Shown in pieces: positions 1-64,000 of a stretch of 64,000 nucleotides of DNA. Source of the DNA: Enterovibrio calviensis DSM 14347 (lineage in GTDB: Bacteria; Pseudomonadota; Gammaproteobacteria; Enterobacterales; Vibrionaceae); assembly GCF_000621165.1 (NCBI RefSeq), contig NZ_JHZA01000008.1:62001-126000 (forward strand), written 5' to 3'. Position 1 is the stretch's first letter. Each line of letters starts with the position of its first letter. The notes under the pieces were generated by a model. It searched no databases. It was not told the origin of the DNA and saw nothing but the letters and a program-made list of their open reading frames with translations. A program made the position numbers and the translations under genes.

Positions 1-1
1 T

Positions 2-1168
2 GAAAGCCTGATCGATGATGTAGTTGCCATTGGGGACTACAAAGTCAAATTCATGTTATCTCGCCCTGACGTGTCTTTTCTTTCTTCTCTCGCGACCACT
101 TATGCCGTTGTTCATTCTTCAGAATACGCCCAGCATTTGCTTTCTTCTGGTACACCTGAACGCATTGATACTCACCCTGTCGGTTCAGGCGCATTCTTTT
201 TAGATGACTATCAGCCTCACCGCTACATTCGCCTAAAACGCCACTGGGGATACTGGAATGGTGCGGCGCCTATGGAGCAAATTGCTTACGATATTAGCAA
301 TCGCGGCACAGGCACATTTACCAAGCTGATCACTCGAGAGTGTGACGTCTTGTCATCTCCAATCGCCAGCCAGTTATCAGTAATTAAAAAGAATCCGGAC
401 TTCGTTCTCGCCTCTCAAACGGGCATGAACGTTGCTTTCCTTGCACTCAACACCCGTCACCCCGCATTATCAGAACTCGAAGTTCGCCAAGCCATAAGCT
501 TAGCGATTAACCGCGACACTCTCATTCAATCGGTTTACTACGGAACAGGTACTGCTGCGACGGGCATGTTGCCACCAATGTCATGGGCTTATGACAAACA
601 AAGTGACATTGCCTTTGACCCTCAACTTGCGCTTGGCTTGATGGCGAAAGCGGGTTATCGCCATGGCTTTACGGTGGACCTCCTTGTGCCACTCACGCCA
701 AAATCCTATAACCCAAGCCCAAGAAAGGCCGCAGAGTTGATTCAGTCAAACCTTTCGATGATTGGCATAACAGTTAATCTCGTGGCGCAAGAAGACATCA
801 ACCGAAAACAACTTAGACAAGATCCCGCTGATTTAGATATGGTGCTGACGGGCTGGATTGCAGATAATGGAGACCCTGATAATTTCCTTCGCCCTCTGTT
901 GTCTTGCAATGCCAAGTTTACGGGCTGGAATCTTTCCAATTGGTGTAACCGCTATTTTGACCGTTTCCTTGATGCGGCTATCGCAACGGATGTGCGAGAA
1001 GAGCGCCGTGAACTCTACTTAAACGCACAAGCCATTTTACAAGAACGCATGCCTATTATTCCTCTCGCACATGGCGTTCATTATCAAGCGAGAAATGCCA
1101 AGCTTCAGGGAATAACCCTGAGTCCTTTCGGAGACAAATCTTTTGCCAATGTTTCTAGGAGCCAGTGA
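2..1168 (+). CDS. sapA: SapA, periplasmic peptide-binding protein (5' end outside window)
   Basis: Periplasmic solute-binding component of the Sap ABC transporter (DppA/OppA-type fold), which captures peptides, including cationic antimicrobial peptides, and passes them to SapBC. The reading frame is already open at base 2, so the true start lies upstream; 388 residues are visible against roughly 550 for the family, so the signal peptide and first lobe are missing here. Visible family features include the stretch HPVGSGAFFLDDY, typical of peptide-binding proteins, and the second-lobe segment around NRDTLIQSVYYGTGTAA. The stop lies 3 bases before sapB, and the sapB ribosome site (AGGAG, 1157-1161) is inside the end of this gene, so the five genes form one operon. 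The assignment rests on both sequence and operon order. Confidence 0.93.
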   Translation, partial: ESLIDDVVAIGDYKVKFMLSRPDVSFLSSLATTYAVVHSSEYAQHLLSSGTPERIDTHPVGSGAFFLDDYQPHRYIRLKRHWGYWNGAAPMEQIAYDISNRGTGTFTKLITRECDVLSSPIASQLSVIKKNPDFVLASQTGMNVAFLALNTRHPALSELEVRQAISLAINRDTLIQSVYYGTGTAATGMLPPMSWAYDKQSDIAFDPQLALGLMAKAGYRHGFTVDLLVPLTPKSYNPSPRKAAELIQSNLSMIGITVNLVAQEDINRKQLRQDPADLDMVLTGWIADNGDPDNFLRPLLSCNAKFTGWNLSNWCNRYFDRFLDAAIATDVREERRELYLNAQAILQERMPIIPLAHGVHYQARNAKLQGITLSPFGDKSFANVSRSQ

Positions 1169-1171
1169 TCT

Positions 1172-2134
1172 ATGTTGATCTACGCGATTCGCAGGCTCAA
1201 TCTGTTCATTATCACTTTGCTGATCCTGACATTGATCGGCTACAACATTGTTCGTCTTGACCCCTTTTCCATTTTTAATCAACAAGAGTTTTGGACTGGC
1301 TGGTTCCAATACTTACGTCAACTCATGCAAGGTGACCTCGGCATTTCAGCCAGCGGTTTACCCGTGACAGAATCACTGTCCCAGGTATTTCCTGCCACCT
1401 TAGAACTGTGTTTCTTTGCTTTCCTTTTGGCGCTCATTATCGGCATTCCATTTGGTACATTGGCGGGAATTCGTCGAGGCTCTGCCGCTGACATCATGAT
1501 CTCCTCCATCACGTTACTGACGTTTTCGATGCCTATCTTCTGGATGGCTATCTTGATGATCATGGTGTTTTCACTCTATCTAGGTTGGCTGCCTGTTTCT
1601 GGCCGTTACAATCTTCTATTTGAAATCCCGACAGTGACCGGTTTCGCCTTGGTCGATGTGTTGATTTCTAATCACCCTCAGCGCAGCCAAGCCATCGAAG
1701 ACATCATTCGACACCTCGTGATGCCAACGCTGGTGCTAGCTGTCGCCCCGACCACTGAAATCATTAAACTGTTGCGCGATTCGGTGGCAGACGTGATGAG
1801 TCAAAATTACATTAAAGCCGCAGCCACTAAAGGCTTGTCGAAATCAGAGATCGTGATGCGCCACGTGTTGAAAAATGCGCTGCCACCGATTATTCCCAAA
1901 TTTGGTATCCAAATCTCCACCATGATGACGTTCGCAATCATTACTGAATCCATCTTTAACTGGCCTGGCATCGGAACCTGGCTGCTTAACGCGTTGAGTT
2001 TTCAAGACTATGTCACTGTACAGGCAGGGGTATTGGCTGTGGGTAGCGTTGTTCTGCTCGCCAACATTTTCTCCGATTTAGCAGGCGCGGCAATCAGTCC
2101 TCTTGCAAGGAAGGAATGGTATGCCCTCAAATAG
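1172..2134 (+). CDS. sapB: SapB, peptide ABC transporter permease
   Basis: Inner-membrane permease subunit of the Sap peptide importer, pairing with SapC. It has 320 residues, an N-terminal membrane segment (about residues 9-28) and then several more hydrophobic segments typical of the binding-protein-dependent transport inner membrane family. The cytoplasmic EAA-type coupling loop is visible around KAAATKGLSKSEIVMRHV, where the ATPases SapD/SapF dock. The ATG follows AGGAG by about 10 bases. The 3' end overlaps the start of sapC by 14 bases, which implies translational coupling. No anomaly in length or composition. Confidence 0.95.
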   Translation: MLIYAIRRLNLFIITLLILTLIGYNIVRLDPFSIFNQQEFWTGWFQYLRQLMQGDLGISASGLPVTESLSQVFPATLELCFFAFLLALIIGIPFGTLAGIRRGSAADIMISSITLLTFSMPIFWMAILMIMVFSLYLGWLPVSGRYNLLFEIPTVTGFALVDVLISNHPQRSQAIEDIIRHLVMPTLVLAVAPTTEIIKLLRDSVADVMSQNYIKAAATKGLSKSEIVMRHVLKNALPPIIPKFGIQISTMMTFAIITESIFNWPGIGTWLLNALSFQDYVTVQAGVLAVGSVVLLANIFSDLAGAAISPLARKEWYALK

Positions 2135-3008
2135 TGTTTATTTAGAGCAGCACATCCCAACGCAGCTAGAGCGTTCGTGGAAAGCATTTCGCGAGAACAC
2201 CCTCGCCGTATTTGGTTTCTGGTGGCTTTGCGTACTCATACTCATCACGCTGCTCGCACCTTGGATTTCACCTTATGACCCACAGTTTCAAACGGGGCAC
2301 TTGCTACAGCCGCCGTCGTGGGATAACGCAGGTACTGTTGATTACTTTTTAGGAACCGATGACTTAACCCGCGACATGCTGTCGCGTTTGATCGCTGGAT
2401 CGCGTTTGACCTTCGGATACGCGGTATTGGTTGCACTCGCTGCCGCCGTTCTTGGGGTACTGATTGGTATCTTAGCGGGAATGACATCGGGTCTGAAATC
2501 GAGTTTTCTTAACCATATATTAGATACCGTACTTTCAATCCCATCGCTATTGCTCGCCATTATTGTCGTGGCATTTTATGGACCAGGAGAGCTCAGCATT
2601 TTGCTCGCCGTTTGGCTTGCGTTGATACCGCGCTTTATTCGCGCCGTCTACACCGCTGTTCATGCCGAAATGGAAAAAGAGTACATATTGGCTTCACGGC
2701 TCGATGGCGCAAACAGCTTCTATTTGCTGTATCACTCTGTGCTTCCCAATATTCTTATTGTTCTTAGCACTGAGCTTACGCGCGCTATCTCGGTCGCTAT
2801 TTTGGATATTGCCGCTTTAGGCTTTCTCGGCTTGGGTGCGCAAGCGCCATCCCCTGAGTGGGGAGCCATGCTGGGGGATTCCATCGAATTGGTATTTACA
2901 GCACCTTGGACAGTTACCCTGCCCGGATTAGCTATTATGATAAGTGTGCTTGTCGTCAACCTCGTCGGTGACGGCGTCAGCCAAGCGTTAAACGCAGGAA
3001 CAGAATAA
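2121..3008 (+). CDS. sapC: SapC, peptide ABC transporter permease
   Basis: Second membrane permease of the Sap importer. I chose the ATG at 2121 (protein begins [10 protein letters not shown]) rather than an in-frame ATG 18 bases upstream, because AAGGAAGG at 2107-2114 is correctly spaced for it; this gives 295 residues, near the family norm. The N-terminal cytoplasmic segment is followed by a membrane helix (about residues 30-50), a periplasmic loop with the DppC/OppC-type motif [18 protein letters not shown], and the remaining helices. The coupling loop [17 protein letters not shown] is present. The gene overlaps sapB, and its stop overlaps the sapD start codon (TAATG). Confidence 0.94.
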
Positions 3009-4018
3009 TGCCACTGTTAGATATTCGACACCTCACCATTGAAATTGATACGCCTCAAGGCCCCGTCAAAGCGGTTGACCGAATGAGCTTGACCATCAAT
3101 GAAGGTGAAATCCGAGGCTTGGTGGGCGAATCAGGTTCAGGAAAAAGCCTAGTTGCAAAGGCGATTTGTGGTGTCACCAAGGACAACTGGCGTGTCAGCG
3201 CGGATCGTTTAAGACTCGGTAATATTGACCTACTCTCATTGCCTGCTAGAGAGCGTCGCCATGTTGTTGGTAAAGACATTGCGATGATATTTCAGGAGCC
3301 ATCCACTTGTCTCGACCCTTCAGAAGAAGTCGGGTATCAGTTGGAAGAAGCGATACCCTCAAGCTCATTTAGCGGAAGTTGGTGGCAGCGCCTGTCATGG
3401 CGTAAACAGCAATCTATCGCTTTGCTGCATAAAGTGGGTATTAAAGATCATAAGCGCGTCATGAAGAGCTACCCCTACGAATTAACCGATGGGGAATGCC
3501 AAAAGGTCATGATTGCCATGGCCATCGCCAATCGCCCTCAACTCTTGATTGCGGATGAACCGACCGCCGATTTGGACCCAATCACGCAGGCGCAAATTTT
3601 CCGTTTATTGAGCAGAACCAACCAAATTGCGAACACCACGATCTTGTTGATCAGCCACGATCTGACAACTGTCACCCAGTGGGCTGACCGCATCACCGTG
3701 ATGTACTGCGGTCAGTCCGTGGAGTCGGCAGGACGAAAGCAAATCATCGAAAAACCGCATCACCCATACACGGATGCCTTACTTCGTGCCATGCCTGATT
3801 TCAGCAAAGACATTCCACACAAAAGTAAGCTGGCGGCGCTTCCTGGTTCGATTCCACCGTTGCAGCACCTTCCAATTGGTTGCCGATTGGGGCCTCGCTG
3901 TCCTTACGCACAACGAAAGTGTGTTGAAGTGCCACGTACCATCAAAGTGAAGAATCACAAATTCGCCTGTCATTTCCCTCTCAATATGGAAGCCAAAAAA
4001 CATGACCGCACTGCTTGA
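3008..4018 (+). CDS. sapD: SapD, peptide ABC transporter ATPase
   Basis: ATP-binding subunit that powers the Sap transporter; in enterics SapD is also linked to Trk potassium uptake. It has 336 residues. Walker A is GESGSGKS (about residues 40-47) and Walker [11 protein letters not shown]. The ABC signature is degenerate ([16 protein letters not shown] in place of LSGGQ), which is usual for SapD. The C-terminal oligopeptide-transporter extension carries the cysteine-rich segment [14 protein letters not shown] seen in DppD/OppD-type ATPases, where it is associated with an iron-sulfur cluster. Its start codon overlaps the sapC stop, and its 3' end overlaps sapF by 17 bases. Confidence 0.95.
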
Positions 4019-4808
4019 AGTTGATGGCTTATCCAAAAACTATCAATACCGCACCGGAATTTTCACCAAGCGCGTGATTGAAGCGGTAAAGCCGGTGTCT
4101 TTCTCATTGGACGCAGGCGAAACTCTGGCATTCATCGGTGAAAATGGTTCAGGAAAGTCGACGCTGGCTAAAATGCTGGCGGGTGTGGTTATGCCCACTG
4201 GCGGTGAAGTTCGCGTTAATGGTGAAGTGCTAAGACCCAATGATTACAAAACACGATGCAAGTTGATTCGGATGATCTTCCAAGATCCCAACACATCGCT
4301 GAATCCGCGTAATCAGATTGGTCAAATACTCGAAAGTCCTCTTAAGCGAAACACTAATATGACGCCGCAAGAGCGTGAGCGCCGAGTTAATGACACGCTG
4401 CGTCAAGTTGGCCTTCTGCCTGAACATGCCTATTTCTACCCGCAAATGCTGGCAACAGGGCAAAAGCAGCGTATCTCGCTGGCAAGAGCTTTGATTCTGC
4501 AGCCCTGTGTGATTGTCGCGGATGAAGCTTTGAATGGATTGGATATGTCCATGCGTTCCCAGATCCTGAACCTGCTTCTCGAACTGCAAGAGCTAATGGG
4601 GCTTTCCTACATCTATGTGTCACAACACATGGGCGTTATTAAGCATGTCGCCGACAAAGTGATGGTGATGCAAAATGGTGAAGTCGTTGAGTCTGGAACG
4701 ACACAGTCTGTATTTTCTGACCCGCAGCACGGTTTAACGCAGCGTCTTATTGAAAGCCACTTTACCGCCCCAACCATGGACAGACGTTCAAGATACAACG
4801 TCGCATAA
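4002..4808 (+). CDS. sapF: SapF, peptide ABC transporter ATPase
   Basis: Second ATP-binding subunit of the Sap importer. It has 268 residues, with Walker [11 protein letters not shown]-loop in [12 protein letters not shown], signature-region [15 protein letters not shown] (the family normally has a xxGQKQR variant) and Walker [13 protein letters not shown]. The switch histidine is in YVSQHMG. The ATG lies within the end of sapD in another frame, so it is probably translationally coupled. It is the last gene of the operon: a strong bidirectional hairpin follows at 4856-4883. Confidence 0.95.
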
Positions 4809-4855
4809 AGCGACATATAGTATTCCTGACCAAATGATTCGTCCTGATTAGAAAC

Positions 4856-4883
4856 AAAAAGAGCGGCTATCAGCCGCTCTTTT
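4856..4883. terminator. bidirectional intrinsic terminator, sapF / pyrF
   Basis: An 8-bp perfect stem GAGCGGCT / AGCCGCTC with a 3-base loop, preceded by AAAAA and followed by TTTT, lies between the convergent genes sapF and pyrF. The flanking A and T runs let it work on both strands. Confidence 0.9.
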
Positions 4884-4934
4884 GATGTTTTCGCTAACAG
4901 CGCTTGGTCAAATCATATTATCGACCAACACGTT

Positions 4935-5630
4935 CTAAGCCAAAGAGGCATTAATCTCTGTCAGAACCTGCATTGGGTCTGCTGCTTGCGTAATTGGACG
5001 ACCGATAACCAAGTAGTCAGAACCCGCTGTCACGGCTTCTACAGGCGTCATTATACGGCGTTGGTCGCCCGCGTCAGAACCTGCAGGGCGAATGCCTGGA
5101 GTCACTAGTTTGAAATCTTGCCCTAACGCAGATTTCAGCATGCTCGACTCATGTGCAGAACAAACCACACCGTCTAGTCCAGCATTTCGCGTTAGCGAAG
5201 CCAAAGACAATACATGTTCTTGAGGCTCCCGGTTAATACCAATACCCATAAGATCGCTTTGCTCCATGCTAGTCAGCACCGTCACGCCGATCAGCAATGG
5301 CTTGTCTTTTCCATACGGTTCCAACGCTTCACGCGCAGCAACCATCATTCGCTCACCGCCACTTGCGTGAACGTTCACCATCCACACGCCCAATTCCGCT
5401 GCAGCCGCAACAGCACGCGCACAGGTATTAGGAATATCGTGAAATTTCAGATCCAGAAAAACAGTATGACCACGCTCATGAAGCTTGCGTACATAGTCAG
5501 GACCGTAAAGGGTAAACATTTCCTTACCCACTTTCAGGTGGCAACTGCCTGGCTCAATACGATCTACAAACGCGAGCGCCTGATCAATGTTTGGGTAATC
5601 TAATGCAACAATAACTTTTGGATCCTGCAT
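4935..5630 (-). CDS. pyrF: Orotidine 5'-phosphate decarboxylase
   Basis: Catalyses the last step of de novo UMP synthesis, decarboxylating OMP to UMP in the cytoplasm. It has 231 residues, the usual length. The catalytic array DLKFHD (Asp-x-Lys-x-x-Asp) is seen in [12 protein letters not shown]; the N-terminal VALDYPN, the KVGKEMF lysine motif and the phosphate-binding LVTPGIRP loop are all intact. It follows lapB by 6 bases, the same lapA-lapB-pyrF order as in E. coli, so it is probably cotranscribed with the LPS-assembly genes. GGAG inside the end of lapB, about 10 bases ahead, serves as ribosome site. Confidence 0.97.
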
Positions 5631-5636
5631 TCCTAA

Positions 5637-6806
5637 TTATTCTCCGTCTAGACCTCTGATGGGTTTTATCGAACCCCACCCTTTGCATGATGGACAATGC
5701 CAGTACAAGGAGTGAGTTGAAAAGCCACATTTTCGGCAACGATAATGTGGCTTCACTTTTAACTGTTCCGCAACCAAGTGTTTGAGCGTCGTCAGGCTGG
5801 TTTTTCCGCGCCCTTCTTCTGCTTGCTCAACATGAAGCTCCATCAATTTGTGGAAGCCTTTCATGGTAGGGTTTTTGGTGAGCTGTCTCGTTAAGAAGCT
5901 CTGAGCCATGGCTGGGTTTTCATGGTCGCTGATGATATCGGACATCATCAATTCAGCCGAAGCACCGGTGTTTTTCTCAATGCAGTTTTTCAGGAAACGA
6001 ACCAAGGACATTTCTTTGTCCATGTGCTGGTAACACTTCGCTAATAACGGTAATGCTTCGCTGACAAAATCAATGTCTTGTTCCAGGACTTGCTCGAGAC
6101 CTTTTGCTGCATCTCGATAGTCTTCATTTTCTATGTCTATGCGTGCCAGCATGATGGACGCTCTCACGCAGCCTTTGTCAGAAGACAATGCACGGCGAAG
6201 TAACTGTCTCGTGGCTTTCTCATCGCCCTCAGCCAGCATTTGCATGGCAAGTTCGCAATAAAAATGTGAAATATCTCGTTTGAGCTTGCTCTTGCCCGAC
6301 TTCACCAAACGCGTTGCAATATCAATGGCTTTATCCCATTCGCGTGTTTGCTGATAAATCGCGAGCAATTGCTGTAGGGCAAACTGCTTGTAGTCAGGTT
6401 CATCAATTAATTGGTGGAAAATCTTCTCTGCACGGTCGAAAAAACCAGCGACCATATAGTCTTTGGCAAGTTGCTGAAGCGCAAGGTTACGTTGATCGAG
6501 AGTAAGATTAGGTCGAGCGATGAGATTTTGGTGGATGCGAATCGCTCGATCTACTTCTCCACGGGAGCGGAAAAGATTGCCGAGTGCTAAGTGGGTATCA
6601 ATGGTCTCGTTATCGACTTGGAGCAGTTCGATGAACAGGTCTACCGCTTTGTCTGACTGATCAGATAAAAGAAGGTTTAAACCTGCTACATATTGTCTCG
6701 ATAAATGATGAGACTGATCCTGCTTACGATGACGAGCATTCCTATTGCCCATATACCAACCGTAACCAGCGGCGATTGGCAGCAATAGAAACAACAGCTC
6801 AAGCAT
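5637..6806 (-). CDS. lapB: LapB (YciM), LPS-assembly TPR protein with rubredoxin-like end
   Basis: Inner-membrane-anchored cytoplasmic protein that regulates lipopolysaccharide synthesis by promoting FtsH-dependent turnover of LpxC. It has 389 residues, matching E. coli. An N-terminal membrane anchor occupies residues 1-18, a long array of tetratricopeptide repeats fills about residues 40-340, and a rubredoxin-like metal knuckle ends the protein with C357, C360, C371 and C374. It is separated from lapA by 6 bases and from pyrF by 6 bases, so the three genes form one unit. Confidence 0.96.
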   Translation of the reverse strand: MLELLFLLLPIAAGYGWYMGNRNARHRKQDQSHHLSRQYVAGLNLLLSDQSDKAVDLFIELLQVDNETIDTHLALGNLFRSRGEVDRAIRIHQNLIARPNLTLDQRNLALQQLAKDYMVAGFFDRAEKIFHQLIDEPDYKQFALQQLLAIYQQTREWDKAIDIATRLVKSGKSKLKRDISHFYCELAMQMLAEGDEKATRQLLRRALSSDKGCVRASIMLARIDIENEDYRDAAKGLEQVLEQDIDFVSEALPLLAKCYQHMDKEMSLVRFLKNCIEKNTGASAELMMSDIISDHENPAMAQSFLTRQLTKNPTMKGFHKLMELHVEQAEEGRGKTSLTTLKHLVAEQLKVKPHYRCRKCGFSTHSLYWHCPSCKGWGSIKPIRGLDGE

Positions 6807-6812
6807 TTACGA

Positions 6813-7103
6813 TTATTCCTTAACGGCGTCGATTCTCAGTTTGTCCAATTCCTGGCGCTGTCTGTTGACCTGTTTTTTCATCATAGCGACTGACATCTTC
6901 GCTCTGATGTACAACATGCCACATATCAACCAGCCGAGTGCAAACCCCGAACCAAATACTACGCCCAGTAGTAAAGACAATCTAAACTCACCTTGTGCTA
7001 CCAGGTAGTTAAAATTAACCACTTCCTGATTTTGCGCACCAAGAGCAAGTGTGATTAGAAAACACAGGACCAGTAAAACGATACCAATAATCTTCACAGT
7101 CAT
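6813..7103 (-). CDS. lapA: LapA (YciS), DUF1049 membrane protein
   Basis: Small inner-membrane partner of LapB in LPS assembly. It has 96 residues with two hydrophobic helices (about residues 3-23 and 42-66), a short periplasmic loop containing the family motif QNQEVVNFNYLVAQGEFRLS, and a charged C-terminal coiled tail. It is the first gene of the lapA-lapB-pyrF unit. Its ribosome site (AGAGGGA) is unusually close to the ATG, so the start could be inefficient, but no better in-frame start exists. Confidence 0.93.
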   Translation of the reverse strand: MTVKIIGIVLLVLCFLITLALGAQNQEVVNFNYLVAQGEFRLSLLLGVVFGSGFALGWLICGMLYIRAKMSVAMMKKQVNRQRQELDKLRIDAVKE

Positions 7104-7175
7104 TCCCTCTTATATTACTTCCAACGATGAGCAAGACTGAATCGTCTAACATCGATGACTTGCTTGTTGGACTAT

Positions 7176-7222
7176 TATACCTAAGCCACCTAAATTGTGT
7201 TGCTCAAAGTAGCTTGGGTATA
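7176..7222. repeat. dispersed palindromic repeat, TATACC..GGGTATA type
   Basis: An imperfect inverted repeat with outer arms TATACCTAAGCCAC and GTAGCTTGGGTATA lies in the lapA-ihfB intergenic space. It resembles the arms of the element at 15868-15918 and the half element at 51691-51724. It is not inside any gene and lacks a T run, so it is not a normal terminator. Confidence 0.65.
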
Positions 7223-7270
7223 CCAGTGATTATGCAGCAATTTGCCTTGTCAGACCATTGTAACAGGCAT

Positions 7271-7300
7271 AAAAAAAACGGCATACGTAGCGCATGCCGT
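7271..7300 (-). terminator. intrinsic terminator of ihfB
   Basis: Stem ACGGCAT / ATGCCGT with a 9-base loop. An eight-A run on the plus strand supplies the U tract for leftward transcripts, and TTTTT on the other side could also serve rightward ones. It lies just downstream of ihfB. Confidence 0.85.
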
Positions 7301-7324
7301 TTTTTGTTCGAAAGCAAATCAACC

Positions 7325-7603
7325 TTAAAGGTTAACTCGGTCGCGAAGCTCCTTCCCAGGTTTAAAATGAGGAACGTATTTACCGTCCAACTCAACCTTG
7401 TCGCCTGTCTTTGGATTGCGTCCAACACGAGGAGCGCGATAATGCAAAGAGAAACTACCAAAACCACGAATCTCGATTCTGTCGCCTTCCTCGAGTGTAG
7501 TGGCCATGTGTTCAAGGATTTCCTTGATGGCATCTTCTACCTGTTTGGCAGAAAGATGGGTTTGTTGACTGCATAGTCTTTCGATTAGCTCAGACTTGGT
7601 CAT
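7325..7603 (-). CDS. ihfB: Integration host factor beta subunit
   Basis: DNA-bending nucleoid protein that acts as a heterodimer with IhfA. I chose the ATG at 7603 ([10 protein letters not shown], 92 residues), matching the canonical IHF-beta start, over a GTG two codons upstream, because GGGG sits 5 bases ahead of the ATG and abuts the GTG. The HU/IHF fold is complete: dimerising N-terminal helices, the signature [18 protein letters not shown], and the beta-arm with its DNA-intercalating proline in GRNPKTG. It is located directly after rpsA as in E. coli, and has its own terminator. Confidence 0.97.
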
Positions 7604-7645
7604 GTACACCCCGCTTTTAGTATGTTTCTCAACAGTATAACTGTA

Positions 7646-7666
7646 GAGGAGGAATTTTTCCCCCTC
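7646..7666 (-). promoter_or_regulatory. rpsA-ihfB intercistronic hairpin
   Basis: GAGGAGGAA / TTCCCCCTC form a 9-bp stem (one G-U pair) with a 3-base loop between rpsA and ihfB. No U tract follows on the minus strand, so it looks like an RNA-stabilising or processing hairpin rather than a terminator. Confidence 0.5.
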
Positions 7667-7678
7667 ACATTACATTAA

Positions 7679-9349
7679 TTATTCGCTTTTCGCAGCTTTG
7701 AACGCGTCAGCCATTGCATTACCGAACGCAGCTTCGTCAGCTTTGTTCAGAGTTGCCATAGCTTCTTGCTCTTCAGCTTCGTCTTTCGCACGAACTGACA
7801 AGTTAACTACGCGGTTCTTACGGTCAACACCGGTGAACTTCGCTTCAACTTCGTCGCCAACAGCAAGAACCAGAGTTGCATCTTCAACGCGGTCACGTGA
7901 TGCTTCAGAAGCACGTAGGTAACCTTCAACGCCTTCGATCAGCTCAACGGTTGCGCCTTTAGCGTCAACTGCAGTTACTTTACCCTTAACAATAGTACCT
8001 TTCTTGAAATCAGCTAGGTAGTTGTTGAACGGGTCTTCTTCCATTTGCTTGATACCTAGTGAGATACGCTCACGCTCAGCATCAACCTGAAGAACTACTG
8101 CAGAGATCTCGTCGCCTTTCTTGAAGTCGCGAACAGCGTCTTCGCCTGCAACATTCCAAGAAATGTCAGACAGGTGAACTAGGCCGTCGATACCGCCGTC
8201 AAGACCGATGAAGATACCGAAGTCAGTGATAGACTTGATCTTACCAGTTACTTGGTCGCCTTTGTTTTGCATTTCTGCAAATACTTGCCATGGGTTGTTC
8301 TTACATTGTTTCAGACCCAGGCTGATACGGCGACGTTCTTCGTCGATGTCCAGAACCATAACTTCAACTTCATCACCCACGTTAACAACTTTAGATGGGT
8401 GAATGTTTTTGTTAGTCCAGTCCATTTCAGAAACGTGTACTAGACCTTCAACGCCTTCTTCGATTTCTACGAAGCAGCCGTAATCAGTTAGGTTAGTTAC
8501 ACGACCAGTCAACTTGTGACCTTCTGGGTAACGGTTAGCGATTGCTACCCATGGATCTTCGCCAAGTTGCTTAAGACCTAGTGATACGCGAGTACGGTCA
8601 CGATCGAACTTAAGAACTTTAACCAGAATCTCGTCACCAACGTTAACGATTTCTGATGGGTGCTTAACGCGTTTCCAAGCCATGTCAGTGATGTGAAGCA
8701 GGCCGTCAACACCGCCTAGATCTACGAATGCGCCGTAGTCAGTCAGGTTCTTAACGATACCTTTAACTTCCATACCTTCTTGCAGAGAAGCAAGTAGTTC
8801 ATCACGCTCAACGCTGTTTTCAGATTCGATAACAGCACGACGAGAAACAACAACGTTGTTGCGCTTCTGGTCTAGCTTGATAACTTTGAACTCCAGCTCT
8901 TTGCCTTCCAGGTGAGCAGTGTCACGTACTGGACGAACGTCAACCAGTGAACCAGGTAGGAACGCACGGATGCCGTTTAGCTCAACAGTGAAACCGCCTT
9001 TAACTTTACCGTTGATAACACCGATAACAGTTTCAGCTTCTTCGTAAGCTTTCTCAAGTTGGATCCAAGCTTCGTGACGTTTCGCTTTTTCACGAGACAG
9101 TTGAGTTTCACCGAAGCCATCTTCGATAGCGTCAAGTGCAACGTCAACTTCAGCGCCAACTTCGATTTCCAGCTCGCCAGCAGCGTTTTTGAATTGCTCT
9201 GCAGGGATAGAAGACTCTGATTTCAGGCCAGCATCAACAAGAACATAACCGTTCGCGATAGCTACAACAGTACCTTTAACGATGGCACCTGGGCGAGTTT
9301 CAATCGTTTTTAGCGATTCTTCAAAGAGTGAAGCAAAAGATTCAGTCAT
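7679..9349 (-). CDS. rpsA: 30S ribosomal protein S1
   Basis: Largest ribosomal protein; it binds mRNA through tandem S1 (OB-fold) domains and is needed to initiate on weakly led or structured mRNAs. I chose the ATG giving [13 protein letters not shown] (556 residues; E. coli has 557) rather than five codons upstream. Six S1 repeats are visible, with recurrent motifs such as [34 protein letters not shown] and [13 protein letters not shown]. The only SD-like element is GAAG about 10 bases ahead of the start, and a leader hairpin lies at 9377-9398. Both fit the known SD-poor, S1-autoregulated rpsA initiation region of E. coli. It lies between cmk and ihfB as in enterics. Confidence 0.97.
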
Positions 9350-9376
9350 TAATTTGATCTTCAATAATTTAAACGT

Positions 9377-9398
9377 CCACGGGTATCCTACCGCGTGG
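9377..9398 (-). promoter_or_regulatory. rpsA mRNA leader hairpin
   Basis: CCACG plus GGTA pair with TACC plus CGTGG (9 bp, one bulged base), leaving a 3-base loop that reads GGA in the transcript. It lies 28 bases upstream of the rpsA start in the cmk-rpsA gap. By analogy with E. coli this leader probably takes part in S1 autoregulation; that role is inferred. Confidence 0.5.
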
Positions 9399-9451
9399 GG
9401 TTGATATTAATGTCGGTCATCATCCTTGCGACCAACGGCTTTGCCGCTACT

Positions 9452-10138
9452 TCAAGAAGTAACGGTAAATTTACTTTCAATATAGGACAATGCTTGCTCA
9501 AGCACCTGCTCAATGTTGAGAGAAGTTGAATCTAGCAATAGTGCATCGTCCGCGGGACGTAATGGCGCGACTGCGCGGTTGCGATCTCGGTCATCACGTT
9601 CCTGAATTTCGTTTAAAAGGCGGTCAAAGTTAACATCTAACCCCTTTAGTTGCAACTGGTTCATGCGGCGAGTAGCACGCTCTTCAGCGCTGGCATCAAG
9701 GAAAATTTTCACTTCAGCCTTAGGAAAAACGACGGTTCCCATGTCTCGGCCATCCGCGACTAGCCCTGGCGCATCTGCAAAAGCACGCTGACGACGAAGC
9801 AACGCTTCACGTACACGTGGCAACGCTGCCACTTTCGATGCAGCCATACCTGTTTCTTCTTTGCGAAGCTCACTAGATACGTCTTCGCCTTCCAAAATGA
9901 CTTTCACCAAGTCACCTTCTGCTTTGAACTGAACATCAAGGTGAGCGGCAAGAGGAACCAATGCATCTTCAGATTCTGGGTCAACACCGTGATGAATAGC
10001 AGCAAGAGCAAGTACACGATAAATCGCACCGGAGTCGAGCAAATGCCAGCCCAGCTTTTCAGCCAACAGCATGCAAAGTGTTCCTTTGCCAGCGCCGCTA
10101 GGGCCATCAACAGTAATTACAGGCGCGAGAGTAGACAT
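9452..10138 (-). CDS. cmk: Cytidylate kinase
   Basis: Phosphorylates CMP and dCMP with ATP, recycling pyrimidine nucleotides from RNA turnover and lipid synthesis. I chose the ATG at 10138 ([12 protein letters not shown]; 228 residues, E. coli 227) because GGAGAAG precedes it; the frame is open for 38 more codons upstream but without family similarity. The P-loop is GPSGAGKGT (about residues 12-20), and the CMP-binding and lid regions [21 protein letters not shown] and [14 protein letters not shown] are intact. It lies upstream of rpsA as in E. coli and is separated from aroA by a terminator. Confidence 0.96.
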
Positions 10139-10250
10139 AGACTTCTCCAAATCATGTACGTTCAAAGCGGCAATAAGACAAATATTCAGCGATTCACTGA
10201 ACAATCCGCCGCTCTGAGTAATCGGGGGCGTATTATAGGGAACTACGGAC

Positions 10251-10286
10251 AAAAAAAACAGGTCGGCGATGAGCCGACCTGTTTTT
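10251..10286. terminator. intrinsic terminator between aroA and cmk
   Basis: GGTCGGC / GCCGACC (extended by ACA/TGT and A/T pairs) with loop GATGA, flanked by A8 on one side and T5 on the other. It would stop leftward aroA transcripts, so cmk probably has its own promoter in the 110 bases that follow. Confidence 0.88.
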
Positions 10287-10309
10287 CTCGTTCATAACTT
10301 GAATCTAAT

Positions 10310-11593
10310 TTAGCTTTTTGACAACGCAGCTAATTTTTCGAAATAGTCAGGAAACGTTTTCGATGTGCACTTAGGGTCGTTAATGGTCACTGGCGTGTCA
10401 CTTAAAGCGACCAGCGAGAAACACATCGCCATACGGTGATCATCATAAGTATCGATGTCCGCATGCTTGATATTCGCCGTTGGCGTGATGGTGATGTAGT
10501 CTTCACCCTCTTCCACTTCCGCACCCACTTTGCGCAACTCGGTCGCCATGGCTGACAAGCGGTCAGTTTCTTTGACTCGCCAATTGTATACGTTGCGGAT
10601 TGACGTGGTGCCTTCGGCAAACAATGCGGCGGTTGCAATGGTCATAGCGGCATCTGGAATATGGTTAAAATCCAAATCTACTGCTTTCAATTCACCGCGT
10701 CGAGCAATCACGTAGTCGTCGCCCCACTCGATTTCTGCGCCCATTGCTGCCAGCGCGTCAGCAAACTTCACATCACCTTGAACGCTTTTCTTGCCAATAC
10801 CCGTCACTTTCACTTCGCCGCCTTTAATGGCAGCTGCGGCAAGAAAATACGATGCAGAAGAGGCATCCCCTTCCACTAAGAAGTCGCCCGGTGCTGTGTA
10901 GGACTGATTACCCTTAACTTGGAAGGTTTGATAGTCGTTATTGGCAACTTCAACACCGAACTGCGCCATGATGTGCAATGTAATGTCGATGTAAGGTTTA
11001 GAGACCAAATCGCCTTTGATACGAATATTGGTATCACCACTAAAGAGTGGCGCTGTCATGAGAAGTGCGGTTAAAAACTGACTTGAAATGGTGCCATCAA
11101 TTTCAACGTCGCCACCGCTGATCTCTTTGCTCACAATTTTTAGCGGCGGGTAGTTTTCATTTTCCAAATACGTGACATCGGCACCGACTGTGACCATTGC
11201 ATCAACTAAGTGTCCAATTGGACGCTCTTTCATGCGTGGCTCGCCTGTCAGCACATATTCACCTTGGCCGACACACAACGCCGCAGCCAATGGTCGCATT
11301 GCCGTGCCAGCATTGCCTAAAAACAATTCCATGGATTCTGACGTACGAAATGGACCACCTAGGCCTTCAACTTCACAAACAGTTTTATCGTCAGATAAAC
11401 GATATGTCACACCCAACTTTGTCAGGGCATTGAGCATATGACGAATGTCGTCGCTATCGAGCAGGTTAGTTAGTCGTGTTGTGCCTTTTGCGAGTGCCGC
11501 TAAAAGCAATGCGCGGTTTGAAACGCTCTTTGAACCAGGGAGGTTCACTTCACCATTAATGGTAGAAATAGGTTGTAACGTCAATTGCTCCAT
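10310..11593 (-). CDS. aroA: 3-phosphoshikimate 1-carboxyvinyltransferase (EPSP synthase)
   Basis: Sixth step of the shikimate pathway: transfers enolpyruvyl from PEP to shikimate-3-phosphate. It has 427 residues, the class I length. The shikimate/PEP signatures [18 protein letters not shown] (residues about 20-37) and [17 protein letters not shown] (about 90) are intact. The glycine of the NAGTAMRPL motif is in its ancestral, inhibitor-sensitive form. It lies upstream of cmk-rpsA. SerC, often its operon partner in enterics, is here about 3 kb away with two genes between. The ribosome site is weak. Confidence 0.97.
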
Positions 11594-11638
11594 CTGAAAT
11601 ACTTGAGGTCCTTAATTTTTCGTACTTCGAGAGTAACG

Positions 11639-11671
11639 AAAAAGCAGCGGTTCGGCTAGCCCCGCTGCTTT
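11639..11671 (-). terminator. intrinsic terminator of the channel gene
   Basis: AAAGCAGCGG / CCGCTGCTTT stem with an 11-base loop that itself contains the palindrome GGCTAGCC. A plus-strand A5 run supplies the leftward U tract. Confidence 0.85.
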
Positions 11672-11704
11672 TGAATATTTCGCAAAGTTGTATTGGCCTA
11701 ACTG

Positions 11705-12802
11705 TTACCGCGTCATTTTCTTCACAAAAACCACCACGAAGAGTGCGATGGTGAAACTACCAGTGAAGGCTTCTGTCGCCGCAACTAATCGCGACATCCC
11801 CACAGGTATGTAGTCGCCATACCCAAGGGTCGTAAACGTCACGACGCTATAGTAGAGGCACTCAGCGAATGCCTGCGCATTGCCACCCATTCCAAGTTCC
11901 GACGAATACCCAACAGGGTCTCCGGCATACTGAATGCCTGTCACGAAGTAGAGTATCGCACTTATCAATATCAACACTAGGGAGAAAAAAATCACACGAA
12001 TGGGGCTTTCACCATAACCACAAAACAAATCAACTGTTTTAGACATGGCACGCTGTGTCGAAAAATACGGCATTTGGCACCTGCGCATAGTCAGTTCTTT
12101 TTGCAAGAAGTAACCCGCCATGGTGAAAATCCCATGAGCTTCAGACGCTTTACGCAAGTCCCGATAGATCTCTTCAGATTGCTCGTAAAGATCAAGGGCC
12201 TTTTCCATGTCCTTTGCTCGTTCAGCAATTTTCCCTTCAGCTTCCTGTTGAAGAGTATGCCCAACTTTTATGTTGTCGATTTTGGTGTCCGTCAGCTTCA
12301 CGCCCAGTAAATTACAGTTAATGAAACTGGCACAGTGGACGTTTGCATCATGAAGATCAGCCTTCATCAAACTGCCGTGATCAAACTTTGCATTAAACAG
12401 GTGCGCGGACGTCATGTTCGAACGATAGAAGTTGGCATAGCTCAGGTCATAGCCACCGCCGGGGCCATGCTTGACTAAATTCACGTCTCGAAGGTCGGCA
12501 CGCTTAACTATGATCCCTCGAAGTTGCCCACCGTCTTTTGCAAAGGCTTCAAGCTTTTCTTTTACGTCAGGCCCATCCTTTGAAGCATTTTCGTCATGCC
12601 AAAAGCAGTAACCCGACTCGCCTGCAGATTCATGACACGAGTGTTGTTCACCCTCTGGATCACAATACTGACAAGCCTGTGATGGGGATAGTTGCGATGG
12701 TGTCGATTCATGATGATGACCATCTGCATTTTCCATGGACAAAGATGGTTCAGAAAACGATTTCGTGCTTTCGACACGAGCAGAGTCAGAGCGATTTGAC
12801 AT
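11705..12802 (-). CDS. Two-helix potassium channel with pentapeptide repeats and Cys/His cluster
   Basis: Probable inner-membrane K+ channel. Residues 324-330 read TTLGYGD, a canonical potassium selectivity filter, between two membrane helices (about 270-292 and 343-360) as in the Ion_trans_2 fold. The N-terminal 260 residues are cytoplasmic and unusual. A cluster C44-x2-C47, H54, C56-H57, C66-x2-H69 looks like a metal site. It is followed by pentapeptide-type A(D/N)L/F repeats (about 98-180, for example ADLRDVNL, DLSYANF, ADLHDANV) and a charged coiled-coil (about 185-225). It is monocistronic with its own terminator. Family identity is clear at the pore; what gates it is unknown. Confidence 0.85.
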   Translation of the reverse strand: MSNRSDSARVESTKSFSEPSLSMENADGHHHESTPSQLSPSQACQYCDPEGEQHSCHESAGESGYCFWHDENASKDGPDVKEKLEAFAKDGGQLRGIIVKRADLRDVNLVKHGPGGGYDLSYANFYRSNMTSAHLFNAKFDHGSLMKADLHDANVHCASFINCNLLGVKLTDTKIDNIKVGHTLQQEAEGKIAERAKDMEKALDLYEQSEEIYRDLRKASEAHGIFTMAGYFLQKELTMRRCQMPYFSTQRAMSKTVDLFCGYGESPIRVIFFSLVLILISAILYFVTGIQYAGDPVGYSSELGMGGNAQAFAECLYYSVVTFTTLGYGDYIPVGMSRLVAATEAFTGSFTIALFVVVFVKKMTR

Positions 12803-12885
12803 AGCGGCACCTCCAATTTCTCAGTATAGAGACTGAAATAGAAAAAGTGGGGGCAAGAAGACGTTAACTTAAGAAAGAAAATATG

Positions 12886-12930
12886 GGGAAAAAGAATCAG
12901 GTAGCCAAACATTTTTCCGTATTGGCTACC
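12886..12930 (-). terminator. probable terminator of the nucleobase permease gene
   Basis: A 9-bp perfect stem GGTAGCCAA / TTGGCTACC with a 13-base loop, followed on the minus strand by TGATTC and TTTTT. The U tract is displaced by a few bases, so confidence is moderate. Confidence 0.6.
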
Positions 12931-12945
12931 TTTCTAGTCAGTGTT

Positions 12946-14325
12946 TTATTTGCTAGACGGCTTGTCTTCTATTGGCAGCACCAAGTTGAGAATAATCGCG
13001 GTTAATCCACCTGCCGCCATGCCTGATGAAAGAATGTTTCTCACCCAGTCAGGCATAAATTGGAGGATCTCTGGTTTTTGAGCAATCCCCAAGCCCATGG
13101 AGAATGACAGTGCCATGATGAGAATGGCGCGACGGTTTAGCTCGCAACGGGAAATGATACGAATACCCGATGCGGCAATCGTACCAAACATCACAATAGT
13201 GGCACCGCCTAGCACTGGCTCAGGAATGAGCTGCACTAAGGTCGCCACGCCCGGTACCAGACCGAGGATAACCAGCATGCCAGCCACAAAGAAACCAATA
13301 TAACGACTCGCTACACCTGTTAGCTGAATAATGCCGTTGTTTTGGCTAAACGTTGAATTAGGGAAACTATTCAACACCGCTGCCAGCGCTGAGTTCACGC
13401 CGTCTGCTAGCACGCCACCTTTGATGCGTTTCATGTACACAGGGCCAGAAACAGGCTGCTCAGACGTTTCCGATGTCGCCGTAATATCGCCAATGGCTTC
13501 CAATGATGTCACCAAAAACACAATGACCAATGGGACAAGTAACGAGAAGTCAAAGGCAAGGCCATATTGCATCGGCTTTGGTATCGCAAGCCATTCGACA
13601 TCAGCAGTCGGCGCGGTGTTAACCATACCCAAAGCAAACGCTATCAAGGTGCCCACAGACATGGCGATAACAATAGAAGAAACACGCAAGTAAGGATTAT
13701 TGATGCGATTGAGCAGAACAATAACCGCTAACACTGAACCCGCTAACAGTAAGTTCTTCGGTTCGCCAAATGTACCGTTTTCAATGGCTGCATAACCGCC
13801 GCCCATTGAGGTTAGGCCCACTTGGATAAGAGTGAGACCAATAAGGGTCACCACAATACCCGACACCAATGGGGTGATAATGCGCTGGGCATGCTCAAGT
13901 ACACGAGAAAGGAAAACTTCGGTCAGCGATGCAATCATGATGGTGCCAAATATCGCGGCCATCATGGTTTCCGTATCCGCCCCACCCGCTTTCATCGCAA
14001 GGCCAGAGCCAATAATTGGCCCTAGAAAATTAAAGCTCGTGCCTTGGATAGACAATAAGCCTGACCCCATTGGGCCAACCGTGCGAATTTGAATAAATGA
14101 TGCGAGGCCAGACGCAAACAGCGACATGCTGACGATCGTATTGGTGTCTTCGGTCGGCAGTCCTAACGCTTGACAGATGATCAGTGACGGCGTCACTACC
14201 GCAACGAACATGGCGAGAAGATGCTGCACTGCTGCAAACAAGGCTTGTGGTAGAGGCGGCCTATCATAAAGACCATAGATGAGCTCAGAAGGACGAACAT
14301 TATCCGCGCGATGAGAATCGTTCAT
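12946..14325 (-). CDS. NCS2 nucleobase permease, xanthine/uric-acid type
   Basis: Proton-coupled purine-base importer of the NCS2 (UraA/XanQ) family in the inner membrane. It has 459 residues and about 14 hydrophobic segments. The family signature is visible as [17 protein letters not shown], the QNxG form found in xanthine and uric-acid transporters, and the conserved acidic motif before it reads [12 protein letters not shown] purine rather than uracil substrate is supported by a consensus PurR operator over its promoter (14487-14502). It is a single-gene unit between serC and the channel gene. The ribosome site is a modest AGG about 9 bases upstream. Confidence 0.88.
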
Positions 14326-14464
14326 TAACTATTACCTGCTTTTTATACACTTGCTCCTATACGCTGAATGGGTAAAGGAGTTATCTGAAAGTCATCTTCT
14401 GTGATTGCTGTTACTCAGAACAATCAGATAGTTAAGTGATGGTTGTGGGGAAGATTTTCGCGCC

Positions 14465-14492
14465 ATTCTATCCAGACACAACCAAAAAGCAA
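14465..14492 (-). promoter_or_regulatory. predicted sigma-70 promoter of the purine permease
   Basis: On the minus strand, a -35-like TTGCTT (14487-14492) is 16 bases from a -10 TAGAAT (14465-14470). Transcription would start near 14457, giving a leader of about 130 bases. The -35 lies inside the PurR-like operator. Confidence 0.5.
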
Positions 14493-14502
14493 ACGTTTGC
14501 GT
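14487..14502. promoter_or_regulatory. PurR operator
   Basis: AAGCAAACGTTTGCGT fits every fixed position of the enterobacterial PurR consensus ANGCAANCGNTTNCNT. It lies between the serC terminator and the permease start and overlaps the predicted -35, the classical position for repression by PurR with hypoxanthine or guanine. Confidence 0.85.
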
Positions 14503-14560
14503 GATACCTAGCAATCATCTGCTTAAAGAATGCACGCATTTAACAAACCCAAAACAAAGG

Positions 14561-14590
14561 CAAAAAAAAACCGCCACAATCGTGGCGGTT
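14561..14590 (-). terminator. intrinsic terminator of serC
   Basis: AACCGCCAC / GTGGCGGTT stem with a 4-base loop; nine A on the plus strand give the leftward U tract. Confidence 0.9.
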
Positions 14591-14615
14591 TCAAACATGA
14601 TATTGAACGCTGTAA

Positions 14616-15698
14616 TTACGCGTATTTTTCTTCAAATTCTTTCATGAAGGTAACCAAAGCTTGAACACCTTCCAACGACATGGCGTTGTAAATTGACGCA
14701 CGCATACCGCCAACATCACGGTGTCCCTTCAGCGCTTTCAGACCACGCGCATCTGACTCTGCAAGAAATGCCTCATCGAGTTCAGGATTCACAAGTTGGA
14801 ATGGCACGTTCATCAATGAACGGCTGCTCTCGTGAATATTGTTTACGTAGAAATCAGATGAATCGATATAACCGTAAAGCAAATCTGCCTTCGCCTCGTT
14901 CTTCACCTGCATGGCTTCAACGCCACCTTGTTCTTTCAGCCACTTGTAGACTTCACCCGCAAGATACCAACCAAATGTTGGAGGGGTATTGAACATCGAA
15001 TCTTTTTCTACCAGCGTCGTATAGTTCAACACGTTCGGCAAAAATTCTTTAGCACGACCCAACAAGTCATCGCGTACGATGATCAAGGTAATTCCGGCTG
15101 GGCCAATGTTTTTCTGCGCGCCCGCGTAGATCACACCGTACTTAGACACATCAATAGGACGAGACAAAATCGTCGACGACATATCCGCAACGATAGGCTT
15201 ATTGGTCTCAGGCAGATCGCGAATTTCAATACCATCAATGGTTTCATTCGGGCAGAAATGCACAAATGCGGCATCGCTACTTAACTTCCAATCTTTTGCC
15301 GGAAGTACCGCACGTTTGCCATCAATCTCTGTTTTCACTGTCACGACATTTGGTGTGCAGTATTTTTTCGCTTCTTTAACCGAGCTAGCCGCCCAGTAAC
15401 CGCCATCCACATAATCCGCAATGGTATTGTTGCCTAGCAGGTTCATTGGAACCGCTGCAAACTGCGCACGAGCGCCGCCCTGAGCATAAAGGACGTGATA
15501 GTTGTCAGGGATGGACAGTAATTCACGAAGGTTTTTCTCAGCCTCATCCACGACCGCCAAGAATGCTTTGCTACGGTGTGATATTTCCATCACCGATGAG
15601 CCAGTTCCATTCCAATCAATCAGTTCAGCCTGAACTTTTTCCAAAACGGCTTGTGGCAGCATTGCTGGGCCTGCTGAGAAATTGTGTACCTTTTCCAT
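14616..15698 (-). CDS. serC: Phosphoserine aminotransferase
   Basis: PLP-dependent class V aminotransferase that makes 3-phosphoserine for serine synthesis and 4-phosphohydroxythreonine for pyridoxal phosphate. It has 360 residues, family length. The start [16 protein letters not shown] matches the canonical N-terminus. The substrate loop [10 protein letters not shown] and the PLP lysine in [12 protein letters not shown] are intact. GGAG is about 12 bases upstream of the ATG, somewhat far. It has its own terminator, so it is not cotranscribed with the permease. In enterics serC pairs with aroA; here the two are close but separated. Confidence 0.97.
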
Positions 15699-15867
15699 GA
15701 TCTATGAATGCTCCTGCGTTGAATCGCTTAATAATGACTTTCTGAAATAGTGCCAGTTCATCCCTCTGCCGGCAGCGCTGCTTAGAAGGCGCGTAGAAAG
15801 TCATGAATAGATAGTGTGCTATTTGTTTTATCACCTTTCTCAAGGGATTGGAACGGGAAATACGCTC

Positions 15868-15918
15868 TATACCCAAGTAACACCCGCAGAGTCCGGCATC
15901 TTCAGGTTGATTAGGTAT
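15868..15918. repeat. dispersed palindromic repeat, TATACCC..GGTAT type
   Basis: Arms TATACCCAAGTAAC and GTTGATTAGGTAT (10 of 13 paired positions) enclose a core containing GCATCTTCAGGTT. That core is repeated exactly at 51703-51715. It lies in the serC-gyrA intergenic region. Confidence 0.7.
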
Positions 15919-15923
15919 CGTTA

Positions 15924-15966
15924 CCCTGATGTCATAGTTCCCTAATGTTATAGTTCCCTGATGTTT
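15924..15966. repeat. 16-bp tandem repeat, about 2.7 copies
   Basis: Units CCCTGATGTCATAGTT, CCCTAATGTTATAGTT and a partial CCCTGATGTTT follow directly, with two or three changes between units. It sits just downstream of gyrA, between its terminator and the palindromic repeat. Confidence 0.75.
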
Positions 15967-15980
15967 AGACCGTTCATAAA

Positions 15981-16006
15981 AAAAACGCAGCCTAAGCTGC
16001 GTTTTT
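15981..16006. terminator. intrinsic terminator of gyrA
   Basis: Perfect 11-bp stem AAAAACGCAGC / GCTGCGTTTTT with loop CTAA. An A run on the plus strand serves leftward gyrA transcripts. Confidence 0.92.
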
Positions 16007-16031
16007 CTATAACAAAGAAAAGAGAGAAGAA

Positions 16032-18734
16032 TTACTCTTCGTCGTTTTCTTTATCTTCTTCGGTATCTGTTGATGGCTCAACAGGCGCTTCTGCAGATGC
16101 TTGTTCAACACTTTCTGCATCAACAATCTCGGCATTAACGACAACGTCACCGTTCTCGTCCAGAATCAATTCTTCTTCTGGCTCATCAATGCGCTGTAGA
16201 CCAACAACTTTCTCAGTTTCACCTGTGCGGATAAGTGTCACACCTTGGGTGTTTCGACCTACCTGGCTCACTTCAGCTACACGAGTACGTACTAAGGTGC
16301 CGCCGTTGGTGATCATCATGAACTCATCACCGTCGGTGACTTGAACCGCACCAACCACTGAACCATTACGCTCAGAGACTTTGATGGATACAACACCTTG
16401 AGTCGCACGGCTCTTCGCTGGGTATTGGCCAAGCTCAGTACGTTTACCGTAACCGTTCTCGGTCACCGTCAGTACATCGCCATCGTTCTTCGGAACGATA
16501 AGTGATACCACTTTATCGCCTTCAGCAAGCTTAATACCGCGAACACCTGCCGCTGTACGGCCCATGCCACGAACACCGCCTTTCGCGTTGCCTTCTTCAT
16601 CGATAACTGGGCTTTCGCAGAAACGAACAACCTTACCAAACGAAGAGAACAACATGATGTCGCGTGTACCGTCAGTGATATCAACGCCGATCAGTGAATC
16701 ACCTTCACGAAGGTTAACGGCAATGATACCTGCGCTACGAGGACGGCTGAAATCAGTCAGTGGTGTCTTCTTAACGGTACCGTCGCCTGTTGCCATGAAG
16801 ACGAACTTGTCTTCAGAGTACTCTTTCACAGGCAAGATAGCTGTGATGCGCTCATTTGGCTCAAGCGGTAGCATGTTAACAATCGGCTTACCACGCGCAG
16901 TGCGCGAAGCAAGTGGCAATTGATACACTTTCAGCCAGTACATACGACCACGGCTTGAGAAGCACAGGATCGTGTCATGCGTATTGGCTACAAGAAGACG
17001 CTCAATGTAGTCTTCTTCTTTCATTCGCGTAGCAGACTTACCTTTACCACCACGACGCTGCGCTTCGTAATCAGACAGAACCTGATACTTCACGTAACCT
17101 TCGTGAGATAGGGTAACAACCACGTCTTCTTGATTGATCAGATCTTCGATATCAATGTCATGGCTTGCAGCCGTGATTTCGGTACGGCGCTCATCGCCAT
17201 AACCATCACGTATTGCTTCAAGCTCTTCACGGATAACTTCCATGAGGCGCTCAGGGCTAGACAAGATAAACATCAATTCGCCGATCAGTGTCAGCAATTC
17301 TTTGTATTCATCGAGGATCTTTTCGTGCTCAAGACCAGTCAGTTTGTGTAGACGCAAGTCCAAGATAGCTTGTGCTTGTTGCTCAGTCAGGAAGTATTTT
17401 CCATCGCGAACGCCAAACTCATCTTCAAGCCATTCTGGGCGAGCAGCATCAACACCCGTTGCTTCAAGCATTGCAGCAACAGTACCTAGATCCCAACCAC
17501 GTTGTTGTAGTTGTTCGCGTGCAATCGCTGGCGTTTGTGCATTACGAATCATCTCGATAATTTCATCGATGTTCGCCAGTGCAATCGCCAAACCTTCCAA
17601 GATGTGGGCACGGTCACGCGCTTTACGCAGTTCATAAATTGTACGACGTGTCACCACTTCACGGCGGTGGTTCACGAAGCACTTCAGCATATCTTTCAGG
17701 CCGAACAAGCGTGGCTGGTTATTGTCCAGCGCAACCATGTTGATACCAAAAGAGGTCTGAAGTTGCGTTTGCGAATATAGGTTGTTGAGGATAACCTCGC
17801 CTACTGCATCACGCTTACATTCGATAACGATGCGCATACCGTCTTTATCAGACTCGTCACGCAATGCGCTGATACCTTCAATCTTCTTATCTTTCACAAG
17901 CTCGGCGATCTTCTCGATCAAACGTGCTTTGTTAACTTGATAAGGGATTTCAGAAACAATGATTGTTTCTTTACCGTTTTTCTCGACTTCGATTTCCGCG
18001 CGTGAACGCAAGTAAATCTTGCCGCGACCGGTACGGTACGCATCTTCAATGCCTTTACGGCCATTGATCATTGCAGCTGTTGGGAAGTCTGGGCCTGGAA
18101 TGTGCGTCATCAACTCTTCGATAGTGATGTCTTCATTCTCAATGTATGCCAAACAACCGCTAATAACTTCTGTCAGGTTATGCGGAGGAATATTGGTTGC
18201 CATACCCACGGCAATACCCGAAGCACCGTTAACCAATAGGTTAGGGAGACGAGTAGGCATGACTTCAGGGATCTGTTCAGTACCATCATAGTTAGGTACG
18301 TAATCGACTGTGTCTTTGTCGAGATCCGCCAATAGTTCGTGGGCAATTTTTGACATGCGAACTTCGGTATAACGCATTGCCGCCGCAGAGTCGCCGTCAA
18401 TTGAACCAAAGTTGCCTTGTCCATCAACCAGCATATAGCGCAGCGAGAACGGCTGTGCCATACGGACGATGGTGTCATAAACAGCGCTGTCACCGTGTGG
18501 GTGGTATTTACCGATCACATCGCCAACAACACGGGCAGATTTTTTGTATGCTTTGTTCCAGTCATTGCCTAGTACGTTCATCGCGAATAAAACGCGACGG
18601 TGTACTGGCTTCAGACCATCACGCACGTCAGGAAGAGCACGACCCACGATGACGGACATCGCATAGTCGAGGTAAGAACTTTTCAGTTCGTCTTCAATGT
18701 TGACGGGCGTGATCTCTTTAGCAAGATCGCTCAT
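16032..18734 (-). CDS. gyrA: DNA gyrase subunit A
   Basis: DNA-cleaving subunit of gyrase (with GyrB), which introduces negative supercoils. It has 900 residues. The N-terminus [17 protein letters not shown] matches E. coli; the catalytic tyrosine is in [11 protein letters not shown] (Y122). The quinolone-determining region [10 protein letters not shown] keeps S83 and D87, the susceptible residues. The C-terminal domain shows the beta-pinwheel repeats and the GyrA box (QRRGGKGK). The tail is highly acidic (about 850-900, ending [12 protein letters not shown]), as in Vibrionaceae. It is a single-gene unit with GAGGG about 12 bases before the start, and is transcribed divergently from the small-protein/ubiG side. 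Confidence 0.98.
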
Positions 18735-18987
18735 GGAGCCAATATCCCTCAGGTAAGTATGTCAAAAATGACTACGTGCAAGACGATGAGAATACCATAA
18801 AACTAGACCAAGAGTCACAGCCTAAACCCGAGATAAATCACGAATTACTCTTATTCTGGCGCTCTAACGCACGACAGGGCGAAAAAACGTTCAATGGCAA
18901 GGTGGAGCTAGAAAAATTTGCGAGAATCGCTCACAGAAGCGTAGGCGTATTTTTTCACATTCTCTTGATATTTGATGAGCGCATTTT

Positions 18988-19017
18988 TTCAACACTGTGC
19001 ATGTCACGATTTACTAT
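18988..19017 (+). promoter_or_regulatory. predicted promoter for the 33-residue small protein
   Basis: TTCAAC (18988-18993), an 18-base spacer and TACTAT (19012-19017) form a plausible sigma-70 promoter in the gyrA-ubiG divergent region. A transcript from here would run through the small ORF at 19122 to the terminator at 19263-19285. Apart from this unit the 640-base region shows nothing I could recognise. Confidence 0.4.
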
Positions 19018-19121
19018 GTAATAAAAGAAAGAAAATCAGAGTGGGAAGTGTCTCCCAATATCCCTCCTACTTGTAAGGAAAAATAAGTTCTGACGCAATC
19101 AAGCGTCAACAAGGAGGCGCT

Positions 19122-19223
19122 ATGTTACACAAAGCAATCAATGCAGTGGGTATGGCAATCATTATCGGTAAATACACTTTGTTGGGGCTACTCGCTGCAG
19201 TTGCCGTTACCAACGCAGCATAA
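19122..19223 (+). CDS. 33-residue single-helix membrane peptide, function unknown
   Basis: A short reading frame preceded by an excellent ribosome site (AAGGAGG, 4 bases before ATG). The peptide starts MLHKAINAVGMAIIIGKYTL and continues with a Leu/Ala/Val-rich stretch ending TNAA, so it is one hydrophobic helix (about residues 8-30) with a short basic N-terminus. A hairpin (TGACGC / GCGTCA, 19091-19108) stands just upstream of the ribosome site, a promoter-like sequence is at 18988-19017, and an intrinsic terminator follows at 19263-19285, so it appears to be an independent transcription unit. I do not recognise the family. Candidates are a membrane-protein modulator or a toxin-like peptide, without evidence for either. 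Confidence 0.7.
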   Translation: MLHKAINAVGMAIIIGKYTLLGLLAAVAVTNAA

Positions 19224-19262
19224 CTTTACTACCGATTCATTCATCCGTTAAACACACCATTA

Positions 19263-19285
19263 CCGGGGGATATGCCTCCGGTTTT
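19263..19285 (+). terminator. intrinsic terminator after the small peptide gene
   Basis: CCGGGGG / CCTCCGG (7 pairs, one G-U) with loop ATATG, followed by TTTT. It separates the small-protein unit from ubiG. Confidence 0.8.
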
Positions 19286-19338
19286 CGTTGTCCCTTCCCC
19301 TAACGTTTTCTACATTTCGCTGTTGATTATAAAGCGGT

Positions 19339-19344
19339 TATAAT
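19339..19344 (+). promoter_or_regulatory. predicted -10 element of ubiG
   Basis: A perfect TATAAT lies 29 bases before the ubiG start. It overlaps an upstream in-frame ATG, which argues against that ATG as start. The -35 is weak (TTCGCT-like). Confidence 0.5.
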
Positions 19345-19372
19345 GGCAAAAAAATTTAGGGACAAATACGCA

Positions 19373-20086
19373 ATGACGACCCCACAAAATGTCGATCCGG
19401 CAGAAATCAAAAAGTTCGAAGATATGGCCTCACGTTGGTGGGATCTGGACGGCGAGTTTAAACCGTTGCATGAGATCAACCCTCTTCGCTTGAATTATGT
19501 CATCGAGCGCACTGCGGGCATCTTTGGTAAAAAGGTGCTGGATGTGGGTTGTGGTGGCGGCATTCTTGCAGAAAGCATGGCCCGCGAAGGTGCGGACGTA
19601 ACTGGCTTAGACATGGGCAAAGAACCACTCACCGTGGCACGTCTTCACGCCTTAGAAACAGGCACCAGTGTTTCGTATATCCAAACCACTGCGGAAGAAC
19701 ATGCCGATGCTAACCCCCATACTTACGATGTTGTAACGTGTATGGAAATGCTTGAACACGTTCCAGATCCAGCCTCTGTGATTGCGGCCTGCGCGCGCAT
19801 GGTAAAACCTGGCGGACACGTTTTCTTCTCCACATTGAATCGAAACACTAAATCGTGGCTGTTTGCGATCGTCGGTGCAGAGCATGTGATGAAAATTGTT
19901 CCAAAGGGAACACATGATCACAATAAGTTCATCCGCCCTTCAGAACTATTAAAGATGATTGATACCACGCCGCTTGCAGAACAACACATGACGGGCCTTC
20001 ACTACAACCCGTTGACCAACCAGTATTGGTTGTCTCCGCGTAACGTTGACGTCAACTACATTGTTCATACTCAGTGCCCGGAATAA
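19373..20086 (+). CDS. ubiG: Ubiquinone biosynthesis O-methyltransferase
   Basis: SAM-dependent methyltransferase that carries out both O-methylations in ubiquinone synthesis. I chose the ATG giving [19 protein letters not shown] (237 residues; E. coli 240), as the alternative start ten codons upstream coincides with a -10 box. Motif I is [13 protein letters not shown] (about residue 48), and the acidic motif GADVTGLDM and post-motif [13 protein letters not shown] are present. Its stop codon lies within the loop of the following terminator hairpin. Location next to gyrA is conserved in gammaproteobacteria. Confidence 0.96.
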
Positions 20087-20100
20087 CCGGGCACTTTTTT
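20073..20100 (+). terminator. intrinsic terminator overlapping the ubiG stop codon
   Basis: AGTGCCCGG / CCGGGCACT, 9 perfect pairs, loop AATAA, then TTTTTT. The TAA stop of ubiG is in the loop. The HAD gene begins 50 bases later, so it depends on readthrough or its own promoter. Confidence 0.88.
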
Positions 20101-20149
20101 ACGCAGAGCTTTTCACGCAGAAATATCACGCCAAGGATGAGGAAATTCA

Positions 20150-20806
20150 ATGAAAGGGAAGATCAAAGCGGTTTTGTTTGATTTAGACGGTACGCTGCTC
20201 GATACGGCGCCCGACATGGCAAACGCGGCAAACAATGTCCTTCGCGATCACGGTCTTCCCCCATTAACTGACACACAAATTCAAGCCAACACCAGCCATG
20301 GTGCTCGCGGCTTATTAAAAGCAGGATTTGGTCAATCATTACAGGGCATGGACCTCGACCAACTCAGGTTGGCATTTATCGATCACTATGCAAACAGCAT
20401 ATGTACTGCAACAACCCCTTATGACGGTGTCGACACGCTTCTCTCCGAGCTTACCGAGCGCAAAATTCCTTGGGGAATAATGACCAATAAGCCCGGCTTT
20501 CTCACCGAGATGCTTATCCCCTACTTTCCATTCCTCGCTCACGCCCCTGCGCTTGTTTGCGCTGATACGCTTAGCCGAGCTAAGCCCCATCCAGACCCAC
20601 TTATCTATGCTGCAGGTCTCATTAATGTATTACCTTCTGACTGTTTGTATGTGGGTGACATTAAAAACGACATCGTAGCCGCGAAAGCAGCCAACATGTA
20701 TTCCGCTGTTGCGGCATGGGGTTACATTGGTGACGAGCAGAATCCTTCCGAGTGGGATGCAGATCTTACTTTTAACAGTCCTGTAGGAATTCTGTCATTA
20801 TTCTGA
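20150..20806 (+). CDS. HAD phosphatase, MupP/Gph-like
   Basis: Haloacid-dehalogenase phosphatase of subfamily IA, 218 residues. Motif I is FDLDGTLLDT (nucleophile D11, acid D13), motif II MTNKP, motif III lysine in AKPHPDP, motif IV YVGDIKND. The cap domain and sequence details (ICTATTPYDGVDTLL, PWGIMTNKP, AAWGYIG) resemble MupP, the N-acetylmuramic-acid-6-phosphate phosphatase of Pseudomonas, which also lies next to ubiG. Phosphoglycolate phosphatase (Gph) is the main alternative. If MupP, it would feed the AmgK-MurU cell-wall recycling route; neither partner is in this window. An AAGGATGAGGA ribosome site precedes the ATG. Confidence 0.8.
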   Translation: MKGKIKAVLFDLDGTLLDTAPDMANAANNVLRDHGLPPLTDTQIQANTSHGARGLLKAGFGQSLQGMDLDQLRLAFIDHYANSICTATTPYDGVDTLLSELTERKIPWGIMTNKPGFLTEMLIPYFPFLAHAPALVCADTLSRAKPHPDPLIYAAGLINVLPSDCLYVGDIKNDIVAAKAANMYSAVAAWGYIGDEQNPSEWDADLTFNSPVGILSLF

Positions 20807-21005
20807 TCTTTGTCACACCCGCAAAGCACATAAAATAACCAACTTTCATGCAGTTAAGATGAATCACTGTTTGTATTACTAGGCAAGAATAATATTTTTT
20901 TTTATTTACATCCGTACCCTAAAAATTATTGCATTTTTCTATGCCATTGCATCTTATAGGACAAAAGGGTTAGTAAGCACTAACATAGCAATCATCATCC
21001 CCAAG

Positions 21006-21014
21006 ATATCCACA
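21006..21014 (+). promoter_or_regulatory. DnaA-box-like site upstream of nrdA
   Basis: ATATCCACA differs from the DnaA box TTATCCACA at one base. E. coli nrdAB carries DnaA boxes in its promoter that couple expression to replication, so the position is suggestive. Confidence 0.4.
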
Positions 21015-21083
21015 GAAGACATATATTCGCTAACTTGCAATATCATCAGCTCATCACTATCTTGTTACTCAAGCAAGGCGAAC

Positions 21084-21099
21084 CCCCTATATGTAGTGT
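21084..21099 (+). promoter_or_regulatory. NrdR box upstream of nrdA
   Basis: CCCCTATATGTAGTGT matches the NrdR box pattern (core CTATATRTAG, reading ACACTACATATAG on the other strand). A much weaker TTTAATATTGATCA lies about 31 bases downstream, the spacing expected for paired NrdR boxes. The 400-base nrdA upstream region otherwise shows only A/T-rich sequence and CTTGCAA repeats (near 21034, 21144 and 21164). Confidence 0.65.
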
Positions 21100-21206
21100 T
21101 TGGATGCGTACGCCATCAGTTTAATATTGATCACAATTCTTCCTTGCAACTTGTGAAATCTTGCAAAAACACGTCTTCAGGCAAGGAAATACCGGGAACA
21201 AGATAA

Positions 21207-23486
21207 ATGAACCAACAAATCACCGTCCAAAAGCGCAGCGGCGCAAAGGAAAACATTGATCTAGACAAAATCCACCGCGTTATCGAGTGGGCTGCCAAAG
21301 ACCTAGACAATGTCTCAGTATCACAAGTCGAACTCCGTTCTCATATCCAATTTTACGACGGTATTAAAACTGAAGACATTCACGAAACCATTATCAAAGC
21401 TGCGGCAGATTTGATCTCTGAGCAAACGCCAGACTACCAATATCTGTCAGCGCGCCTCGCGATTTTCCACTTGCGCAAAAAGGCTTACGGCCAGTTCGAA
21501 CCACCTAAGCTTGTTGACCACATTCGTAAGATGGTCGACATGGGCAAGTACGACCATCACATCTTGGAAGACTACACCGAAGAAGAATTGAACATCCTAG
21601 ATGGTTATATCGACCACTGGCGTGATATGAACTTTTCCTATGCTGCGGTTAAGCAATTGGAAGGTAAATATTTGGTACAGAACCGTGTTACTGGCGAAAT
21701 CTACGAAAGTGCACAGTTTTTGTACATTATGGTTGCTGCGTGCCTGTTTGCTAACTATCCGAAAGAAACGCGTCTTGACTACGTTCGCCGTTTCTACGAT
21801 GCCGCTTCACTATTCAAGATTTCACTGCCTACGCCAATCATGTCAGGCGTTCGCACACCGACTCGCCAGTTCAGCTCATGCGTACTGATCGAGTGTGATG
21901 ACAGCCTTGATTCTATCAATGCGACAGCAAGCGCTATTGTGCGTTATGTCAGCCAACGTGCAGGTATTGGTATCAACGCAGGCCGCATTCGTGCCCTTGG
22001 CAGCCCTATTCGTGGCGGCGAAGCATTCCACACGGGTTGTATTCCGTTTTACAAGTACTTCCAAACTGCCGTTAAGTGTTGCTCGCAAGGCGGTGTTCGT
22101 GGCGGTGCAGCCACGCTGTTTTACCCAATGTGGCACCGCGAAGTTGAAAACCTGCTGGTGCTAAAAAACAACCGCGGCGTTGAAGAAAACCGTGTCCGTC
22201 ACATGGACTACGGCGTACAAATCAACAAATTGATGTACACCCGACTGATTAAAGGCGAAAACATTTCACTGTTTTCACCATCGGATGTACCAGGGCTTTA
22301 CGATGCCTTCTTCGCTGACCAAGTAGAATTTGAGCGCCTGTACGTTCAATACGAGCAAGACGTTTCGATTAAGCGTGAAACCGTCAAAGCGGTTGAGCTG
22401 TTTTCATTAATGATGCAAGAGCGCGCTTCAACAGGCCGTATCTACATTCAAAACGTTGATCACTGCAACACGCACAGCCCGTTCGACCCGAAAGTCGCGC
22501 CGATTCGACAGTCAAACCTATGTTTGGAAATCGCATTACCGACCAAACCACTGACCAATGTAGAAGATGACAACGGCGAAATCGCTCTTTGTACGCTGTC
22601 TGCATTCAACTTGGGTGCGATCAAAGAGTTGGACGAGCTTGAAGAGCTGGCTGATTTGACCATCCGTGCGCTTGATTCATTGCTTGATTATCAAGACTAC
22701 CCGTTACCAGCAGCACGCAAAGCCACCATGAACCGCCGTACACTGGGTGTGGGTGTGATCAACTTTGCTTACTACTTGGCTAAGAATGGTGTTCGTTACT
22801 CAGATGGTAGCGCGAACGGCTTGACTCACCGCACCTTCGAAGCGATCCAGTACTACCTACTGAAAGCCTCTGTGGGTCTCGCGAAAGAAAAAGGCGCATG
22901 TCCTTCTTTCAACGAAACCACCTATGCACAAGGTGTGCTGCCGATCGATACCTACAAGCGTGATTTGGACAACGTGTGTGAAGAAGCGCTTCACTATGAC
23001 TGGGAAGCACTGCGTGGTGAAATCGTTGAGCATGGCTTGCGTAACTCAACCTTGTCAGCATTGATGCCATCGGAAACCTCGTCACAAATCTCGAATGCGA
23101 CGAACGGCATCGAACCACCACGTGGTTTTGTGTCAATCAAAGCATCGAAAGACGGTATTCTGAAGCAGGTTGTGCCTGAGTACGACAAGTACAAAGAAAA
23201 CTACGAACTGTTATGGAACATCGAATCAAATGATGGATACCTGCAGTTAGTCGGTATCATGCAGAAATTCGTCGACCAAGCGATTTCTGCTAACACCAAC
23301 TATGACCCAAGCAAACAAGCTGGCGGTAAAACGCCAATGAAATTGCTACTCAAAGATTTGCTGACGGCATACAAGTTGGGTGTGAAAACGCTGTACTACC
23401 ACAACACACGTGATGGCGCTGACGATGCACAACAAGACCTAGCAGCACAAGACGATGACTGCGCAGGCGGTGCTTGCAAAATCTAA
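21207..23486 (+). CDS. nrdA: Ribonucleoside-diphosphate reductase class Ia, alpha subunit
   Basis: Large catalytic subunit that reduces ribonucleotides to deoxyribonucleotides. It has 759 residues (E. coli 761). The N-terminal ATP-cone begins VQKRSGAKENIDLDKIHRV and binds the dATP/ATP activity effector. Active-site residues are visible in RQFSSCVLIEC (C225), NLCLEIALPT (C439, E441), IALCTLSAFN (C462), the tyrosine pair in VKTLYYHNTR, and the C-terminal redox pair CAGGAC. It is followed by an intercistronic hairpin and nrdB. Control by NrdR and perhaps DnaA is predicted upstream. Confidence 0.98.
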   Translation: MNQQITVQKRSGAKENIDLDKIHRVIEWAAKDLDNVSVSQVELRSHIQFYDGIKTEDIHETIIKAAADLISEQTPDYQYLSARLAIFHLRKKAYGQFEPPKLVDHIRKMVDMGKYDHHILEDYTEEELNILDGYIDHWRDMNFSYAAVKQLEGKYLVQNRVTGEIYESAQFLYIMVAACLFANYPKETRLDYVRRFYDAASLFKISLPTPIMSGVRTPTRQFSSCVLIECDDSLDSINATASAIVRYVSQRAGIGINAGRIRALGSPIRGGEAFHTGCIPFYKYFQTAVKCCSQGGVRGGAATLFYPMWHREVENLLVLKNNRGVEENRVRHMDYGVQINKLMYTRLIKGENISLFSPSDVPGLYDAFFADQVEFERLYVQYEQDVSIKRETVKAVELFSLMMQERASTGRIYIQNVDHCNTHSPFDPKVAPIRQSNLCLEIALPTKPLTNVEDDNGEIALCTLSAFNLGAIKELDELEELADLTIRALDSLLDYQDYPLPAARKATMNRRTLGVGVINFAYYLAKNGVRYSDGSANGLTHRTFEAIQYYLLKASVGLAKEKGACPSFNETTYAQGVLPIDTYKRDLDNVCEEALHYDWEALRGEIVEHGLRNSTLSALMPSETSSQISNATNGIEPPRGFVSIKASKDGILKQVVPEYDKYKENYELLWNIESNDGYLQLVGIMQKFVDQAISANTNYDPSKQAGGKTPMKLLLKDLLTAYKLGVKTLYYHNTRDGADDAQQDLAAQDDDCAGGACKI

Positions 23487-23496
23487 TATCTAAACG

Positions 23497-23521
23497 AGAG
23501 GGAGCGTAAGCTCCCTCTTTA
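23497..23521 (+). terminator. nrdA-nrdB intercistronic hairpin, possible partial terminator
   Basis: AGAGGGAGC / GCTCCCTCT perfect 9-bp stem, loop GTAA, then TTT and AAGG. The short U tract suggests partial termination or mRNA stabilisation that sets the nrdA:nrdB ratio. Confidence 0.6.
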
Positions 23522-23552
23522 AGGTTTCATTTTACACGGTATCTTTACGGCA

Positions 23553-24686
23553 ATGGCTTACAGCACTTTTTCAAAAACAAACAATAACGCACTCAAAGAG
23601 CCGATGTTCTTTGGGCAGCCGGTGAACGTAGCGCGCTACGACCAACAAAAGTATGAAATTTTCGAACGACTGATCGAGAAGCAACTTTCGTTTTTCTGGC
23701 GCCCTGAAGAAGTCGATGTTTCTGGCGACCGTATTGATTACAACAAGTTGCCCGAGCATGAAAAACACATTTTCATCAGCAACTTGAAGTACCAAACGCT
23801 ATTGGATTCCATTCAAGGTCGTAGCCCGAACGTTGCATTGCTTCCGTTAGTGTCGATTCCTGAGCTGGAAACGTGGATTGAGACTTGGTCTTTTTCTGAA
23901 ACTATCCACTCGCGTTCTTACACGCATATCATCCGTAATATCGTCAACAACCCGTCTGTGGTGTTTGATGATATCGTCGCTAATGAACAAATCATCAAGC
24001 GTGCGAATGACATTGCCAAGTACTACGATGACCTGATTCAAGCCACCAGCGACTACCATCGCTTAGGTGAAGGTACACACACCATTAACGGCGAAACGGT
24101 TGTGGTTTCTCTTCATGAGTTGAAGAAGAAGCTGTATGTGTGTCTGATGTCAGTAAATGCACTGGAAGCGATTCGTTTCTATGTCAGTTTTGCCTGCTCA
24201 TTTGCGTTTGCGGAACGTGAACTTATGGAAGGCAACGCGAAAATCATCAAGCTCATCGCCCGTGACGAGTCACTGCACTTAACCAGTACTCAGCACATGC
24301 TGAACATTCTGCGCAGCGGCGATGACGATCCTGAGATGGCTGATATCGCAAAAGAGTGCGAGCAAGAGTGCTTTGATTTATTTAAAGAAGCGGCAGAGCA
24401 AGAAAAAGAATGGGCAGAATACCTGTTCAAAGACGGCTCAATGATTGGCTTGAACAAAGATATTCTTTGCCAATATGTGGAATACATTACCAACCTCCGC
24501 ATGTCTGCCGTGGGCCTAAAGCCTGCTTACGCTAACGCGTCTCAAAACCCAATTCCTTGGATCAACGCATGGCTGTCTTCAGACAACGTTCAGGTTGCCC
24601 CACAGGAAGCAGAAATCAGCTCATACCTTGTCGGCCAAATTGATAACGACATGAACATCGATGATTTGGGTGACTTCGAACTATGA
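23553..24686 (+). CDS. nrdB: Ribonucleoside-diphosphate reductase class Ia, beta subunit
   Basis: Small subunit carrying the diferric-tyrosyl radical. It has 377 residues. The radical tyrosine is Y123 in HSRSYTHI (E. coli Y122). Iron ligands D85, E116, H119, E205, E239 and H242 are all present. The C-terminal tail [12 protein letters not shown] matches the NrdA-docking peptide. The stop overlaps the yfaE start (ATGA), coupling it to the ferredoxin that maintains the cofactor. The ribosome site is weak. Confidence 0.98.
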
Positions 24687-24973
24687 GTCAAATCACTATC
24701 AAAGTGAATGGCGAAATGCTGGTGGGTAATACCCACCAGCCACTGCTTGACCAACTCGAACAATCAGGACTTCAGCCTGAATTCCAATGCCGCAACGGTG
24801 TTTGTGGCGCTTGTCGTTGCAAACTCGATAAAGGCTCAGTCAATCAGCAAGATGCCATGGCGTATGTTGCGGCGGGCGAAATCCTGACTTGCGGCGCAGT
24901 GCCTTCTGGCAATGTTGAATTGGAATTCGACTACCAGCTTTCATTTGTAGCAAAAAAAGCCGCGAACCTCTGA
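24683..24973 (+). CDS. yfaE: YfaE, 2Fe-2S ferredoxin for NrdB cofactor maintenance
   Basis: Small plant-type ferredoxin, 96 residues, that donates electrons to rebuild the diferric-tyrosyl cofactor of NrdB. Cluster ligands are C-x4-C-x2-C in [12 protein letters not shown] with the distal cysteine in [10 protein letters not shown]. It overlaps nrdB by 4 bases, the same arrangement as E. coli nrdAB-yfaE. A strong terminator begins in its last codons. Confidence 0.95.
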
Positions 24974-24997
24974 CTCAGGTCTCGCGGCGCTCTTTTT
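24959..24997 (+). terminator. intrinsic terminator of nrdAB-yfaE
   Basis: GCCGCGA and ACCT pair with AGGT and TCGCGGC, loop CTGACTC, followed by a TCTTTTT tail. It begins inside the yfaE coding end. Confidence 0.88.
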
Positions 24998-25074
24998 GCT
25001 ACCCACCCAATGTTTCATCCCATCATCGACGTGTGACCGCTAGAGGTCAGACTCCACCATGCCGACAGGCAGCG

Positions 25075-25161
25075 CCTTTACTGGTGGCCCTGTTTACCGT
25101 ATTGATGATTCTGACCTACTTCGAAGGCTTGGTGATGTTCTTACCCAACCTATTCAAATAG
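25075..25161 (+). pseudogene. remnant of a TRAP-transporter large permease (DctM-like) C-terminus
   Basis: A 28-codon frame ends at a TAG and encodes PLLVALFTVLMILTYFEGLV then MFLPNLFK. This has the shape of the last helix and tail of TRAP large permeases (leucine-rich helix, TY, then LP-hydrophobic end). No start codon, ribosome site or upstream helices exist, although the frame stays open to the preceding terminator without similarity. Its own strong terminator follows at 25185-25216. It looks like the 3' stump of a deleted gene. The family match is from memory and could be chance for so short a hydrophobic stretch. Another 45-codon frame over the same bases (ATG at 25061) lacks a ribosome site. 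Confidence 0.4.
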
Positions 25162-25184
25162 TCATTTCTCATTCCCACTATGAA

Positions 25185-25216
25185 AGCGCGTCTCGCTAAG
25201 AGGCGCGCTTTTTTTG
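25185..25216 (+). terminator. orphan intrinsic terminator
   Basis: AGCGCG plus TCTC pair with GAGG plus CGCGCT (10 pairs, one wobble), loop GCTAA, then seven T. No intact gene precedes it after the yfaE terminator, so it probably belonged to the lost gene whose tail is at 25075-25161. Confidence 0.85.
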
Positions 25217-25474
25217 CGTCTTTTTTTGCACCAAGCTCGTCGCTGTGAAAAGAAGATATCGACTCGATAAACTGACTTAAACATCTTGATAAAGAGAAGG
25301 AAATGAACAGCGGTTAACCCGTATTCATACAATTTCATTGTGTGCCCAAAACAAGGGACATTCGTCGCATTATTATTTAACTATACCTATCAGTGCGTAT
25401 GAACACTTACACCCCTTATCTAAAAGCACTGATGCAAACGCGTTTATTCAAATGCACATGAAGGAGCACCACTG

Positions 25475-26854
25475 ATGGGATTGCACTACGAGAAAAAAAA
25501 TGGCGATAACTGCGAAGACCTATACGAAGAAGCCCTCTCTCGCAAACAGCTACCCAAATTCTCTCTCCCCCAACAAAGCCAACCCGCAGATCTTGTCTCT
25601 CAATTGTTGAAAGATGAGCTTCTGATGGATGGCAATGCACGTCAAAACCTCGCCACCTTCTGTTCCACATGGATGGAACCCAGTGTCCATGAATTGATGG
25701 ATGCGTGCATAGACAAGAACATGATCGACAAAGACGAATACCCACAAACCGCAGAGATTGAAGCGCGTTGTGTCCATATTCTTGCCAATCTTTGGAATAG
25801 CCCCGAAAGCGAAACCACTGTGGGATGCTCGACCACCGGCTCATCAGAAGCGGCCATGTTGGGTGGTCTTGCCATGAAGTGGAACTGGCGCAAGAAACGC
25901 GAAGCCTTAGGGCTTGCCACAGACAAACCCAATATTGTTTGTGGTCCCGTTCAAATCTGCTGGCACAAATTCGCCCGCTATTTTGATGTCGAAATGCGCG
26001 AGATCCCGCTCGATGGTGATGAAGTGGGCATGAACCCCGACAAGCTCTCTCAGTATGTCGATGAAAACACCATTGGTGTCGTCCCTACCCTTGGTGTGAC
26101 CTACACCTGCGTTTACGAACCCGTAGAGGTGATATCGCAAAAGCTTGATGAACTCCAAGCAAAGACAGGGCTAGACATCCCGATTCATGTTGACGGCGCA
26201 TCCGGTGGTTTTATTGCCCCCTTTGTCAGCCCTGAACTGAAATGGGATTTTCGTCTGCCACGTGTCGTTTCTATCAACAGTTCCGGTCACAAATACGGTT
26301 TAGCCCCGCTCGGTGTAGGCTGGGTGATATGGCGAGACAAAAAACATCTGCCCGATGAATTGGTATTTAATGTTGATTACCTTGGCGGAAACATGCCGAC
26401 GTTTGCACTCAACTTCTCGCGTCCAGGCGGGCAAATCGTGGCGCAATACTACAATTTTCTGCGTTTAGGCTTTGAAGGGTACAAGGGCATTCAAGAGTCT
26501 TGCTTAAGCACTGCGCAATGGCTGGCAGACGAAATCGCCAAACTCGGGCCTTTCGATCTGTTCTACAACGGCCGAGGTGGCCTGCCTGCCCTTAGCTACA
26601 GTTTGAAGGAAGGTGATTGGGGCTTCACGCTTTATGATCTTTCTGACCGTATGCGTATGCGCGGCTGGCAAATTGCCTCCTACCCACTTCCAAACAACCG
26701 ACAAGACACCGTGATTCAACGCATCATGATTCGCCATGGCGTGAGCAAAGATATGGTCACTCTGCTGCTTGAAGATCTCAAACGATGTATTGAGTACTTC
26801 AAACAATATCCGCAAGCCAAATCAGGCACTACCTCTTCGTTCCACCACGGCTAG
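25475..26854 (+). CDS. gadB: Glutamate decarboxylase
   Basis: PLP enzyme that converts glutamate to GABA, consuming a cytoplasmic proton; the core of glutamate-dependent acid resistance. It has 459 residues (E. coli GadB 466). The PLP lysine is K273 in SSGHKYG, the phosphate-binding segment is [12 protein letters not shown] (about 118-129), and the aspartate is in HVDGASGGF. The C-terminal tail ends SSFHHG; in E. coli a histidine near the C-terminus inactivates the enzyme at neutral pH, so pH control may be kept. AAGGAG lies 9 bases upstream. It is the first gene of gadB-gadC-glsA. The 260 bases before it hold no feature I could assign confidently. Confidence 0.95.
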
Positions 26855-26940
26855 TCCTAATCTAGTCGGGTTTAACGAATCGTTTAATTTAGTCCAAAGG
26901 CCACCACCTCGCGTGGCCTTCACTCCAAGGGATTAAAATA

Positions 26941-28488
26941 ATGGCTAACAAAAACAACACCGCCGCCGCTGGCAAGATCAGCGTGGTGACATTTGCCATC
27001 ATGAATATCGTGGCAGTCGTCAGCTTACGTGGGCTGCCCGCTGAAGCAGAATATGGTCTCAGCTCCGTTTTTTTCTATGTCTTTGCCGCCGTATTCTTTC
27101 TGATACCCGTTTCATTAGTTGCCGCAGAGCTCGCAACTGGCTGGCCAGAAAAGGGGGGGATATTTCGATGGGTGGGTGAGGCCTTTGGCCCAAAACTGGC
27201 TTTTATGGCCATGTTCTTATTGTTTGTTCAGGTGTGCGTATGGTTTCCGACAGCACTCACATTTGGTGCTGTGTCCTTGGCCTTCATTGGGCCAGACCAA
27301 ACGTTTGATGCGGCGCTTTCCGAGAATAAGTTCTTTGTCCTCGCCATCGTATTAGCCATCTACTGGTTTGCCACGTTTATCGCCTTTCGAGGTGTGGCTG
27401 CATTTACGCTGCTCTCCAAGTGGGGTGGTATTGTCGGGACCATCATCCCCGCCATTATTCTGATCATTTTAGGCTTTGCCTTCCTGTTCAGTGGCGAAAA
27501 AATACAGATTGAAATGGAATGGAAAGACGTCGTTCCTGATCTATCAAATTTCAATAATGTGGTACTCGCAGCCAGCATTTTCCTGTTTTACGCAGGGATG
27601 GAAATGAACGCCATCCACGTCAAAGACCTCGACAACCCCACACGCTCTTACCCCATCGCCATTGGTATTGCGGCGCTTGGCACCGTGGTGATCTTTGTTC
27701 TTGGAACCCTTGCCATCGCCTTCGTTATTCCAAGCGCCGACATCAATCTGACGCAGAGTTTATTGGTGGCGTACTTCGATATGTTCCGATGGGCAGGGCT
27801 AAGTTTCTTAGGCCCCATCATGGCAATCTGTCTCGCCATCGGCGTGTTGGCTGGTATCGTCACTTGGGTCGCAGGCCCTTCTACTGGCCTATTGGAAGTG
27901 GCCAAAGCGGGTTATATGCCTCGGTTTTGGCAGCAAACTAACAAGAATGGCATGGCTATCCATATCCTGTTGGTTCAGGGGATTATCGTCAGTTTTCTCG
28001 CCGTGACCTTTGTCGTTCTGCCTTCAGTCGAAGCTGCTTATCAAATCCTTAGCCAACTCGCTGCGGTTATCTATCTCACCCTGTATATGCTGATGTTTTC
28101 CGCTGCCATTTATCTGCGATTTAGCCAACCTAACCGCCCTCGTCCCTACAATGTACCGGGAGGAAAAACGGGGTTATACATATTTGCAGGAATTGGCTTC
28201 ACAGCATCCGCCATTGCCTTTGCTTTTAGCTTCATCCCGCCGAGCCAAATTGCCGTTGGCAGCCCAACGGTGTTCATCTCTATTTTGGTGGGATTAAGCC
28301 TATTTTTCATCGCGATTCCCTTTATCATCTACGCGGCGCGTAAACCCCATTGGCGTGAAGAAAACTCTGACTTTGCCCCGTTCACATGGCAGATTGAAGG
28401 CGTGCATCCCGGCCTGCAAAATGATTCCAACACGCACACCGAAGGCGTGACAGCGATTCATCGCGAAGGCAAAGGAGAAGCATCATGA
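26941..28488 (+). CDS. gadC: Glutamate:GABA antiporter
   Basis: Inner-membrane APC-superfamily exchanger that brings in glutamate (or glutamine) and exports GABA. It has 515 residues (E. coli GadC 511). About 12 membrane helices are seen, with the characteristic N-terminal segment FAIMNIVAVVSLRGLPAEAE and a hydrophilic C-terminal tail (about 472-515) comparable to the GadC C-plug that closes the carrier at neutral pH. A hairpin (AAGGCCAC / GTGGCCTT, 26897-26920) lies between gadB and this gene, and AAGGGA serves as ribosome site. The stop overlaps glsA (ATGA). Confidence 0.93.
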   Translation: MANKNNTAAAGKISVVTFAIMNIVAVVSLRGLPAEAEYGLSSVFFYVFAAVFFLIPVSLVAAELATGWPEKGGIFRWVGEAFGPKLAFMAMFLLFVQVCVWFPTALTFGAVSLAFIGPDQTFDAALSENKFFVLAIVLAIYWFATFIAFRGVAAFTLLSKWGGIVGTIIPAIILIILGFAFLFSGEKIQIEMEWKDVVPDLSNFNNVVLAASIFLFYAGMEMNAIHVKDLDNPTRSYPIAIGIAALGTVVIFVLGTLAIAFVIPSADINLTQSLLVAYFDMFRWAGLSFLGPIMAICLAIGVLAGIVTWVAGPSTGLLEVAKAGYMPRFWQQTNKNGMAIHILLVQGIIVSFLAVTFVVLPSVEAAYQILSQLAAVIYLTLYMLMFSAAIYLRFSQPNRPRPYNVPGGKTGLYIFAGIGFTASAIAFAFSFIPPSQIAVGSPTVFISILVGLSLFFIAIPFIIYAARKPHWREENSDFAPFTWQIEGVHPGLQNDSNTHTEGVTAIHREGKGEAS

Positions 28489-29426
28489 GAACCTTGCCTC
28501 CTGCTAGCGTTCTGCAATCATTGGTTGATGAAACCTATGCGCAATTTAAAGCCTTGCCGGGTGGGGAGAATGCCAGCTATATCCCCTATCTTGCGTCAGT
28601 GCCTTCAGATCTTGCGGCATTGGTCATTGTGACCGCCAATGGCGATATCTATCAGGCGGGTGACAGTAACTATGGGTTTGCTATCGAGTCCATATCAAAA
28701 GTCGCCACGCTGGCACTGCTAATGGAAGATGTTGGCCCTGAAACAGTACGTGAAAAAATTGGCGCTGAACCGACGGGTCTGCCCTTCAATTCCGTCATGG
28801 CATTGTGTGAACATCAAGATAAGCCGCTCTCTCCTCTCGTGAATGCGGGTGCTATGGCGAGCGTCAGTTTGCTGAATGCAACAGACCCAGAAAACCGATG
28901 GGCTCGCATTCTCGACATGCAGCGGCGGATCACCGCAAACACCATCATGCTCTCTGATGAAATCAACGAGTCCGAACAGACAACGAACTTCCATAATCGC
29001 GGCATTGCGTGGCTGCTGTATGCGGCTGGGAATTGTTTCTGTGACCCCATGGAAGCGTGCGATGTTTATACGCGGCAATGCTCAACGCTGGTGACATGCA
29101 AAGATTTGGCAGTCATGAGCGCGACACTGGCCAATCGCGGTATGAACCCTATCTCCAATGAGCAAATCATCGCGGCGCAAAACGTGGCTCCGGTACTTGC
29201 GGAAATGACAATGGAAGGTCTGTATGACTATTCAGGAGATTGGGCTTTCGAAGTGGGTTTACCCGGGAAAAGCGGCGTGGGTGGCGGTGTGCTGGCTGTC
29301 GCCCCTGGAAAACTCGGTATCGCCGCGTTTTCGCCACCGCTAGATGAATCCGGCAACAGTGTTCGAGCGCAGCGGATGATTGCCCACGTCGCCAAGACGC
29401 TCAATTTGAGTATCTATGCCGCATGA
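28485..29426 (+). CDS. glsA: Glutaminase
   Basis: Hydrolyses glutamine to glutamate and ammonia. It has 313 residues with the beta-lactamase-like fold. The catalytic S69-x-x-K72 is in ESISKVATL, and downstream motifs NAGAMASVSL, CDVYTRQCS and GLPGKSGVGGG match the family. It overlaps gadC by 4 bases. Ammonia release consumes a proton, and the glutamate feeds GadB. Glutaminase with GadC gives glutamine-dependent acid resistance in E. coli, and a gadB-gadC-glsA order is also known from Brucella. A bidirectional terminator follows. Confidence 0.95.
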   Translation: MRTLPPASVLQSLVDETYAQFKALPGGENASYIPYLASVPSDLAALVIVTANGDIYQAGDSNYGFAIESISKVATLALLMEDVGPETVREKIGAEPTGLPFNSVMALCEHQDKPLSPLVNAGAMASVSLLNATDPENRWARILDMQRRITANTIMLSDEINESEQTTNFHNRGIAWLLYAAGNCFCDPMEACDVYTRQCSTLVTCKDLAVMSATLANRGMNPISNEQIIAAQNVAPVLAEMTMEGLYDYSGDWAFEVGLPGKSGVGGGVLAVAPGKLGIAAFSPPLDESGNSVRAQRMIAHVAKTLNLSIYAA

Positions 29427-29468
29427 ATCGTTGCCGCGTGAGTCGTTGCTGTTTCTCTTCTCAATAAA

Positions 29469-29494
29469 AAACGCCTGACAGTATCAGGCGTTTT
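29469..29494. terminator. bidirectional terminator, glsA / cinA-like
   Basis: ACGCCTGA / TCAGGCGT stem, loop CAGTA, with AAAAA before and TTTT after. It lies between convergent genes. Confidence 0.9.
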
Positions 29495-29519
29495 CAAAGC
29501 ATGTTCTACTAAACGTGCG

Positions 29520-30785
29520 TTATTCGCTTTGACTGGCGCTTTCGCCCGCATCAACAGGAATATGCAGCGATTCAGTGATAACCAAAGAGGCGATATCCGG
29601 AAACATCTCATATCCGCAAAGATAGCGTCTTAACATATCTAACAACATAGTTGCGGTGTAACAACGGAAGTTCTCATTCGTTTGAGAACGGCGCGGCTTC
29701 ACAACAATCCCCCAATCACCGTCTGCGGCTGACAACCCAAGAGCAACGCGACCCGCTTCCATATTTCCACATGCTAAGCCGATATCAACCCCCGCATTCT
29801 CGCGTGATGCCGTTGCCATCGCGAGCACAGCGGCTAACGGATTATAATCACCATCGGCAACCAGGCTTGATTCACTCAACACCCAACCTTGAACAAACGC
29901 TTCTTTGGTTGGTTCTGCTTGATTGAGCCAATTGGCGAGATACCCACCAGAGAATTTTTCCGCAACGGAAATGGTCATTTTGCTTTGTTCAAGAAGCTGA
30001 CCAACAGACGCCAACATGGGTTGACCATCACCCACCAAACGATCGCCCAACACATTACGGATCGCGTCGGTGATCAGAGAGATATCGCTGTGCTGACGAG
30101 GTGAAAACAGTTTCACTTCAATAAATGGTAACGAAGAGCGGTAACCCAGCTCGAATTCGTTAGGCAGCGACAGAGTTTCTAACTTGTCGTTAAGCAGTGA
30201 TTCAGAGAAGCCGAAGGTATATAAACGCTGAATCTCTTGCTTCGTGGTGTTCGGGAAACCCGCTTGAAGACGCGGCACAATTTCATTGTCAAACATGTGC
30301 TTGAATTCACTTGGCACACCTGGAGTAAAGAAGAACAAACAGTCGTTCAGCGTGGCCGCAAAACCACACGCACTACCAACAGGGTTATCCACCAGCTCTG
30401 CGCCTTCGGGCAGCATGGCTTGTTTAATGTTGCTCTTCGGCATGGTCTTACCGTTTTTCTCAAACCGTGCTTTCAGTTCTGTGAGCCAATGGTTATTCAA
30501 CTCAAGATCAACATCCATCGCCATCGCCATCGCTTCGGTCGTGAGATCATCAGTGGTCGGCCCTAAGCCACCATTCACAATCACCACATCGGATACTTGG
30601 CTGCATCGAACAAGCTCTATAGCGATGTCATCAACCGCATCACCCACAGTCACACGACGGTGTAGCGCAAAGCCTTCTTCAAAGCAGCGTCTCGATAACC
30701 AAGCTGCATTGGTATCAGTGATATCACCATGAAGCACTTCCTCGCCAGTGCTTAGCATTGCGACTCGAAGTTTGCTCTGTCCCAC
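29520..30785 (-). CDS. CinA-like protein (YfaY type)
   Basis: Protein of the CinA family with an intact N-terminal MoCF/MoaB-like domain (VAMLSTGEEVLHGDITDTNA, NGGLGPTTDDLT, FFTPGVPSEF; residues about 1-170) that in relatives hydrolyses ADP-ribose or NAD-type pyrophosphates. The C-terminal region corresponds to the PncC nicotinamide-mononucleotide deamidase domain but its active-site motif, normally AES-C-TGG, reads AEKFSGG, so deamidase activity is doubtful. E. coli YfaY is similarly degenerate. It has 421 residues. The start is a GTG at 30785 with AAGGAG 7 bases ahead; no ATG is suitably placed. Monocistronic. Confidence 0.85.
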   Translation of the reverse strand: MGQSKLRVAMLSTGEEVLHGDITDTNAAWLSRRCFEEGFALHRRVTVGDAVDDIAIELVRCSQVSDVVIVNGGLGPTTDDLTTEAMAMAMDVDLELNNHWLTELKARFEKNGKTMPKSNIKQAMLPEGAELVDNPVGSACGFAATLNDCLFFFTPGVPSEFKHMFDNEIVPRLQAGFPNTTKQEIQRLYTFGFSESLLNDKLETLSLPNEFELGYRSSLPFIEVKLFSPRQHSDISLITDAIRNVLGDRLVGDGQPMLASVGQLLEQSKMTISVAEKFSGGYLANWLNQAEPTKEAFVQGWVLSESSLVADGDYNPLAAVLAMATASRENAGVDIGLACGNMEAGRVALGLSAADGDWGIVVKPRRSQTNENFRCYTATMLLDMLRRYLCGYEMFPDIASLVITESLHIPVDAGESASQSE

Positions 30786-31047
30786 TGATATCTCCTTATA
30801 AGCGACGGTGTAAAACCATTATGCACAGACACTTAGTTCTATCGCAACAAGCGATATTCATGATGTCTAAGCGTGGGCAATACATTGAATGATGGCAAGC
30901 GTTACTGACAACTCAATCAAACTACCAGGCCTCACTTGCGAGCCAAATCCTTCGTCACACCTCGCACTAAAGTTGATCACCATAGATACAGCCAAATTAA
31001 AATAGAGACGAATGTCTAGTTTTTGGTGGAAATATAACCCTTTCCGT

Positions 31048-31056
31048 TGCTATGAT
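31048..31056 (+). promoter_or_regulatory. extended -10 promoter of the DUF3943 gene
   Basis: TGCTATGAT is an extended -10 (TGn plus TATGAT) with no clear -35. It would start a leader of about 190 bases before the DUF3943 GTG. The 466-base gap holds this element, a small hairpin (GTGAG / CTCAC, 31070-31082) and the structure at 31189-31232. Confidence 0.45.
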
Positions 31057-31188
31057 TAGCGGCTTATTTGTGAGTGCCTCACAATTAGCACTTTGTTTCG
31101 GTTATGACTCCCATGCTTCAGCGTGGTTATCATGGACGTGTCTCATACACCGACCAAATACCACTGTCATTTTTTAACACTTTTTCTC

Positions 31189-31232
31189 GCCAAACTTCGG
31201 CAGCATTTCGAGGCTGAATAGTTTGGCTTTTT
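31189..31232 (+). promoter_or_regulatory. terminator-like hairpin in the DUF3943 leader
   Basis: GCCAAAC pairs with GTTTGGC around a 25-base loop that itself contains complementary CAGC / GCTG, and five T follow. It ends only 8 bases before the GGGAG ribosome site, so it is either an attenuator for this gene or the end of a small RNA starting near 31063. Confidence 0.55.
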
Positions 31233-31251
31233 GTTGTGTGGGAGATCCTAC

Positions 31252-32139
31252 GTGCGTTATCGCTCAACCTTGGCTGCGGCCGCTTTGCTCTGCTCTCAAT
31301 CAGCCTTAGCTTTTGATGCATCAACCATCAATTTCGAGCAGCAAGCTTATTCCTACTCGAACAGCTATGGTTTTGATGCCCTTGCTCTTAACGACACGCA
31401 AGATCCGTCGGCAGATAACGCGTTGCGTTTCAACGAATCTCCCGCTCACCGTTTGCCAAAATACTTGTCCACTGCCCCAGAAAAAGACTGGGACTACTTG
31501 ATGGGTCAAACCTATACCATCTTGGGATTGAGTGTTGCGACAGTCGGCTTGATGACATTCTTGCCAGAAAGCATCACTAACTGGACTGCGGAAGACCGTG
31601 ACTTCAGTAACCTTGCCAGCAAATGGTGGGACAACGTCTCTGAAGGACCGGTGTGGGATAAAGATGACCATTACCTGAACTACGTGATGCACCCTTATTT
31701 CGGTGGTGTTTACTACACCGCGGCACGTCACTCTGGCTTCACTGAGTTCGAATCGTTCTTATACTCCTTCACCATGTCGACCTTTTTCTGGGAATACGGT
31801 GTAGAGAGCTTTGCAGAAGTACCGTCTATTCAAGACATCATTGTTACACCGCTATTTGGTGCAGCAGTCGGTGAATGGATGTATCTGACAGAGAAAGAAA
31901 TCGTTGCTGATGGCGGCGAAGTCATGGGCTCGGATACCTTAGGTGGTGTCAGCTTGTTCTTCCTCAACCCTGTGGGCCATATCCACTACTGGGTAACCGA
32001 CTGGTGGCAAGGTGATACCGATGTTCGTATGAACTACGACCCTTGGTTTAACAACCATGATGCAGCAAGATTTGCCGCTGACGCGGGCGCACCCTACGAC
32101 AGTCAGTTTATCGGTATGCAAGTTAGCTTGAAGTTTTAA
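31252..32139 (+). CDS. DUF3943 family exported protein
   Basis: Secreted protein of unknown function. I chose the GTG at 31252: GGGAG is 7 bases ahead and the product then begins with a typical signal peptide (basic VRYRS, Ala/Leu core, cleavage after SALA, about residue 20). The 295-residue product is rich in Trp/Tyr/Phe and ends in Phe (QVSLKF), as outer-membrane proteins do. A hydrophobic stretch (about 95-115) and the motif LNYVMHPYFGGVYYTAAR are recognisable family features. It is alone in its transcription unit with a terminator after it. Outer membrane or periplasm is likely; the role is unknown. Confidence 0.7.
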   Translation: MRYRSTLAAAALLCSQSALAFDASTINFEQQAYSYSNSYGFDALALNDTQDPSADNALRFNESPAHRLPKYLSTAPEKDWDYLMGQTYTILGLSVATVGLMTFLPESITNWTAEDRDFSNLASKWWDNVSEGPVWDKDDHYLNYVMHPYFGGVYYTAARHSGFTEFESFLYSFTMSTFFWEYGVESFAEVPSIQDIIVTPLFGAAVGEWMYLTEKEIVADGGEVMGSDTLGGVSLFFLNPVGHIHYWVTDWWQGDTDVRMNYDPWFNNHDAARFAADAGAPYDSQFIGMQVSLKF

Positions 32140-32191
32140 GCCTGATTAAGATATCTCGTCATCGACGATGACGGAACGCACCGAGCAACCC

Positions 32192-32217
32192 AAAAGCCGA
32201 CATAACGTCGGCTTTTT
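32192..32217. terminator. bidirectional terminator, DUF3943 gene / TSUP gene
   Basis: AAAGCCGAC / GTCGGCTTT, 9 pairs, loop ATAAC, with flanking A and T runs between convergent genes. Confidence 0.9.
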
Positions 32218-32223
32218 GTTGGC

Positions 32224-32946
32224 CTAAGAAAAGCCGCGAAGAAAAGTGGTTACCCCAGCGAAAGAACAAAGAATCAGCAGCCCGTACCTAACCCATTCGG
32301 CGCGAACCCTTGGTGCTACTTTTAGCGCCAACCATGAGGCGAGAAAAACCACTGGTAAAGACAACAAGGCAACGTAGGCGTGCCACAGTTCGAAATACCC
32401 CGTCATGCCCTGTACGGCGAGAGAGATAGTACAGCTAAAGATAAAATAGCCCGCCAAGTTAGCACGCAGCCTAACGATATCCATTTTCTGTAAGACCAAC
32501 GCCATCGGTGGCCCACCAATACTGGTCGTCGTCCCCATCACTGCCGCTGCAAAACCGGCCCAAAACATGTTCTTGTTGTTTGGTTCAACCGATAACTTAA
32601 ACATGCTCGCCACCACGGCTATCAATACGGCTAACCCCATGATGATTTCAAGCGCATTAATGGACAGGTAAACCAATAATGCACCGGCAACAAAAGTGCC
32701 TGGAATACGCCCTACAAATGCCCAGCCAAGCCCTCGTAGTGACAACTGTCCACGATACTGCCACGTATTCACTACCGCCAGTCCGAGCGTGACCAAAGTG
32801 ACGGTTGCGGGCACCAAAGAAGGGTCAATCAACATCAAAATCGGCGCGCCGACAATGGCAAGCCCAAAGCCAATCAAACTTTGCACAAACGCGCCCAGTC
32901 CCAATGCCAGTACCACCATGACGAGCTGTTCGTAGCTCAGTTCCAT
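32224..32946 (-). CDS. TSUP (TauE/SafE) family membrane exporter
   Basis: Inner-membrane protein of the sulfite-exporter TauE/SafE family. It has 240 residues with about 8 hydrophobic helices and the family motif GLGAFVQSLIGFGLAIVGAP near the N-terminus and its second-half counterpart GTTTSIGGPPMAL. Substrates of the family include sulfite, sulfoacetate and other organosulfur anions; none can be assigned here. The methyltransferase stop (TAA) directly abuts this ATG and AAGGAAGG lies inside that gene, so the two are translationally coupled. Confidence 0.88.
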   Translation of the reverse strand: MELSYEQLVMVVLALGLGAFVQSLIGFGLAIVGAPILMLIDPSLVPATVTLVTLGLAVVNTWQYRGQLSLRGLGWAFVGRIPGTFVAGALLVYLSINALEIIMGLAVLIAVVASMFKLSVEPNNKNMFWAGFAAAVMGTTTSIGGPPMALVLQKMDIVRLRANLAGYFIFSCTISLAVQGMTGYFELWHAYVALLSLPVVFLASWLALKVAPRVRAEWVRYGLLILCSFAGVTTFLRGFS

Positions 32947-34155
32947 TTAGGCCTTCCTTGTGGCTTGAATAAGAATATTTCTAGGCGTGAGTTCACGGGC
33001 GCAGAAGGTAAATATTTCCACATCAAATCCGTTTTCCCCCATATAGATTGCTCTATCGAGCACCAACCACATCTCGAGAGGACGACGGAACAAGGTACGA
33101 ACCGTTTCCATTTTTTCCACGGTCAAAAAGCGGGATTCGCCAAGCGCCAAGTAGTGGGAGAAATCCACATCGTCGGGCAAAACCACGTTTTTTTGCTTGG
33201 CCGCCCATCGGCAAAATGCTTCAAAGCCTTCATTGAGTAACGACTTTTGAACATTTGGCACTGGCAAATAGTGGTCACTCACACCTAATGCGCGTTGGAG
33301 ACAATCAAAGCCAAGACGAAAACTCACTTCAACGAAACGCTTGTTTTTCACCGTTTGCCCAGCAGTCACCGTTTCTTGTAACGGCAATTTGAGATCGTGT
33401 CGATTGAGCACCAAAGGAGATTGTTGAGCAACACGAGAAAGCGCTTGGTAGTGCGAATCTCTAATCAAATGATAACAACAAGGCGAAACAGACACGCTTT
33501 GAGGTTTCGCGGCGACGCTATGCTGTAAGAGCGTCACGTGCAAATCACCGCAAGCATGCAGTGCAATGGCATGATCACAATGTCGAACAAGCGACGCCGA
33601 ATCTGACGCAAAGGCATCACCTTGCACAAAATGCATAGCAAGCCCCTGTTTGTCTGCGTAATCCTGACCATCTTGGCACAGTGCCTCTTGCCACTCCAAG
33701 CTGGTGACCTTTGCCTGACGTGACGCTGAGATAACGCGCCCCAAGTAACCTTTACCTGCGCACCACTCCAACCAATGCCCACCAAGAGATTGGGGCATCA
33801 CTCGATTAAACGCTGAGATTTGTTCCCACTTCCTACCGGGAATACCCGTCGCTAAATGGCTATCACAGGCAATATCCGTGGCACTGGCATAGTCGATAGC
33901 ACAGTGCGCAAGCAGATTTGTGACCTCAGGAAGATAAGCAGCAACGGCATCCGCCAAACATTGCGGATTTTCTTTGAACGCTTGAAGCGACTCTAAATCT
34001 TGAGCGTCTAACCACTGGCACAGTTCAGGATGCGTTTCACGCCATGGCAGATCAAGATAATCAAACGGCATTCCTTGCCACAACGAAGTATGAGATTGAA
34101 GCAATGCATCAATCGACGAGAAACGCTCAGTGAGCAAGGTCAAAGGCTGGGACAA
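32947..34155 (-). CDS. SAM-dependent methyltransferase, Methyltransf_32/GSTCD-like
   Basis: Predicted methyltransferase of 402 residues. The SAM-binding motif is WLEWCAGKGYLGRVIS (about 127-142), followed by an acidic residue in VTSLEW. The later segments LHACGDLHVTLL and SPCCYHLI match a family (GSTCD, RRNAD1 and bacterial relatives) whose substrate is unsettled. The start is TTG at 34155 with GGAAG 7 bases upstream; no ATG lies nearby in frame. It is coupled to the TSUP exporter. An rRNA or small-molecule substrate is equally possible. Confidence 0.75.
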   Translation of the reverse strand: MSQPLTLLTERFSSIDALLQSHTSLWQGMPFDYLDLPWRETHPELCQWLDAQDLESLQAFKENPQCLADAVAAYLPEVTNLLAHCAIDYASATDIACDSHLATGIPGRKWEQISAFNRVMPQSLGGHWLEWCAGKGYLGRVISASRQAKVTSLEWQEALCQDGQDYADKQGLAMHFVQGDAFASDSASLVRHCDHAIALHACGDLHVTLLQHSVAAKPQSVSVSPCCYHLIRDSHYQALSRVAQQSPLVLNRHDLKLPLQETVTAGQTVKNKRFVEVSFRLGFDCLQRALGVSDHYLPVPNVQKSLLNEGFEAFCRWAAKQKNVVLPDDVDFSHYLALGESRFLTVEKMETVRTLFRRPLEMWLVLDRAIYMGENGFDVEIFTFCARELTPRNILIQATRKA

Positions 34156-34254
34156 GATACACTTCCAGTATTGGAGACAAGAACGGGTTACCCACGCGGG
34201 TAATGCGACAGAATTATATACGCAATGCCCCGTAAAATGCAGCGCGTTACCAGG

Positions 34255-35307
<1,053 letters not shown>

Positions 35308-35548
35308 TCATTACACAGCGCCCACATTCCGCTCAATATTGCTGAAATCAATCAAAACTCACGACCAAAATAACTTGATGATAATTTTGCAAATAAACGT
35401 GTAGTGAAACGCACTAAATCAGACAAAAGCAATACGAAACGGCAGAATTTAGCTAAGATCGAAAATAGCACTAACAAACTATGACCATACTAGCAGATCG
35501 TGTATCTTAGGCCGTCTTAGTTTTAACAGGGATTATCGACGCTCACTT

Positions 35549-36304
35549 ATGAATATTGCCTTAGTCGTTGGCTTATGCGTCATCCTGCTTGGTCTCATTG
35601 TTGGCTACAACATTATGGCCCAGCAGAGACAACGCGTAGAGTCATCCAAGCGCCAGGAAATGGCTAAATATATTGCAGTTATTGACGCCACTGAAGAGTT
35701 GATCGGTAACGCACACAATCTGCCGTATAGCGGCACCCTGCTGGTATGCCTGAACCAAAAAATTCTCGATGCATTGAAGACCATGCATGACATTGATAAA
35801 AACGATCGTTCACTTCCGCAACGTATCGCCGATGTGCAAGCGCAGGTCAATCAAATCAAACAGGCCTATCAAAATAAGGATTCGACCTCTTTCCGCGTTC
35901 CGGATAGCGATCGCGAAGCCATTTCAATGCTCAAGCTGGTAAAACGTCTTCGCGCGGTGATCAAGGCTGAGCACACCAAGGGCCGTTTGCCGACACAATC
36001 GTTTGTTTCTGAGAATTCTCGTTTGGAACAGATGCAAATGAAGATCAATATCGAAAACGTACTCAAACGCGTTAATGATGCGAAGATCAAAGGCCAAATG
36101 GGTACCGCACAACAACTACTGAAGAAAGCGTTGGATGTGGTTAGCAGCAAAAACGACGCTTACTGCCAATCAGCAAAAGAAAACCTCTCAGGTATGCTGA
36201 ATGAAGTGAACGAAACGCTCAACAAAGGCCATGCTGAAGCTCGACCTAAAAACGAAGATAACAAGGAACTCGACGAGCTCTTCGCACCTAAGAAGAAATG
36301 GTAA
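35549..36304 (+). CDS. Membrane-anchored coiled-coil protein, function unknown
   Basis: 251 residues: one N-terminal membrane helix (about residues 4-23), then a long, soluble, mostly helical region rich in Lys, Glu, Gln and Asn with coiled-coil character (about 25-225) and a charged tail ending ELFAPKKKW. I recognise no catalytic motif. It probably faces the cytoplasm, since the residues after the helix are basic. It sits divergent from cysB and has its own terminator (36336-36360). Similar hypothetical proteins next to cysB occur in Vibrionaceae as far as I recall; that is uncertain. Confidence 0.75.
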   Translation: MNIALVVGLCVILLGLIVGYNIMAQQRQRVESSKRQEMAKYIAVIDATEELIGNAHNLPYSGTLLVCLNQKILDALKTMHDIDKNDRSLPQRIADVQAQVNQIKQAYQNKDSTSFRVPDSDREAISMLKLVKRLRAVIKAEHTKGRLPTQSFVSENSRLEQMQMKINIENVLKRVNDAKIKGQMGTAQQLLKKALDVVSSKNDAYCQSAKENLSGMLNEVNETLNKGHAEARPKNEDNKELDELFAPKKKW

Positions 36305-36335
36305 TCTAGCCAGTACTCTCATGAGACCTTTTAAG

Positions 36336-36360
36336 AAGCCCCTCGATTGGGGCTTTTTTG
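36336..36360 (+). terminator. intrinsic terminator after the coiled-coil protein gene
   Basis: AAGCCCC / GGGGCTT stem, loop TCGATT, then a T run. Confidence 0.9.
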
Positions 36361-36467
36361 TGCGTGATTTTTGAGAATCAAAAATCTAGACGACACCGCT
36401 GCACCACTCCGCAATTGACTACTTTCTCACCAAACGCTCAGCGCCATTTAATTCACATCGCGAAATA

Positions 36468-36483
36468 TATGATCCAGATCACG
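36468..36483. promoter_or_regulatory. CRP-like site upstream of the chemoreceptor
   Basis: TATGATCCAGATCACG keeps the GATC..GATCA core of the CRP consensus TGTGATCTAGATCACA with three or four mismatches. It lies about 170 bases before the MCP start. Confidence 0.4.
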
Positions 36484-36523
36484 CAAAATACATCTAAAGA
36501 ATCAGTCATCTAATGCCGATAAT

Positions 36524-36539
36524 AATGATTCATGTCACA
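36524..36539. promoter_or_regulatory. second CRP-like site upstream of the chemoreceptor
   Basis: AATGATTCATGTCACA has a perfect right half (TCACA) and a 3/5 left half relative to TGTGA-N6-TCACA. It is 56 bases from the first site. The rest of the 345-base gap shows nothing further. Confidence 0.3.
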
Positions 36540-36649
36540 ATCGCTGGCATTTTTCGTCATCACTTGGGGTATTAATTTCAAGTGAAAAACAAAAACCCAG
36601 CATTACTTTTAGTCTTTATTTTTCGAGACTGCTGAAAAGTGAGAGAGCA

Positions 36650-38623
36650 ATGAAGTTGTCTGTAGTACAAAGAACAATCGCAGGTTTTGCCTTAATGTTT
36701 GTGTTGATGGCATTACTGAGCAGCATTAGTTTGTTCAATGCCAAAACTCTGCAAGGAAAAGTAGAACAAATCACTAACCAATCGACCCCAATGGTCGTTG
36801 CGTCAGGAGAGCTAATCACAGAGTTAATGCGTACCAGTCTTCTCATTCGCACATTTCAAAATGACCCGACGCAAGCCGATCGTGTCAATTCACTTTTTGA
36901 CCGCCAGAAGACGCGCTTTTTCCAAATTCTCAATCAAGCAAAACAGAATGCACAGCATAACGATGAGCGCCGTCAGATGGATGCACTCCATCAAGCTTCG
37001 ACCCGTTATTTTGAACAAGCCAGCACACTGATTGATCTGCAAAAGCAAGCGAACATGCTGACTGAACAGCGCCAGATCCTCGATCTTCAGTTTCTTCGCT
37101 TAGAAGACACTTATCAGTGGGCAGCCAACCTGTTGCTGCAAAAAGCGGCTATCAAACGTTCACTGCACAACCGCGCAGAACTCATTACAAGTGGCATCGC
37201 ACGTGATATGAAATTGCTTCGCCGCGCGGGACAAGACACTGACCTGATTAAGCTGCGCGCGACGTTATCGAAAGACATCGAAATTGCCTTCAAACGCCTC
37301 GAACTGATTTCTGTCGAAGATGATGTGAAAGCACGCTACTCACGCAACTTGAAGAAAGTTGAGCAACTGACATTGGCAAATCAGGGCATTTTGGATGTGA
37401 TGAGTCGCCAGCAGTCAAATAACGCTCAACTACAGCGTGAAATTACACAAACTGAATCTCAAATGGATGATATTCAGTCTCAACTTGAAGCCTATGCTGA
37501 CTACGCGCAACAATTGGCGCAGACTAGCCGTAACGATGCAGACACCGCCGTCAGCGAAGCGCTGCTATACATCATTGTGATGACATCAATCGCAGCCGCT
37601 ATCGGTCTTTGGGTAGGCATTAGTACAACTCGCAGTATCCAGAAGCCATTGGCGTTGATCAGCAATGTCCTCGCTCGTATGACAGATGGCGACATGCGAA
37701 CACGCGCCAACTACCAAACCGACGATGAGTTTGGTGAACTGAGCCGCTCAATCGATATGTTAGCCAACACCATGTCTGGCACCTTGGCAAAATTTGGAGA
37801 AGGCGCACAGCACCTGCTTGATGAAGCCAGCCGTGCCGCCAGCGTGAGTGAAAGTTCACGTACCCGCGTTGAGGATCAAAAGTCTCGCACCGACCAAGTT
37901 GCCGCTGCCATTTCTGAAATGGAAGTCAGCGCCAAGGAGATTGCGCGTTCAACTGAGCTGACAGTTGCTGAAGTCGAAAACACTAACCAGACAGCCAATA
38001 GCGGAAGAACCCAAGTATCACTGAGCCGTCAGTTGACTGAGCAGCTTTCTAGCAACATCAGCGAAGCGGTCTCTAACACACAAGAGCTAAACCAGTACTC
38101 CAACAACATCGGCTCAATCTTGCATGTCATTCAAGATATCGCAGAACAAACCAACCTGCTTGCCCTAAATGCTGCCATCGAAGCGGCTCGCGCGGGTTCG
38201 CATGGTCGTGGCTTTGCCGTGGTTGCGGATGAAGTTCGCGCGCTTGCAACACGTACCCAGCAATCCACTGAAGAAATTCAGCAGATGATCAATAACCTGC
38301 AAGGCAACGCGTCGCGCATGGCTGACACCATGAACACAAGCCAAAAGCAGATGGATGATTGTTTGACGCAAACACGCCTGACTGACGAAACACTGCAAGA
38401 CATCGTGGCACGAATGGAAGCGATTCAAGAAATGGCCGTACACGTCGCACAAGCAACGGAAGAGCAAATCAAAGTAAGCCATGAAGTTGCCGAACACATC
38501 AATGGCATTGCTCACGTGGCTTATGAGTCGGAGAAGGACGCTAGAGCTTCAGCCACTAGCAGTGAATCACTGGCCACTTTGGCTCAGGAACAACAACGCC
38601 TGATTGCTAACTTCCGCGTGTAA
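36650..38623 (+). CDS. Methyl-accepting chemotaxis protein
   Basis: Transmembrane chemoreceptor, 657 residues. Layout: membrane helix about residues 9-30; a helical periplasmic sensor of about 270 residues; second membrane helix (about 303-325, ending [11 protein letters not shown]); HAMP (about 325-380); and the cytoplasmic signalling domain, with the conserved tip [18 protein letters not shown] around residue 505. The sensor has two long helical stretches, and I cannot name its ligand. The next gene, 10 bases on, encodes a periplasmic sugar-type binding protein, which suggests indirect sensing of a bound ligand. CRP-like sites upstream would fit carbon control. Confidence 0.93.
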
Positions 38624-38633
38624 GGATTTGACC

Positions 38634-39932
38634 ATGAAAACCAACAAACTATTTTCCCTTGCCGCGATCACTCTGGCGGCATCCTTTTTCGCAAATGCTC
38701 AGTCGACACTGATCATTGATTCTTGGCGTTCTGATGACAAAGTGTGGAATGAGAAAATCATTCCCGCATTTAACAAACACTACCCAAGCATAAAAGTTGA
38801 ATATCGCTCACCACCGGATCTCGATGCGTCTAAATGGAACGGAGACATGGAGAAGCGTTTTGAACAAGGTAGCGCTGGCGATTTGATTGCTTGCCGTCCG
38901 TTTGATGGTTCTCAAGCGCTGTTCAATCGTGGTTTGCTAAAAGAAGTGACTGAAATGGAAGGCATGGAAAACTTCCCAAGCTTTGCGCTTTCTCCTTGGC
39001 AAACCGATTCAGGCGCACAAACGTTCTGCCTGCCAATGGCATCGGTTATCCATGGCTTTTTCTATAACAAAGACATCTTTAAAGAAATTGGTGTGAACGA
39101 ACCCGTCACCAACGCCGATTTCTACTGGGCATTAGAAAAAGCAAAACGTGCAGGTTACTTGCCGCTCGCAATGGGCACCAAAGACAAGTGGGAAGCCGCC
39201 ACAATGGGCTTTCAAAACATTGGTCCTACACACTGGAAAGGCGAAGACGGCCGTGATGCCTTGTTAACGGGCAAAGAGCGTATGGACAGTCAGCCGTACC
39301 GCAAAACATTCCGTGAGCTCGCGAAGTGGTCAAGCTACATGGGCGAAGATTTCGACCAGCGCGGCTACAACGATTCCATTGAAGCATTTGCTAACGGCAA
39401 GGCCGCTATCTACCCGGCGGGTTCATGGGACATTGGCACGTTTGCAGGCAAAGTCGACATGGGTGTATTCCCGCCGCCTATTGAAAAGAAAGGCGATGCT
39501 TGTTACTTCAGTGATCACACCGATTTAGGCATGGGTATCTACTCAAAATCACAAAATCAGGAAGCGGCTGAGCTGTTCCTAAAATGGATGACCACAGCAG
39601 AATTTGCTGAGTTGCTCACCAATGAAATCTCAGGTTTCTTTTCACTGTCTAATCATTTCTTTGATGTGAAGAACCCAATTGCACAAGAGATGATGTCTTG
39701 GCGTGACCGATGCGACTCAACCATCCGAAACTCAGCCCAAGTGCTATCTCGTGGTGAGCCAAACCTAGAGCTAGAAATTTGGGAAACCAGTGCCAGCGTG
39801 ATGTCAGGTCAGCTGTCCCCATCAAAAGCGGCAAACCAACTTCAAGATGGATTGGAAAGCTGGTACTTACCGCAGAAAAACAGCGATAAAGTGGATGCGA
39901 ATTCACCATGCAATTGCTCGCCATTGCTGTAA
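38634..39932 (+). CDS. ABC-type extracellular solute-binding protein (sugar type), without transporter
   Basis: Periplasmic binding protein of the carbohydrate class (MalE/UgpB-like family 1). I chose the ATG giving MKTNKLFSLAAITLAA (432 residues) since AAGGA precedes it; a signal peptide with likely cleavage after FANA (about residue 22) follows. Fold features include IIDSWRSDDKVWNEKIIPAF, FFYNKDIFKEIGV and FANGKAAIYPAGSWDIG. No permease or ATPase is adjacent; instead it follows the chemoreceptor by 10 bases. The C-terminus carries an unusual CNC motif (NSPCNCSPLL). It could serve chemotaxis, a two-component system, or a transporter elsewhere. Confidence 0.85.
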   Translation: MKTNKLFSLAAITLAASFFANAQSTLIIDSWRSDDKVWNEKIIPAFNKHYPSIKVEYRSPPDLDASKWNGDMEKRFEQGSAGDLIACRPFDGSQALFNRGLLKEVTEMEGMENFPSFALSPWQTDSGAQTFCLPMASVIHGFFYNKDIFKEIGVNEPVTNADFYWALEKAKRAGYLPLAMGTKDKWEAATMGFQNIGPTHWKGEDGRDALLTGKERMDSQPYRKTFRELAKWSSYMGEDFDQRGYNDSIEAFANGKAAIYPAGSWDIGTFAGKVDMGVFPPPIEKKGDACYFSDHTDLGMGIYSKSQNQEAAELFLKWMTTAEFAELLTNEISGFFSLSNHFFDVKNPIAQEMMSWRDRCDSTIRNSAQVLSRGEPNLELEIWETSASVMSGQLSPSKAANQLQDGLESWYLPQKNSDKVDANSPCNCSPLL

Positions 39933-39987
39933 TAACACAGCTCTCTCTGCCGAGCTTTCGCAGATAAAAAACTTACGCTAAGTCACC

Positions 39988-40018
39988 AAAACCCAGTCTC
40001 GCGCTGGGTTTTCTTTTT
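39988..40018 (+). terminator. intrinsic terminator of the MCP-binding protein operon
   Basis: AAAACCCAG / CTGGGTTTT stem with a 7-base loop and a T-rich tail. The remaining 280 bases before 40302 contain an inverted repeat ATTCC-ATATG-GGAAT (near 40171) and a TATAAT at about 40261 that may belong to the next gene. Confidence 0.88.
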
Positions 40019-40301
40019 TCCATCGCGCTTGCATGGTCAAACATTAATCAGCATCAAAAACGACGACTGTTACACGATCACGCCCTAAGCGTTACCAGTG
40101 TTGCACCTTGTCGCTAAACACCAACATGTCACACCCTAAAGTCACCCTCTTTTTACCTCGCAATAACCCTTAATTCCATATGGGAATATGATATTTAGTT
40201 TTCATCTAGTATCACGTAGCAACTATTGATCTCATTCACGTTTCGCTTTTTCGGGCTCTCTATAATCAGCCCCGAATTCCACTTTTAACTGTTGAAGACC
40301 T

Positions 40302-41126
40302 ATGAACACAGAAGAAAACAAAAGCGGGCAAGCTCGCGTCGTTATGACCAGTGTTATTGCTGTATCTGCCCTGATTTTCATTTCTCAGTTTTTAATCGGC
40401 ACCCAGAAAATTGACTTGGGTTTTGCCACGATCTCGATTCTACCTATGCTATTTGCCGTGATGATCGGCATGGGCCTGTCTGTAAACTGGACCAAAACCA
40501 AAGTCCAAGCGTGGGGCAAACTCTTCACTGAAAAAGAAGAAGGCTTCTGCGGCAAGATGGTTGGTTACTGCTTGCTGGTTCTGGGCACCCAGTACGCTGG
40601 TATGATCATCCCTAACCTAGACATGATTATTGACGCGGGCGTTCCGCTTCTTTTCCAAGAGCTCGGTAACCTTCTTCCTATCCTTATTGCCGTACCACTT
40701 GCTGTTAAATTCGGTTTTGGCCGTAAAACCATTGGCGCATGTTCTTCTATCAGCCGCGAACCTTCTATCGCCGTTGTTCAAGGCAAATTTGGTACAGGCA
40801 GCCCTGAGTATGTTGGCGTGCTTGCTATCTACCTTTGCGGTTCAGTGATCGGCACCTTGTGGTTCAGCGTGCTAGGCAGTATTGCACCGCTAACTGGTCT
40901 TCACCCACTGGCACTGGCTGCGGGTTCAGGCGTAGGTAGTGGCTCAATGCTAAGTGCTGCATCTGGCGCACTGGTATCGGGTCTTGATCCTGAAATGGCG
41001 AAGCAAGTTCTAAGTATTGCTGCTGCCTCTAACCTGCTTTCTTCTGTACTTGGCGCACTGTCACTGACCTTCTTGGGTCTGCCACTTGCTGAGTTCGTCT
41101 ACAAAATTTGCAACAAAGGTAAATAA
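40302..41126 (+). CDS. DUF3100-like membrane protein, larger part
   Basis: 274-residue integral membrane protein with about 8 hydrophobic helices. Conserved-looking loops include GFGRKTIGACSSISREPSIAV and the glycine/serine-rich AAGSGVGSGSMLSAASGALV, the type of re-entrant motif seen in carriers. I relate it to DUF3100 from memory. It is followed after 3 bases by a second, smaller membrane protein and then an M20 amidohydrolase, so the pair is probably a two-subunit transporter for the hydrolase substrate or product. Specificity unknown. Confidence 0.7.
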   Translation: MNTEENKSGQARVVMTSVIAVSALIFISQFLIGTQKIDLGFATISILPMLFAVMIGMGLSVNWTKTKVQAWGKLFTEKEEGFCGKMVGYCLLVLGTQYAGMIIPNLDMIIDAGVPLLFQELGNLLPILIAVPLAVKFGFGRKTIGACSSISREPSIAVVQGKFGTGSPEYVGVLAIYLCGSVIGTLWFSVLGSIAPLTGLHPLALAAGSGVGSGSMLSAASGALVSGLDPEMAKQVLSIAAASNLLSSVLGALSLTFLGLPLAEFVYKICNKGK

Positions 41127-41129
41127 GCC

Positions 41130-41579
41130 ATGAAAGCCATTCTGAATGATATGAAGCTGGTCTCGCTTGCGATTGTACTAGCAGGTTTTACCCAGTTTCT
41201 GACTAACGGCACTGCGCCACTAGAAATGGTGAACAGCTTTGTTGCCATGTCTGTGATTGTGTTTCTTTCGCTGGTTGCTAAGAAGTTCATCCCTTCTTCA
41301 CTGCCAACGTTTGCCTACGCGACCATCATCGGCATTCTGATTTGTTTGCCTGAAACGCCGATTCGTACCTACTTCCTAGAGTCAGTCGGTAAGATCCAGT
41401 TCCTTTCAGTGTGTGTGCCATTGCTGGCGTTTGCAGGTCTGTCTGTTGGCGGTCAAATGGAAGAACTTAAGAAGATGTCTTGGAAGGTTATTGTCATCTT
41501 CCTTATCGTCGCAACTAGCTGCTTCTTTGGCGCATCAATGATTGCCCAAATCGGCTTCCAAATGAAAGGAATCATCTAA
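41130..41579 (+). CDS. DUF3100-like membrane protein, smaller partner
   Basis: 149 residues with four to five hydrophobic helices and no soluble domain. Recognisable patches are VAKKFIPSSLPTFAYATIIG and LLAFAGLSVGGQMEELKKMSW. It lies 3 bases after the larger membrane protein, and its stop overlaps the M20 start (TAATG). In other genomes the two parts may be one polypeptide; I could not verify this. Function is inferred only from context. Confidence 0.65.
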   Translation: MKAILNDMKLVSLAIVLAGFTQFLTNGTAPLEMVNSFVAMSVIVFLSLVAKKFIPSSLPTFAYATIIGILICLPETPIRTYFLESVGKIQFLSVCVPLLAFAGLSVGGQMEELKKMSWKVIVIFLIVATSCFFGASMIAQIGFQMKGII

Positions 41580-42766
41580 TGTCAGCGAAATACAGCCAAT
41601 TTAATCTAGACAGCAAACTGCTTGAGCTACACGCTTTCAGCGTGAACACTCGCCGTGATTTGCACCAGATCCCAGAAGCATCAGGCCAAGAGTTCAAAAC
41701 GACAGCATACTGCCAAGCATTGATGACTGAGCTAGGCTATGCCCTCACCACATACGAAGGTTTTACCGGCTTTATCGCTGACCTAACCATTGATGAGAGC
41801 GTGGGTCGTGTGGCTTTCCGTGCTGACATGGATGCACTGGAAATGGACGACATGACAGAGAACGATTACCGCTCTCAGCATGACGGCTGTTCACACAACT
41901 GTGGTCATGACACGCACATGGCGATCATCCTGACTACGGCTAAATACCTGTCTGAAAACAAAGAAGCCTTGAAGCACAACGTTCGCTTTGTGTTCCAAAT
42001 GGCAGAAGAAGACATGCGTGTTCCAGGCGCTAGCAAGATGGTAGAGCTAGGCTGCATGAACGGTGTATCTGAAGTGTACGCACTACACAATGATGCTGCG
42101 CTTGAATACGGCATGGTTAAAATCAACAACGGCATCATGTCGTCGTACGGTTCTGCATGGACGTTGGATGTAAACGGTGTGTCTGCACACGGTTCTACGC
42201 CGCAAAAAGGTCTGGATGCAATCCGCGAAGCAAGCCGTATCATCATGGACATGGATTACATCGTAGCGAAACGCACCAACCCATTCAGCCCTGCTGTTTT
42301 CGGTTGTGGCATGTTCAACGGTGGCAGCATTCCGAATGCGATTCCTGACCATGCGCAAGCACGCGGTACTATCCGTGCAATGGACGCTGAAACTGACAAG
42401 ATCCTAAAAGACAGCTTCGAAGGCATCGTAAAAGAAAGCGAAATCCGTGGCTTTAAAACTACCATGGAATGCGAAGGCTACCCTGCGGTTATTAACCACC
42501 CTGACGCTTACCAACGCGTCGTAGATGCGGCACGCGCTATCGTGCCTGCTGACCGACTGGATCCGAACGGCAACCCAATGACAGGTTCTGAAGATTTCAG
42601 CCTGATGGTGAACGCTGCAGAAAATCAAAAAGGCGCGATGTTCTTCCTAGGTAGCGGTAACAAAGAAGCGGGTATCTGTAACTACCTGCATTCTAACCCT
42701 TACTACGTGGATGACGATTTCTTGCTAGTGGGCGCACAGATCTTTATCCATATCGCCTGCCACTAA
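41579..42766 (+). CDS. M20D-family amidohydrolase (aminoacylase/hippurate-hydrolase type)
   Basis: Cytoplasmic metal-dependent hydrolase that cleaves N-acyl amino acids or related amides. It has 395 residues. Metal ligands are visible: C108 and H110 in NCGHDTHM, E143-E144 in QMAEEDMRVPG, with RADMDALEM before them. The lid/dimerisation domain (about 180-290, containing GVSAHGSTPQKGLDAI) and the C-terminal metal histidine in CNYLHSNPYY are intact. AAAGGAATC lies 7 bases upstream. It is the third gene of the DUF3100-like unit; probably the peptidase half of an uptake-and-cleave system for an acylated amino acid. Confidence 0.9.
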   Translation: MSAKYSQFNLDSKLLELHAFSVNTRRDLHQIPEASGQEFKTTAYCQALMTELGYALTTYEGFTGFIADLTIDESVGRVAFRADMDALEMDDMTENDYRSQHDGCSHNCGHDTHMAIILTTAKYLSENKEALKHNVRFVFQMAEEDMRVPGASKMVELGCMNGVSEVYALHNDAALEYGMVKINNGIMSSYGSAWTLDVNGVSAHGSTPQKGLDAIREASRIIMDMDYIVAKRTNPFSPAVFGCGMFNGGSIPNAIPDHAQARGTIRAMDAETDKILKDSFEGIVKESEIRGFKTTMECEGYPAVINHPDAYQRVVDAARAIVPADRLDPNGNPMTGSEDFSLMVNAAENQKGAMFFLGSGNKEAGICNYLHSNPYYVDDDFLLVGAQIFIHIACH

Positions 42767-42788
42767 ACGTTACTTCCTCCACAAACTC

Positions 42789-42820
42789 AAAAGGTCAGAT
42801 GCTTGCGCACTGGCCTTTTT
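42789..42820 (+). terminator. intrinsic terminator of the DUF3100-M20 unit
   Basis: AAAAGGTCAG pairs with CTGGCCTTTT (one T-G wobble), 11-base loop, T tail. Confidence 0.85.
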
Positions 42821-42895
42821 ACTATGTTCTGCAATTTTTTATACCTTGAGACATGAAAATCCAGACAATCCCCAACCTTTTCTTGTTTGTATCAC

Positions 42896-42914
42896 TTTTG
42901 AGCTAGGCTCAAAA
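42896..42914. promoter_or_regulatory. perfect palindrome upstream of the multicopper oxidase
   Basis: TTTTGAGCTAGGCTCAAAA, two 8-base arms around TAG, about 65 bases before the oxidase start. It has no T tail and lies between genes, so it is a candidate operator. A copper regulator such as CueR is possible, but the sequence is not a clear CueR site. Confidence 0.4.
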
Positions 42915-42979
42915 TGGACGAACACAGTCTGTTATTCAATAATCCGCAACGACAAAATATCGATGTTATTTAGGGAAAA

Positions 42980-44449
42980 ATGATGACCTGTTTCAGACAT
43001 AGGAAAGGTGCTCTTCAGCGCCAAAATGGTTTTGTGAGCCGGCGTGTTATCTTAGTTATAATTATTGTCTCCACGCTTCTTGTTGCCTTAATTACTGCTG
43101 GCCTCAGTATGAATGCTGCCCCTCCGACCGCAGTAGCGAAAACCCCACTGAATATCCCTACACTCATCGACAGCCGTTCCCACGATGGTCCGATCGATAT
43201 CGAAATTAGAGAAGGCGAGCACGAGTTCTACCCCGGCGTTAAGACTAAAACCAGTGGCTACAATGCTGAGTACCTCGGCCCAACAATAAAAATGTACAAC
43301 GGCGAAAGTACCGATATTCAATTCACCAACAATCTTGATGAGCCCACGAATATTCACGGCCATGGACTACATGTAGTAGGAAAGATCGATGGCGGGCCGC
43401 AGAACAAAATACTGCCAGGAGAAACTTGGCGCGTCACTATTCCTGTCAGGCAACAGGCATCGACTAACTGGTATCACCCTCACCTGAAAGGCTCTACCGC
43501 TCAACAAGTTCATTCTGGACTGGCCGGCTTTTATCTCATTGAAGACGAGCATTCTCAGTCTTTGGGTTTGCCCAATACCTATGGCATTGATGACATCCCA
43601 TTGGTGGTGCAGGACAGAACCTTCGTTGATGGAAAAATGACGCCATATCCGACTAACAACATGCCGGAGGACTTGAGAGAAGATACGCTGGTAGTCAATG
43701 GAACCATCAACCCTTATGCGATGGTGCCTCAATCTTTTGTGCGATTGCGCTTGCTGAACGGCTCAAATGCTCGTTCTTATGAGTTCTATCTGGAAGGCGA
43801 ACAACCTTTCTATAAGATAGCGACGGAAGGCGGCTTGTTGGAGGCTCCCGTTGAAATAACGTCGCTGAAAATAGCACCCGGAGAACGTAATGACATCGTG
43901 GTTGATATGTCTATAGCCAAAAGCCAAAGGGTGTTGGCAAAGCTGTTGCCACAGAGCTACAACGGATTCAACGCCGTTCTCATTCCATTCTCACAAAGCC
44001 AGTCAGTTCTTGAACTCCGAGTGGACAACGCTCTCGAAGCGTTAGCATCAGAGTTACCAAAACAACTCAATACCATCACGCCCTATCTTGAAAAAGATGT
44101 TGAGGTGGAACGCGTTTTTGAACTAGACGATATGTCTATTAATGGCCAGCAGATGGACATGAAGATCATCAACCATGAGTCCAAATTAGGACAACTGGAA
44201 AAGTGGACGATCAACTCGGGTCGGCACCCATTTCACATGCACGGCACATCATTTCTCATTTTATCGATGAACGGAAACCCACCAGCGCCAGAAGACCAAG
44301 GCTGGAAAGACACCATTTATCCGAATGGTACCGCAGAGATTCTGCTGAAGTTCGATTATGAAGCCACAGAGCAATGGCCATATATGTACCACTGCCATAT
44401 TCTAGAACATGAGGATATGGGAATGATGGGGCAATTTACCGTCAAGTAG
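42980..44449 (+). CDS. Multicopper oxidase (CueO/bilirubin-oxidase-like)
   Basis: Exported blue-copper oxidase, 489 residues. All four copper-ligand motifs are present: HGHGLH (H126, H128), YHPH (H166, H168), HPFHMHG, and HCHILEHEDMGMM with the type-1 cysteine, histidine and axial methionine near the C-terminus. The N-terminus has a twin-arginine segment (SRRVILVII, R21-R22) before a hydrophobic stretch, consistent with Tat export and perhaps retention as an anchor. I do not see the long methionine-rich insert of E. coli CueO, so a substrate other than Cu(I) is possible. AGGG precedes the ATG. No copper ATPase or regulator is adjacent. Confidence 0.92.
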   Translation: MMTCFRHRKGALQRQNGFVSRRVILVIIIVSTLLVALITAGLSMNAAPPTAVAKTPLNIPTLIDSRSHDGPIDIEIREGEHEFYPGVKTKTSGYNAEYLGPTIKMYNGESTDIQFTNNLDEPTNIHGHGLHVVGKIDGGPQNKILPGETWRVTIPVRQQASTNWYHPHLKGSTAQQVHSGLAGFYLIEDEHSQSLGLPNTYGIDDIPLVVQDRTFVDGKMTPYPTNNMPEDLREDTLVVNGTINPYAMVPQSFVRLRLLNGSNARSYEFYLEGEQPFYKIATEGGLLEAPVEITSLKIAPGERNDIVVDMSIAKSQRVLAKLLPQSYNGFNAVLIPFSQSQSVLELRVDNALEALASELPKQLNTITPYLEKDVEVERVFELDDMSINGQQMDMKIINHESKLGQLEKWTINSGRHPFHMHGTSFLILSMNGNPPAPEDQGWKDTIYPNGTAEILLKFDYEATEQWPYMYHCHILEHEDMGMMGQFTVK

Positions 44450-44470
44450 ACTTCACGGCCCAGAACAAGT

Positions 44471-44497
44471 AAGGGGAAGCCATTGGCTTCCCCTTTT
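44471..44497. terminator. bidirectional terminator, multicopper oxidase / adiA
   Basis: AAGGGGAAGCC / GGCTTCCCCTT, 11 perfect pairs, loop ATT, then TT and CTTT, between convergent genes. Confidence 0.9.
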
Positions 44498-44506
44498 CTT
44501 TGGTCG

Positions 44507-46801
44507 TTAAACCGATTTCACACACATGACGTGATAGATGCCATCATGCATTTCTGTACCCTCTGTTTCTTTCTCGAAACCGGGGAACTCTTCATCCCAC
44601 ACTTCCAAGCTTTTCAGATACTTTATCTGCGGGCTGTTTTCGTCACCAAAACTCTCGCCCGACATCAGCATAGGAATGCCCGGCGGGTAAGGAATAACGG
44701 CATTGGCAGCAACGCGGCCTTCCAGTTGAGACGATGGCACCATTTCTACGTTATCCGCAACAATGGCTTCAAACGCTGCATGTGGCGTAATAATCGCTTC
44801 GGGTAAGGTCTCGTAGGCGGCATTCAACACTTCACCAGGGTTGTGCTGCTTGAGATAACCGAAAATCTTATCACCGAGTTCTTTCAAACCCATGTCGCTA
44901 TATACATCAGGGAAGTCCGCCACCAAATCTGGCAGTGAATCTTTCAACGGCGTGTTGTTGTCATAATGGCGTTTGAAGGCCATTAAGGTGTTCACCAATG
45001 TCGCCCACTTACCTTTGGTGATCCCCATGGAGAACAGGAACATCACTTGGAAATCGGTGGTTCGAGTTGGCACAATACCAAAACGTCCCAGATAGAGCGT
45101 AACCAGCGCTGCGGGTACACCTGAATCTAATAGGTGCCCATCATCGCCCATGCCCGGTGCAAGAATGCTGACTTTAATCGGATCCAACATGCACCAATCT
45201 GCTGGCATATCTTTGAATCCATGCCAGTTGTCATTCGGGTGCATGACCCATGCATCCTGACTTTCACACAGTAAATCAGCCGGCGCATCTTCAAATGCGT
45301 AGCTTTCACCTGATGCGGGATCGGTGACCGTTTCCGCGTTCCACGGTTTAAAGAACCAATCGTCATTTTCATTGAACTCGCGATTGAGTCGCCCCATCGC
45401 CTGACGGAAATCGACCGCCTCACGTATCACTTCCAACGTGAGAGAGTGTCCGCGATTACCGTCCATCATCGACACCGCAATGTCATTGGAGGCACAAATG
45501 GCATACAAAGGTGACGTTGTCGCATGCATCATGTACGCCTGATTAAAGCGCTCAAAGCTGATCGCGCCCTTACCATTTCGTACATGAAGGAAAGAGGCTT
45601 GAGACAACGCATTCAGCAGTTTGTGTGTTGAGTGGGTGGCAAAGACAGTTGGTGCATCTGGGTTGTCTTCCGGTTCGCCGCGCATGGCGAAGTGATCTTC
45701 ATAAATAGGATTGAAACGCGCATAGCCATACCAAGCTTCGTCAAAATGAATGCGATCACTGCTTTCCGCCAGTATGTCTTGCGCTTGTTTGGCGTTATAA
45801 CAAAGACCGTCATAGGTACAGTTGGTCAATACAGCATAAACCGCTCGTTGCTCTGCGTAATCTTTGGTTAATGGGCCATCTTTGGCACGTTGTTGAAGCA
45901 CACTCTTGGCTAATTGATCAGGATAGATTGGCCCGATAATGCCGTAACGGTTTCGTGTGGGAACAAGGTAAACCGGTCGTGCACCGGAGAGCATCAAGCC
46001 TTGTTCGATGGATTTGTGGCAGTTGCGATCACAAATCACGAGGTCATCGGCTTTCATACATGCCGACATAATGGTGCGGTTTGACCCTGATGTTCCCGTA
46101 ACCAGAGAATAGGATTGATGCGCCCCAAACACGCGGGCGGCGTATCGTTCACTTTCGCCAAACGCACCCGTGTGATCAAGCAACGAGCCCAAGCTACCAC
46201 GCTCAATACCCATATCAGTGCGAAACAGACCCTCACCGTAATAATTATAGAATCGCTGACCTGCTGGCGTTTTGGTAAACCCCACACCGCCTTGATGACC
46301 TGGGGCTGCCCAAGAGTACTCATGAATGTCGTCATAATGCATCAAGGCTGCCATGAGTGGCGGCAGCAACTGTTTACGATATCGCGTCATGGCGGCGACA
46401 GCGCGGCCTGCGATAAAATCTGGCGTATCTTCGAGGATCCACGCGAACTCATCCACGTTTTCCATCATCTCACGGGTGACATGAAGGGTGATTTTCTTGC
46501 GTTCCGCCAACAAAAATACCGGCACATTTTGTTGTCGTTTGTTGAGCTTCTCGATCAGCACATAAAAGCGTTCGTTTTCTTCGCTTTGCGACCCACTCAT
46601 CGCTGATGTCAGCATCAAACAATCGAGTGCAATATTGGAATTGATCATTGAATAGCAATCATCAAAACTGCTTGCGACTATGACGCGGGCACCACTATTT
46701 TCGAGTTCGGAAATCAGCCTTTCAATGGCATTACCGACAACACCCTCTCTATGGGCCTCTTCTAAAATCAATACGTTAAATTTCTTTCCGTAGGTTTTCA
46801 T
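44507..46801 (-). CDS. adiA: Arginine decarboxylase, acid-inducible (AdiA) type
   Basis: PLP enzyme of the Orn/Lys/Arg fold-type I family; decarboxylates arginine to agmatine and consumes a proton. I chose the ATG at 46801 (MKTYGKKFNVLIL, 764 residues; AdiA 755) with GGAG 10 bases ahead. The wing domain (about 1-130), the core with EYSWAAPGHQGGVGFTKTPA, the PLP lysine in THSTHKLLNALSQAS and the C-terminal domain follow AdiA of E. coli far more closely than lysine or ornithine decarboxylases (for example VDEFAWILEDTPDFIAGRAV is nearly identical). It is divergent from a PotE-like antiporter across a 470-base gap in which I could define no operator. Confidence 0.95.
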   Translation of the reverse strand: MKTYGKKFNVLILEEAHREGVVGNAIERLISELENSGARVIVASSFDDCYSMINSNIALDCLMLTSAMSGSQSEENERFYVLIEKLNKRQQNVPVFLLAERKKITLHVTREMMENVDEFAWILEDTPDFIAGRAVAAMTRYRKQLLPPLMAALMHYDDIHEYSWAAPGHQGGVGFTKTPAGQRFYNYYGEGLFRTDMGIERGSLGSLLDHTGAFGESERYAARVFGAHQSYSLVTGTSGSNRTIMSACMKADDLVICDRNCHKSIEQGLMLSGARPVYLVPTRNRYGIIGPIYPDQLAKSVLQQRAKDGPLTKDYAEQRAVYAVLTNCTYDGLCYNAKQAQDILAESSDRIHFDEAWYGYARFNPIYEDHFAMRGEPEDNPDAPTVFATHSTHKLLNALSQASFLHVRNGKGAISFERFNQAYMMHATTSPLYAICASNDIAVSMMDGNRGHSLTLEVIREAVDFRQAMGRLNREFNENDDWFFKPWNAETVTDPASGESYAFEDAPADLLCESQDAWVMHPNDNWHGFKDMPADWCMLDPIKVSILAPGMGDDGHLLDSGVPAALVTLYLGRFGIVPTRTTDFQVMFLFSMGITKGKWATLVNTLMAFKRHYDNNTPLKDSLPDLVADFPDVYSDMGLKELGDKIFGYLKQHNPGEVLNAAYETLPEAIITPHAAFEAIVADNVEMVPSSQLEGRVAANAVIPYPPGIPMLMSGESFGDENSPQIKYLKSLEVWDEEFPGFEKETEGTEMHDGIYHVMCVKSV

Positions 46802-47272
46802 ACACCCAGCTCCGACACTGTACTTGAAGAAGAGATGACTCAAGGTTCAATGAGACTTCTTGAACATAGAAGAGTGGAGGCTAAGACAAAGTCGCAAAAA
46901 AGACATTCGAAGCAAAAAGGTACATTGCTGCTGAATGAAGCAAGATGTTGCGGTAGTGGCAAAAGCGTAAAAGCAAAGCTTGAAGCAACAAGATTCACAC
47001 TGAGGTTTTATCGCATGGCTGTCTTGTAAACGAATCAATCTGGGCTGATGACACCATCTACTTTCAATGCAACGGTAAGCATGTTTTGCTCGCGTTTTCT
47101 GATGCCTAGTTCGACGACACAACCCTGTTTTGGGCAGTTGAAAAAGGGAATGAAACGATAGTCAAAAGCAGGATAAAACAACATCAAATGCAGGATGAAG
47201 AGCCATTGATGTGACTTGAACAAAACAGATTACCGCATTTCGCACCAACATCTATCGAGGTGGAGAATTAGC

Positions 47273-48592
47273 ATGGCATCTGAACAAAATAAAATGGGAT
47301 TGGTCGGGCTCACTACCATAGTGACCGTCAATATGATGGGCTCAGGGATCATTATGTTGCCTGCCAGTTTGGCTCAAACTGGGGCAATATCGTTATTGTC
47401 ATGGATAGTCACCGCTATCGGCGCAATGTGTATTGCCTACGCATTTGCCAAGTGCGGCATGTACTGTAATAGAGATGGGGGAATGTCTGCATACGCTGAT
47501 GAGGCGCATGGAAAGTCGGCCTTCTTCATTGCCTCATACACCTATTATGTCTGTTTGGTGATCAGTGCCGTCGCCATTGCTGTATCAGCTGCAGGTTATC
47601 TTGTTCCGTTTTTCCCTTGGATAAAAACCACCCCTTACCATACGTTTATTGCTGTAGTGGGCATTCTTGTTGTCACTATGGTGGCTAATTTTTGGGGACC
47701 AAAGCTCACGGGTCAAATATCTGCTATTACAGTCTGGGGCATCATTATCCCAGTGGTAGGACTATCGGTAGCTGGTTGGTTCTGGTTTAAACCAGAGGTG
47801 TTTGCAGAAGCATGGAACCCGCACCAAGATACGACCGTGACCGCCATATCATCTGGCATCGCACTCACTCTCTGGGCCTTCTTAGGTATTGAATCGGCAG
47901 GAGCGAACTCTGGGGCGGTCGAAAACCCCGAAAAGAATGTCCCCTTGGCCTGTATGCTTGCCACCAGCTTTACCGCTATCGTTTACATCACTTCAACGTC
48001 GGTGATTCAAGGTATTATTCCCAACGAAGAACTGGCCAAATCGGATGCGCCATTTGGGCTTGTTTATACCTATATGTTTAACGAAACAGTAGGACAAGTC
48101 ATCACCGCCCTCGCCGTTATCGCCTGTATTGGCTCTCTGCTGGGGTGGCAGTTCACCAACGCACAAGTATCAAAAGCGGCAGCGGATATTCGTCTCTTTC
48201 CAAAGGTGTTTGGTGAAGTCACCAAGTCTAACGCCCCAATCAAAGGCATGCTGATCATGCTAGGGTTGGAGCTTGCACTCGCTGTCATGACAATTTCGCC
48301 AAACTTAGTGAGCCAGTTCAATGTCCTGCTCAATCTCGCTGTATTCATTAACATGGTGCCTTACATCTTGTCGCTCACGGGTCTTGAGGTCATTTTGCGT
48401 AAGCAAAACTTGACCGCCAAAGAATACAAGACAGGAGCCGCTATCGGCACATTTGCCGTGCTCTACAGCATTTACGGCGTGTATGCCTGTGGTCAATCCG
48501 CCGTGTTCTATGGCGCGATATTGACGCTACTGGGTTACATTTTCTACGGATTTATTGCAGCCCGCGATGCTAAAAGTGGCACAGCGGCCTAG
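47273..48592 (+). CDS. PotE-like amino acid/polyamine antiporter
   Basis: APC-family exchanger of about 12 helices, 439 residues. I chose the ATG giving MASEQNKMGLVGLTTIV because GGAG is 8 bases upstream; the frame extends 19 codons further without similarity. It resembles PotE/CadB (VNMMGSGIIMLPASLAQTGAISLLSW, NFWGPKLTGQISAITVWGIIIPVVGL, GSLLGWQFTNAQVSKAAAD) more than AdiC. Because it is divergent from adiA, it probably exchanges arginine for agmatine despite its PotE-like sequence; ornithine/putrescine exchange is the alternative. The next gene starts 10 bases later. Confidence 0.88.
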   Translation: MASEQNKMGLVGLTTIVTVNMMGSGIIMLPASLAQTGAISLLSWIVTAIGAMCIAYAFAKCGMYCNRDGGMSAYADEAHGKSAFFIASYTYYVCLVISAVAIAVSAAGYLVPFFPWIKTTPYHTFIAVVGILVVTMVANFWGPKLTGQISAITVWGIIIPVVGLSVAGWFWFKPEVFAEAWNPHQDTTVTAISSGIALTLWAFLGIESAGANSGAVENPEKNVPLACMLATSFTAIVYITSTSVIQGIIPNEELAKSDAPFGLVYTYMFNETVGQVITALAVIACIGSLLGWQFTNAQVSKAAADIRLFPKVFGEVTKSNAPIKGMLIMLGLELALAVMTISPNLVSQFNVLLNLAVFINMVPYILSLTGLEVILRKQNLTAKEYKTGAAIGTFAVLYSIYGVYACGQSAVFYGAILTLLGYIFYGFIAARDAKSGTAA

Positions 48593-48602
48593 GAGGTGCA
48601 TC

Positions 48603-48989
48603 ATGTTTGACGCAGCAAACCTCGCGATGACTTTGACTCGATTAACCGCACTGGGATTGTCGATAGTGTTGATGGGCGCGGTGATACCGGCAAACGCAAC
48701 CGAAGACATAGACGTGAGCGAGGAGGTTGAAGTTAAACCAGACTCAATAACGGCGATTGAAATTATCATCGGTAAGCGAATTCACGACTCGGTGCTGGAA
48801 GGCGACAGGCCGCCACATGTTTACCGACCACGTACGCCGATTTTTCACCACCATCACCCAGAGAATGAATCCGTTCCTCCTAAGATCACTAAGCATTTGT
48901 TAGTTGATCACCCTGAATTGAACAACAACCAAGGCAGGATTATTCGTACACCTGAAAACAGTGGCACCCAAGATCCCTCCACACAGTGA
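48603..48989 (+). CDS. Small His-rich exported protein, unknown
   Basis: 128 residues starting MFDAANLAMTLTRLTALG, with an excellent AGGAGGTG ribosome site. Residues 1-32 form a signal peptide (cleavage likely after PANA), and the mature part is acidic, then proline- and histidine-rich (IFHHHHPENE about residue 80), ending in a Gln/Thr/Pro tail. No family recognised. It is in the same unit as the PotE-like antiporter (10-base gap) and ends at a strong terminator. A metal-binding or periplasmic buffering role is a guess from composition only. Confidence 0.7.
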   Translation: MFDAANLAMTLTRLTALGLSIVLMGAVIPANATEDIDVSEEVEVKPDSITAIEIIIGKRIHDSVLEGDRPPHVYRPRTPIFHHHHPENESVPPKITKHLLVDHPELNNNQGRIIRTPENSGTQDPSTQ

Positions 48990-49020
48990 ATGTGGGCCAC
49001 ATGAAATAGTCGCCTGAAAT

Positions 49021-49055
49021 AAAAAACGCCAGCGAGTTCATCGCTGGCGTTTTTG
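49021..49055. terminator. bidirectional terminator, antiporter unit / CysB paralogue
   Basis: AACGCCAGCGA / TCGCTGGCGTT, 11 perfect pairs, loop GTTCA, with flanking A6 and T5 between convergent genes. Confidence 0.93.
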
Positions 49056-49078
49056 TTGTTTGCCGAGACCCAATCAAA

Positions 49079-50053
49079 TCAGTACACGGGCAACTCTAAA
49101 CCTTCAAATAACTTGTCGACCTTGTCAGCGCTATTTTGCATCAACACATTTTCCATCAACGTCTTAGTAAGATGAGGAGAGAACGACAAAAGGAAGTCGT
49201 ACATGTAGTTTTGCAAAAGGATGTCTTTCGAGAAACAAATCCACGCACTCGATGGTTCAAACAAGTGATCAAGATTGATGTAGGTCAGCCCGGTATTTTC
49301 AATATCACGCGCTGCTAACGTAGAGACAATACCGATGCCGAAACCAAGCTGCACGTAGCGCTTAATCACATCCGCATCCATAACTGTCATAAAGTAGTTA
49401 GGGGAGATCCCTTCACGACCAAAGGCTTCGTCTTGGGTTCTTCGCCCTGTCGAGCCCGGCTCGTAACTTAAAATCGGGTAGTCAGCCAGTTGCTTCAAGG
49501 TTGGCTTACGCACATGGGCAAGCGGATGTTCTTCCGGAACCACCAACCCTAACGTCCATAGATATGCAGGCAACACGATCAAATCATTGTCGGCACCAAG
49601 GTCGTGAGCAACAATCGAGAAATCAGAGTGACCTTTGCTGATCACTCCTTTGGTTTGCAAAGGGAGCGTCGGCTGCAAATGGAAATTGATGTTAGGGTAT
49701 TTCTGTGTGAAATAGGAAACACTGTTTGGCAGCAAGTAACGCGCAATGGTGTGCGTCGTGTAAATGTTCAGCGTGCCCACACTCGGGTCAAGATGCTCAT
49801 TGGCCAATGCTTTAATTTTTTGCTCAAGTGCGAGCATTCGCTCTACCTGCTCAAGAATACGTTCACCAATCGGCGTCACACCACTGAGGTTCTTTCCTCT
49901 GCGCTCAAATATTCGTACCCCGAGTTCTTTTTCCAACAAACCAACCTGCTTACTCACACCCGGCTGTGTTGTAAAAAGAGATTGCGATGCTGCGGACACA
50001 TTTAAATTGTTGTCCTTTATCGCTTTTAGATATTTGAGCTGTTGAAGTTTCAA
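49079..50053 (-). CDS. LysR-type regulator, CysB paralogue
   Basis: 324 residues, the same length and layout as CysB at 34255, starting [20 protein letters not shown]. The helix-turn-helix covers about 18-37. The effector domain keeps T100 and T102 in TTHTIARYLLP, but Q103, which with these threonines contacts sulfate in CysB, is isoleucine. PGSTGRR replaces FGFTGR. It may be Cbl-like or respond to another ligand. Neighbours are the His-rich protein (convergent) and the phosphatase gene; no obvious target gene is divergent from it, so the regulon is unclear. Confidence 0.9.
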   Translation of the reverse strand: MKLQQLKYLKAIKDNNLNVSAASQSLFTTQPGVSKQVGLLEKELGVRIFERRGKNLSGVTPIGERILEQVERMLALEQKIKALANEHLDPSVGTLNIYTTHTIARYLLPNSVSYFTQKYPNINFHLQPTLPLQTKGVISKGHSDFSIVAHDLGADNDLIVLPAYLWTLGLVVPEEHPLAHVRKPTLKQLADYPILSYEPGSTGRRTQDEAFGREGISPNYFMTVMDADVIKRYVQLGFGIGIVSTLAARDIENTGLTYINLDHLFEPSSAWICFSKDILLQNYMYDFLLSFSPHLTKTLMENVLMQNSADKVDKLFEGLELPVY

Positions 50054-50185
50054 TCCCTTACCTCAGACAAAGACATTGGCTATAGATCCTAAATTTATAA
50101 GAGCCTTATATTTTAAACAAGTTGAATGACTTCAAAATGCTCTGTTTCTGGCAAATAATCCAAATTTCCTCAGTGAAACAGCCAC

Positions 50186-50210
50186 AAAAAAGCCCGTCAG
50201 TGACGGGCTT
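50186..50210 (-). terminator. intrinsic terminator of the phosphatase gene
   Basis: AAGCCCGTC / GACGGGCTT, 9 pairs, loop AGT; AAAAA on the plus strand supplies the leftward U tract. Confidence 0.88.
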
Positions 50211-50235
50211 CAAATTCATACTTTAGGGATTCGCA

Positions 50236-50709
50236 CTATCCGAAACGGTTAAGCACTTCATCACTCGCCTGTTCAATCAAATCCAGCGCCACTTCAAAGC
50301 CTTTGCCGCCACCAAAATAAGGATCGGGGATCTCATTAAATTCAGAATCACTATGACTGAGAAATAGCGACAATTTATGCCGGAGTTCTGGTGGGCAAAT
50401 ATCGATTAAGTCGGCAAGGTTTGCCTTGTCGGCGGCTAAGATCATGTCAAAGTGCTCAAAGTCTCTAGCGTCAACTTGTCGTGAGGTGATGCCAGAGAAA
50501 TCATACCCTCGGGCTTCGCCAGCAGCTTGACTACGAGGATCGGGGTTAGCACCGGTGTGATATCCAATTGTGCCTGCTGAATCAACAATCACATCCAAAC
50601 CACGTGCCGCCGCTTTGGCTCTGAGTACTGCTTCTCCGGTCGGAGAACGGCAAATGTTACCCATACATACGACGAGAATTTTCGGTTTACTATGATGATT
50701 GACTGACAT
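50236..50709 (-). CDS. Low-molecular-weight protein-tyrosine phosphatase
   Basis: Small cytoplasmic phosphatase. I chose the ATG at 50709 (157 residues) with GGAG 6 bases ahead, over a GTG two codons upstream. The P-loop is VCMGNICRSP (nucleophile C15, R21), and the catalytic aspartate is in IPDPYFGG. Sequence is closer to the housekeeping/eukaryote-like class than to Wzb partners of capsule kinases, and no tyrosine kinase or capsule gene is nearby. Monocistronic, or possibly following the upstream gene on the same strand after 80 bases. Confidence 0.92.
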   Translation of the reverse strand: MSVNHHSKPKILVVCMGNICRSPTGEAVLRAKAAARGLDVIVDSAGTIGYHTGANPDPRSQAAGEARGYDFSGITSRQVDARDFEHFDMILAADKANLADLIDICPPELRHKLSLFLSHSDSEFNEIPDPYFGGGKGFEVALDLIEQASDEVLNRFG

Positions 50710-50788
50710 TGGCACTCCATTCCTATATCACATTGAAATCACTGTAACGAATGAAGGAACGGAGCGCAAAGTAGGCGTTCAATCGATG

Positions 50789-51517
50789 TTAAAAATTTTG
50801 ATCAAGGAATGTGCTAAACGTTGCCCATGAGCGAGCATCTGCGACTTCGCGATAACGCGGTGACCCAAATACCGTGAACGCATGCGGTGCACCGGAGTAG
50901 ACTTCAATCAAGTAAGGCACACTTGCTGATTCCAACTGAACAGAGAGATCAGCCACGTCTGTCATCGGGATCGCGCTGTCAGCGCCGCCATGTGCAATAA
51001 AGATGGGTGGAGTATCACTGGCGTAGCTTTGTTGGCCGGGCGTTTTCAATCCACCATGAAACGTCGCATAACCATTCACGCTTTCCGCCTTGCCAGAACG
51101 TGCCAGCTCAAGTGCCGCTGCTCCACCAAAGCAATAGCCTGCTACCACGACGTCCTGAATACCCATTTCTCTCGCTTTATCTAAACCCGCTAAGATCAAG
51201 CTGCGCATTTTCTCTCTGTCTTTATACAGCTTCCCTGTTTCAGCTTTCTTAGCATTGGTTTCGACAGGACGATTTCCTTTGCCATACAAATCAACGGCAA
51301 AGGTGTTGTAACCCATTTTGGACAGCATGTTCACGCGTTTCTCTTCGTATTCAGTCAAACCATCCCAATCGTGAATAAGCAGCACAGACCCCTTCGGTGT
51401 TCCTTCTGCTTTGGCGTAATAGCCTTCCAACGCCATTCCACCCGATTGATAGTCCACGCTTTCACCAGCAAAACCATGAAAAGAGAACCCCATTAGTAGC
51501 CAAGCTAGATGCTTCAT
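50789..51517 (-). CDS. Dienelactone hydrolase family protein, exported
   Basis: Alpha/beta hydrolase of 242 residues. The catalytic triad is visible: C129 in GYCFGG (Cys nucleophile as in true dienelactone hydrolases), D180 in HGGADSAIP and H212 in GAPHAF. Residues 1-18 (MKHLAWLLMGFSFHGFAG) look like a signal peptide, so it is probably periplasmic, unlike the cytoplasmic clcD-type enzymes. No aromatic-degradation genes are nearby, so the physiological substrate is unknown. Confidence 0.9.
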   Translation of the reverse strand: MKHLAWLLMGFSFHGFAGESVDYQSGGMALEGYYAKAEGTPKGSVLLIHDWDGLTEYEEKRVNMLSKMGYNTFAVDLYGKGNRPVETNAKKAETGKLYKDREKMRSLILAGLDKAREMGIQDVVVAGYCFGGAAALELARSGKAESVNGYATFHGGLKTPGQQSYASDTPPIFIAHGGADSAIPMTDVADLSVQLESASVPYLIEVYSGAPHAFTVFGSPRYREVADARSWATFSTFLDQNF

Positions 51518-51690
51518 GTCGCTTCCTTCTTAATTTACCCAAATTCAATCATAGCTGTTCAGTGTTTATACAGCCCAAGTAAGCAAAACGTTCACATTCC
51601 CAGCTGCATACCTGAGACGTGTGGTATTGGTTAGACCCTATGCAACACCTGACGTGTCACGATCCCAACCAGAATCTGTGGACGAAAGCA

Positions 51691-51724
51691 GCGCTGAGCC
51701 CTGCATCTTCAGGTTACTTGGGTA
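51691..51724. repeat. dispersed palindromic repeat, half element
   Basis: GCATCTTCAGGTTACTTGGGTA preceded by GCGCTGAGCCCT. It shares GCATCTTCAGGTT exactly with the element at 15868-15918, but the left arm is decayed (ATCCCAACCAGAA at 51662). It lies in the 327-base gap before cobO, which otherwise shows no feature. Confidence 0.6.
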
Positions 51725-51844
51725 AATCATCATTTCTATGCTTCCAAATATGACAAGGTTTGTTATGTTGTGATCCAATTTGCTACGGCCAACATACTGG
51801 GTTGGCCCACAAGTCAGCATGACGATTGAGAAAAGGAATACGAC

Positions 51845-52435
51845 ATGAGCGATGAGCGCTATAAAGCCCGACAACAAAAAGTGAAAGAACAAGTGGACGA
51901 GCGCGTCGCCGCTGCACAGATCGAGAAAGGATTGCTGCTGGTTATCACGGGTAATGGGAAAGGAAAATCAACCTCAGGCTTTGGCGTCGTCACTCGCGCG
52001 ACAGGTCATGGACAAAAATGTGGCGTAGCACAGTTCATTAAGGGCACATGGGAATGTGGTGAGCGTAATCTGCTGCAACAGTGCGGTGTTGAATTTCATG
52101 TGATGGCAACAGGCTTTACGTGGGACACGCAAGACAAAGAAAACGACACGCGCGTAGCCCAAGAGATTTGGACCGAATGTAAACGCATGCTGGCCGACCC
52201 AAGCTATGACGTGGTCTTGCTTGATGAAATGACCTACATGGTCACCTATGGTTATATCGACCTTGATGAAGTGGTCACTGCGTTAGAAAACCGCCCTAGC
52301 GAGCAGTCCGTCGTCATCACCGGTAGAGCGGCCCATCGTACCTTAACGGACATGGCGGACACGGTGTCAGAAGTCCGCAATGTAAAACATGCCTTTGATT
52401 CTGGCGTCAAAGTACGTAAGGGTGTCGACTGGTAA
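51845..52435 (+). CDS. cobO: Corrinoid adenosyltransferase
   Basis: Transfers the adenosyl group of ATP to cob(I)alamin (or cobinamide) to form the coenzyme. It has 196 residues (CobA/BtuR/CobO type). The P-loop variant is GNGKGKST (about 37-44), and family blocks GVAQFIKGTWECGERNL and VVLLDEMTYMVTYGY are intact. It stands alone, with no other cobalamin gene or recognisable B12 riboswitch upstream, so it most likely serves salvage of imported corrinoids. Confidence 0.95.
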   Translation: MSDERYKARQQKVKEQVDERVAAAQIEKGLLLVITGNGKGKSTSGFGVVTRATGHGQKCGVAQFIKGTWECGERNLLQQCGVEFHVMATGFTWDTQDKENDTRVAQEIWTECKRMLADPSYDVVLLDEMTYMVTYGYIDLDEVVTALENRPSEQSVVITGRAAHRTLTDMADTVSEVRNVKHAFDSGVKVRKGVDW

Positions 52436-52530
52436 TCATGACTGGGCGTTAGCCCTTGCTTACCCTTTTTCGCCCACGCCTAAAGCATCCAAATGTTTTG
52501 GAGCGCTCCCAAGCTGCGAGTCAACAATAG

Positions 52531-52586
52531 AAAACGCCCGTACTTTCTCTATCAGTCAGACTGAAAACAGGAAGTACGGGCGTTTT
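52531..52586. terminator. long bidirectional terminator, cobO / YdjM-like
   Basis: A 15-bp perfect stem from AAAACGCCCGTACTT to AAGTACGGGCGTTTT encloses a 26-base loop holding a second hairpin TCAGT-CAG-ACTGA. Stem ends supply A and T runs in both directions. Unusually large for a terminator. Confidence 0.85.
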
Positions 52587-52634
52587 CTTGTGCCAATTCG
52601 ATTGACCTAATATGTCTCAACGACAGTCTCGCAA

Positions 52635-53687
52635 CTACTGCGCAGTCTCGTCCATTGGCTCATCACGAAAGCAATCAAGCTCGTTACACAATAAAGCATC
52701 AATGCTCTGCAACCCTAGCAAGCGCATCCACAATGCAGGAATTTGCCTCGGCAATACTGGGCCTGGGTCAAGCTGTACGGGATCGACGAGCTGCCAGATC
52801 TGTTGGTCATTTTTTTCCGCCATCAAGAACTCAAACGGATGATACATCGCCATTCCCAATCGAAGATCCGTCACTGTCAAAGCATTGTCTTGCTGCTTAA
52901 ATTGCACGAAACCACGGGTAAATGCTTCGAAATCCGCCAATAACTTAGGTTCACTCGGGAACGGCCATTCACCCCGTACCATTGGCATCCAATCGATCAC
53001 AGGTTCTTCATCCAGTAACGACGTAAGGCCTTCCCAGTATTTGTCATCATCAAGCACAACCACACGCCAAAGCACGGTATTGAACGGCGTCGGCGAAATG
53101 AAAACGGGTTGCCCTTCTAAATGCGTGCCCGCGACGTTTTCCTCAACACGATCTTGTATTTGCCCCAATGCCACCAGCGACCACATCAAATAAAGTGATG
53201 ATATCGCCAAACCCGCGCCGCACAGTTTGGCGGCTCGACCACGCCAAATAAGCGCAGCGAGCACGGGAATAAGCAATGGCAGTGTGTACAAGGGATCGAT
53301 AATGAACATGCTGGATATTGCCACTGGCGGTACATCTAACGGCCAAAAAAGCTGAGTTCCGTATGACGTGAACGAGTCCAATATCGGATGTGTAATCAAG
53401 GCCGCAGTGATCAGCGTGAGCAACTGAACAAAAGGCCATGACGCCGCAAAGAAACGCTTCCAAACCAGTGCAAGCACTACAGAGAACGGGATTAGGACAA
53501 ACAAAGAGTGGCTAAAACCACGATGTTTGATCATGTTGGAAATAGGGTCACCGTAATCCAACACCACGTCTAAATCAGGCAATGTGCCCAGCGCTGCTCC
53601 CGCCAATAGTACCTTCGGGGTACAGCGCTTGCCCGCCACTAAACCAGCAACAGCAGCGCCCAAGGCTGCTTGAGAAATCGAATCCAT
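52635..53687 (-). CDS. Membrane-bound metal-dependent hydrolase, YbcI/DUF457 (YdjM-like)
   Basis: Inner-membrane protein of 350 residues. The N-terminal half has four to five helices with the family motifs LGTLPDLDVVLDYG, HRGFSHSL and ITHPILDSFTSYGTQLFWPL, whose His and Asp residues are thought to bind metal (predicted phosphohydrolase/transacylase fold). The C-terminal half (about 190-350) is soluble. Relatives in E. coli (YdjM) are LexA regulated; I saw no LexA box here. Substrate unknown. Monocistronic. Confidence 0.85.
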   Translation of the reverse strand: MDSISQAALGAAVAGLVAGKRCTPKVLLAGAALGTLPDLDVVLDYGDPISNMIKHRGFSHSLFVLIPFSVVLALVWKRFFAASWPFVQLLTLITAALITHPILDSFTSYGTQLFWPLDVPPVAISSMFIIDPLYTLPLLIPVLAALIWRGRAAKLCGAGLAISSLYLMWSLVALGQIQDRVEENVAGTHLEGQPVFISPTPFNTVLWRVVVLDDDKYWEGLTSLLDEEPVIDWMPMVRGEWPFPSEPKLLADFEAFTRGFVQFKQQDNALTVTDLRLGMAMYHPFEFLMAEKNDQQIWQLVDPVQLDPGPVLPRQIPALWMRLLGLQSIDALLCNELDCFRDEPMDETAQ

Positions 53688-53914
53688 CTACGCGTGTGTT
53701 CCTTTTTGTTCTAGGCCTGAGCAACTCAATATGTTTGCTCAGCGAAGACCCGATTCTAGCGAACCGAGCCAAGAGTGAAAGCAATTCCTTGTAATGAAAC
53801 CGTTAATGATTGTTTCCTCCAGAATATTTATACCCGTATATGAGCCACGGCTCTCAACATTTTGTCCTTACATTCTGTAGGTTTAAAATTTGACCACATG
53901 GAGGATTCAATACG

Positions 53915-54358
53915 ATGCCAGGAAAAGTTTCGGATTACATGACACGTAAACTTATCACCGTCAGCGCAGACACAGGTGTACGAGAAGCCTACTTCTTAAT
54001 GCGGGACAAAGACATACGCCATCTACCGGTCACACAAGATTCGCAATTGGTTGGCATTATCAGCGACAGATCGCTACGCCGTCCAAATTGGGCTGATGAA
54101 GCACCGGATATCGAACACCCTTATTTGTTGTCAGATGACCTGACTGTCGGTGACGTCATGATCAAAGATGTCATTACCTGCCGAACCTATGAAACTCTAT
54201 CAAAAGCCAATCAAACCTTGTTGGACTACAATGTCGGCGCACTGCCAGTGCTAGACAAAACCGATGACCTCGTCGGGATCCTGTCAGCGGTTGATTTGCT
54301 GGAAGCGCTGCAAGACATGCTGAAAACTGAAAAACGCGCTAAAAAACAACGCGCGTAA
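53915..54358 (+). CDS. Two-CBS-domain protein
   Basis: 147-residue cytoplasmic protein consisting of two CBS domains (about 1-60 and 75-130; motifs DKDIRHLPVTQDSQLVGIISDR and YNVGALPVLDKTDDLVGILS) and a basic tail ending KKQRA. CBS pairs bind adenine nucleotides such as AMP, ATP or SAM. No enzyme domain is attached, so it is probably a regulator of another protein. ATGGAGGATT precedes the ATG (GGAGG spaced about 10). Monocistronic with a bidirectional terminator after it. Confidence 0.9.
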   Translation: MPGKVSDYMTRKLITVSADTGVREAYFLMRDKDIRHLPVTQDSQLVGIISDRSLRRPNWADEAPDIEHPYLLSDDLTVGDVMIKDVITCRTYETLSKANQTLLDYNVGALPVLDKTDDLVGILSAVDLLEALQDMLKTEKRAKKQRA

Positions 54359-54380
54359 ACTGGCAAAAAAAACCTGTAAA

Positions 54381-54403
54381 AAAAGCCGCAATGGCGGCTT
54401 TTT
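54381..54403. terminator. bidirectional terminator, CBS gene / asmA
   Basis: AAAAGCCGC / GCGGCTTTT with loop AATG and T run. Minus-strand transcripts from asmA would also meet a U tract here. Confidence 0.85.
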
Positions 54404-54418
54404 AGTTCACAGTGATTG

Positions 54419-54486
54419 TCAATTCGACGCTGTGTTCAATTCGAAGCTAAAGTCGACTCGACGCTATCGTCAATTCAAAACCATCG
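54419..54486. repeat. 17-bp tandem repeat, four copies
   Basis: Consecutive units TCAATTCGACGCTGTGT, TCAATTCGAAGCTAAAG, TCGACTCGACGCTATCG and TCAATTCAAAACCATCG keep register at exactly 17 bases with divergence at the 3' part. They fill the gap between the terminator and the asmA stop codon. Confidence 0.75.
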
Positions 54487-54498
54487 TAAAACTGATGG

Positions 54499-56658
54499 CT
54501 AGTTAAACAAGTCTTTTAGCAACTTGTCAGCGACGTTTTTCACTTTGTCATCGCCAGCTTTGTCACCAAGAAGTTTTTCCAAACCACGTTCTGCTTCTTT
54601 GCGCACTTTTTCTTCCAACACTTTGTTGCTGGTCAGCAGCGCTTTCACATCCAGATTGTAGCTTGGCGCTTGCCACGTGCCGCCAATCGCAACAGGAATG
54701 GTAACGTCTTTCAGCTCATCAATGTCTTTCCCGCCCTGCCCTTTGCTGGTTCCAACCACAGAGACAAACACGTCGAAATCCAAGTCTTCGCTGACCAGAT
54801 TGGTTTGCCCTTCACTACGAATACGCAGCGCCGGCGCTTCCATCTTCATGTTGCGCGTTGATGCAATGCCTTTACCTAGGTTAAAGGTCGCCGTTAACGC
54901 ACTAAAATCGGTCTGACGAGCTTCCTCTACATATTCTGCACGTTGACCTTTTAGTGTCGCTTTGGCTTCACGAATCATTTCAGGGATGTTGATACCATCG
55001 ATAGAACCATCTGCAAAGTTGATAGCCACGGTACCTGTCATGCCAGTACGAAGACGTTTTTCTGACAAACCAACACCGTTTACATTCACATCAATACTGC
55101 CACGACCTGACAAGATGTCTTGATTCGCAGCGTCCATCAGCAAAGGCTGAACATTGACGTTTTTGATGTCTTTCGTGACGCCGTAGCGAGCTGGGCTGAC
55201 AGTCGCATCCAACGTCCCTTTTGCAGACACTGAGCCACCGTATAACTTTGCATCAAACTGACTGAGGTCAAGCTTGCCGCGATTGACAGCAAAAACGGTA
55301 TTCACTTGGCTGACTTTCACGTTATTTGCCACCAATTCATCAATGGTAATTTTGCCAGCGACATCTAGCCCTTTCAGGGCTGATAAGTCAGGCTCGACGT
55401 CACTCAGTGGTGCCTTTGCAACTGGCGTCGCTGGCTCATTGGGTGCAGATGAAGGTTGTGTTTCCGCAGGTTTAGACTCAGCAGGCTGTGCTGCCTTTGT
55501 TGAGTTGCCTAGGAATGCATCAAGATCAATCTTAGAACTATGAAGCGCAAAACGTACCGCGGGAATGTCGGCAAGTGCAACAGATGCACTTCCATCAACC
55601 GCCAGCTCATCAAGGCTGGCAACCAATTGACTCAGTGTTAACTTCTGCGTGTTGTTATTGAACGCCGCGTCTGCTTTTAAACCGATATTCATTTCTGGGC
55701 GTGGAAGCGATGCGCCAGCCAGCAAGGTCGAGATATCAATGCCTGTGGCTTGGATATTTTCAATCGATTTGTCGACCAACACTGACGCTTTGCCTGACGT
55801 ATCAAATGTCATGTCATTCGCGCTACCTTTGGCTGAAAACGTCAAGGCAGCTGGCATTGCCAACGCGACCTGATCAGCATTGAGTGATAGATTTTCCAAT
55901 TGAATGTTTTCGTCGTTAACTGAGGCAGAGAGCGACAGCTTGCGAAGCTGGGAGTCCATCGCCACTTTTTCAAGCATGGCTTCCATTTGGCCTTTAGCAG
56001 AAAAGGCCATCGCATTTTGTTTTCCTGCAATATCAAATTCAACGGGTACCCACGCGCCCGTTGCCAACTTTCCGATATGGAGATTTAGCTGGCTAATTTC
56101 ACTCACAGTATGGATCTTATCGTCGCGCACGACGGCACTGGCATCAACGACATCCAAACCACCAATTGAAATAGCCCATGCAGCAGGCGCTTGGCCTTCG
56201 CTGGCCGGTTCGGTTGGAGCTGGCGTTTGTGACGCGGGCTCAGCTTGGCTATCAGCAGCCGACGTATCGCCAGTCAAACCATCTAGGTTACTGTTTCCGT
56301 TTGGCAGCGTTTGAATAAAGACATGGGCACCGTACAAGCTCACGAGACCAATATCGAGGGTGTTCGACATCAGCGGCATCACAGCAACGGACAACTCTGC
56401 GCGATCCAGTTTGAGCATATTTGGCTCAGCGAAACCCTGGGGGTTTTTGAATGCGAGTTTTTCAACAGACAAACCTAAGCTCGGCCAAAAGCGCCAACTA
56501 ATGTCACCATCGATGACCAATTCTCGGCCTGTCGCTTTTTTCACTTCGTCAGCAATCAGCGGCTTAAAATCGTTAGGGTTAATCACTGCGACAAGTACGC
56601 CTATCGCAACAACCACTAACATCACCAGTCCAAGAAGGATGTAGAGAAGCTTTTTCAT
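54499..56658 (-). CDS. asmA: AsmA family protein
   Basis: Inner-membrane-anchored periplasmic protein related to bridge-like lipid-transfer proteins; in E. coli AsmA affects outer-membrane assembly. I chose the ATG giving MKKLLYILLGLVML (719 residues), since the extension upstream lacks similarity. The N-terminal membrane helix spans about 3-25, then the AsmA N-domain (INPNDFKPLIADEVKKATGR) and the C-terminal AsmA_2-type region. Two low-complexity Pro/Ala/Ser/Glu linkers occur (about 155-180 and 410-440), making it longer than E. coli AsmA (617). It is followed upstream by dcd on the same strand, as in E. coli. Confidence 0.92.
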   Translation of the reverse strand: MKKLLYILLGLVMLVVVAIGVLVAVINPNDFKPLIADEVKKATGRELVIDGDISWRFWPSLGLSVEKLAFKNPQGFAEPNMLKLDRAELSVAVMPLMSNTLDIGLVSLYGAHVFIQTLPNGNSNLDGLTGDTSAADSQAEPASQTPAPTEPASEGQAPAAWAISIGGLDVVDASAVVRDDKIHTVSEISQLNLHIGKLATGAWVPVEFDIAGKQNAMAFSAKGQMEAMLEKVAMDSQLRKLSLSASVNDENIQLENLSLNADQVALAMPAALTFSAKGSANDMTFDTSGKASVLVDKSIENIQATGIDISTLLAGASLPRPEMNIGLKADAAFNNNTQKLTLSQLVASLDELAVDGSASVALADIPAVRFALHSSKIDLDAFLGNSTKAAQPAESKPAETQPSSAPNEPATPVAKAPLSDVEPDLSALKGLDVAGKITIDELVANNVKVSQVNTVFAVNRGKLDLSQFDAKLYGGSVSAKGTLDATVSPARYGVTKDIKNVNVQPLLMDAANQDILSGRGSIDVNVNGVGLSEKRLRTGMTGTVAINFADGSIDGINIPEMIREAKATLKGQRAEYVEEARQTDFSALTATFNLGKGIASTRNMKMEAPALRIRSEGQTNLVSEDLDFDVFVSVVGTSKGQGGKDIDELKDVTIPVAIGGTWQAPSYNLDVKALLTSNKVLEEKVRKEAERGLEKLLGDKAGDDKVKNVADKLLKDLFN

Positions 56659-56735
56659 GATGACAAATCGTTCCTTTTGAGATGCATTGAGATAACAGCA
56701 AAAGCCTAACGAATTCTGACGCAAATTACTGCATC

Positions 56736-56760
56736 AAAACGCCGCGTTTCAGCGTTTTTT
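56736..56760 (-). terminator. possible terminator of dcd
   Basis: AAAACGC / GCGTTTT, 7 pairs, 9-base loop, with A residues on the plus strand for a short leftward U tract. It may attenuate dcd-asmA readthrough. Confidence 0.5.
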
Positions 56761-56779
56761 CTTAAGAAAGCGCAAAGAT

Positions 56780-57361
56780 TTAGTCTTCGTTTATCCGCGA
56801 GGCATCGGCGCCTTGCTGATTTTTGTATTTGGCATTTTCCCGTTTGTGATAAGGGCGCTCTGCCGGACTTGTCATGGTTTCAAAGCTCAATGCACCAATA
56901 GGCATACCGGGTCTCAAAGCCAAAGGTAGACGACCACTGTTGTAGAACTCCAGAACAATACGCCCCTGCCATCCAGGGTCAATTCGATGCGCCGTAACAT
57001 GTACCATTAATCCCAAACGAGCGAGCGACGAGCGGCCATCAAGCCAACCGACAATGTCATCGGGTAATGTCACCACTTCTTGAGTGACGGCCAACGCCAA
57101 CTGCCCTGGGTGAAGATAAAACGCCTCACCTTCAGCAATCTCTATTTCATCACTCATGACTTTATCGAGCTGCGCGGACACTTCTTCTTTCGGCCCAGAC
57201 AAGTCGATATAGGGCGCCTCATACTCTTGAAAGACTCGAAACCGGTTACCAAGAGTCACATCAGCGGTCACGCCAGAAATTGCGTCGTCATTGGGCCTTG
57301 GTTCAATGGCAATGTGTCCACTGTCCAAGTATTCACGTATATGCTTGTCGCTTAATCTCAT
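56780..57361 (-). CDS. dcd: dCTP deaminase
   Basis: Deaminates dCTP to dUTP, the main route to dTMP in enteric-type bacteria. I chose the ATG at 57361 ([15 protein letters not shown], 193 residues, as in E. coli) with GGGAG 7 bases upstream. The catalytic glutamate is in [12 protein letters not shown], and the conserved [23 protein letters not shown] block is intact. It lies between asmA and udk as in enterics. Confidence 0.97.
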
Positions 57362-57432
57362 TGTGCGCTCCCTGCTCAAATCGACACACAGCATTGGCTA
57401 TGTGCCGTTGCGGTCTCCCCAACCTCAAAGAT

Positions 57433-57457
57433 AAAAAAAGCCGGACTAAGCCGGCTT
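57433..57457 (-). terminator. intrinsic terminator of udk
   Basis: AAGCCGG / CCGGCTT stem, loop ACTAAG, with seven A on the plus strand for the leftward U tract. Confidence 0.85.
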
Positions 57458-57465
57458 CTTTATTA

Positions 57466-58107
57466 TTATGCTTTTAGCAATTTTGCTATGTGTGCTTTTA
57501 GCACATCAATGGCAATGCGGTTTTTCCCGCCTCGCGGAACAATAATGTCCGCATACTGCTTAGATGGCTCAATGAACTGCATGAACATTGGGCGAACCGT
57601 GTTTTGGTACTGCTGAAGAACAGATTCCATTGTACGACCACGTTCTGCAACATCACGCTTCACACGACGAAGTAAACAGATGTCCAAAGGCGTATCCATG
57701 AAGATACTCGCATGCATCAATTCACGAAGACGTGGATCGGTCAGCAGCAAAATACCTTCCAAAATGATCACCTTCTTCGGTGTCAATGTGGTGCTCTCGT
57801 CCATACGAGTGTGCTCGGCATAGCTATACTGCGGCACTTCTACAGCTTTACCTTCCGTCAGCGCTTGGAGATGCTTACAAAGCAAATCATGGTCCAACGC
57901 TTGCGGGTGATCGTAATTTGTCTTTACGCGATCTTCCATGCTGAGATGACTTTGATCACGGTAATAGCGGTCTTCCGTGATAACACCGATCTGATGATCG
58001 CCCACTTTTTCTTTCAGTTCTTGATAGATGGTGCTGGCGATCAGACTTTTACCAGATGCAGATGCCCCTGCAATACCGATAATGACACATTGGTTGTTGT
58101 CACTCAT
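57466..58107 (-). CDS. udk: Uridine kinase
   Basis: Pyrimidine salvage enzyme that phosphorylates uridine and cytidine. It has 213 residues, the E. coli length. The P-loop is [11 protein letters not shown] (about 11-21); [23 protein letters not shown] and the arginine-rich lid [10 protein letters not shown] are present. The ribosome site is poor. It follows mrp on the same strand after about 170 bases and has its own terminator before dcd. Confidence 0.97.
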
Positions 58108-58275
58108 ATATGAATACCCGGAAGTTTGGCGAGAAATAAACCGCCTGATTATAGGGAGTTGGATGCGCTCACGCCATCAAAATCTGTGATGAAAGTCTCA
58201 AATAAAAGCAAGATGCGTAATGTTTCACCAAGCTGCACGCGATTTGCGCATCAATTCACTCTTTCAACACCCGCT

Positions 58276-59337
58276 TTACGACTCACCCAATGTGGTAATC
58301 GAAATTTGCTCTGGCGCGGTTTCTCCACTCCAAAACAACTGACAAGCAACACGCAAGGCCAACTGACGATAAACGGCCGCATGTTCACTCTCAGGCTTCG
58401 ACGTCACTGTCGGGCGGCCTGCATCAATGTCTTCACGAATACTCATATGCAGAGGCACTTGCGCCAGAACGGATAAGTCCAAACTTTCTGCCATTTTCTG
58501 AGCACCGCCTTGCCCAAAGATCGCTTCGTGATGACCGCATTGGCTACAGATGTGATAACTCATATTTTCAACCACACCCAGTACAGGCACTGCCACTTTA
58601 TCGAACATGGAGACACCCTTAATGGCATCCGCCAACGCCAAATCTTGCGGCGTGGTCACGACGATCGCGCCAGTGATCGGAAATTGCTGCGCCATGCTCA
58701 AAGCAATGTCTCCCGTGCCTGGTGGCATATCCACAACAAGGTAATCCAAATCCGGCCAACGGGTTTCATTCACCAGTTGTGCAAACGCTTTCGACGCCAT
58801 AGGGCCACGCCACACCATGGCGTTTTCATCGGGAACGAGATAACCGATAGAGTTACTAAATAGGCCATGCGCCTCGACAGGCTCCATGTTTTTGCCATCA
58901 AGGGTAACAGGTTGCTTACCTTTGGTGCCCAGCATAATAGGAACCGAAGGGCCATAAATATCAGCATCCAGTATGCCGACTTTCGCGCCTTGAGCATGAA
59001 GCGCCAATGCGAGGTTCACGGACGTGGTGGATTTCCCTACCCCCCCTTTCGCTGAACTCACCACAATCACGTTTTTCACGCCTTTGATCAGCGCTTTGTC
59101 TCCTGCCTTAATCGGCGCGACACGTTGTGTCAGCGTGAAACTCGGGACAGATGTACCGTTGGCTTTTTGAGCATTTAGCCATGCGTCGAGCTCAGTAATG
59201 AGTTCTCCAGCAGCAAAGGGAAACGTCACGGTTACGTCACCTTGTTTAGACTCAGCCACAATACCTGGATGGCTAGCCCAATCAGAGATCAATCCAGGGT
59301 GTTGAAACTGATTAAGCAAATCGACGACGGCAGACAT
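58276..59337 (-). CDS. apbC: Mrp/ApbC iron-sulfur cluster carrier ATPase
   Basis: P-loop ATPase that carries and transfers iron-sulfur clusters. I chose the ATG at 59337 (MSAVVDLLNQFQHPG, 353 residues) with GAGGG 6 bases upstream. An N-terminal MIP18/DUF59-like domain (about 1-75), deviant Walker A KGGVGKST (about 101), DADIYGPSVP, MPPGTGD and the cluster-binding CSQC (C-x2-C) are all visible. It is divergent from metG, an arrangement also found in E. coli. Confidence 0.95.
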   Translation of the reverse strand: MSAVVDLLNQFQHPGLISDWASHPGIVAESKQGDVTVTFPFAAGELITELDAWLNAQKANGTSVPSFTLTQRVAPIKAGDKALIKGVKNVIVVSSAKGGVGKSTTSVNLALALHAQGAKVGILDADIYGPSVPIMLGTKGKQPVTLDGKNMEPVEAHGLFSNSIGYLVPDENAMVWRGPMASKAFAQLVNETRWPDLDYLVVDMPPGTGDIALSMAQQFPITGAIVVTTPQDLALADAIKGVSMFDKVAVPVLGVVENMSYHICSQCGHHEAIFGQGGAQKMAESLDLSVLAQVPLHMSIREDIDAGRPTVTSKPESEHAAVYRQLALRVACQLFWSGETAPEQISITTLGES

Positions 59338-59655
59338 ATCAATCCCTCTATGTATGAAACGCCCATTCACAAACAAATGGACGATATATTTCGTGTATAT
59401 CGAGTCAGTCACACTCGATTTTCATAGCCTAATGAAATTTAAACGAAAGCGCACGATTTTCATCCTGCCGCTAAGGAATACATTCGCCCCAACAAGACGG
59501 CGTCAGACCCACAAGAAACAAAATACCAATGAAAGGTCCACCTTACGACAGCTTAAGCAGGTGTTTACTTGGGTTACGCTAGGCATTCCCCCCCGTATCA
59601 GGTAATATTTGCGCCATTCATTCGATTCATTTGTCAAAAGCGAACTAACTAAATT

Positions 59656-61707
59656 ATGGCTGCAAACCAACGTAAAATTCTGGTTACCTGTGCCCTGCCT
59701 TACGCTAATGGCTCCATCCATTTGGGTCATATGCTTGAGCACATTCAGGCAGACGTATGGGTGCGTTATCAGCGCCTGCGTGGCAACACTGTTAATTTCA
59801 TTTGTGCCGACGATGCACACGGTACCCCTATCATGCTGAAAGCACAGCAATTGGGTATTGAGCCGGAAGCCATGATTGCGGCAATGCAGAAAGAGCATGA
59901 GACGGATTTCGCTGGCTTTGACATCAGCTTTGACAACTACCATAGCACTCACAGTGAAGAAAACCGTGAGCTGGCTTCGTACATCTACACCCAGCTGAAG
60001 AACAACGGTTTCATCAATAGCCGTTCAATCTCGCAACTGTTTGACCCAGAAAAAGAGATGTTCCTTCCTGACCGTTTCGTCAAAGGCACATGCCCGAAAT
60101 GTGGCGCGGAAGATCAGTATGGTGATAACTGTGATAACTGTGGTGAAACCTACAGCCCGACCGATTTGATCAATCCGAAATCAGCGGTCAGTGGCGCAAC
60201 GCCAGTCATGAAGGACTCTGTGCACTTCTTCTTCGACTTGCCACAGTTTTCAGATATGTTGAAAGCGTGGACCACCTCGGGTGCGCTTCAAGACGAAACC
60301 GCTAACAAGATGGCCGAGTGGTTTGAAACGGGTCTGCAACAGTGGGATATCTCTCGCGATGCGCCTTATTTCGGTTTTGAAATCCCTGGCGAGCCGGGCA
60401 AATATTTTTACGTGTGGCTAGACGCGCCAATCGGCTACATGGGTTCATTCAAGAACTACTGTAACAAGAACAGCGACGTCGACTTCGACGAATACTGGAA
60501 AAAAGACAGCACGACTGAGCTTTACCACTTCATCGGTAAAGACATTGTCTATTTCCACAGCCTGTTCTGGCCTGCCATGTTGGAAGGCGCTGGTTTCCGT
60601 AAACCAACCAATGTGTTTGTTCACGGCTACGTGACAGTTAACGGCGCAAAAATGTCAAAATCAAAAGGAACGTTCGTGAAAGCGAGCACCTACTTGAAGC
60701 ATTTGGATCCTGAGTGCCTGCGTTATTACTACACCGCAAAACTGAACAACCGCATTGATGATCTTGATTTGAACTTGGACGATTTCGTTCAGCGAGTGAA
60801 CTCAGACATCGTAAACAAAGTGGTTAACCTTGCGTCACGCAACGCTGGCTTCATCGCTAAGCGCTTCGACGGTCAGCTATCTGCGGAATGCGCAGAGCCT
60901 GAGCTTTACGCTGAATTTGCGGGTGCAGCAGAACGCATCGGCGATCTATACGAGAAGCGCGAGTTTAGCCGTGCTATCCGTGAAGTCATGGCATTGGCAG
61001 ACAAAGCAAACCAATACGTTGATGAAAAAGCACCTTGGGTTGTAGCTAAAGAAGAAGGCAAAGATGCTGAGCTTCAAGCAATCTGTTCAATGGGTATTAA
61101 CTTGTTCCGTGTGCTGATGGCATACCTCAAGCCTGTTATGCCAGAACTGGCGAAACGCACAGAAGCGTTCTTGAACGAAACACTGACATGGGAAGGCATT
61201 GCACAGCCACTTACTGGTCATGCAGTTAGCCCATTCAAAGCACTGTTTAGCCGAATCGACCCGAAACACGTTGAAGCCATGGTTGAAACGTCAAAAGAAG
61301 ATGCGGCTGTTGAGAAAGCACTTGCAGACAAAGCGGATGCTAACAAAGCAAAAAGCCCATTGGTCGAAGAGCCTATTGCCGCTGAAATCGAATTCGATGA
61401 TTTCGCCAAGGTAGATCTTCGCATCGCGAAAATCATCTCATGTGAGTCTGTGCCAAAGGCGGACAAGCTGCTTAAATTCCAATTGGACCTAGGCGGCGAA
61501 ACTCGCCAAGTGTTCTCTGGTATTAAATCAGCTTATAACCCTGAAGACTTGGTCGGCAAATACACCGTAGTGGTTGCTAACCTGAAGCCGCGCAAAATGA
61601 AATTCGGTATGTCTGAAGGGATGATTCTTGCTGCTGGACCTGGTGGCAAAGACCTTTGGCTGCTTGAACCTCATGAAGGCGCTCAAGCAGGTATGCGTGT
61701 GATGTAA
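59656..61707 (+). CDS. metG: Methionyl-tRNA synthetase
   Basis: Class I aminoacyl-tRNA synthetase charging tRNA-Met. It has 683 residues. The HIGH motif is HLGH (GSIHLGHML, about 21-29), the zinc knuckle is CPKC...CDNCG (about 147-164), and KMSKS occurs as [10 protein letters not shown] (about 332). The C-terminal EMAPII/Trbp111-like tRNA-binding dimerisation domain (about 580-683, [21 protein letters not shown]) is complete. An Ala/Lys-rich linker precedes it. No SD is apparent before the ATG. The 318-base gap to mrp has a weak copy of the TTACTTGGGT repeat motif near 59564 and little else. Confidence 0.98.
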
Positions 61708-61747
61708 TCACCGCTGTCGTCGCTGCCGTAAGCAGTGCACAATTGAG

Positions 61748-61776
61748 AAAGGGAGCCAGATTGGCTCTCTTTTTTT
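61748..61776 (+). terminator. intrinsic terminator of metG
   Basis: GGGAGCCA / TGGCTCTC (one G-U pair), loop GAT, then seven T. Confidence 0.9.
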
Positions 61777-61962
61777 GTCCTCATTTTGGTCTGTTTCTTT
61801 TAGAGACTAGGATCACATTTATTGCACCGTGTTGGTTCGTTAATGCATCAACGATGAACATACCCACCACAGAAAGAAACTTAACCCTTTGATTTTTAAT
61901 GAAAGCAACAGTGGCATATCCCCTGCAATAACTGTTCAGGCTCTCAATCTGAGGAAAAAAAT

Positions 61963-62790
61963 ATGTCTCTATTACGTGCAATCACTCCGACTTGGTTAAT
62001 GCAGATTGGCAAAAGCATGTCCAGCACAAAAGAAACGCGAAGAGAACAGTATCGCTCACAGATAAACAGTCTGCGTTCGCTGCTGTGGATGGTTCACGAA
62101 CACAATACTCGTTATGTTCGTTGCCCTCAGTCTCCGCAAGCGTCTAAAGCTCGTGATGAAATCCGTGAGTTTTGTGAAGAAATGCAAACATCATGCAGCA
62201 ATGCTCAACGCCCCCTCTTTCGCGTGCTAACCGCACGTATGGAGCAAGCCCTATCAGCACTGCCTAATCAGACTAAACCAAGCTGGTACGCCATTCATCA
62301 CAGAACTTCTGATCACCTTATATATATCATTGATGAAATCGCACGCTCATACATTGCCGAAAGCAAGCACGATGCGATGTACGAAGAATACCAAGCATTT
62401 TGGCAAACATGGATTGATACCAAAGAATCCCAATTACGTTTTGAGCAAGCCACCACACGCTTGATTGAAGGCAAAATGGCCTCTTGGCAGTCAGTGAGTC
62501 TGCAAAGCCGAATTTTACAGAAGCGTATGCATCAATTGTCTTTAATTGCGAGTTCTGAAGTGTCTTTAGCATTTGACCGCATAGACAATCGATTTGACTC
62601 GATTGTTCAGTCGAAAGAGGGAGAGGTGCCCCCATCAACGTTGATTAAAATCAGCCAAGACTTGAGTGTTATCCTCCTTCATCTCTTTGATCAGGAGCTG
62701 ACAATACGCACTGATGATGCTTTGGTGGAAAAGCTCCACAAAGCAAAGAGCACGCTTCATGCTCTGCCTAGCCCTCGTCAAACCGCATAG
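61963..62790 (+). CDS. Helical protein of unknown function
   Basis: 275 residues starting MSLLRAITPTWLMQIGKSMS. It is predicted soluble and almost wholly alpha-helical, with several amphipathic stretches and no clear membrane segment, signal peptide or catalytic motif. Basic residues are frequent and cysteines few (three, about residues 48-80). A ribosome site is weak (GAGG about 13 bases upstream). It is monocistronic between metG and a chemoreceptor gene and ends before a perfect palindromic terminator. I do not recognise a family; the composition resembles helical-bundle sensors or adaptor proteins, which is not evidence of function. Confidence 0.7.
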   Translation: MSLLRAITPTWLMQIGKSMSSTKETRREQYRSQINSLRSLLWMVHEHNTRYVRCPQSPQASKARDEIREFCEEMQTSCSNAQRPLFRVLTARMEQALSALPNQTKPSWYAIHHRTSDHLIYIIDEIARSYIAESKHDAMYEEYQAFWQTWIDTKESQLRFEQATTRLIEGKMASWQSVSLQSRILQKRMHQLSLIASSEVSLAFDRIDNRFDSIVQSKEGEVPPSTLIKISQDLSVILLHLFDQELTIRTDDALVEKLHKAKSTLHALPSPRQTA

Positions 62791-62825
62791 TATTGATGAG
62801 TTATTACGATTGAACAATAACTTGA

Positions 62826-62861
62826 AATGAAAGAGGCCAGCATATGCTGGCCTCTTTCATT
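62826..62861. terminator. perfect 36-bp palindrome, bidirectional terminator
   Basis: An 18-bp perfectly self-complementary sequence (arms AATGAAAGAGGCCAGCAT and its complement) with no spacer, between convergent genes. A/T-rich ends (GAAAG, CTTTC) give only short U tracts, so it terminates by stem strength or acts as a barrier. Confidence 0.75.
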
Positions 62862-62875
62862 GCGTGATTATGTCA

Positions 62876-64000
62876 TCAACTAATTCGACGGAACTGCATC
62901 ACCAAACGTTTCTGTTCCGCCAGTGCTTGGAACAGACGCTCAGCCTCTTCAACAGATTCTCTCGATATCGAAATGGTATGTTGAGACAGTTCAGACACAG
63001 ACTGAATGTTGCCGTTCATCTCATTGGACACCGCAGCTTGCTCTTGAACCGCCGTCGCGATTTGATGGTTTCTATCATTGATGTCCGTGACTAATTCTTG
63101 TGAACGTCGCAAAACGTCACCCGCCTGTTCGGCACTTATCACACACTCTTCCGATAGCGTCGTACCACGAGACATCGCATCAACCGCTTGCTGTGTGCCG
63201 TTTTGGATTTTTGATATCACATCTTGAATTTCAGACGTTGATTCTTGCGTACGCTGTGCCAATGCACGAACTTCATCAGCAACCACCGCAAAGCCGCGAC
63301 CTTGCTCACCTGCACGCGCTGCTTCAATCGCGGCATTCAACGCGAGCAAGTTGGTTTGCTCAGCAATGCCCTGAATAACATCAGACACCGCACCGATACG
63401 CTTACCGTGCTCTTCAAGCTCTGAAATGACACTGGACGCAGAATTTAGTTGCTTAGCAAGATGCTGAATGGCATCAACTGTTTTACCCACGGTCTCCATA
63501 CCCGCTAATGTCGCATCCTGCGCTTCTAGTGCAGCATCAGAGGCGCTCTGAGTATTGCCAGACATGTCATTCGCCGTGGCAGACATTTCATTAATAGCAG
63601 CAGCAATTTGATCCGTTTCTGCATTCTGTCTATCAAGGTTGTTTGCCGTTCTTTCACCGTTTTCTTTGGCGGTACTTGCTGCATTGAGCACTTGGTCACT
63701 GCCATCCATGATTCGACCAACGATCGCATTAAGCTCGGCGGAGCGCATTTTCAATGCAAGCTCGATCTCAGAAATATCATCAATCGCGCCATTGTATAAA
63801 TACTCCATGAGCGGATTGTCATAGGCATCTTTGGCCAAAGAGGTCACGGCTTCCAGGCGGCGTGTCAGCATGAAAATCGCAACCACAGACACAACCAGTT
63901 GGACAGCGACGGATGCTGCAAACCCAGCAAAGAAACCGGCTGCACCAGCCAGAATGGCGCCGAGTACAAACCATACCAATGCGCGCTGCCACAAGCGAGT
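62876..64000 (-). CDS. Methyl-accepting chemotaxis protein, probably PAS/Aer-like (5' end outside window)
   Basis: Chemoreceptor whose frame is open to the right edge, so the start lies beyond the window. The visible 374 residues begin [20 protein letters not shown], two closely spaced membrane helices without a periplasmic domain, and then a HAMP-like linker and the full signalling domain with tip [20 protein letters not shown]. This topology, with a long missing N-terminus, is that of Aer-type receptors with an N-terminal PAS domain; the PAS itself is not visible, so this is inferred. It ends before the palindromic terminator. Confidence 0.88.

What the first reader, a model, noticed from the sequence alone, without database searches (positions are those of the whole stretch)
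40302..42766. Split DUF3100-like membrane pair coupled to an M20 amidohydrolase
Two membrane proteins (274 and 149 residues) and an M20D enzyme form a tight operon (3-base gap, then overlapping stop/start). This resembles uptake-and-cleave systems such as AbgT-AbgAB but with an uncharacterised transporter family. It is a good candidate for an undescribed route for acylated or aromatic-conjugated amino acids.
Basis: partly seen in the sequence, partly recalled or inferred. Interest (0 to 1): 0.7.

Follow-up and report, generated by a model that had tools for sequence, protein, structure and literature searches.

The report
Predicted two-part acyl-amino-acid uptake system
Three neighbouring genes in a bacterium look like a two-piece membrane importer plus the enzyme that splits what it brings in, probably small amino acids carrying an acyl cap; the importer family has no known function, and its neighbour genes point to a substrate that can be tested.

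Summary
In detail: DUF3100 (40302-41126), a 149-residue membrane protein (41130-41579) and an M20D amidohydrolase (41579-42766) form a tight operon. Only the first ORF is DUF3100. The small partner has no Pfam family, yet follows DUF3100 in 93 of 93 loci, 14 times fused: one carrier in two pieces. Profile comparison puts it near the CPA/AT families PSE/YeiH (87%) and GltS (65%), not AbgT (0.2%). An M20 gene lies within 3.6 kb, same strand, in 88 of 96 loci, and within 3.1 kb in 27 of 32 genomes. M20s of distant subfamilies have been swapped in, so the coupling looks selected. New clue: in 33 of 47 loci of the window's clade, though not in its own genus, a CysB paralogue adjoins; Proteus and Aeromonas copies examined keep 7-8 of 9 N-acetylserine-pocket residues, others 3-4. 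Other lineages add L-serine deaminase, HIBADH-like or threonine enzymes. I propose import and deacylation of small N-acyl amino acids, N-acetyl-L-serine first. AlphaFold models were unusable; nothing biochemical is shown.

The parts
40302..41126 (+). DUF3100 membrane protein (274 aa), first and larger part of the carrier
   Evidence: PF11299 E 2.4e-76; six clear hydrophobic segments plus weak ones; E120, G122, R152, E153, G210, G212, S213, S215 and M216 among the residues invariant in 24 varied sequences
41130..41579 (+). 149-aa membrane protein, second part of the carrier (no Pfam family)
   Evidence: five hydrophobic segments; homologue adjacent or fused in 93 of 93 loci; pairwise identities follow DUF3100's, r = 0.94 over 23 loci
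41579..42766 (+). M20D amidohydrolase, predicted N-acyl-amino-acid deacylase
   Evidence: TIGR01891 279.8 bits; best solved match YxeP 1ysj; C108, H110, E143, E144, H170, H371 invariant in 40 of 40 cassette M20s
40173..40187 (+). perfect inverted repeat ATTCC-N5-GGAAT with T-N11-A, 129 bases before DUF3100; candidate regulator site
   Evidence: at -128/-129 in 11 of 11 Enterovibrio/Grimontia loci, arms invariant while the spacer varies (4 spacers); not found within one mismatch in 320 bases upstream in the other 36 clade loci; only exact copy in the window
42789..42819 (+). hairpin with T run, probable terminator of the operon
   Evidence: -16.1 kcal/mol, z -4.5; chosen by eye, not listed by the scan
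39988..40012 (+). terminator-like hairpin separating the operon from the upstream binding-protein gene
   Evidence: z -5.9
34255..35250 (-). true CysB, 5 kb away; possible regulator in this genus, which lacks the CysB paralogue found beside the cassette in sister genera
   Evidence: NF009326 578.9 bits, cut-off 436; N-acetylserine pocket 9 of 9

Best explanation
DUF3100 and the small protein are the two halves of one secondary carrier of the CPA/AT type (PSE/YeiH- and GltS-like). It imports small N-acylated amino acids; the co-made M20D enzyme removes the acyl group in the cytoplasm, and the free amino acid enters metabolism. For the window's clade the most likely substrate is N-acetyl-L-serine or a close relative, sensed by CysB or by a CysB paralogue. 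Shown by computation: gene order, partner conservation, natural fusions, a distant CPA/AT profile similarity, intact M20 catalytic residues, linkage of M20, CysB-type and serine/threonine genes. Inferred: import direction, ion coupling, substrate, regulation.
For: Partner in 93 of 93 loci, fused in 14, with at least 3 changes between fused and split on the tree. Pair versus PSE: 86.6%, collinear over both parts; versus GltS: 65.4%; in the reverse direction 77.6% and 79.8%; no reversed profile passed 1.3%, and none of 30 block-shuffled PSE or GltS profiles reached the real score. M20 on the same strand within 3.6 kb in 88 of 96 loci, within 3.1 kb in 27 of 32 genomes, and beside DUF3100 in Fusobacterium, Leuconostoc and an archaeon. 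M20 exchanged while the carrier stayed: the E. coli plasmid carrier is 72/75% identical to Salmonella's but its M20 only 40%, against 66% to the window lineage's. CysB paralogue beside the cassette in 33 of 47 loci of the window's clade. Serine/threonine neighbours elsewhere: L-serine ammonia-lyase 4 of 51 and HIBADH-like dehydrogenase 21 of 51 loci, threonine dehydrogenase plus Kbl in one, TdcA regulators in E. coli, Salmonella and Hafnia. A B. subtilis M20 N-acetylcysteine deacetylase (ScmP) keeps 2.8% activity on N-acetylserine (PMC12757645, passages).
Against: No usable structure (pLDDT 49 and 41). The relationship to PSE is a weak profile signal: the window clade alone gives 11% for PSE (75.5% for GltS); one of 30 shuffled LrgB profiles reached 47%, so single values below that mean little; and the control pair PSE-2HCT, related according to PMC8396727, was missed by the same method (0.7%). 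M20 is missing from 8 of 96 loci and from 5 of 32 genomes. The serine/threonine genes lie in other lineages, not in the window's clade. The HIBADH-like enzyme passes no equivalog and its best solved matches are 2-hydroxymethylglutarate dehydrogenase and tartronate semialdehyde reductase. The CysB paralogue is absent from 14 of 47 clade loci, the window's own genus among them, and 25 of the 33 with it are Proteus or Aeromonas. Its pocket is altered in Photobacterium, Psychromonas, Thaumasiovibrio, Grimontia hollisae and L094, and where it is kept the excess over random residue sets is modest (1.3-2.4% of sets reach 8 of 9; about 10% reach 7 of 9; Cbl, a control, keeps 6 of 9).
Confidence: 0.55

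Rival explanations
1. Sulfur scavenging: the carrier imports N-acyl-cysteine or related N-acyl thio amino acids (mercapturate-like), and the M20D enzyme releases cysteine, under CysB-type control.
For: Best solved M20 match is YxeP, which I recall to be ScmP, a specific N-acetylcysteine deacetylase (PMC12757645, passages). CysB-family regulator beside the cassette and true CysB nearby in the window. The paralogue could read N-acetylserine as a sulfur-shortage signal rather than as substrate. A haloarchaeal locus has a sulfurtransferase next to the pair (L115).
Against: Apart from L115 I noticed no sulfur gene among the annotated neighbours, though many recurrent neighbours stayed unnamed; L-serine ammonia-lyase, Tdh-Kbl and TdcA fit hydroxy amino acids better. 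The best solved match is a weak guide: the window M20 clade stands on a long stem (1.87 plus 1.11 changes per column).
Confidence: 0.2
2. Broad or aromatic N-acyl amino acid uptake (hippurate-like, indole-acetyl or p-aminobenzoyl conjugates).
For: TIGR01891-type relatives include plant IAA-amino-acid hydrolase (1xmb) and N-alpha-acyl-glutamine aminoacylase (6slf), both in the hit list.
Against: I noticed no aromatic catabolic gene among the annotated neighbours (not all clusters were named); AbgT is not similar to the carrier.
Confidence: 0.12
3. The carrier moves the free amino acid (import or efflux), and M20 only supplies or trims it; the carrier itself does not take N-acyl substrates.
For: Of the 8 loci without M20, five have HIBADH-like plus aldehyde dehydrogenase (L085, L087, L088, L093, L112) and one an ACC-deaminase-like enzyme with Lrp (L118). 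GltS carries glutamate and LysO lysine (family knowledge).
Against: M20 in 88 of 96 loci, including 16 of the 21 with HIBADH; pairing with distant M20 subfamilies.
Confidence: 0.2

Closest known systems
PSE family (PF03601, YeiH) of the CPA/AT clan
   Same: best profile match of the joined pair, 86.6%, collinear; the small protein alone aligns weakly (20.5%) to the C-terminal part of PSE
   Different: PSE is one chain; no PF03601 hit for 14 joined or fused proteins at E up to 10. YeiH is linked to sulfite resistance in Salmonella (PMC12880088, listing and start of abstract).
GltS glutamate symporter (PF03616)
   Same: profile match 65.4% (75.5% for the window clade alone)
   Different: one chain; no PF03616 hit; no hydrolase partner known to me
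LrgAB and LysO two-part carriers
   Same: also exist as split and as fused forms (PMC8396727, section 9); DUF3100 alone scores 7.7% with LysO, above its 30 shuffles, and 11.9% with LrgB, reached by 1 of 30
   Different: the joined pair scores only 2-3%, within the shuffled range; in those families the small part comes first when fused (recalled), here it comes last
AbgT-AbgAB p-aminobenzoyl-glutamate uptake and hydrolysis
   Same: works alike: carrier plus M20 hydrolase (AbgT as its carrier is recalled; hydrolase in PMC5082436, listing and start of abstract)
   Different: carrier not similar (0.2%); one M20 gene, not two
B. subtilis N-acetylcysteine deacetylases ScmP, YhaA, YtnL
   Same: M20 family enzymes (PMC12757645, passages); YxeP is the best solved match
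   Different: those belong to cysteine-recovery clusters; the passages seen name no transporter of this kind

Membership tests
DUF3100 (PF11299) | profile score over the curated cut-off (27 bits) | tested here: met
   256.7 bits
CPA/AT transporter superfamily | significant profile similarity to member families | tested here: met
   PSE 86.6%, GltS 65.4%, 0 of 30 shuffles reach either; decoys AbgT 0.2%, GntP 0.6%. Against: 2HCT, a true member, 0.1%; one shuffled LrgB profile reached 47%
CPA/AT transporter superfamily | core domain with two broken or re-entrant helices plus scaffold domain | tested here: inconclusive
   AlphaFold models unusable; hydropathy gives 11 clear segments plus weak ones
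PSE (PF03601) | PF03601 profile over cut-off | tested here: not met
   no hit at E up to 10 in 14 joined or fused proteins
AbgT (PF03806) | PF03806 profile or profile-profile similarity | tested here: not met
   no Pfam hit; 0.2%; 6.3% for the fusion-only profile
LrgAB / LysO | profile similarity of the two parts to LrgB/LrgA or LysB/LysA | tested here: inconclusive
   pair 2.2% (LrgB) and 3.3% (LysO), within shuffles; DUF3100 alone 11.9% and 7.7%, at or above its shuffles; fusions versus LrgA 17.6%
M20D amidohydrolases (TIGR01891) | score over cut-off and intact catalytic residues | tested here: met
   279.8 of 153.75 bits; six residues invariant in 40 of 40; their role as metal ligands and base is recalled
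CpsA or DoeB2 equivalogs | score over the equivalog cut-off | tested here: not met
   256.6 of 500 and 224.8 of 550 bits
N-acyl-amino-acid importer | transport of an N-acyl amino acid | not testable with these tools
   needs uptake or growth assays

The most novel reading that the evidence does not exclude
DUF3100 plus its unnamed partner is a new two-component carrier family of the CPA/AT superfamily dedicated to N-acyl hydroxy amino acids: a widespread, horizontally moving N-acetyl-L-serine (or N-acetylthreonine) utilisation cassette in which a CysB paralogue has been turned from a sulfur regulator into a substrate sensor.
Probability: 0.28. Interest if true: 0.75.

Novelty: new variant of a known kind. 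Interest (0 to 1): 0.58.

Why it matters
It would give a function to a domain of unknown function found here in Pseudomonadota, Fusobacteriota, Bacillota and haloarchaea, name its missing second half, and define a nutrient route for N-acylated amino acids, which eukaryotic protein N-termini would supply (my inference). N-acetylserine is the inducer of CysB; an organism that eats it would tie nutrient use to the sulfur signal, which a growth test can decide.

Tried and rejected
AlphaFold of the joined pair (51 rows) and of DUF3100 alone (39 rows) gave mean pLDDT 49 and 41; both models were set aside and no fold search was run. The tool admits only the window and loci of the search for related loci or the DNA search, which here are close relatives. 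An LrgB/LrgA or LysO relationship, my first idea after reading PMC8396727, was tested: no support for the pair, a faint one for DUF3100 alone. Viral contigs and phage records gave no relative. The inverted repeat ATTCC-N5-GGAAT was compared with the E. coli cysK/cysP region: 3 matches at two mismatches, fewer than the chance mean of 7.3, so I do not call it a CysB box. Solved structures: nothing for DUF3100 below E 1.9. Phenylserine operon (PMC2963168, passages): the HIBADH-like enzyme there is D-phenylserine dehydrogenase, with an MFS transporter; not the same system.

Rows dropped or thinned before counts: L053-L077 and L001 (short duplicates of L078-L102 and of the window) and, for the partner count, L046-L048 (DUF3100 frame broken in draft assemblies; a partner homologue is present in all three). 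L103-L108 are six genomes of one genus (g235) whose loci match those of the Aeromonas loci, so the 93 and 96 are not independent. L273 and L274 were fetched later and are in no count. The 51-locus neighbourhood set keeps 8 of the 47 clade loci; locus flanks differ (about 4 to 6 kb, some shorter), so absences near the edges are soft. The M20 tree left out L046, L047, L113 and L103-L108 and kept 35 of 87 M20s after thinning; its 20 non-adjacent M20s are a hand pick out of 90 over-cut-off hits. Pocket statistics used 12 of the 34 cassette CysB paralogues (33 plus L094; L103-L108 not counted).
Full report
Observation. The three ORFs, the 3-base gap and the one-base stop/start overlap are as described. 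ORF 1 is DUF3100, ORF 2 has no family, ORF 3 is an M20D amidohydrolase. The pattern scan of the region found no more promoter-like (4 against 4.1) or terminator-like sites (3 against 3.1) than its shuffles; two hairpins with T runs, one before and one after the operon, fold well below their shuffles.

One carrier in two pieces. I gathered 47 loci from named genomes, 31 from unnamed DUF3100-positive genomes and 18 plasmid loci. All 96 hold a homologue of the 149-residue protein. In the 93 with an intact DUF3100 frame it directly follows or overlaps the end of DUF3100: 79 as a separate gene, 14 in the same ORF. Three such fusions are annotated as single DUF3100 proteins of 444, 427 and 447 residues (Klebsiella, Psychrobacter, Variovorax). 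The fused state needs at least 3 changes on the DUF3100 tree, and the window's clade stands on a branch of 1.86 changes per column with full support. Pairwise identities of the two parts correlate at 0.94 over 23 split loci; with M20 the figure is 0.82.

What kind of carrier. Sequence search finds no solved relative and Pfam none beyond DUF3100 that is credible, in 14 joined or fused proteins at E up to 10. hhalign of the joined family (46 rows after thinning 93) against PSE (24 rows) gives 86.6%, collinear from end to end; against GltS (7 rows) 65.4%; against LysO 3.3%, LrgB 2.2%, AbgT 0.2%, GntP 0.6%, 2HCT 0.1%. In the reverse direction PSE gives 77.6% and GltS 79.8%; PSE against GltS, two recognised CPA/AT families, gives 51%; no reversed profile passed 1.3%. 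None of 30 block-shuffled PSE or GltS profiles reached the real score. Against this: the window clade alone reaches 11% with PSE but 75.5% with GltS, and one of 30 shuffled LrgB profiles reached 47%; the fusion-only profile gives 6.3% with AbgT; 2HCT is missed both by the pair and by PSE itself, so the method is not sensitive and its negatives mean little. DUF3100 alone gives 87.0% with PSE, and 7.7% with LysO and 11.9% with LrgB, at or above their shuffles. Hydropathy shows six clear segments in DUF3100 with weaker ones between, and five in the partner. Two AlphaFold runs gave unusable models. I therefore claim superfamily kinship, not membership in PSE or GltS. PMC8396727 (passages; section 9) describes LrgAB and LysO as CPA/AT carriers that also occur split or fused; it cannot mention DUF3100 in its text, since the library search for that word found no paper, nor for PF11299.

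The M20 partner. A profile built from cassette M20s finds one on the same strand within 3.6 kb in 88 of 96 loci; the eight without are L085, L087, L088, L089, L093, L112, L115 and L118. By genome, comparing the coordinates by hand, 27 of 32 DUF3100-positive genomes (15 of 19 genera) have a TIGR01891 hit over cut-off within 3.1 kb; the five without are G046, G207, G249, G354 and G167. DUF3100-partner-M20 also stands in E. coli, Hafnia, Salmonella and Bartonella plasmids and, in tight order, in the archaeon Haladaptatus pallidirubidus, where Pfam confirms the M20; in the other Haladaptatus locus there is none. Fusobacterium and Leuconostoc put M20 first (M20 by Pfam). Six residues are invariant in 40 of 40 cassette M20s (their catalytic roles are recalled). 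On a tree of 35 cassette M20s and 20 M20s from elsewhere in the same genomes, the window-type enzymes form an exclusive, long-stemmed clade together with those of Hafnia and Salmonella, while other cassettes use distant subfamilies; at least 3 label changes are forced by well-supported branches. The E. coli plasmid carrier (L049) is 72/75% identical to Salmonella's (L110), but its M20 is 40% identical to Salmonella's and 66% to that of L002, the window's near twin; L102 shows the same with 54-60% DUF3100 and 20-21% M20 identity to L095-L098. Exchange of enzymes beside one carrier argues that some M20 is needed there.

Clues to the substrate. In 51 varied loci, a HIBADH-like dehydrogenase occurs in 21, an aldehyde dehydrogenase in 18 and L-serine ammonia-lyase in 4 (in L078-L080 the dehydrogenases lie on the other strand). 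The lyase of L092 passes its NCBIfam equivalog (667.6 of 345.1 bits), and three of the four lyase loci (L090, L092, L109) show no dehydrogenase pair in the stretch held, as if the two were alternatives. Psychrobacter adds threonine dehydrogenase and Kbl, both over cut-off. The LysR genes of an E. coli, the Salmonella and the Hafnia plasmid locus pass the TdcA equivalog. The HIBADH-like enzyme tested (L081) passes no equivalog; its best solved matches are 2-hydroxymethylglutarate dehydrogenase and tartronate semialdehyde reductase, with 3obb and 3q3c lower down, which I recall to be PA0743, an L-serine dehydrogenase. So its substrate is open. These genes lie in other lineages than the window's.

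The CysB link. In the window's clade, scanning all 47 loci with a profile of five such regulators, I found a CysB-family paralogue within 2 kb of DUF3100 in 33: 11 Proteus, 14 Aeromonas, 4 Photobacterium, and one each of Moellerella, Psychromonas, Thaumasiovibrio and Grimontia hollisae; in 32 it is convergent, just after M20, and in L038 it is upstream. L094, of another clade, has one between the partner and the lyase. The five that built the profile score 299 to 393 bits, below the CysB cut-off of 436. The 14 without are L002-L007, L009, L010, L013, L024, L036 and L046-L048, which include all 8 Enterovibrio loci; ten of the 14 carry true CysB about 5 kb upstream, as does the window. PMC11329422 (passages) names nine residues lining the N-acetylserine pocket of CysB. 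Of these, the Proteus and Moellerella copies tested keep 8 at 49-51% domain identity, the four Aeromonas copies tested keep 7 or 8, E. coli Cbl keeps 6, Nac 1, and the Photobacterium, Psychromonas, Thaumasiovibrio and L094 copies keep 3-4 (12 of 34 paralogues). Between 1.3 and 2.4% of random nine-position sets reach 8 of 9, about 10% reach 7 of 9. The signal is suggestive, not proof, and the altered copies imply a different ligand there. Eleven of eleven Enterovibrio/Grimontia loci carry ATTCC-N5-GGAAT at -128/-129 with invariant arms and a varying spacer; the T-N11-A pattern of LysR sites fits it (recalled). It is not enriched in the E. coli cysK/cysP region. Proteus and Aeromonas share another upstream block, CATACCCCATGAAAAA, with some variation.

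Mechanism. I consider it most likely that the pair imports a small N-acyl amino acid and M20D deacylates it. PMC12757645 (passages) shows that M20 enzymes of B. subtilis do this with N-acetylcysteine, with 2.8% activity on N-acetylserine in one of them, ScmP. Whether the natural substrate is the serine or the cysteine derivative cannot be told from sequence; the serine/threonine neighbours in other lineages tip me to serine.

Distribution. DUF3100 is patchy: 17 of 398 sampled genomes of the phylum and 16 of 197 of the order, the window's genome counted in both; the same-family genomes listed there, all of one other genus, have none. In E. coli this cassette is rare and plasmid-borne: 8 of 5,426 complete genomes (near mode). 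No paper on DUF3100 was found, and a search joining N-acetylserine, CysB, paralog, deacetylase, uptake and operon listed three papers, none on this by title or start of abstract.

Noticed in passing
L022 8501-9541, L041 8516-9496, L042 8510-9481, L011 8632-9606, L094 7685-8647: CysB paralogues beside the cassette split into two pocket types: one like CysB (Proteus, Aeromonas) and one with I, A, Q/H replacing Q103, T149, E150 (Photobacterium, Psychromonas, Thaumasiovibrio, L094).
   Followed up: partly
window 40173-40187; L002-L010, L046, L048 at -128/-129 of DUF3100: Conserved inverted repeat ATTCC-N5-GGAAT with invariant arms and varying spacer.
   Followed up: partly
upstream of DUF3100 in the Proteus and Aeromonas loci aligned: Shared block CATACCCCATGAAAAA (with some variation) inside inverted repeats; a possible operator.
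   Followed up: no
L118 1823-2839 and 3776-5119: Variovorax fused DUF3100 carrier next to an ACC-deaminase-like enzyme and an Lrp-type regulator, without M20 in the stretch held.
   Followed up: no
L049 5923-9087, L122 3923-7336: Cassette with a LysR regulator (TdcA equivalog in L122) on conjugative E. coli plasmids, near F4-type fimbrial genes in L049; found in 8 of 5,426 complete E. coli genomes.
   Followed up: partly
L110 111-860: Gene annotated as enterotoxin A family about 3 kb from the cassette on a Salmonella plasmid.
   Followed up: no
L095-L101, L052, L116: These cassettes use a distant M20 subfamily, on a very long branch (3.5 changes per column, four of them in the tree); N and Q replace D111 and H113 in 8 and 9 of 40 cassette M20s, probably these by my reading.
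   Followed up: no
L274 3974-7885: Agrobacterium plasmid: fused DUF3100 carrier with a HIBADH-like gene upstream, an M20 on the other strand on each side and a gamma-glutamyltransferase.
   Followed up: no
G000:C9:102759-106229: Two tandem AbgT genes in the window's genome, one with an in-frame TAA.
   Followed up: no
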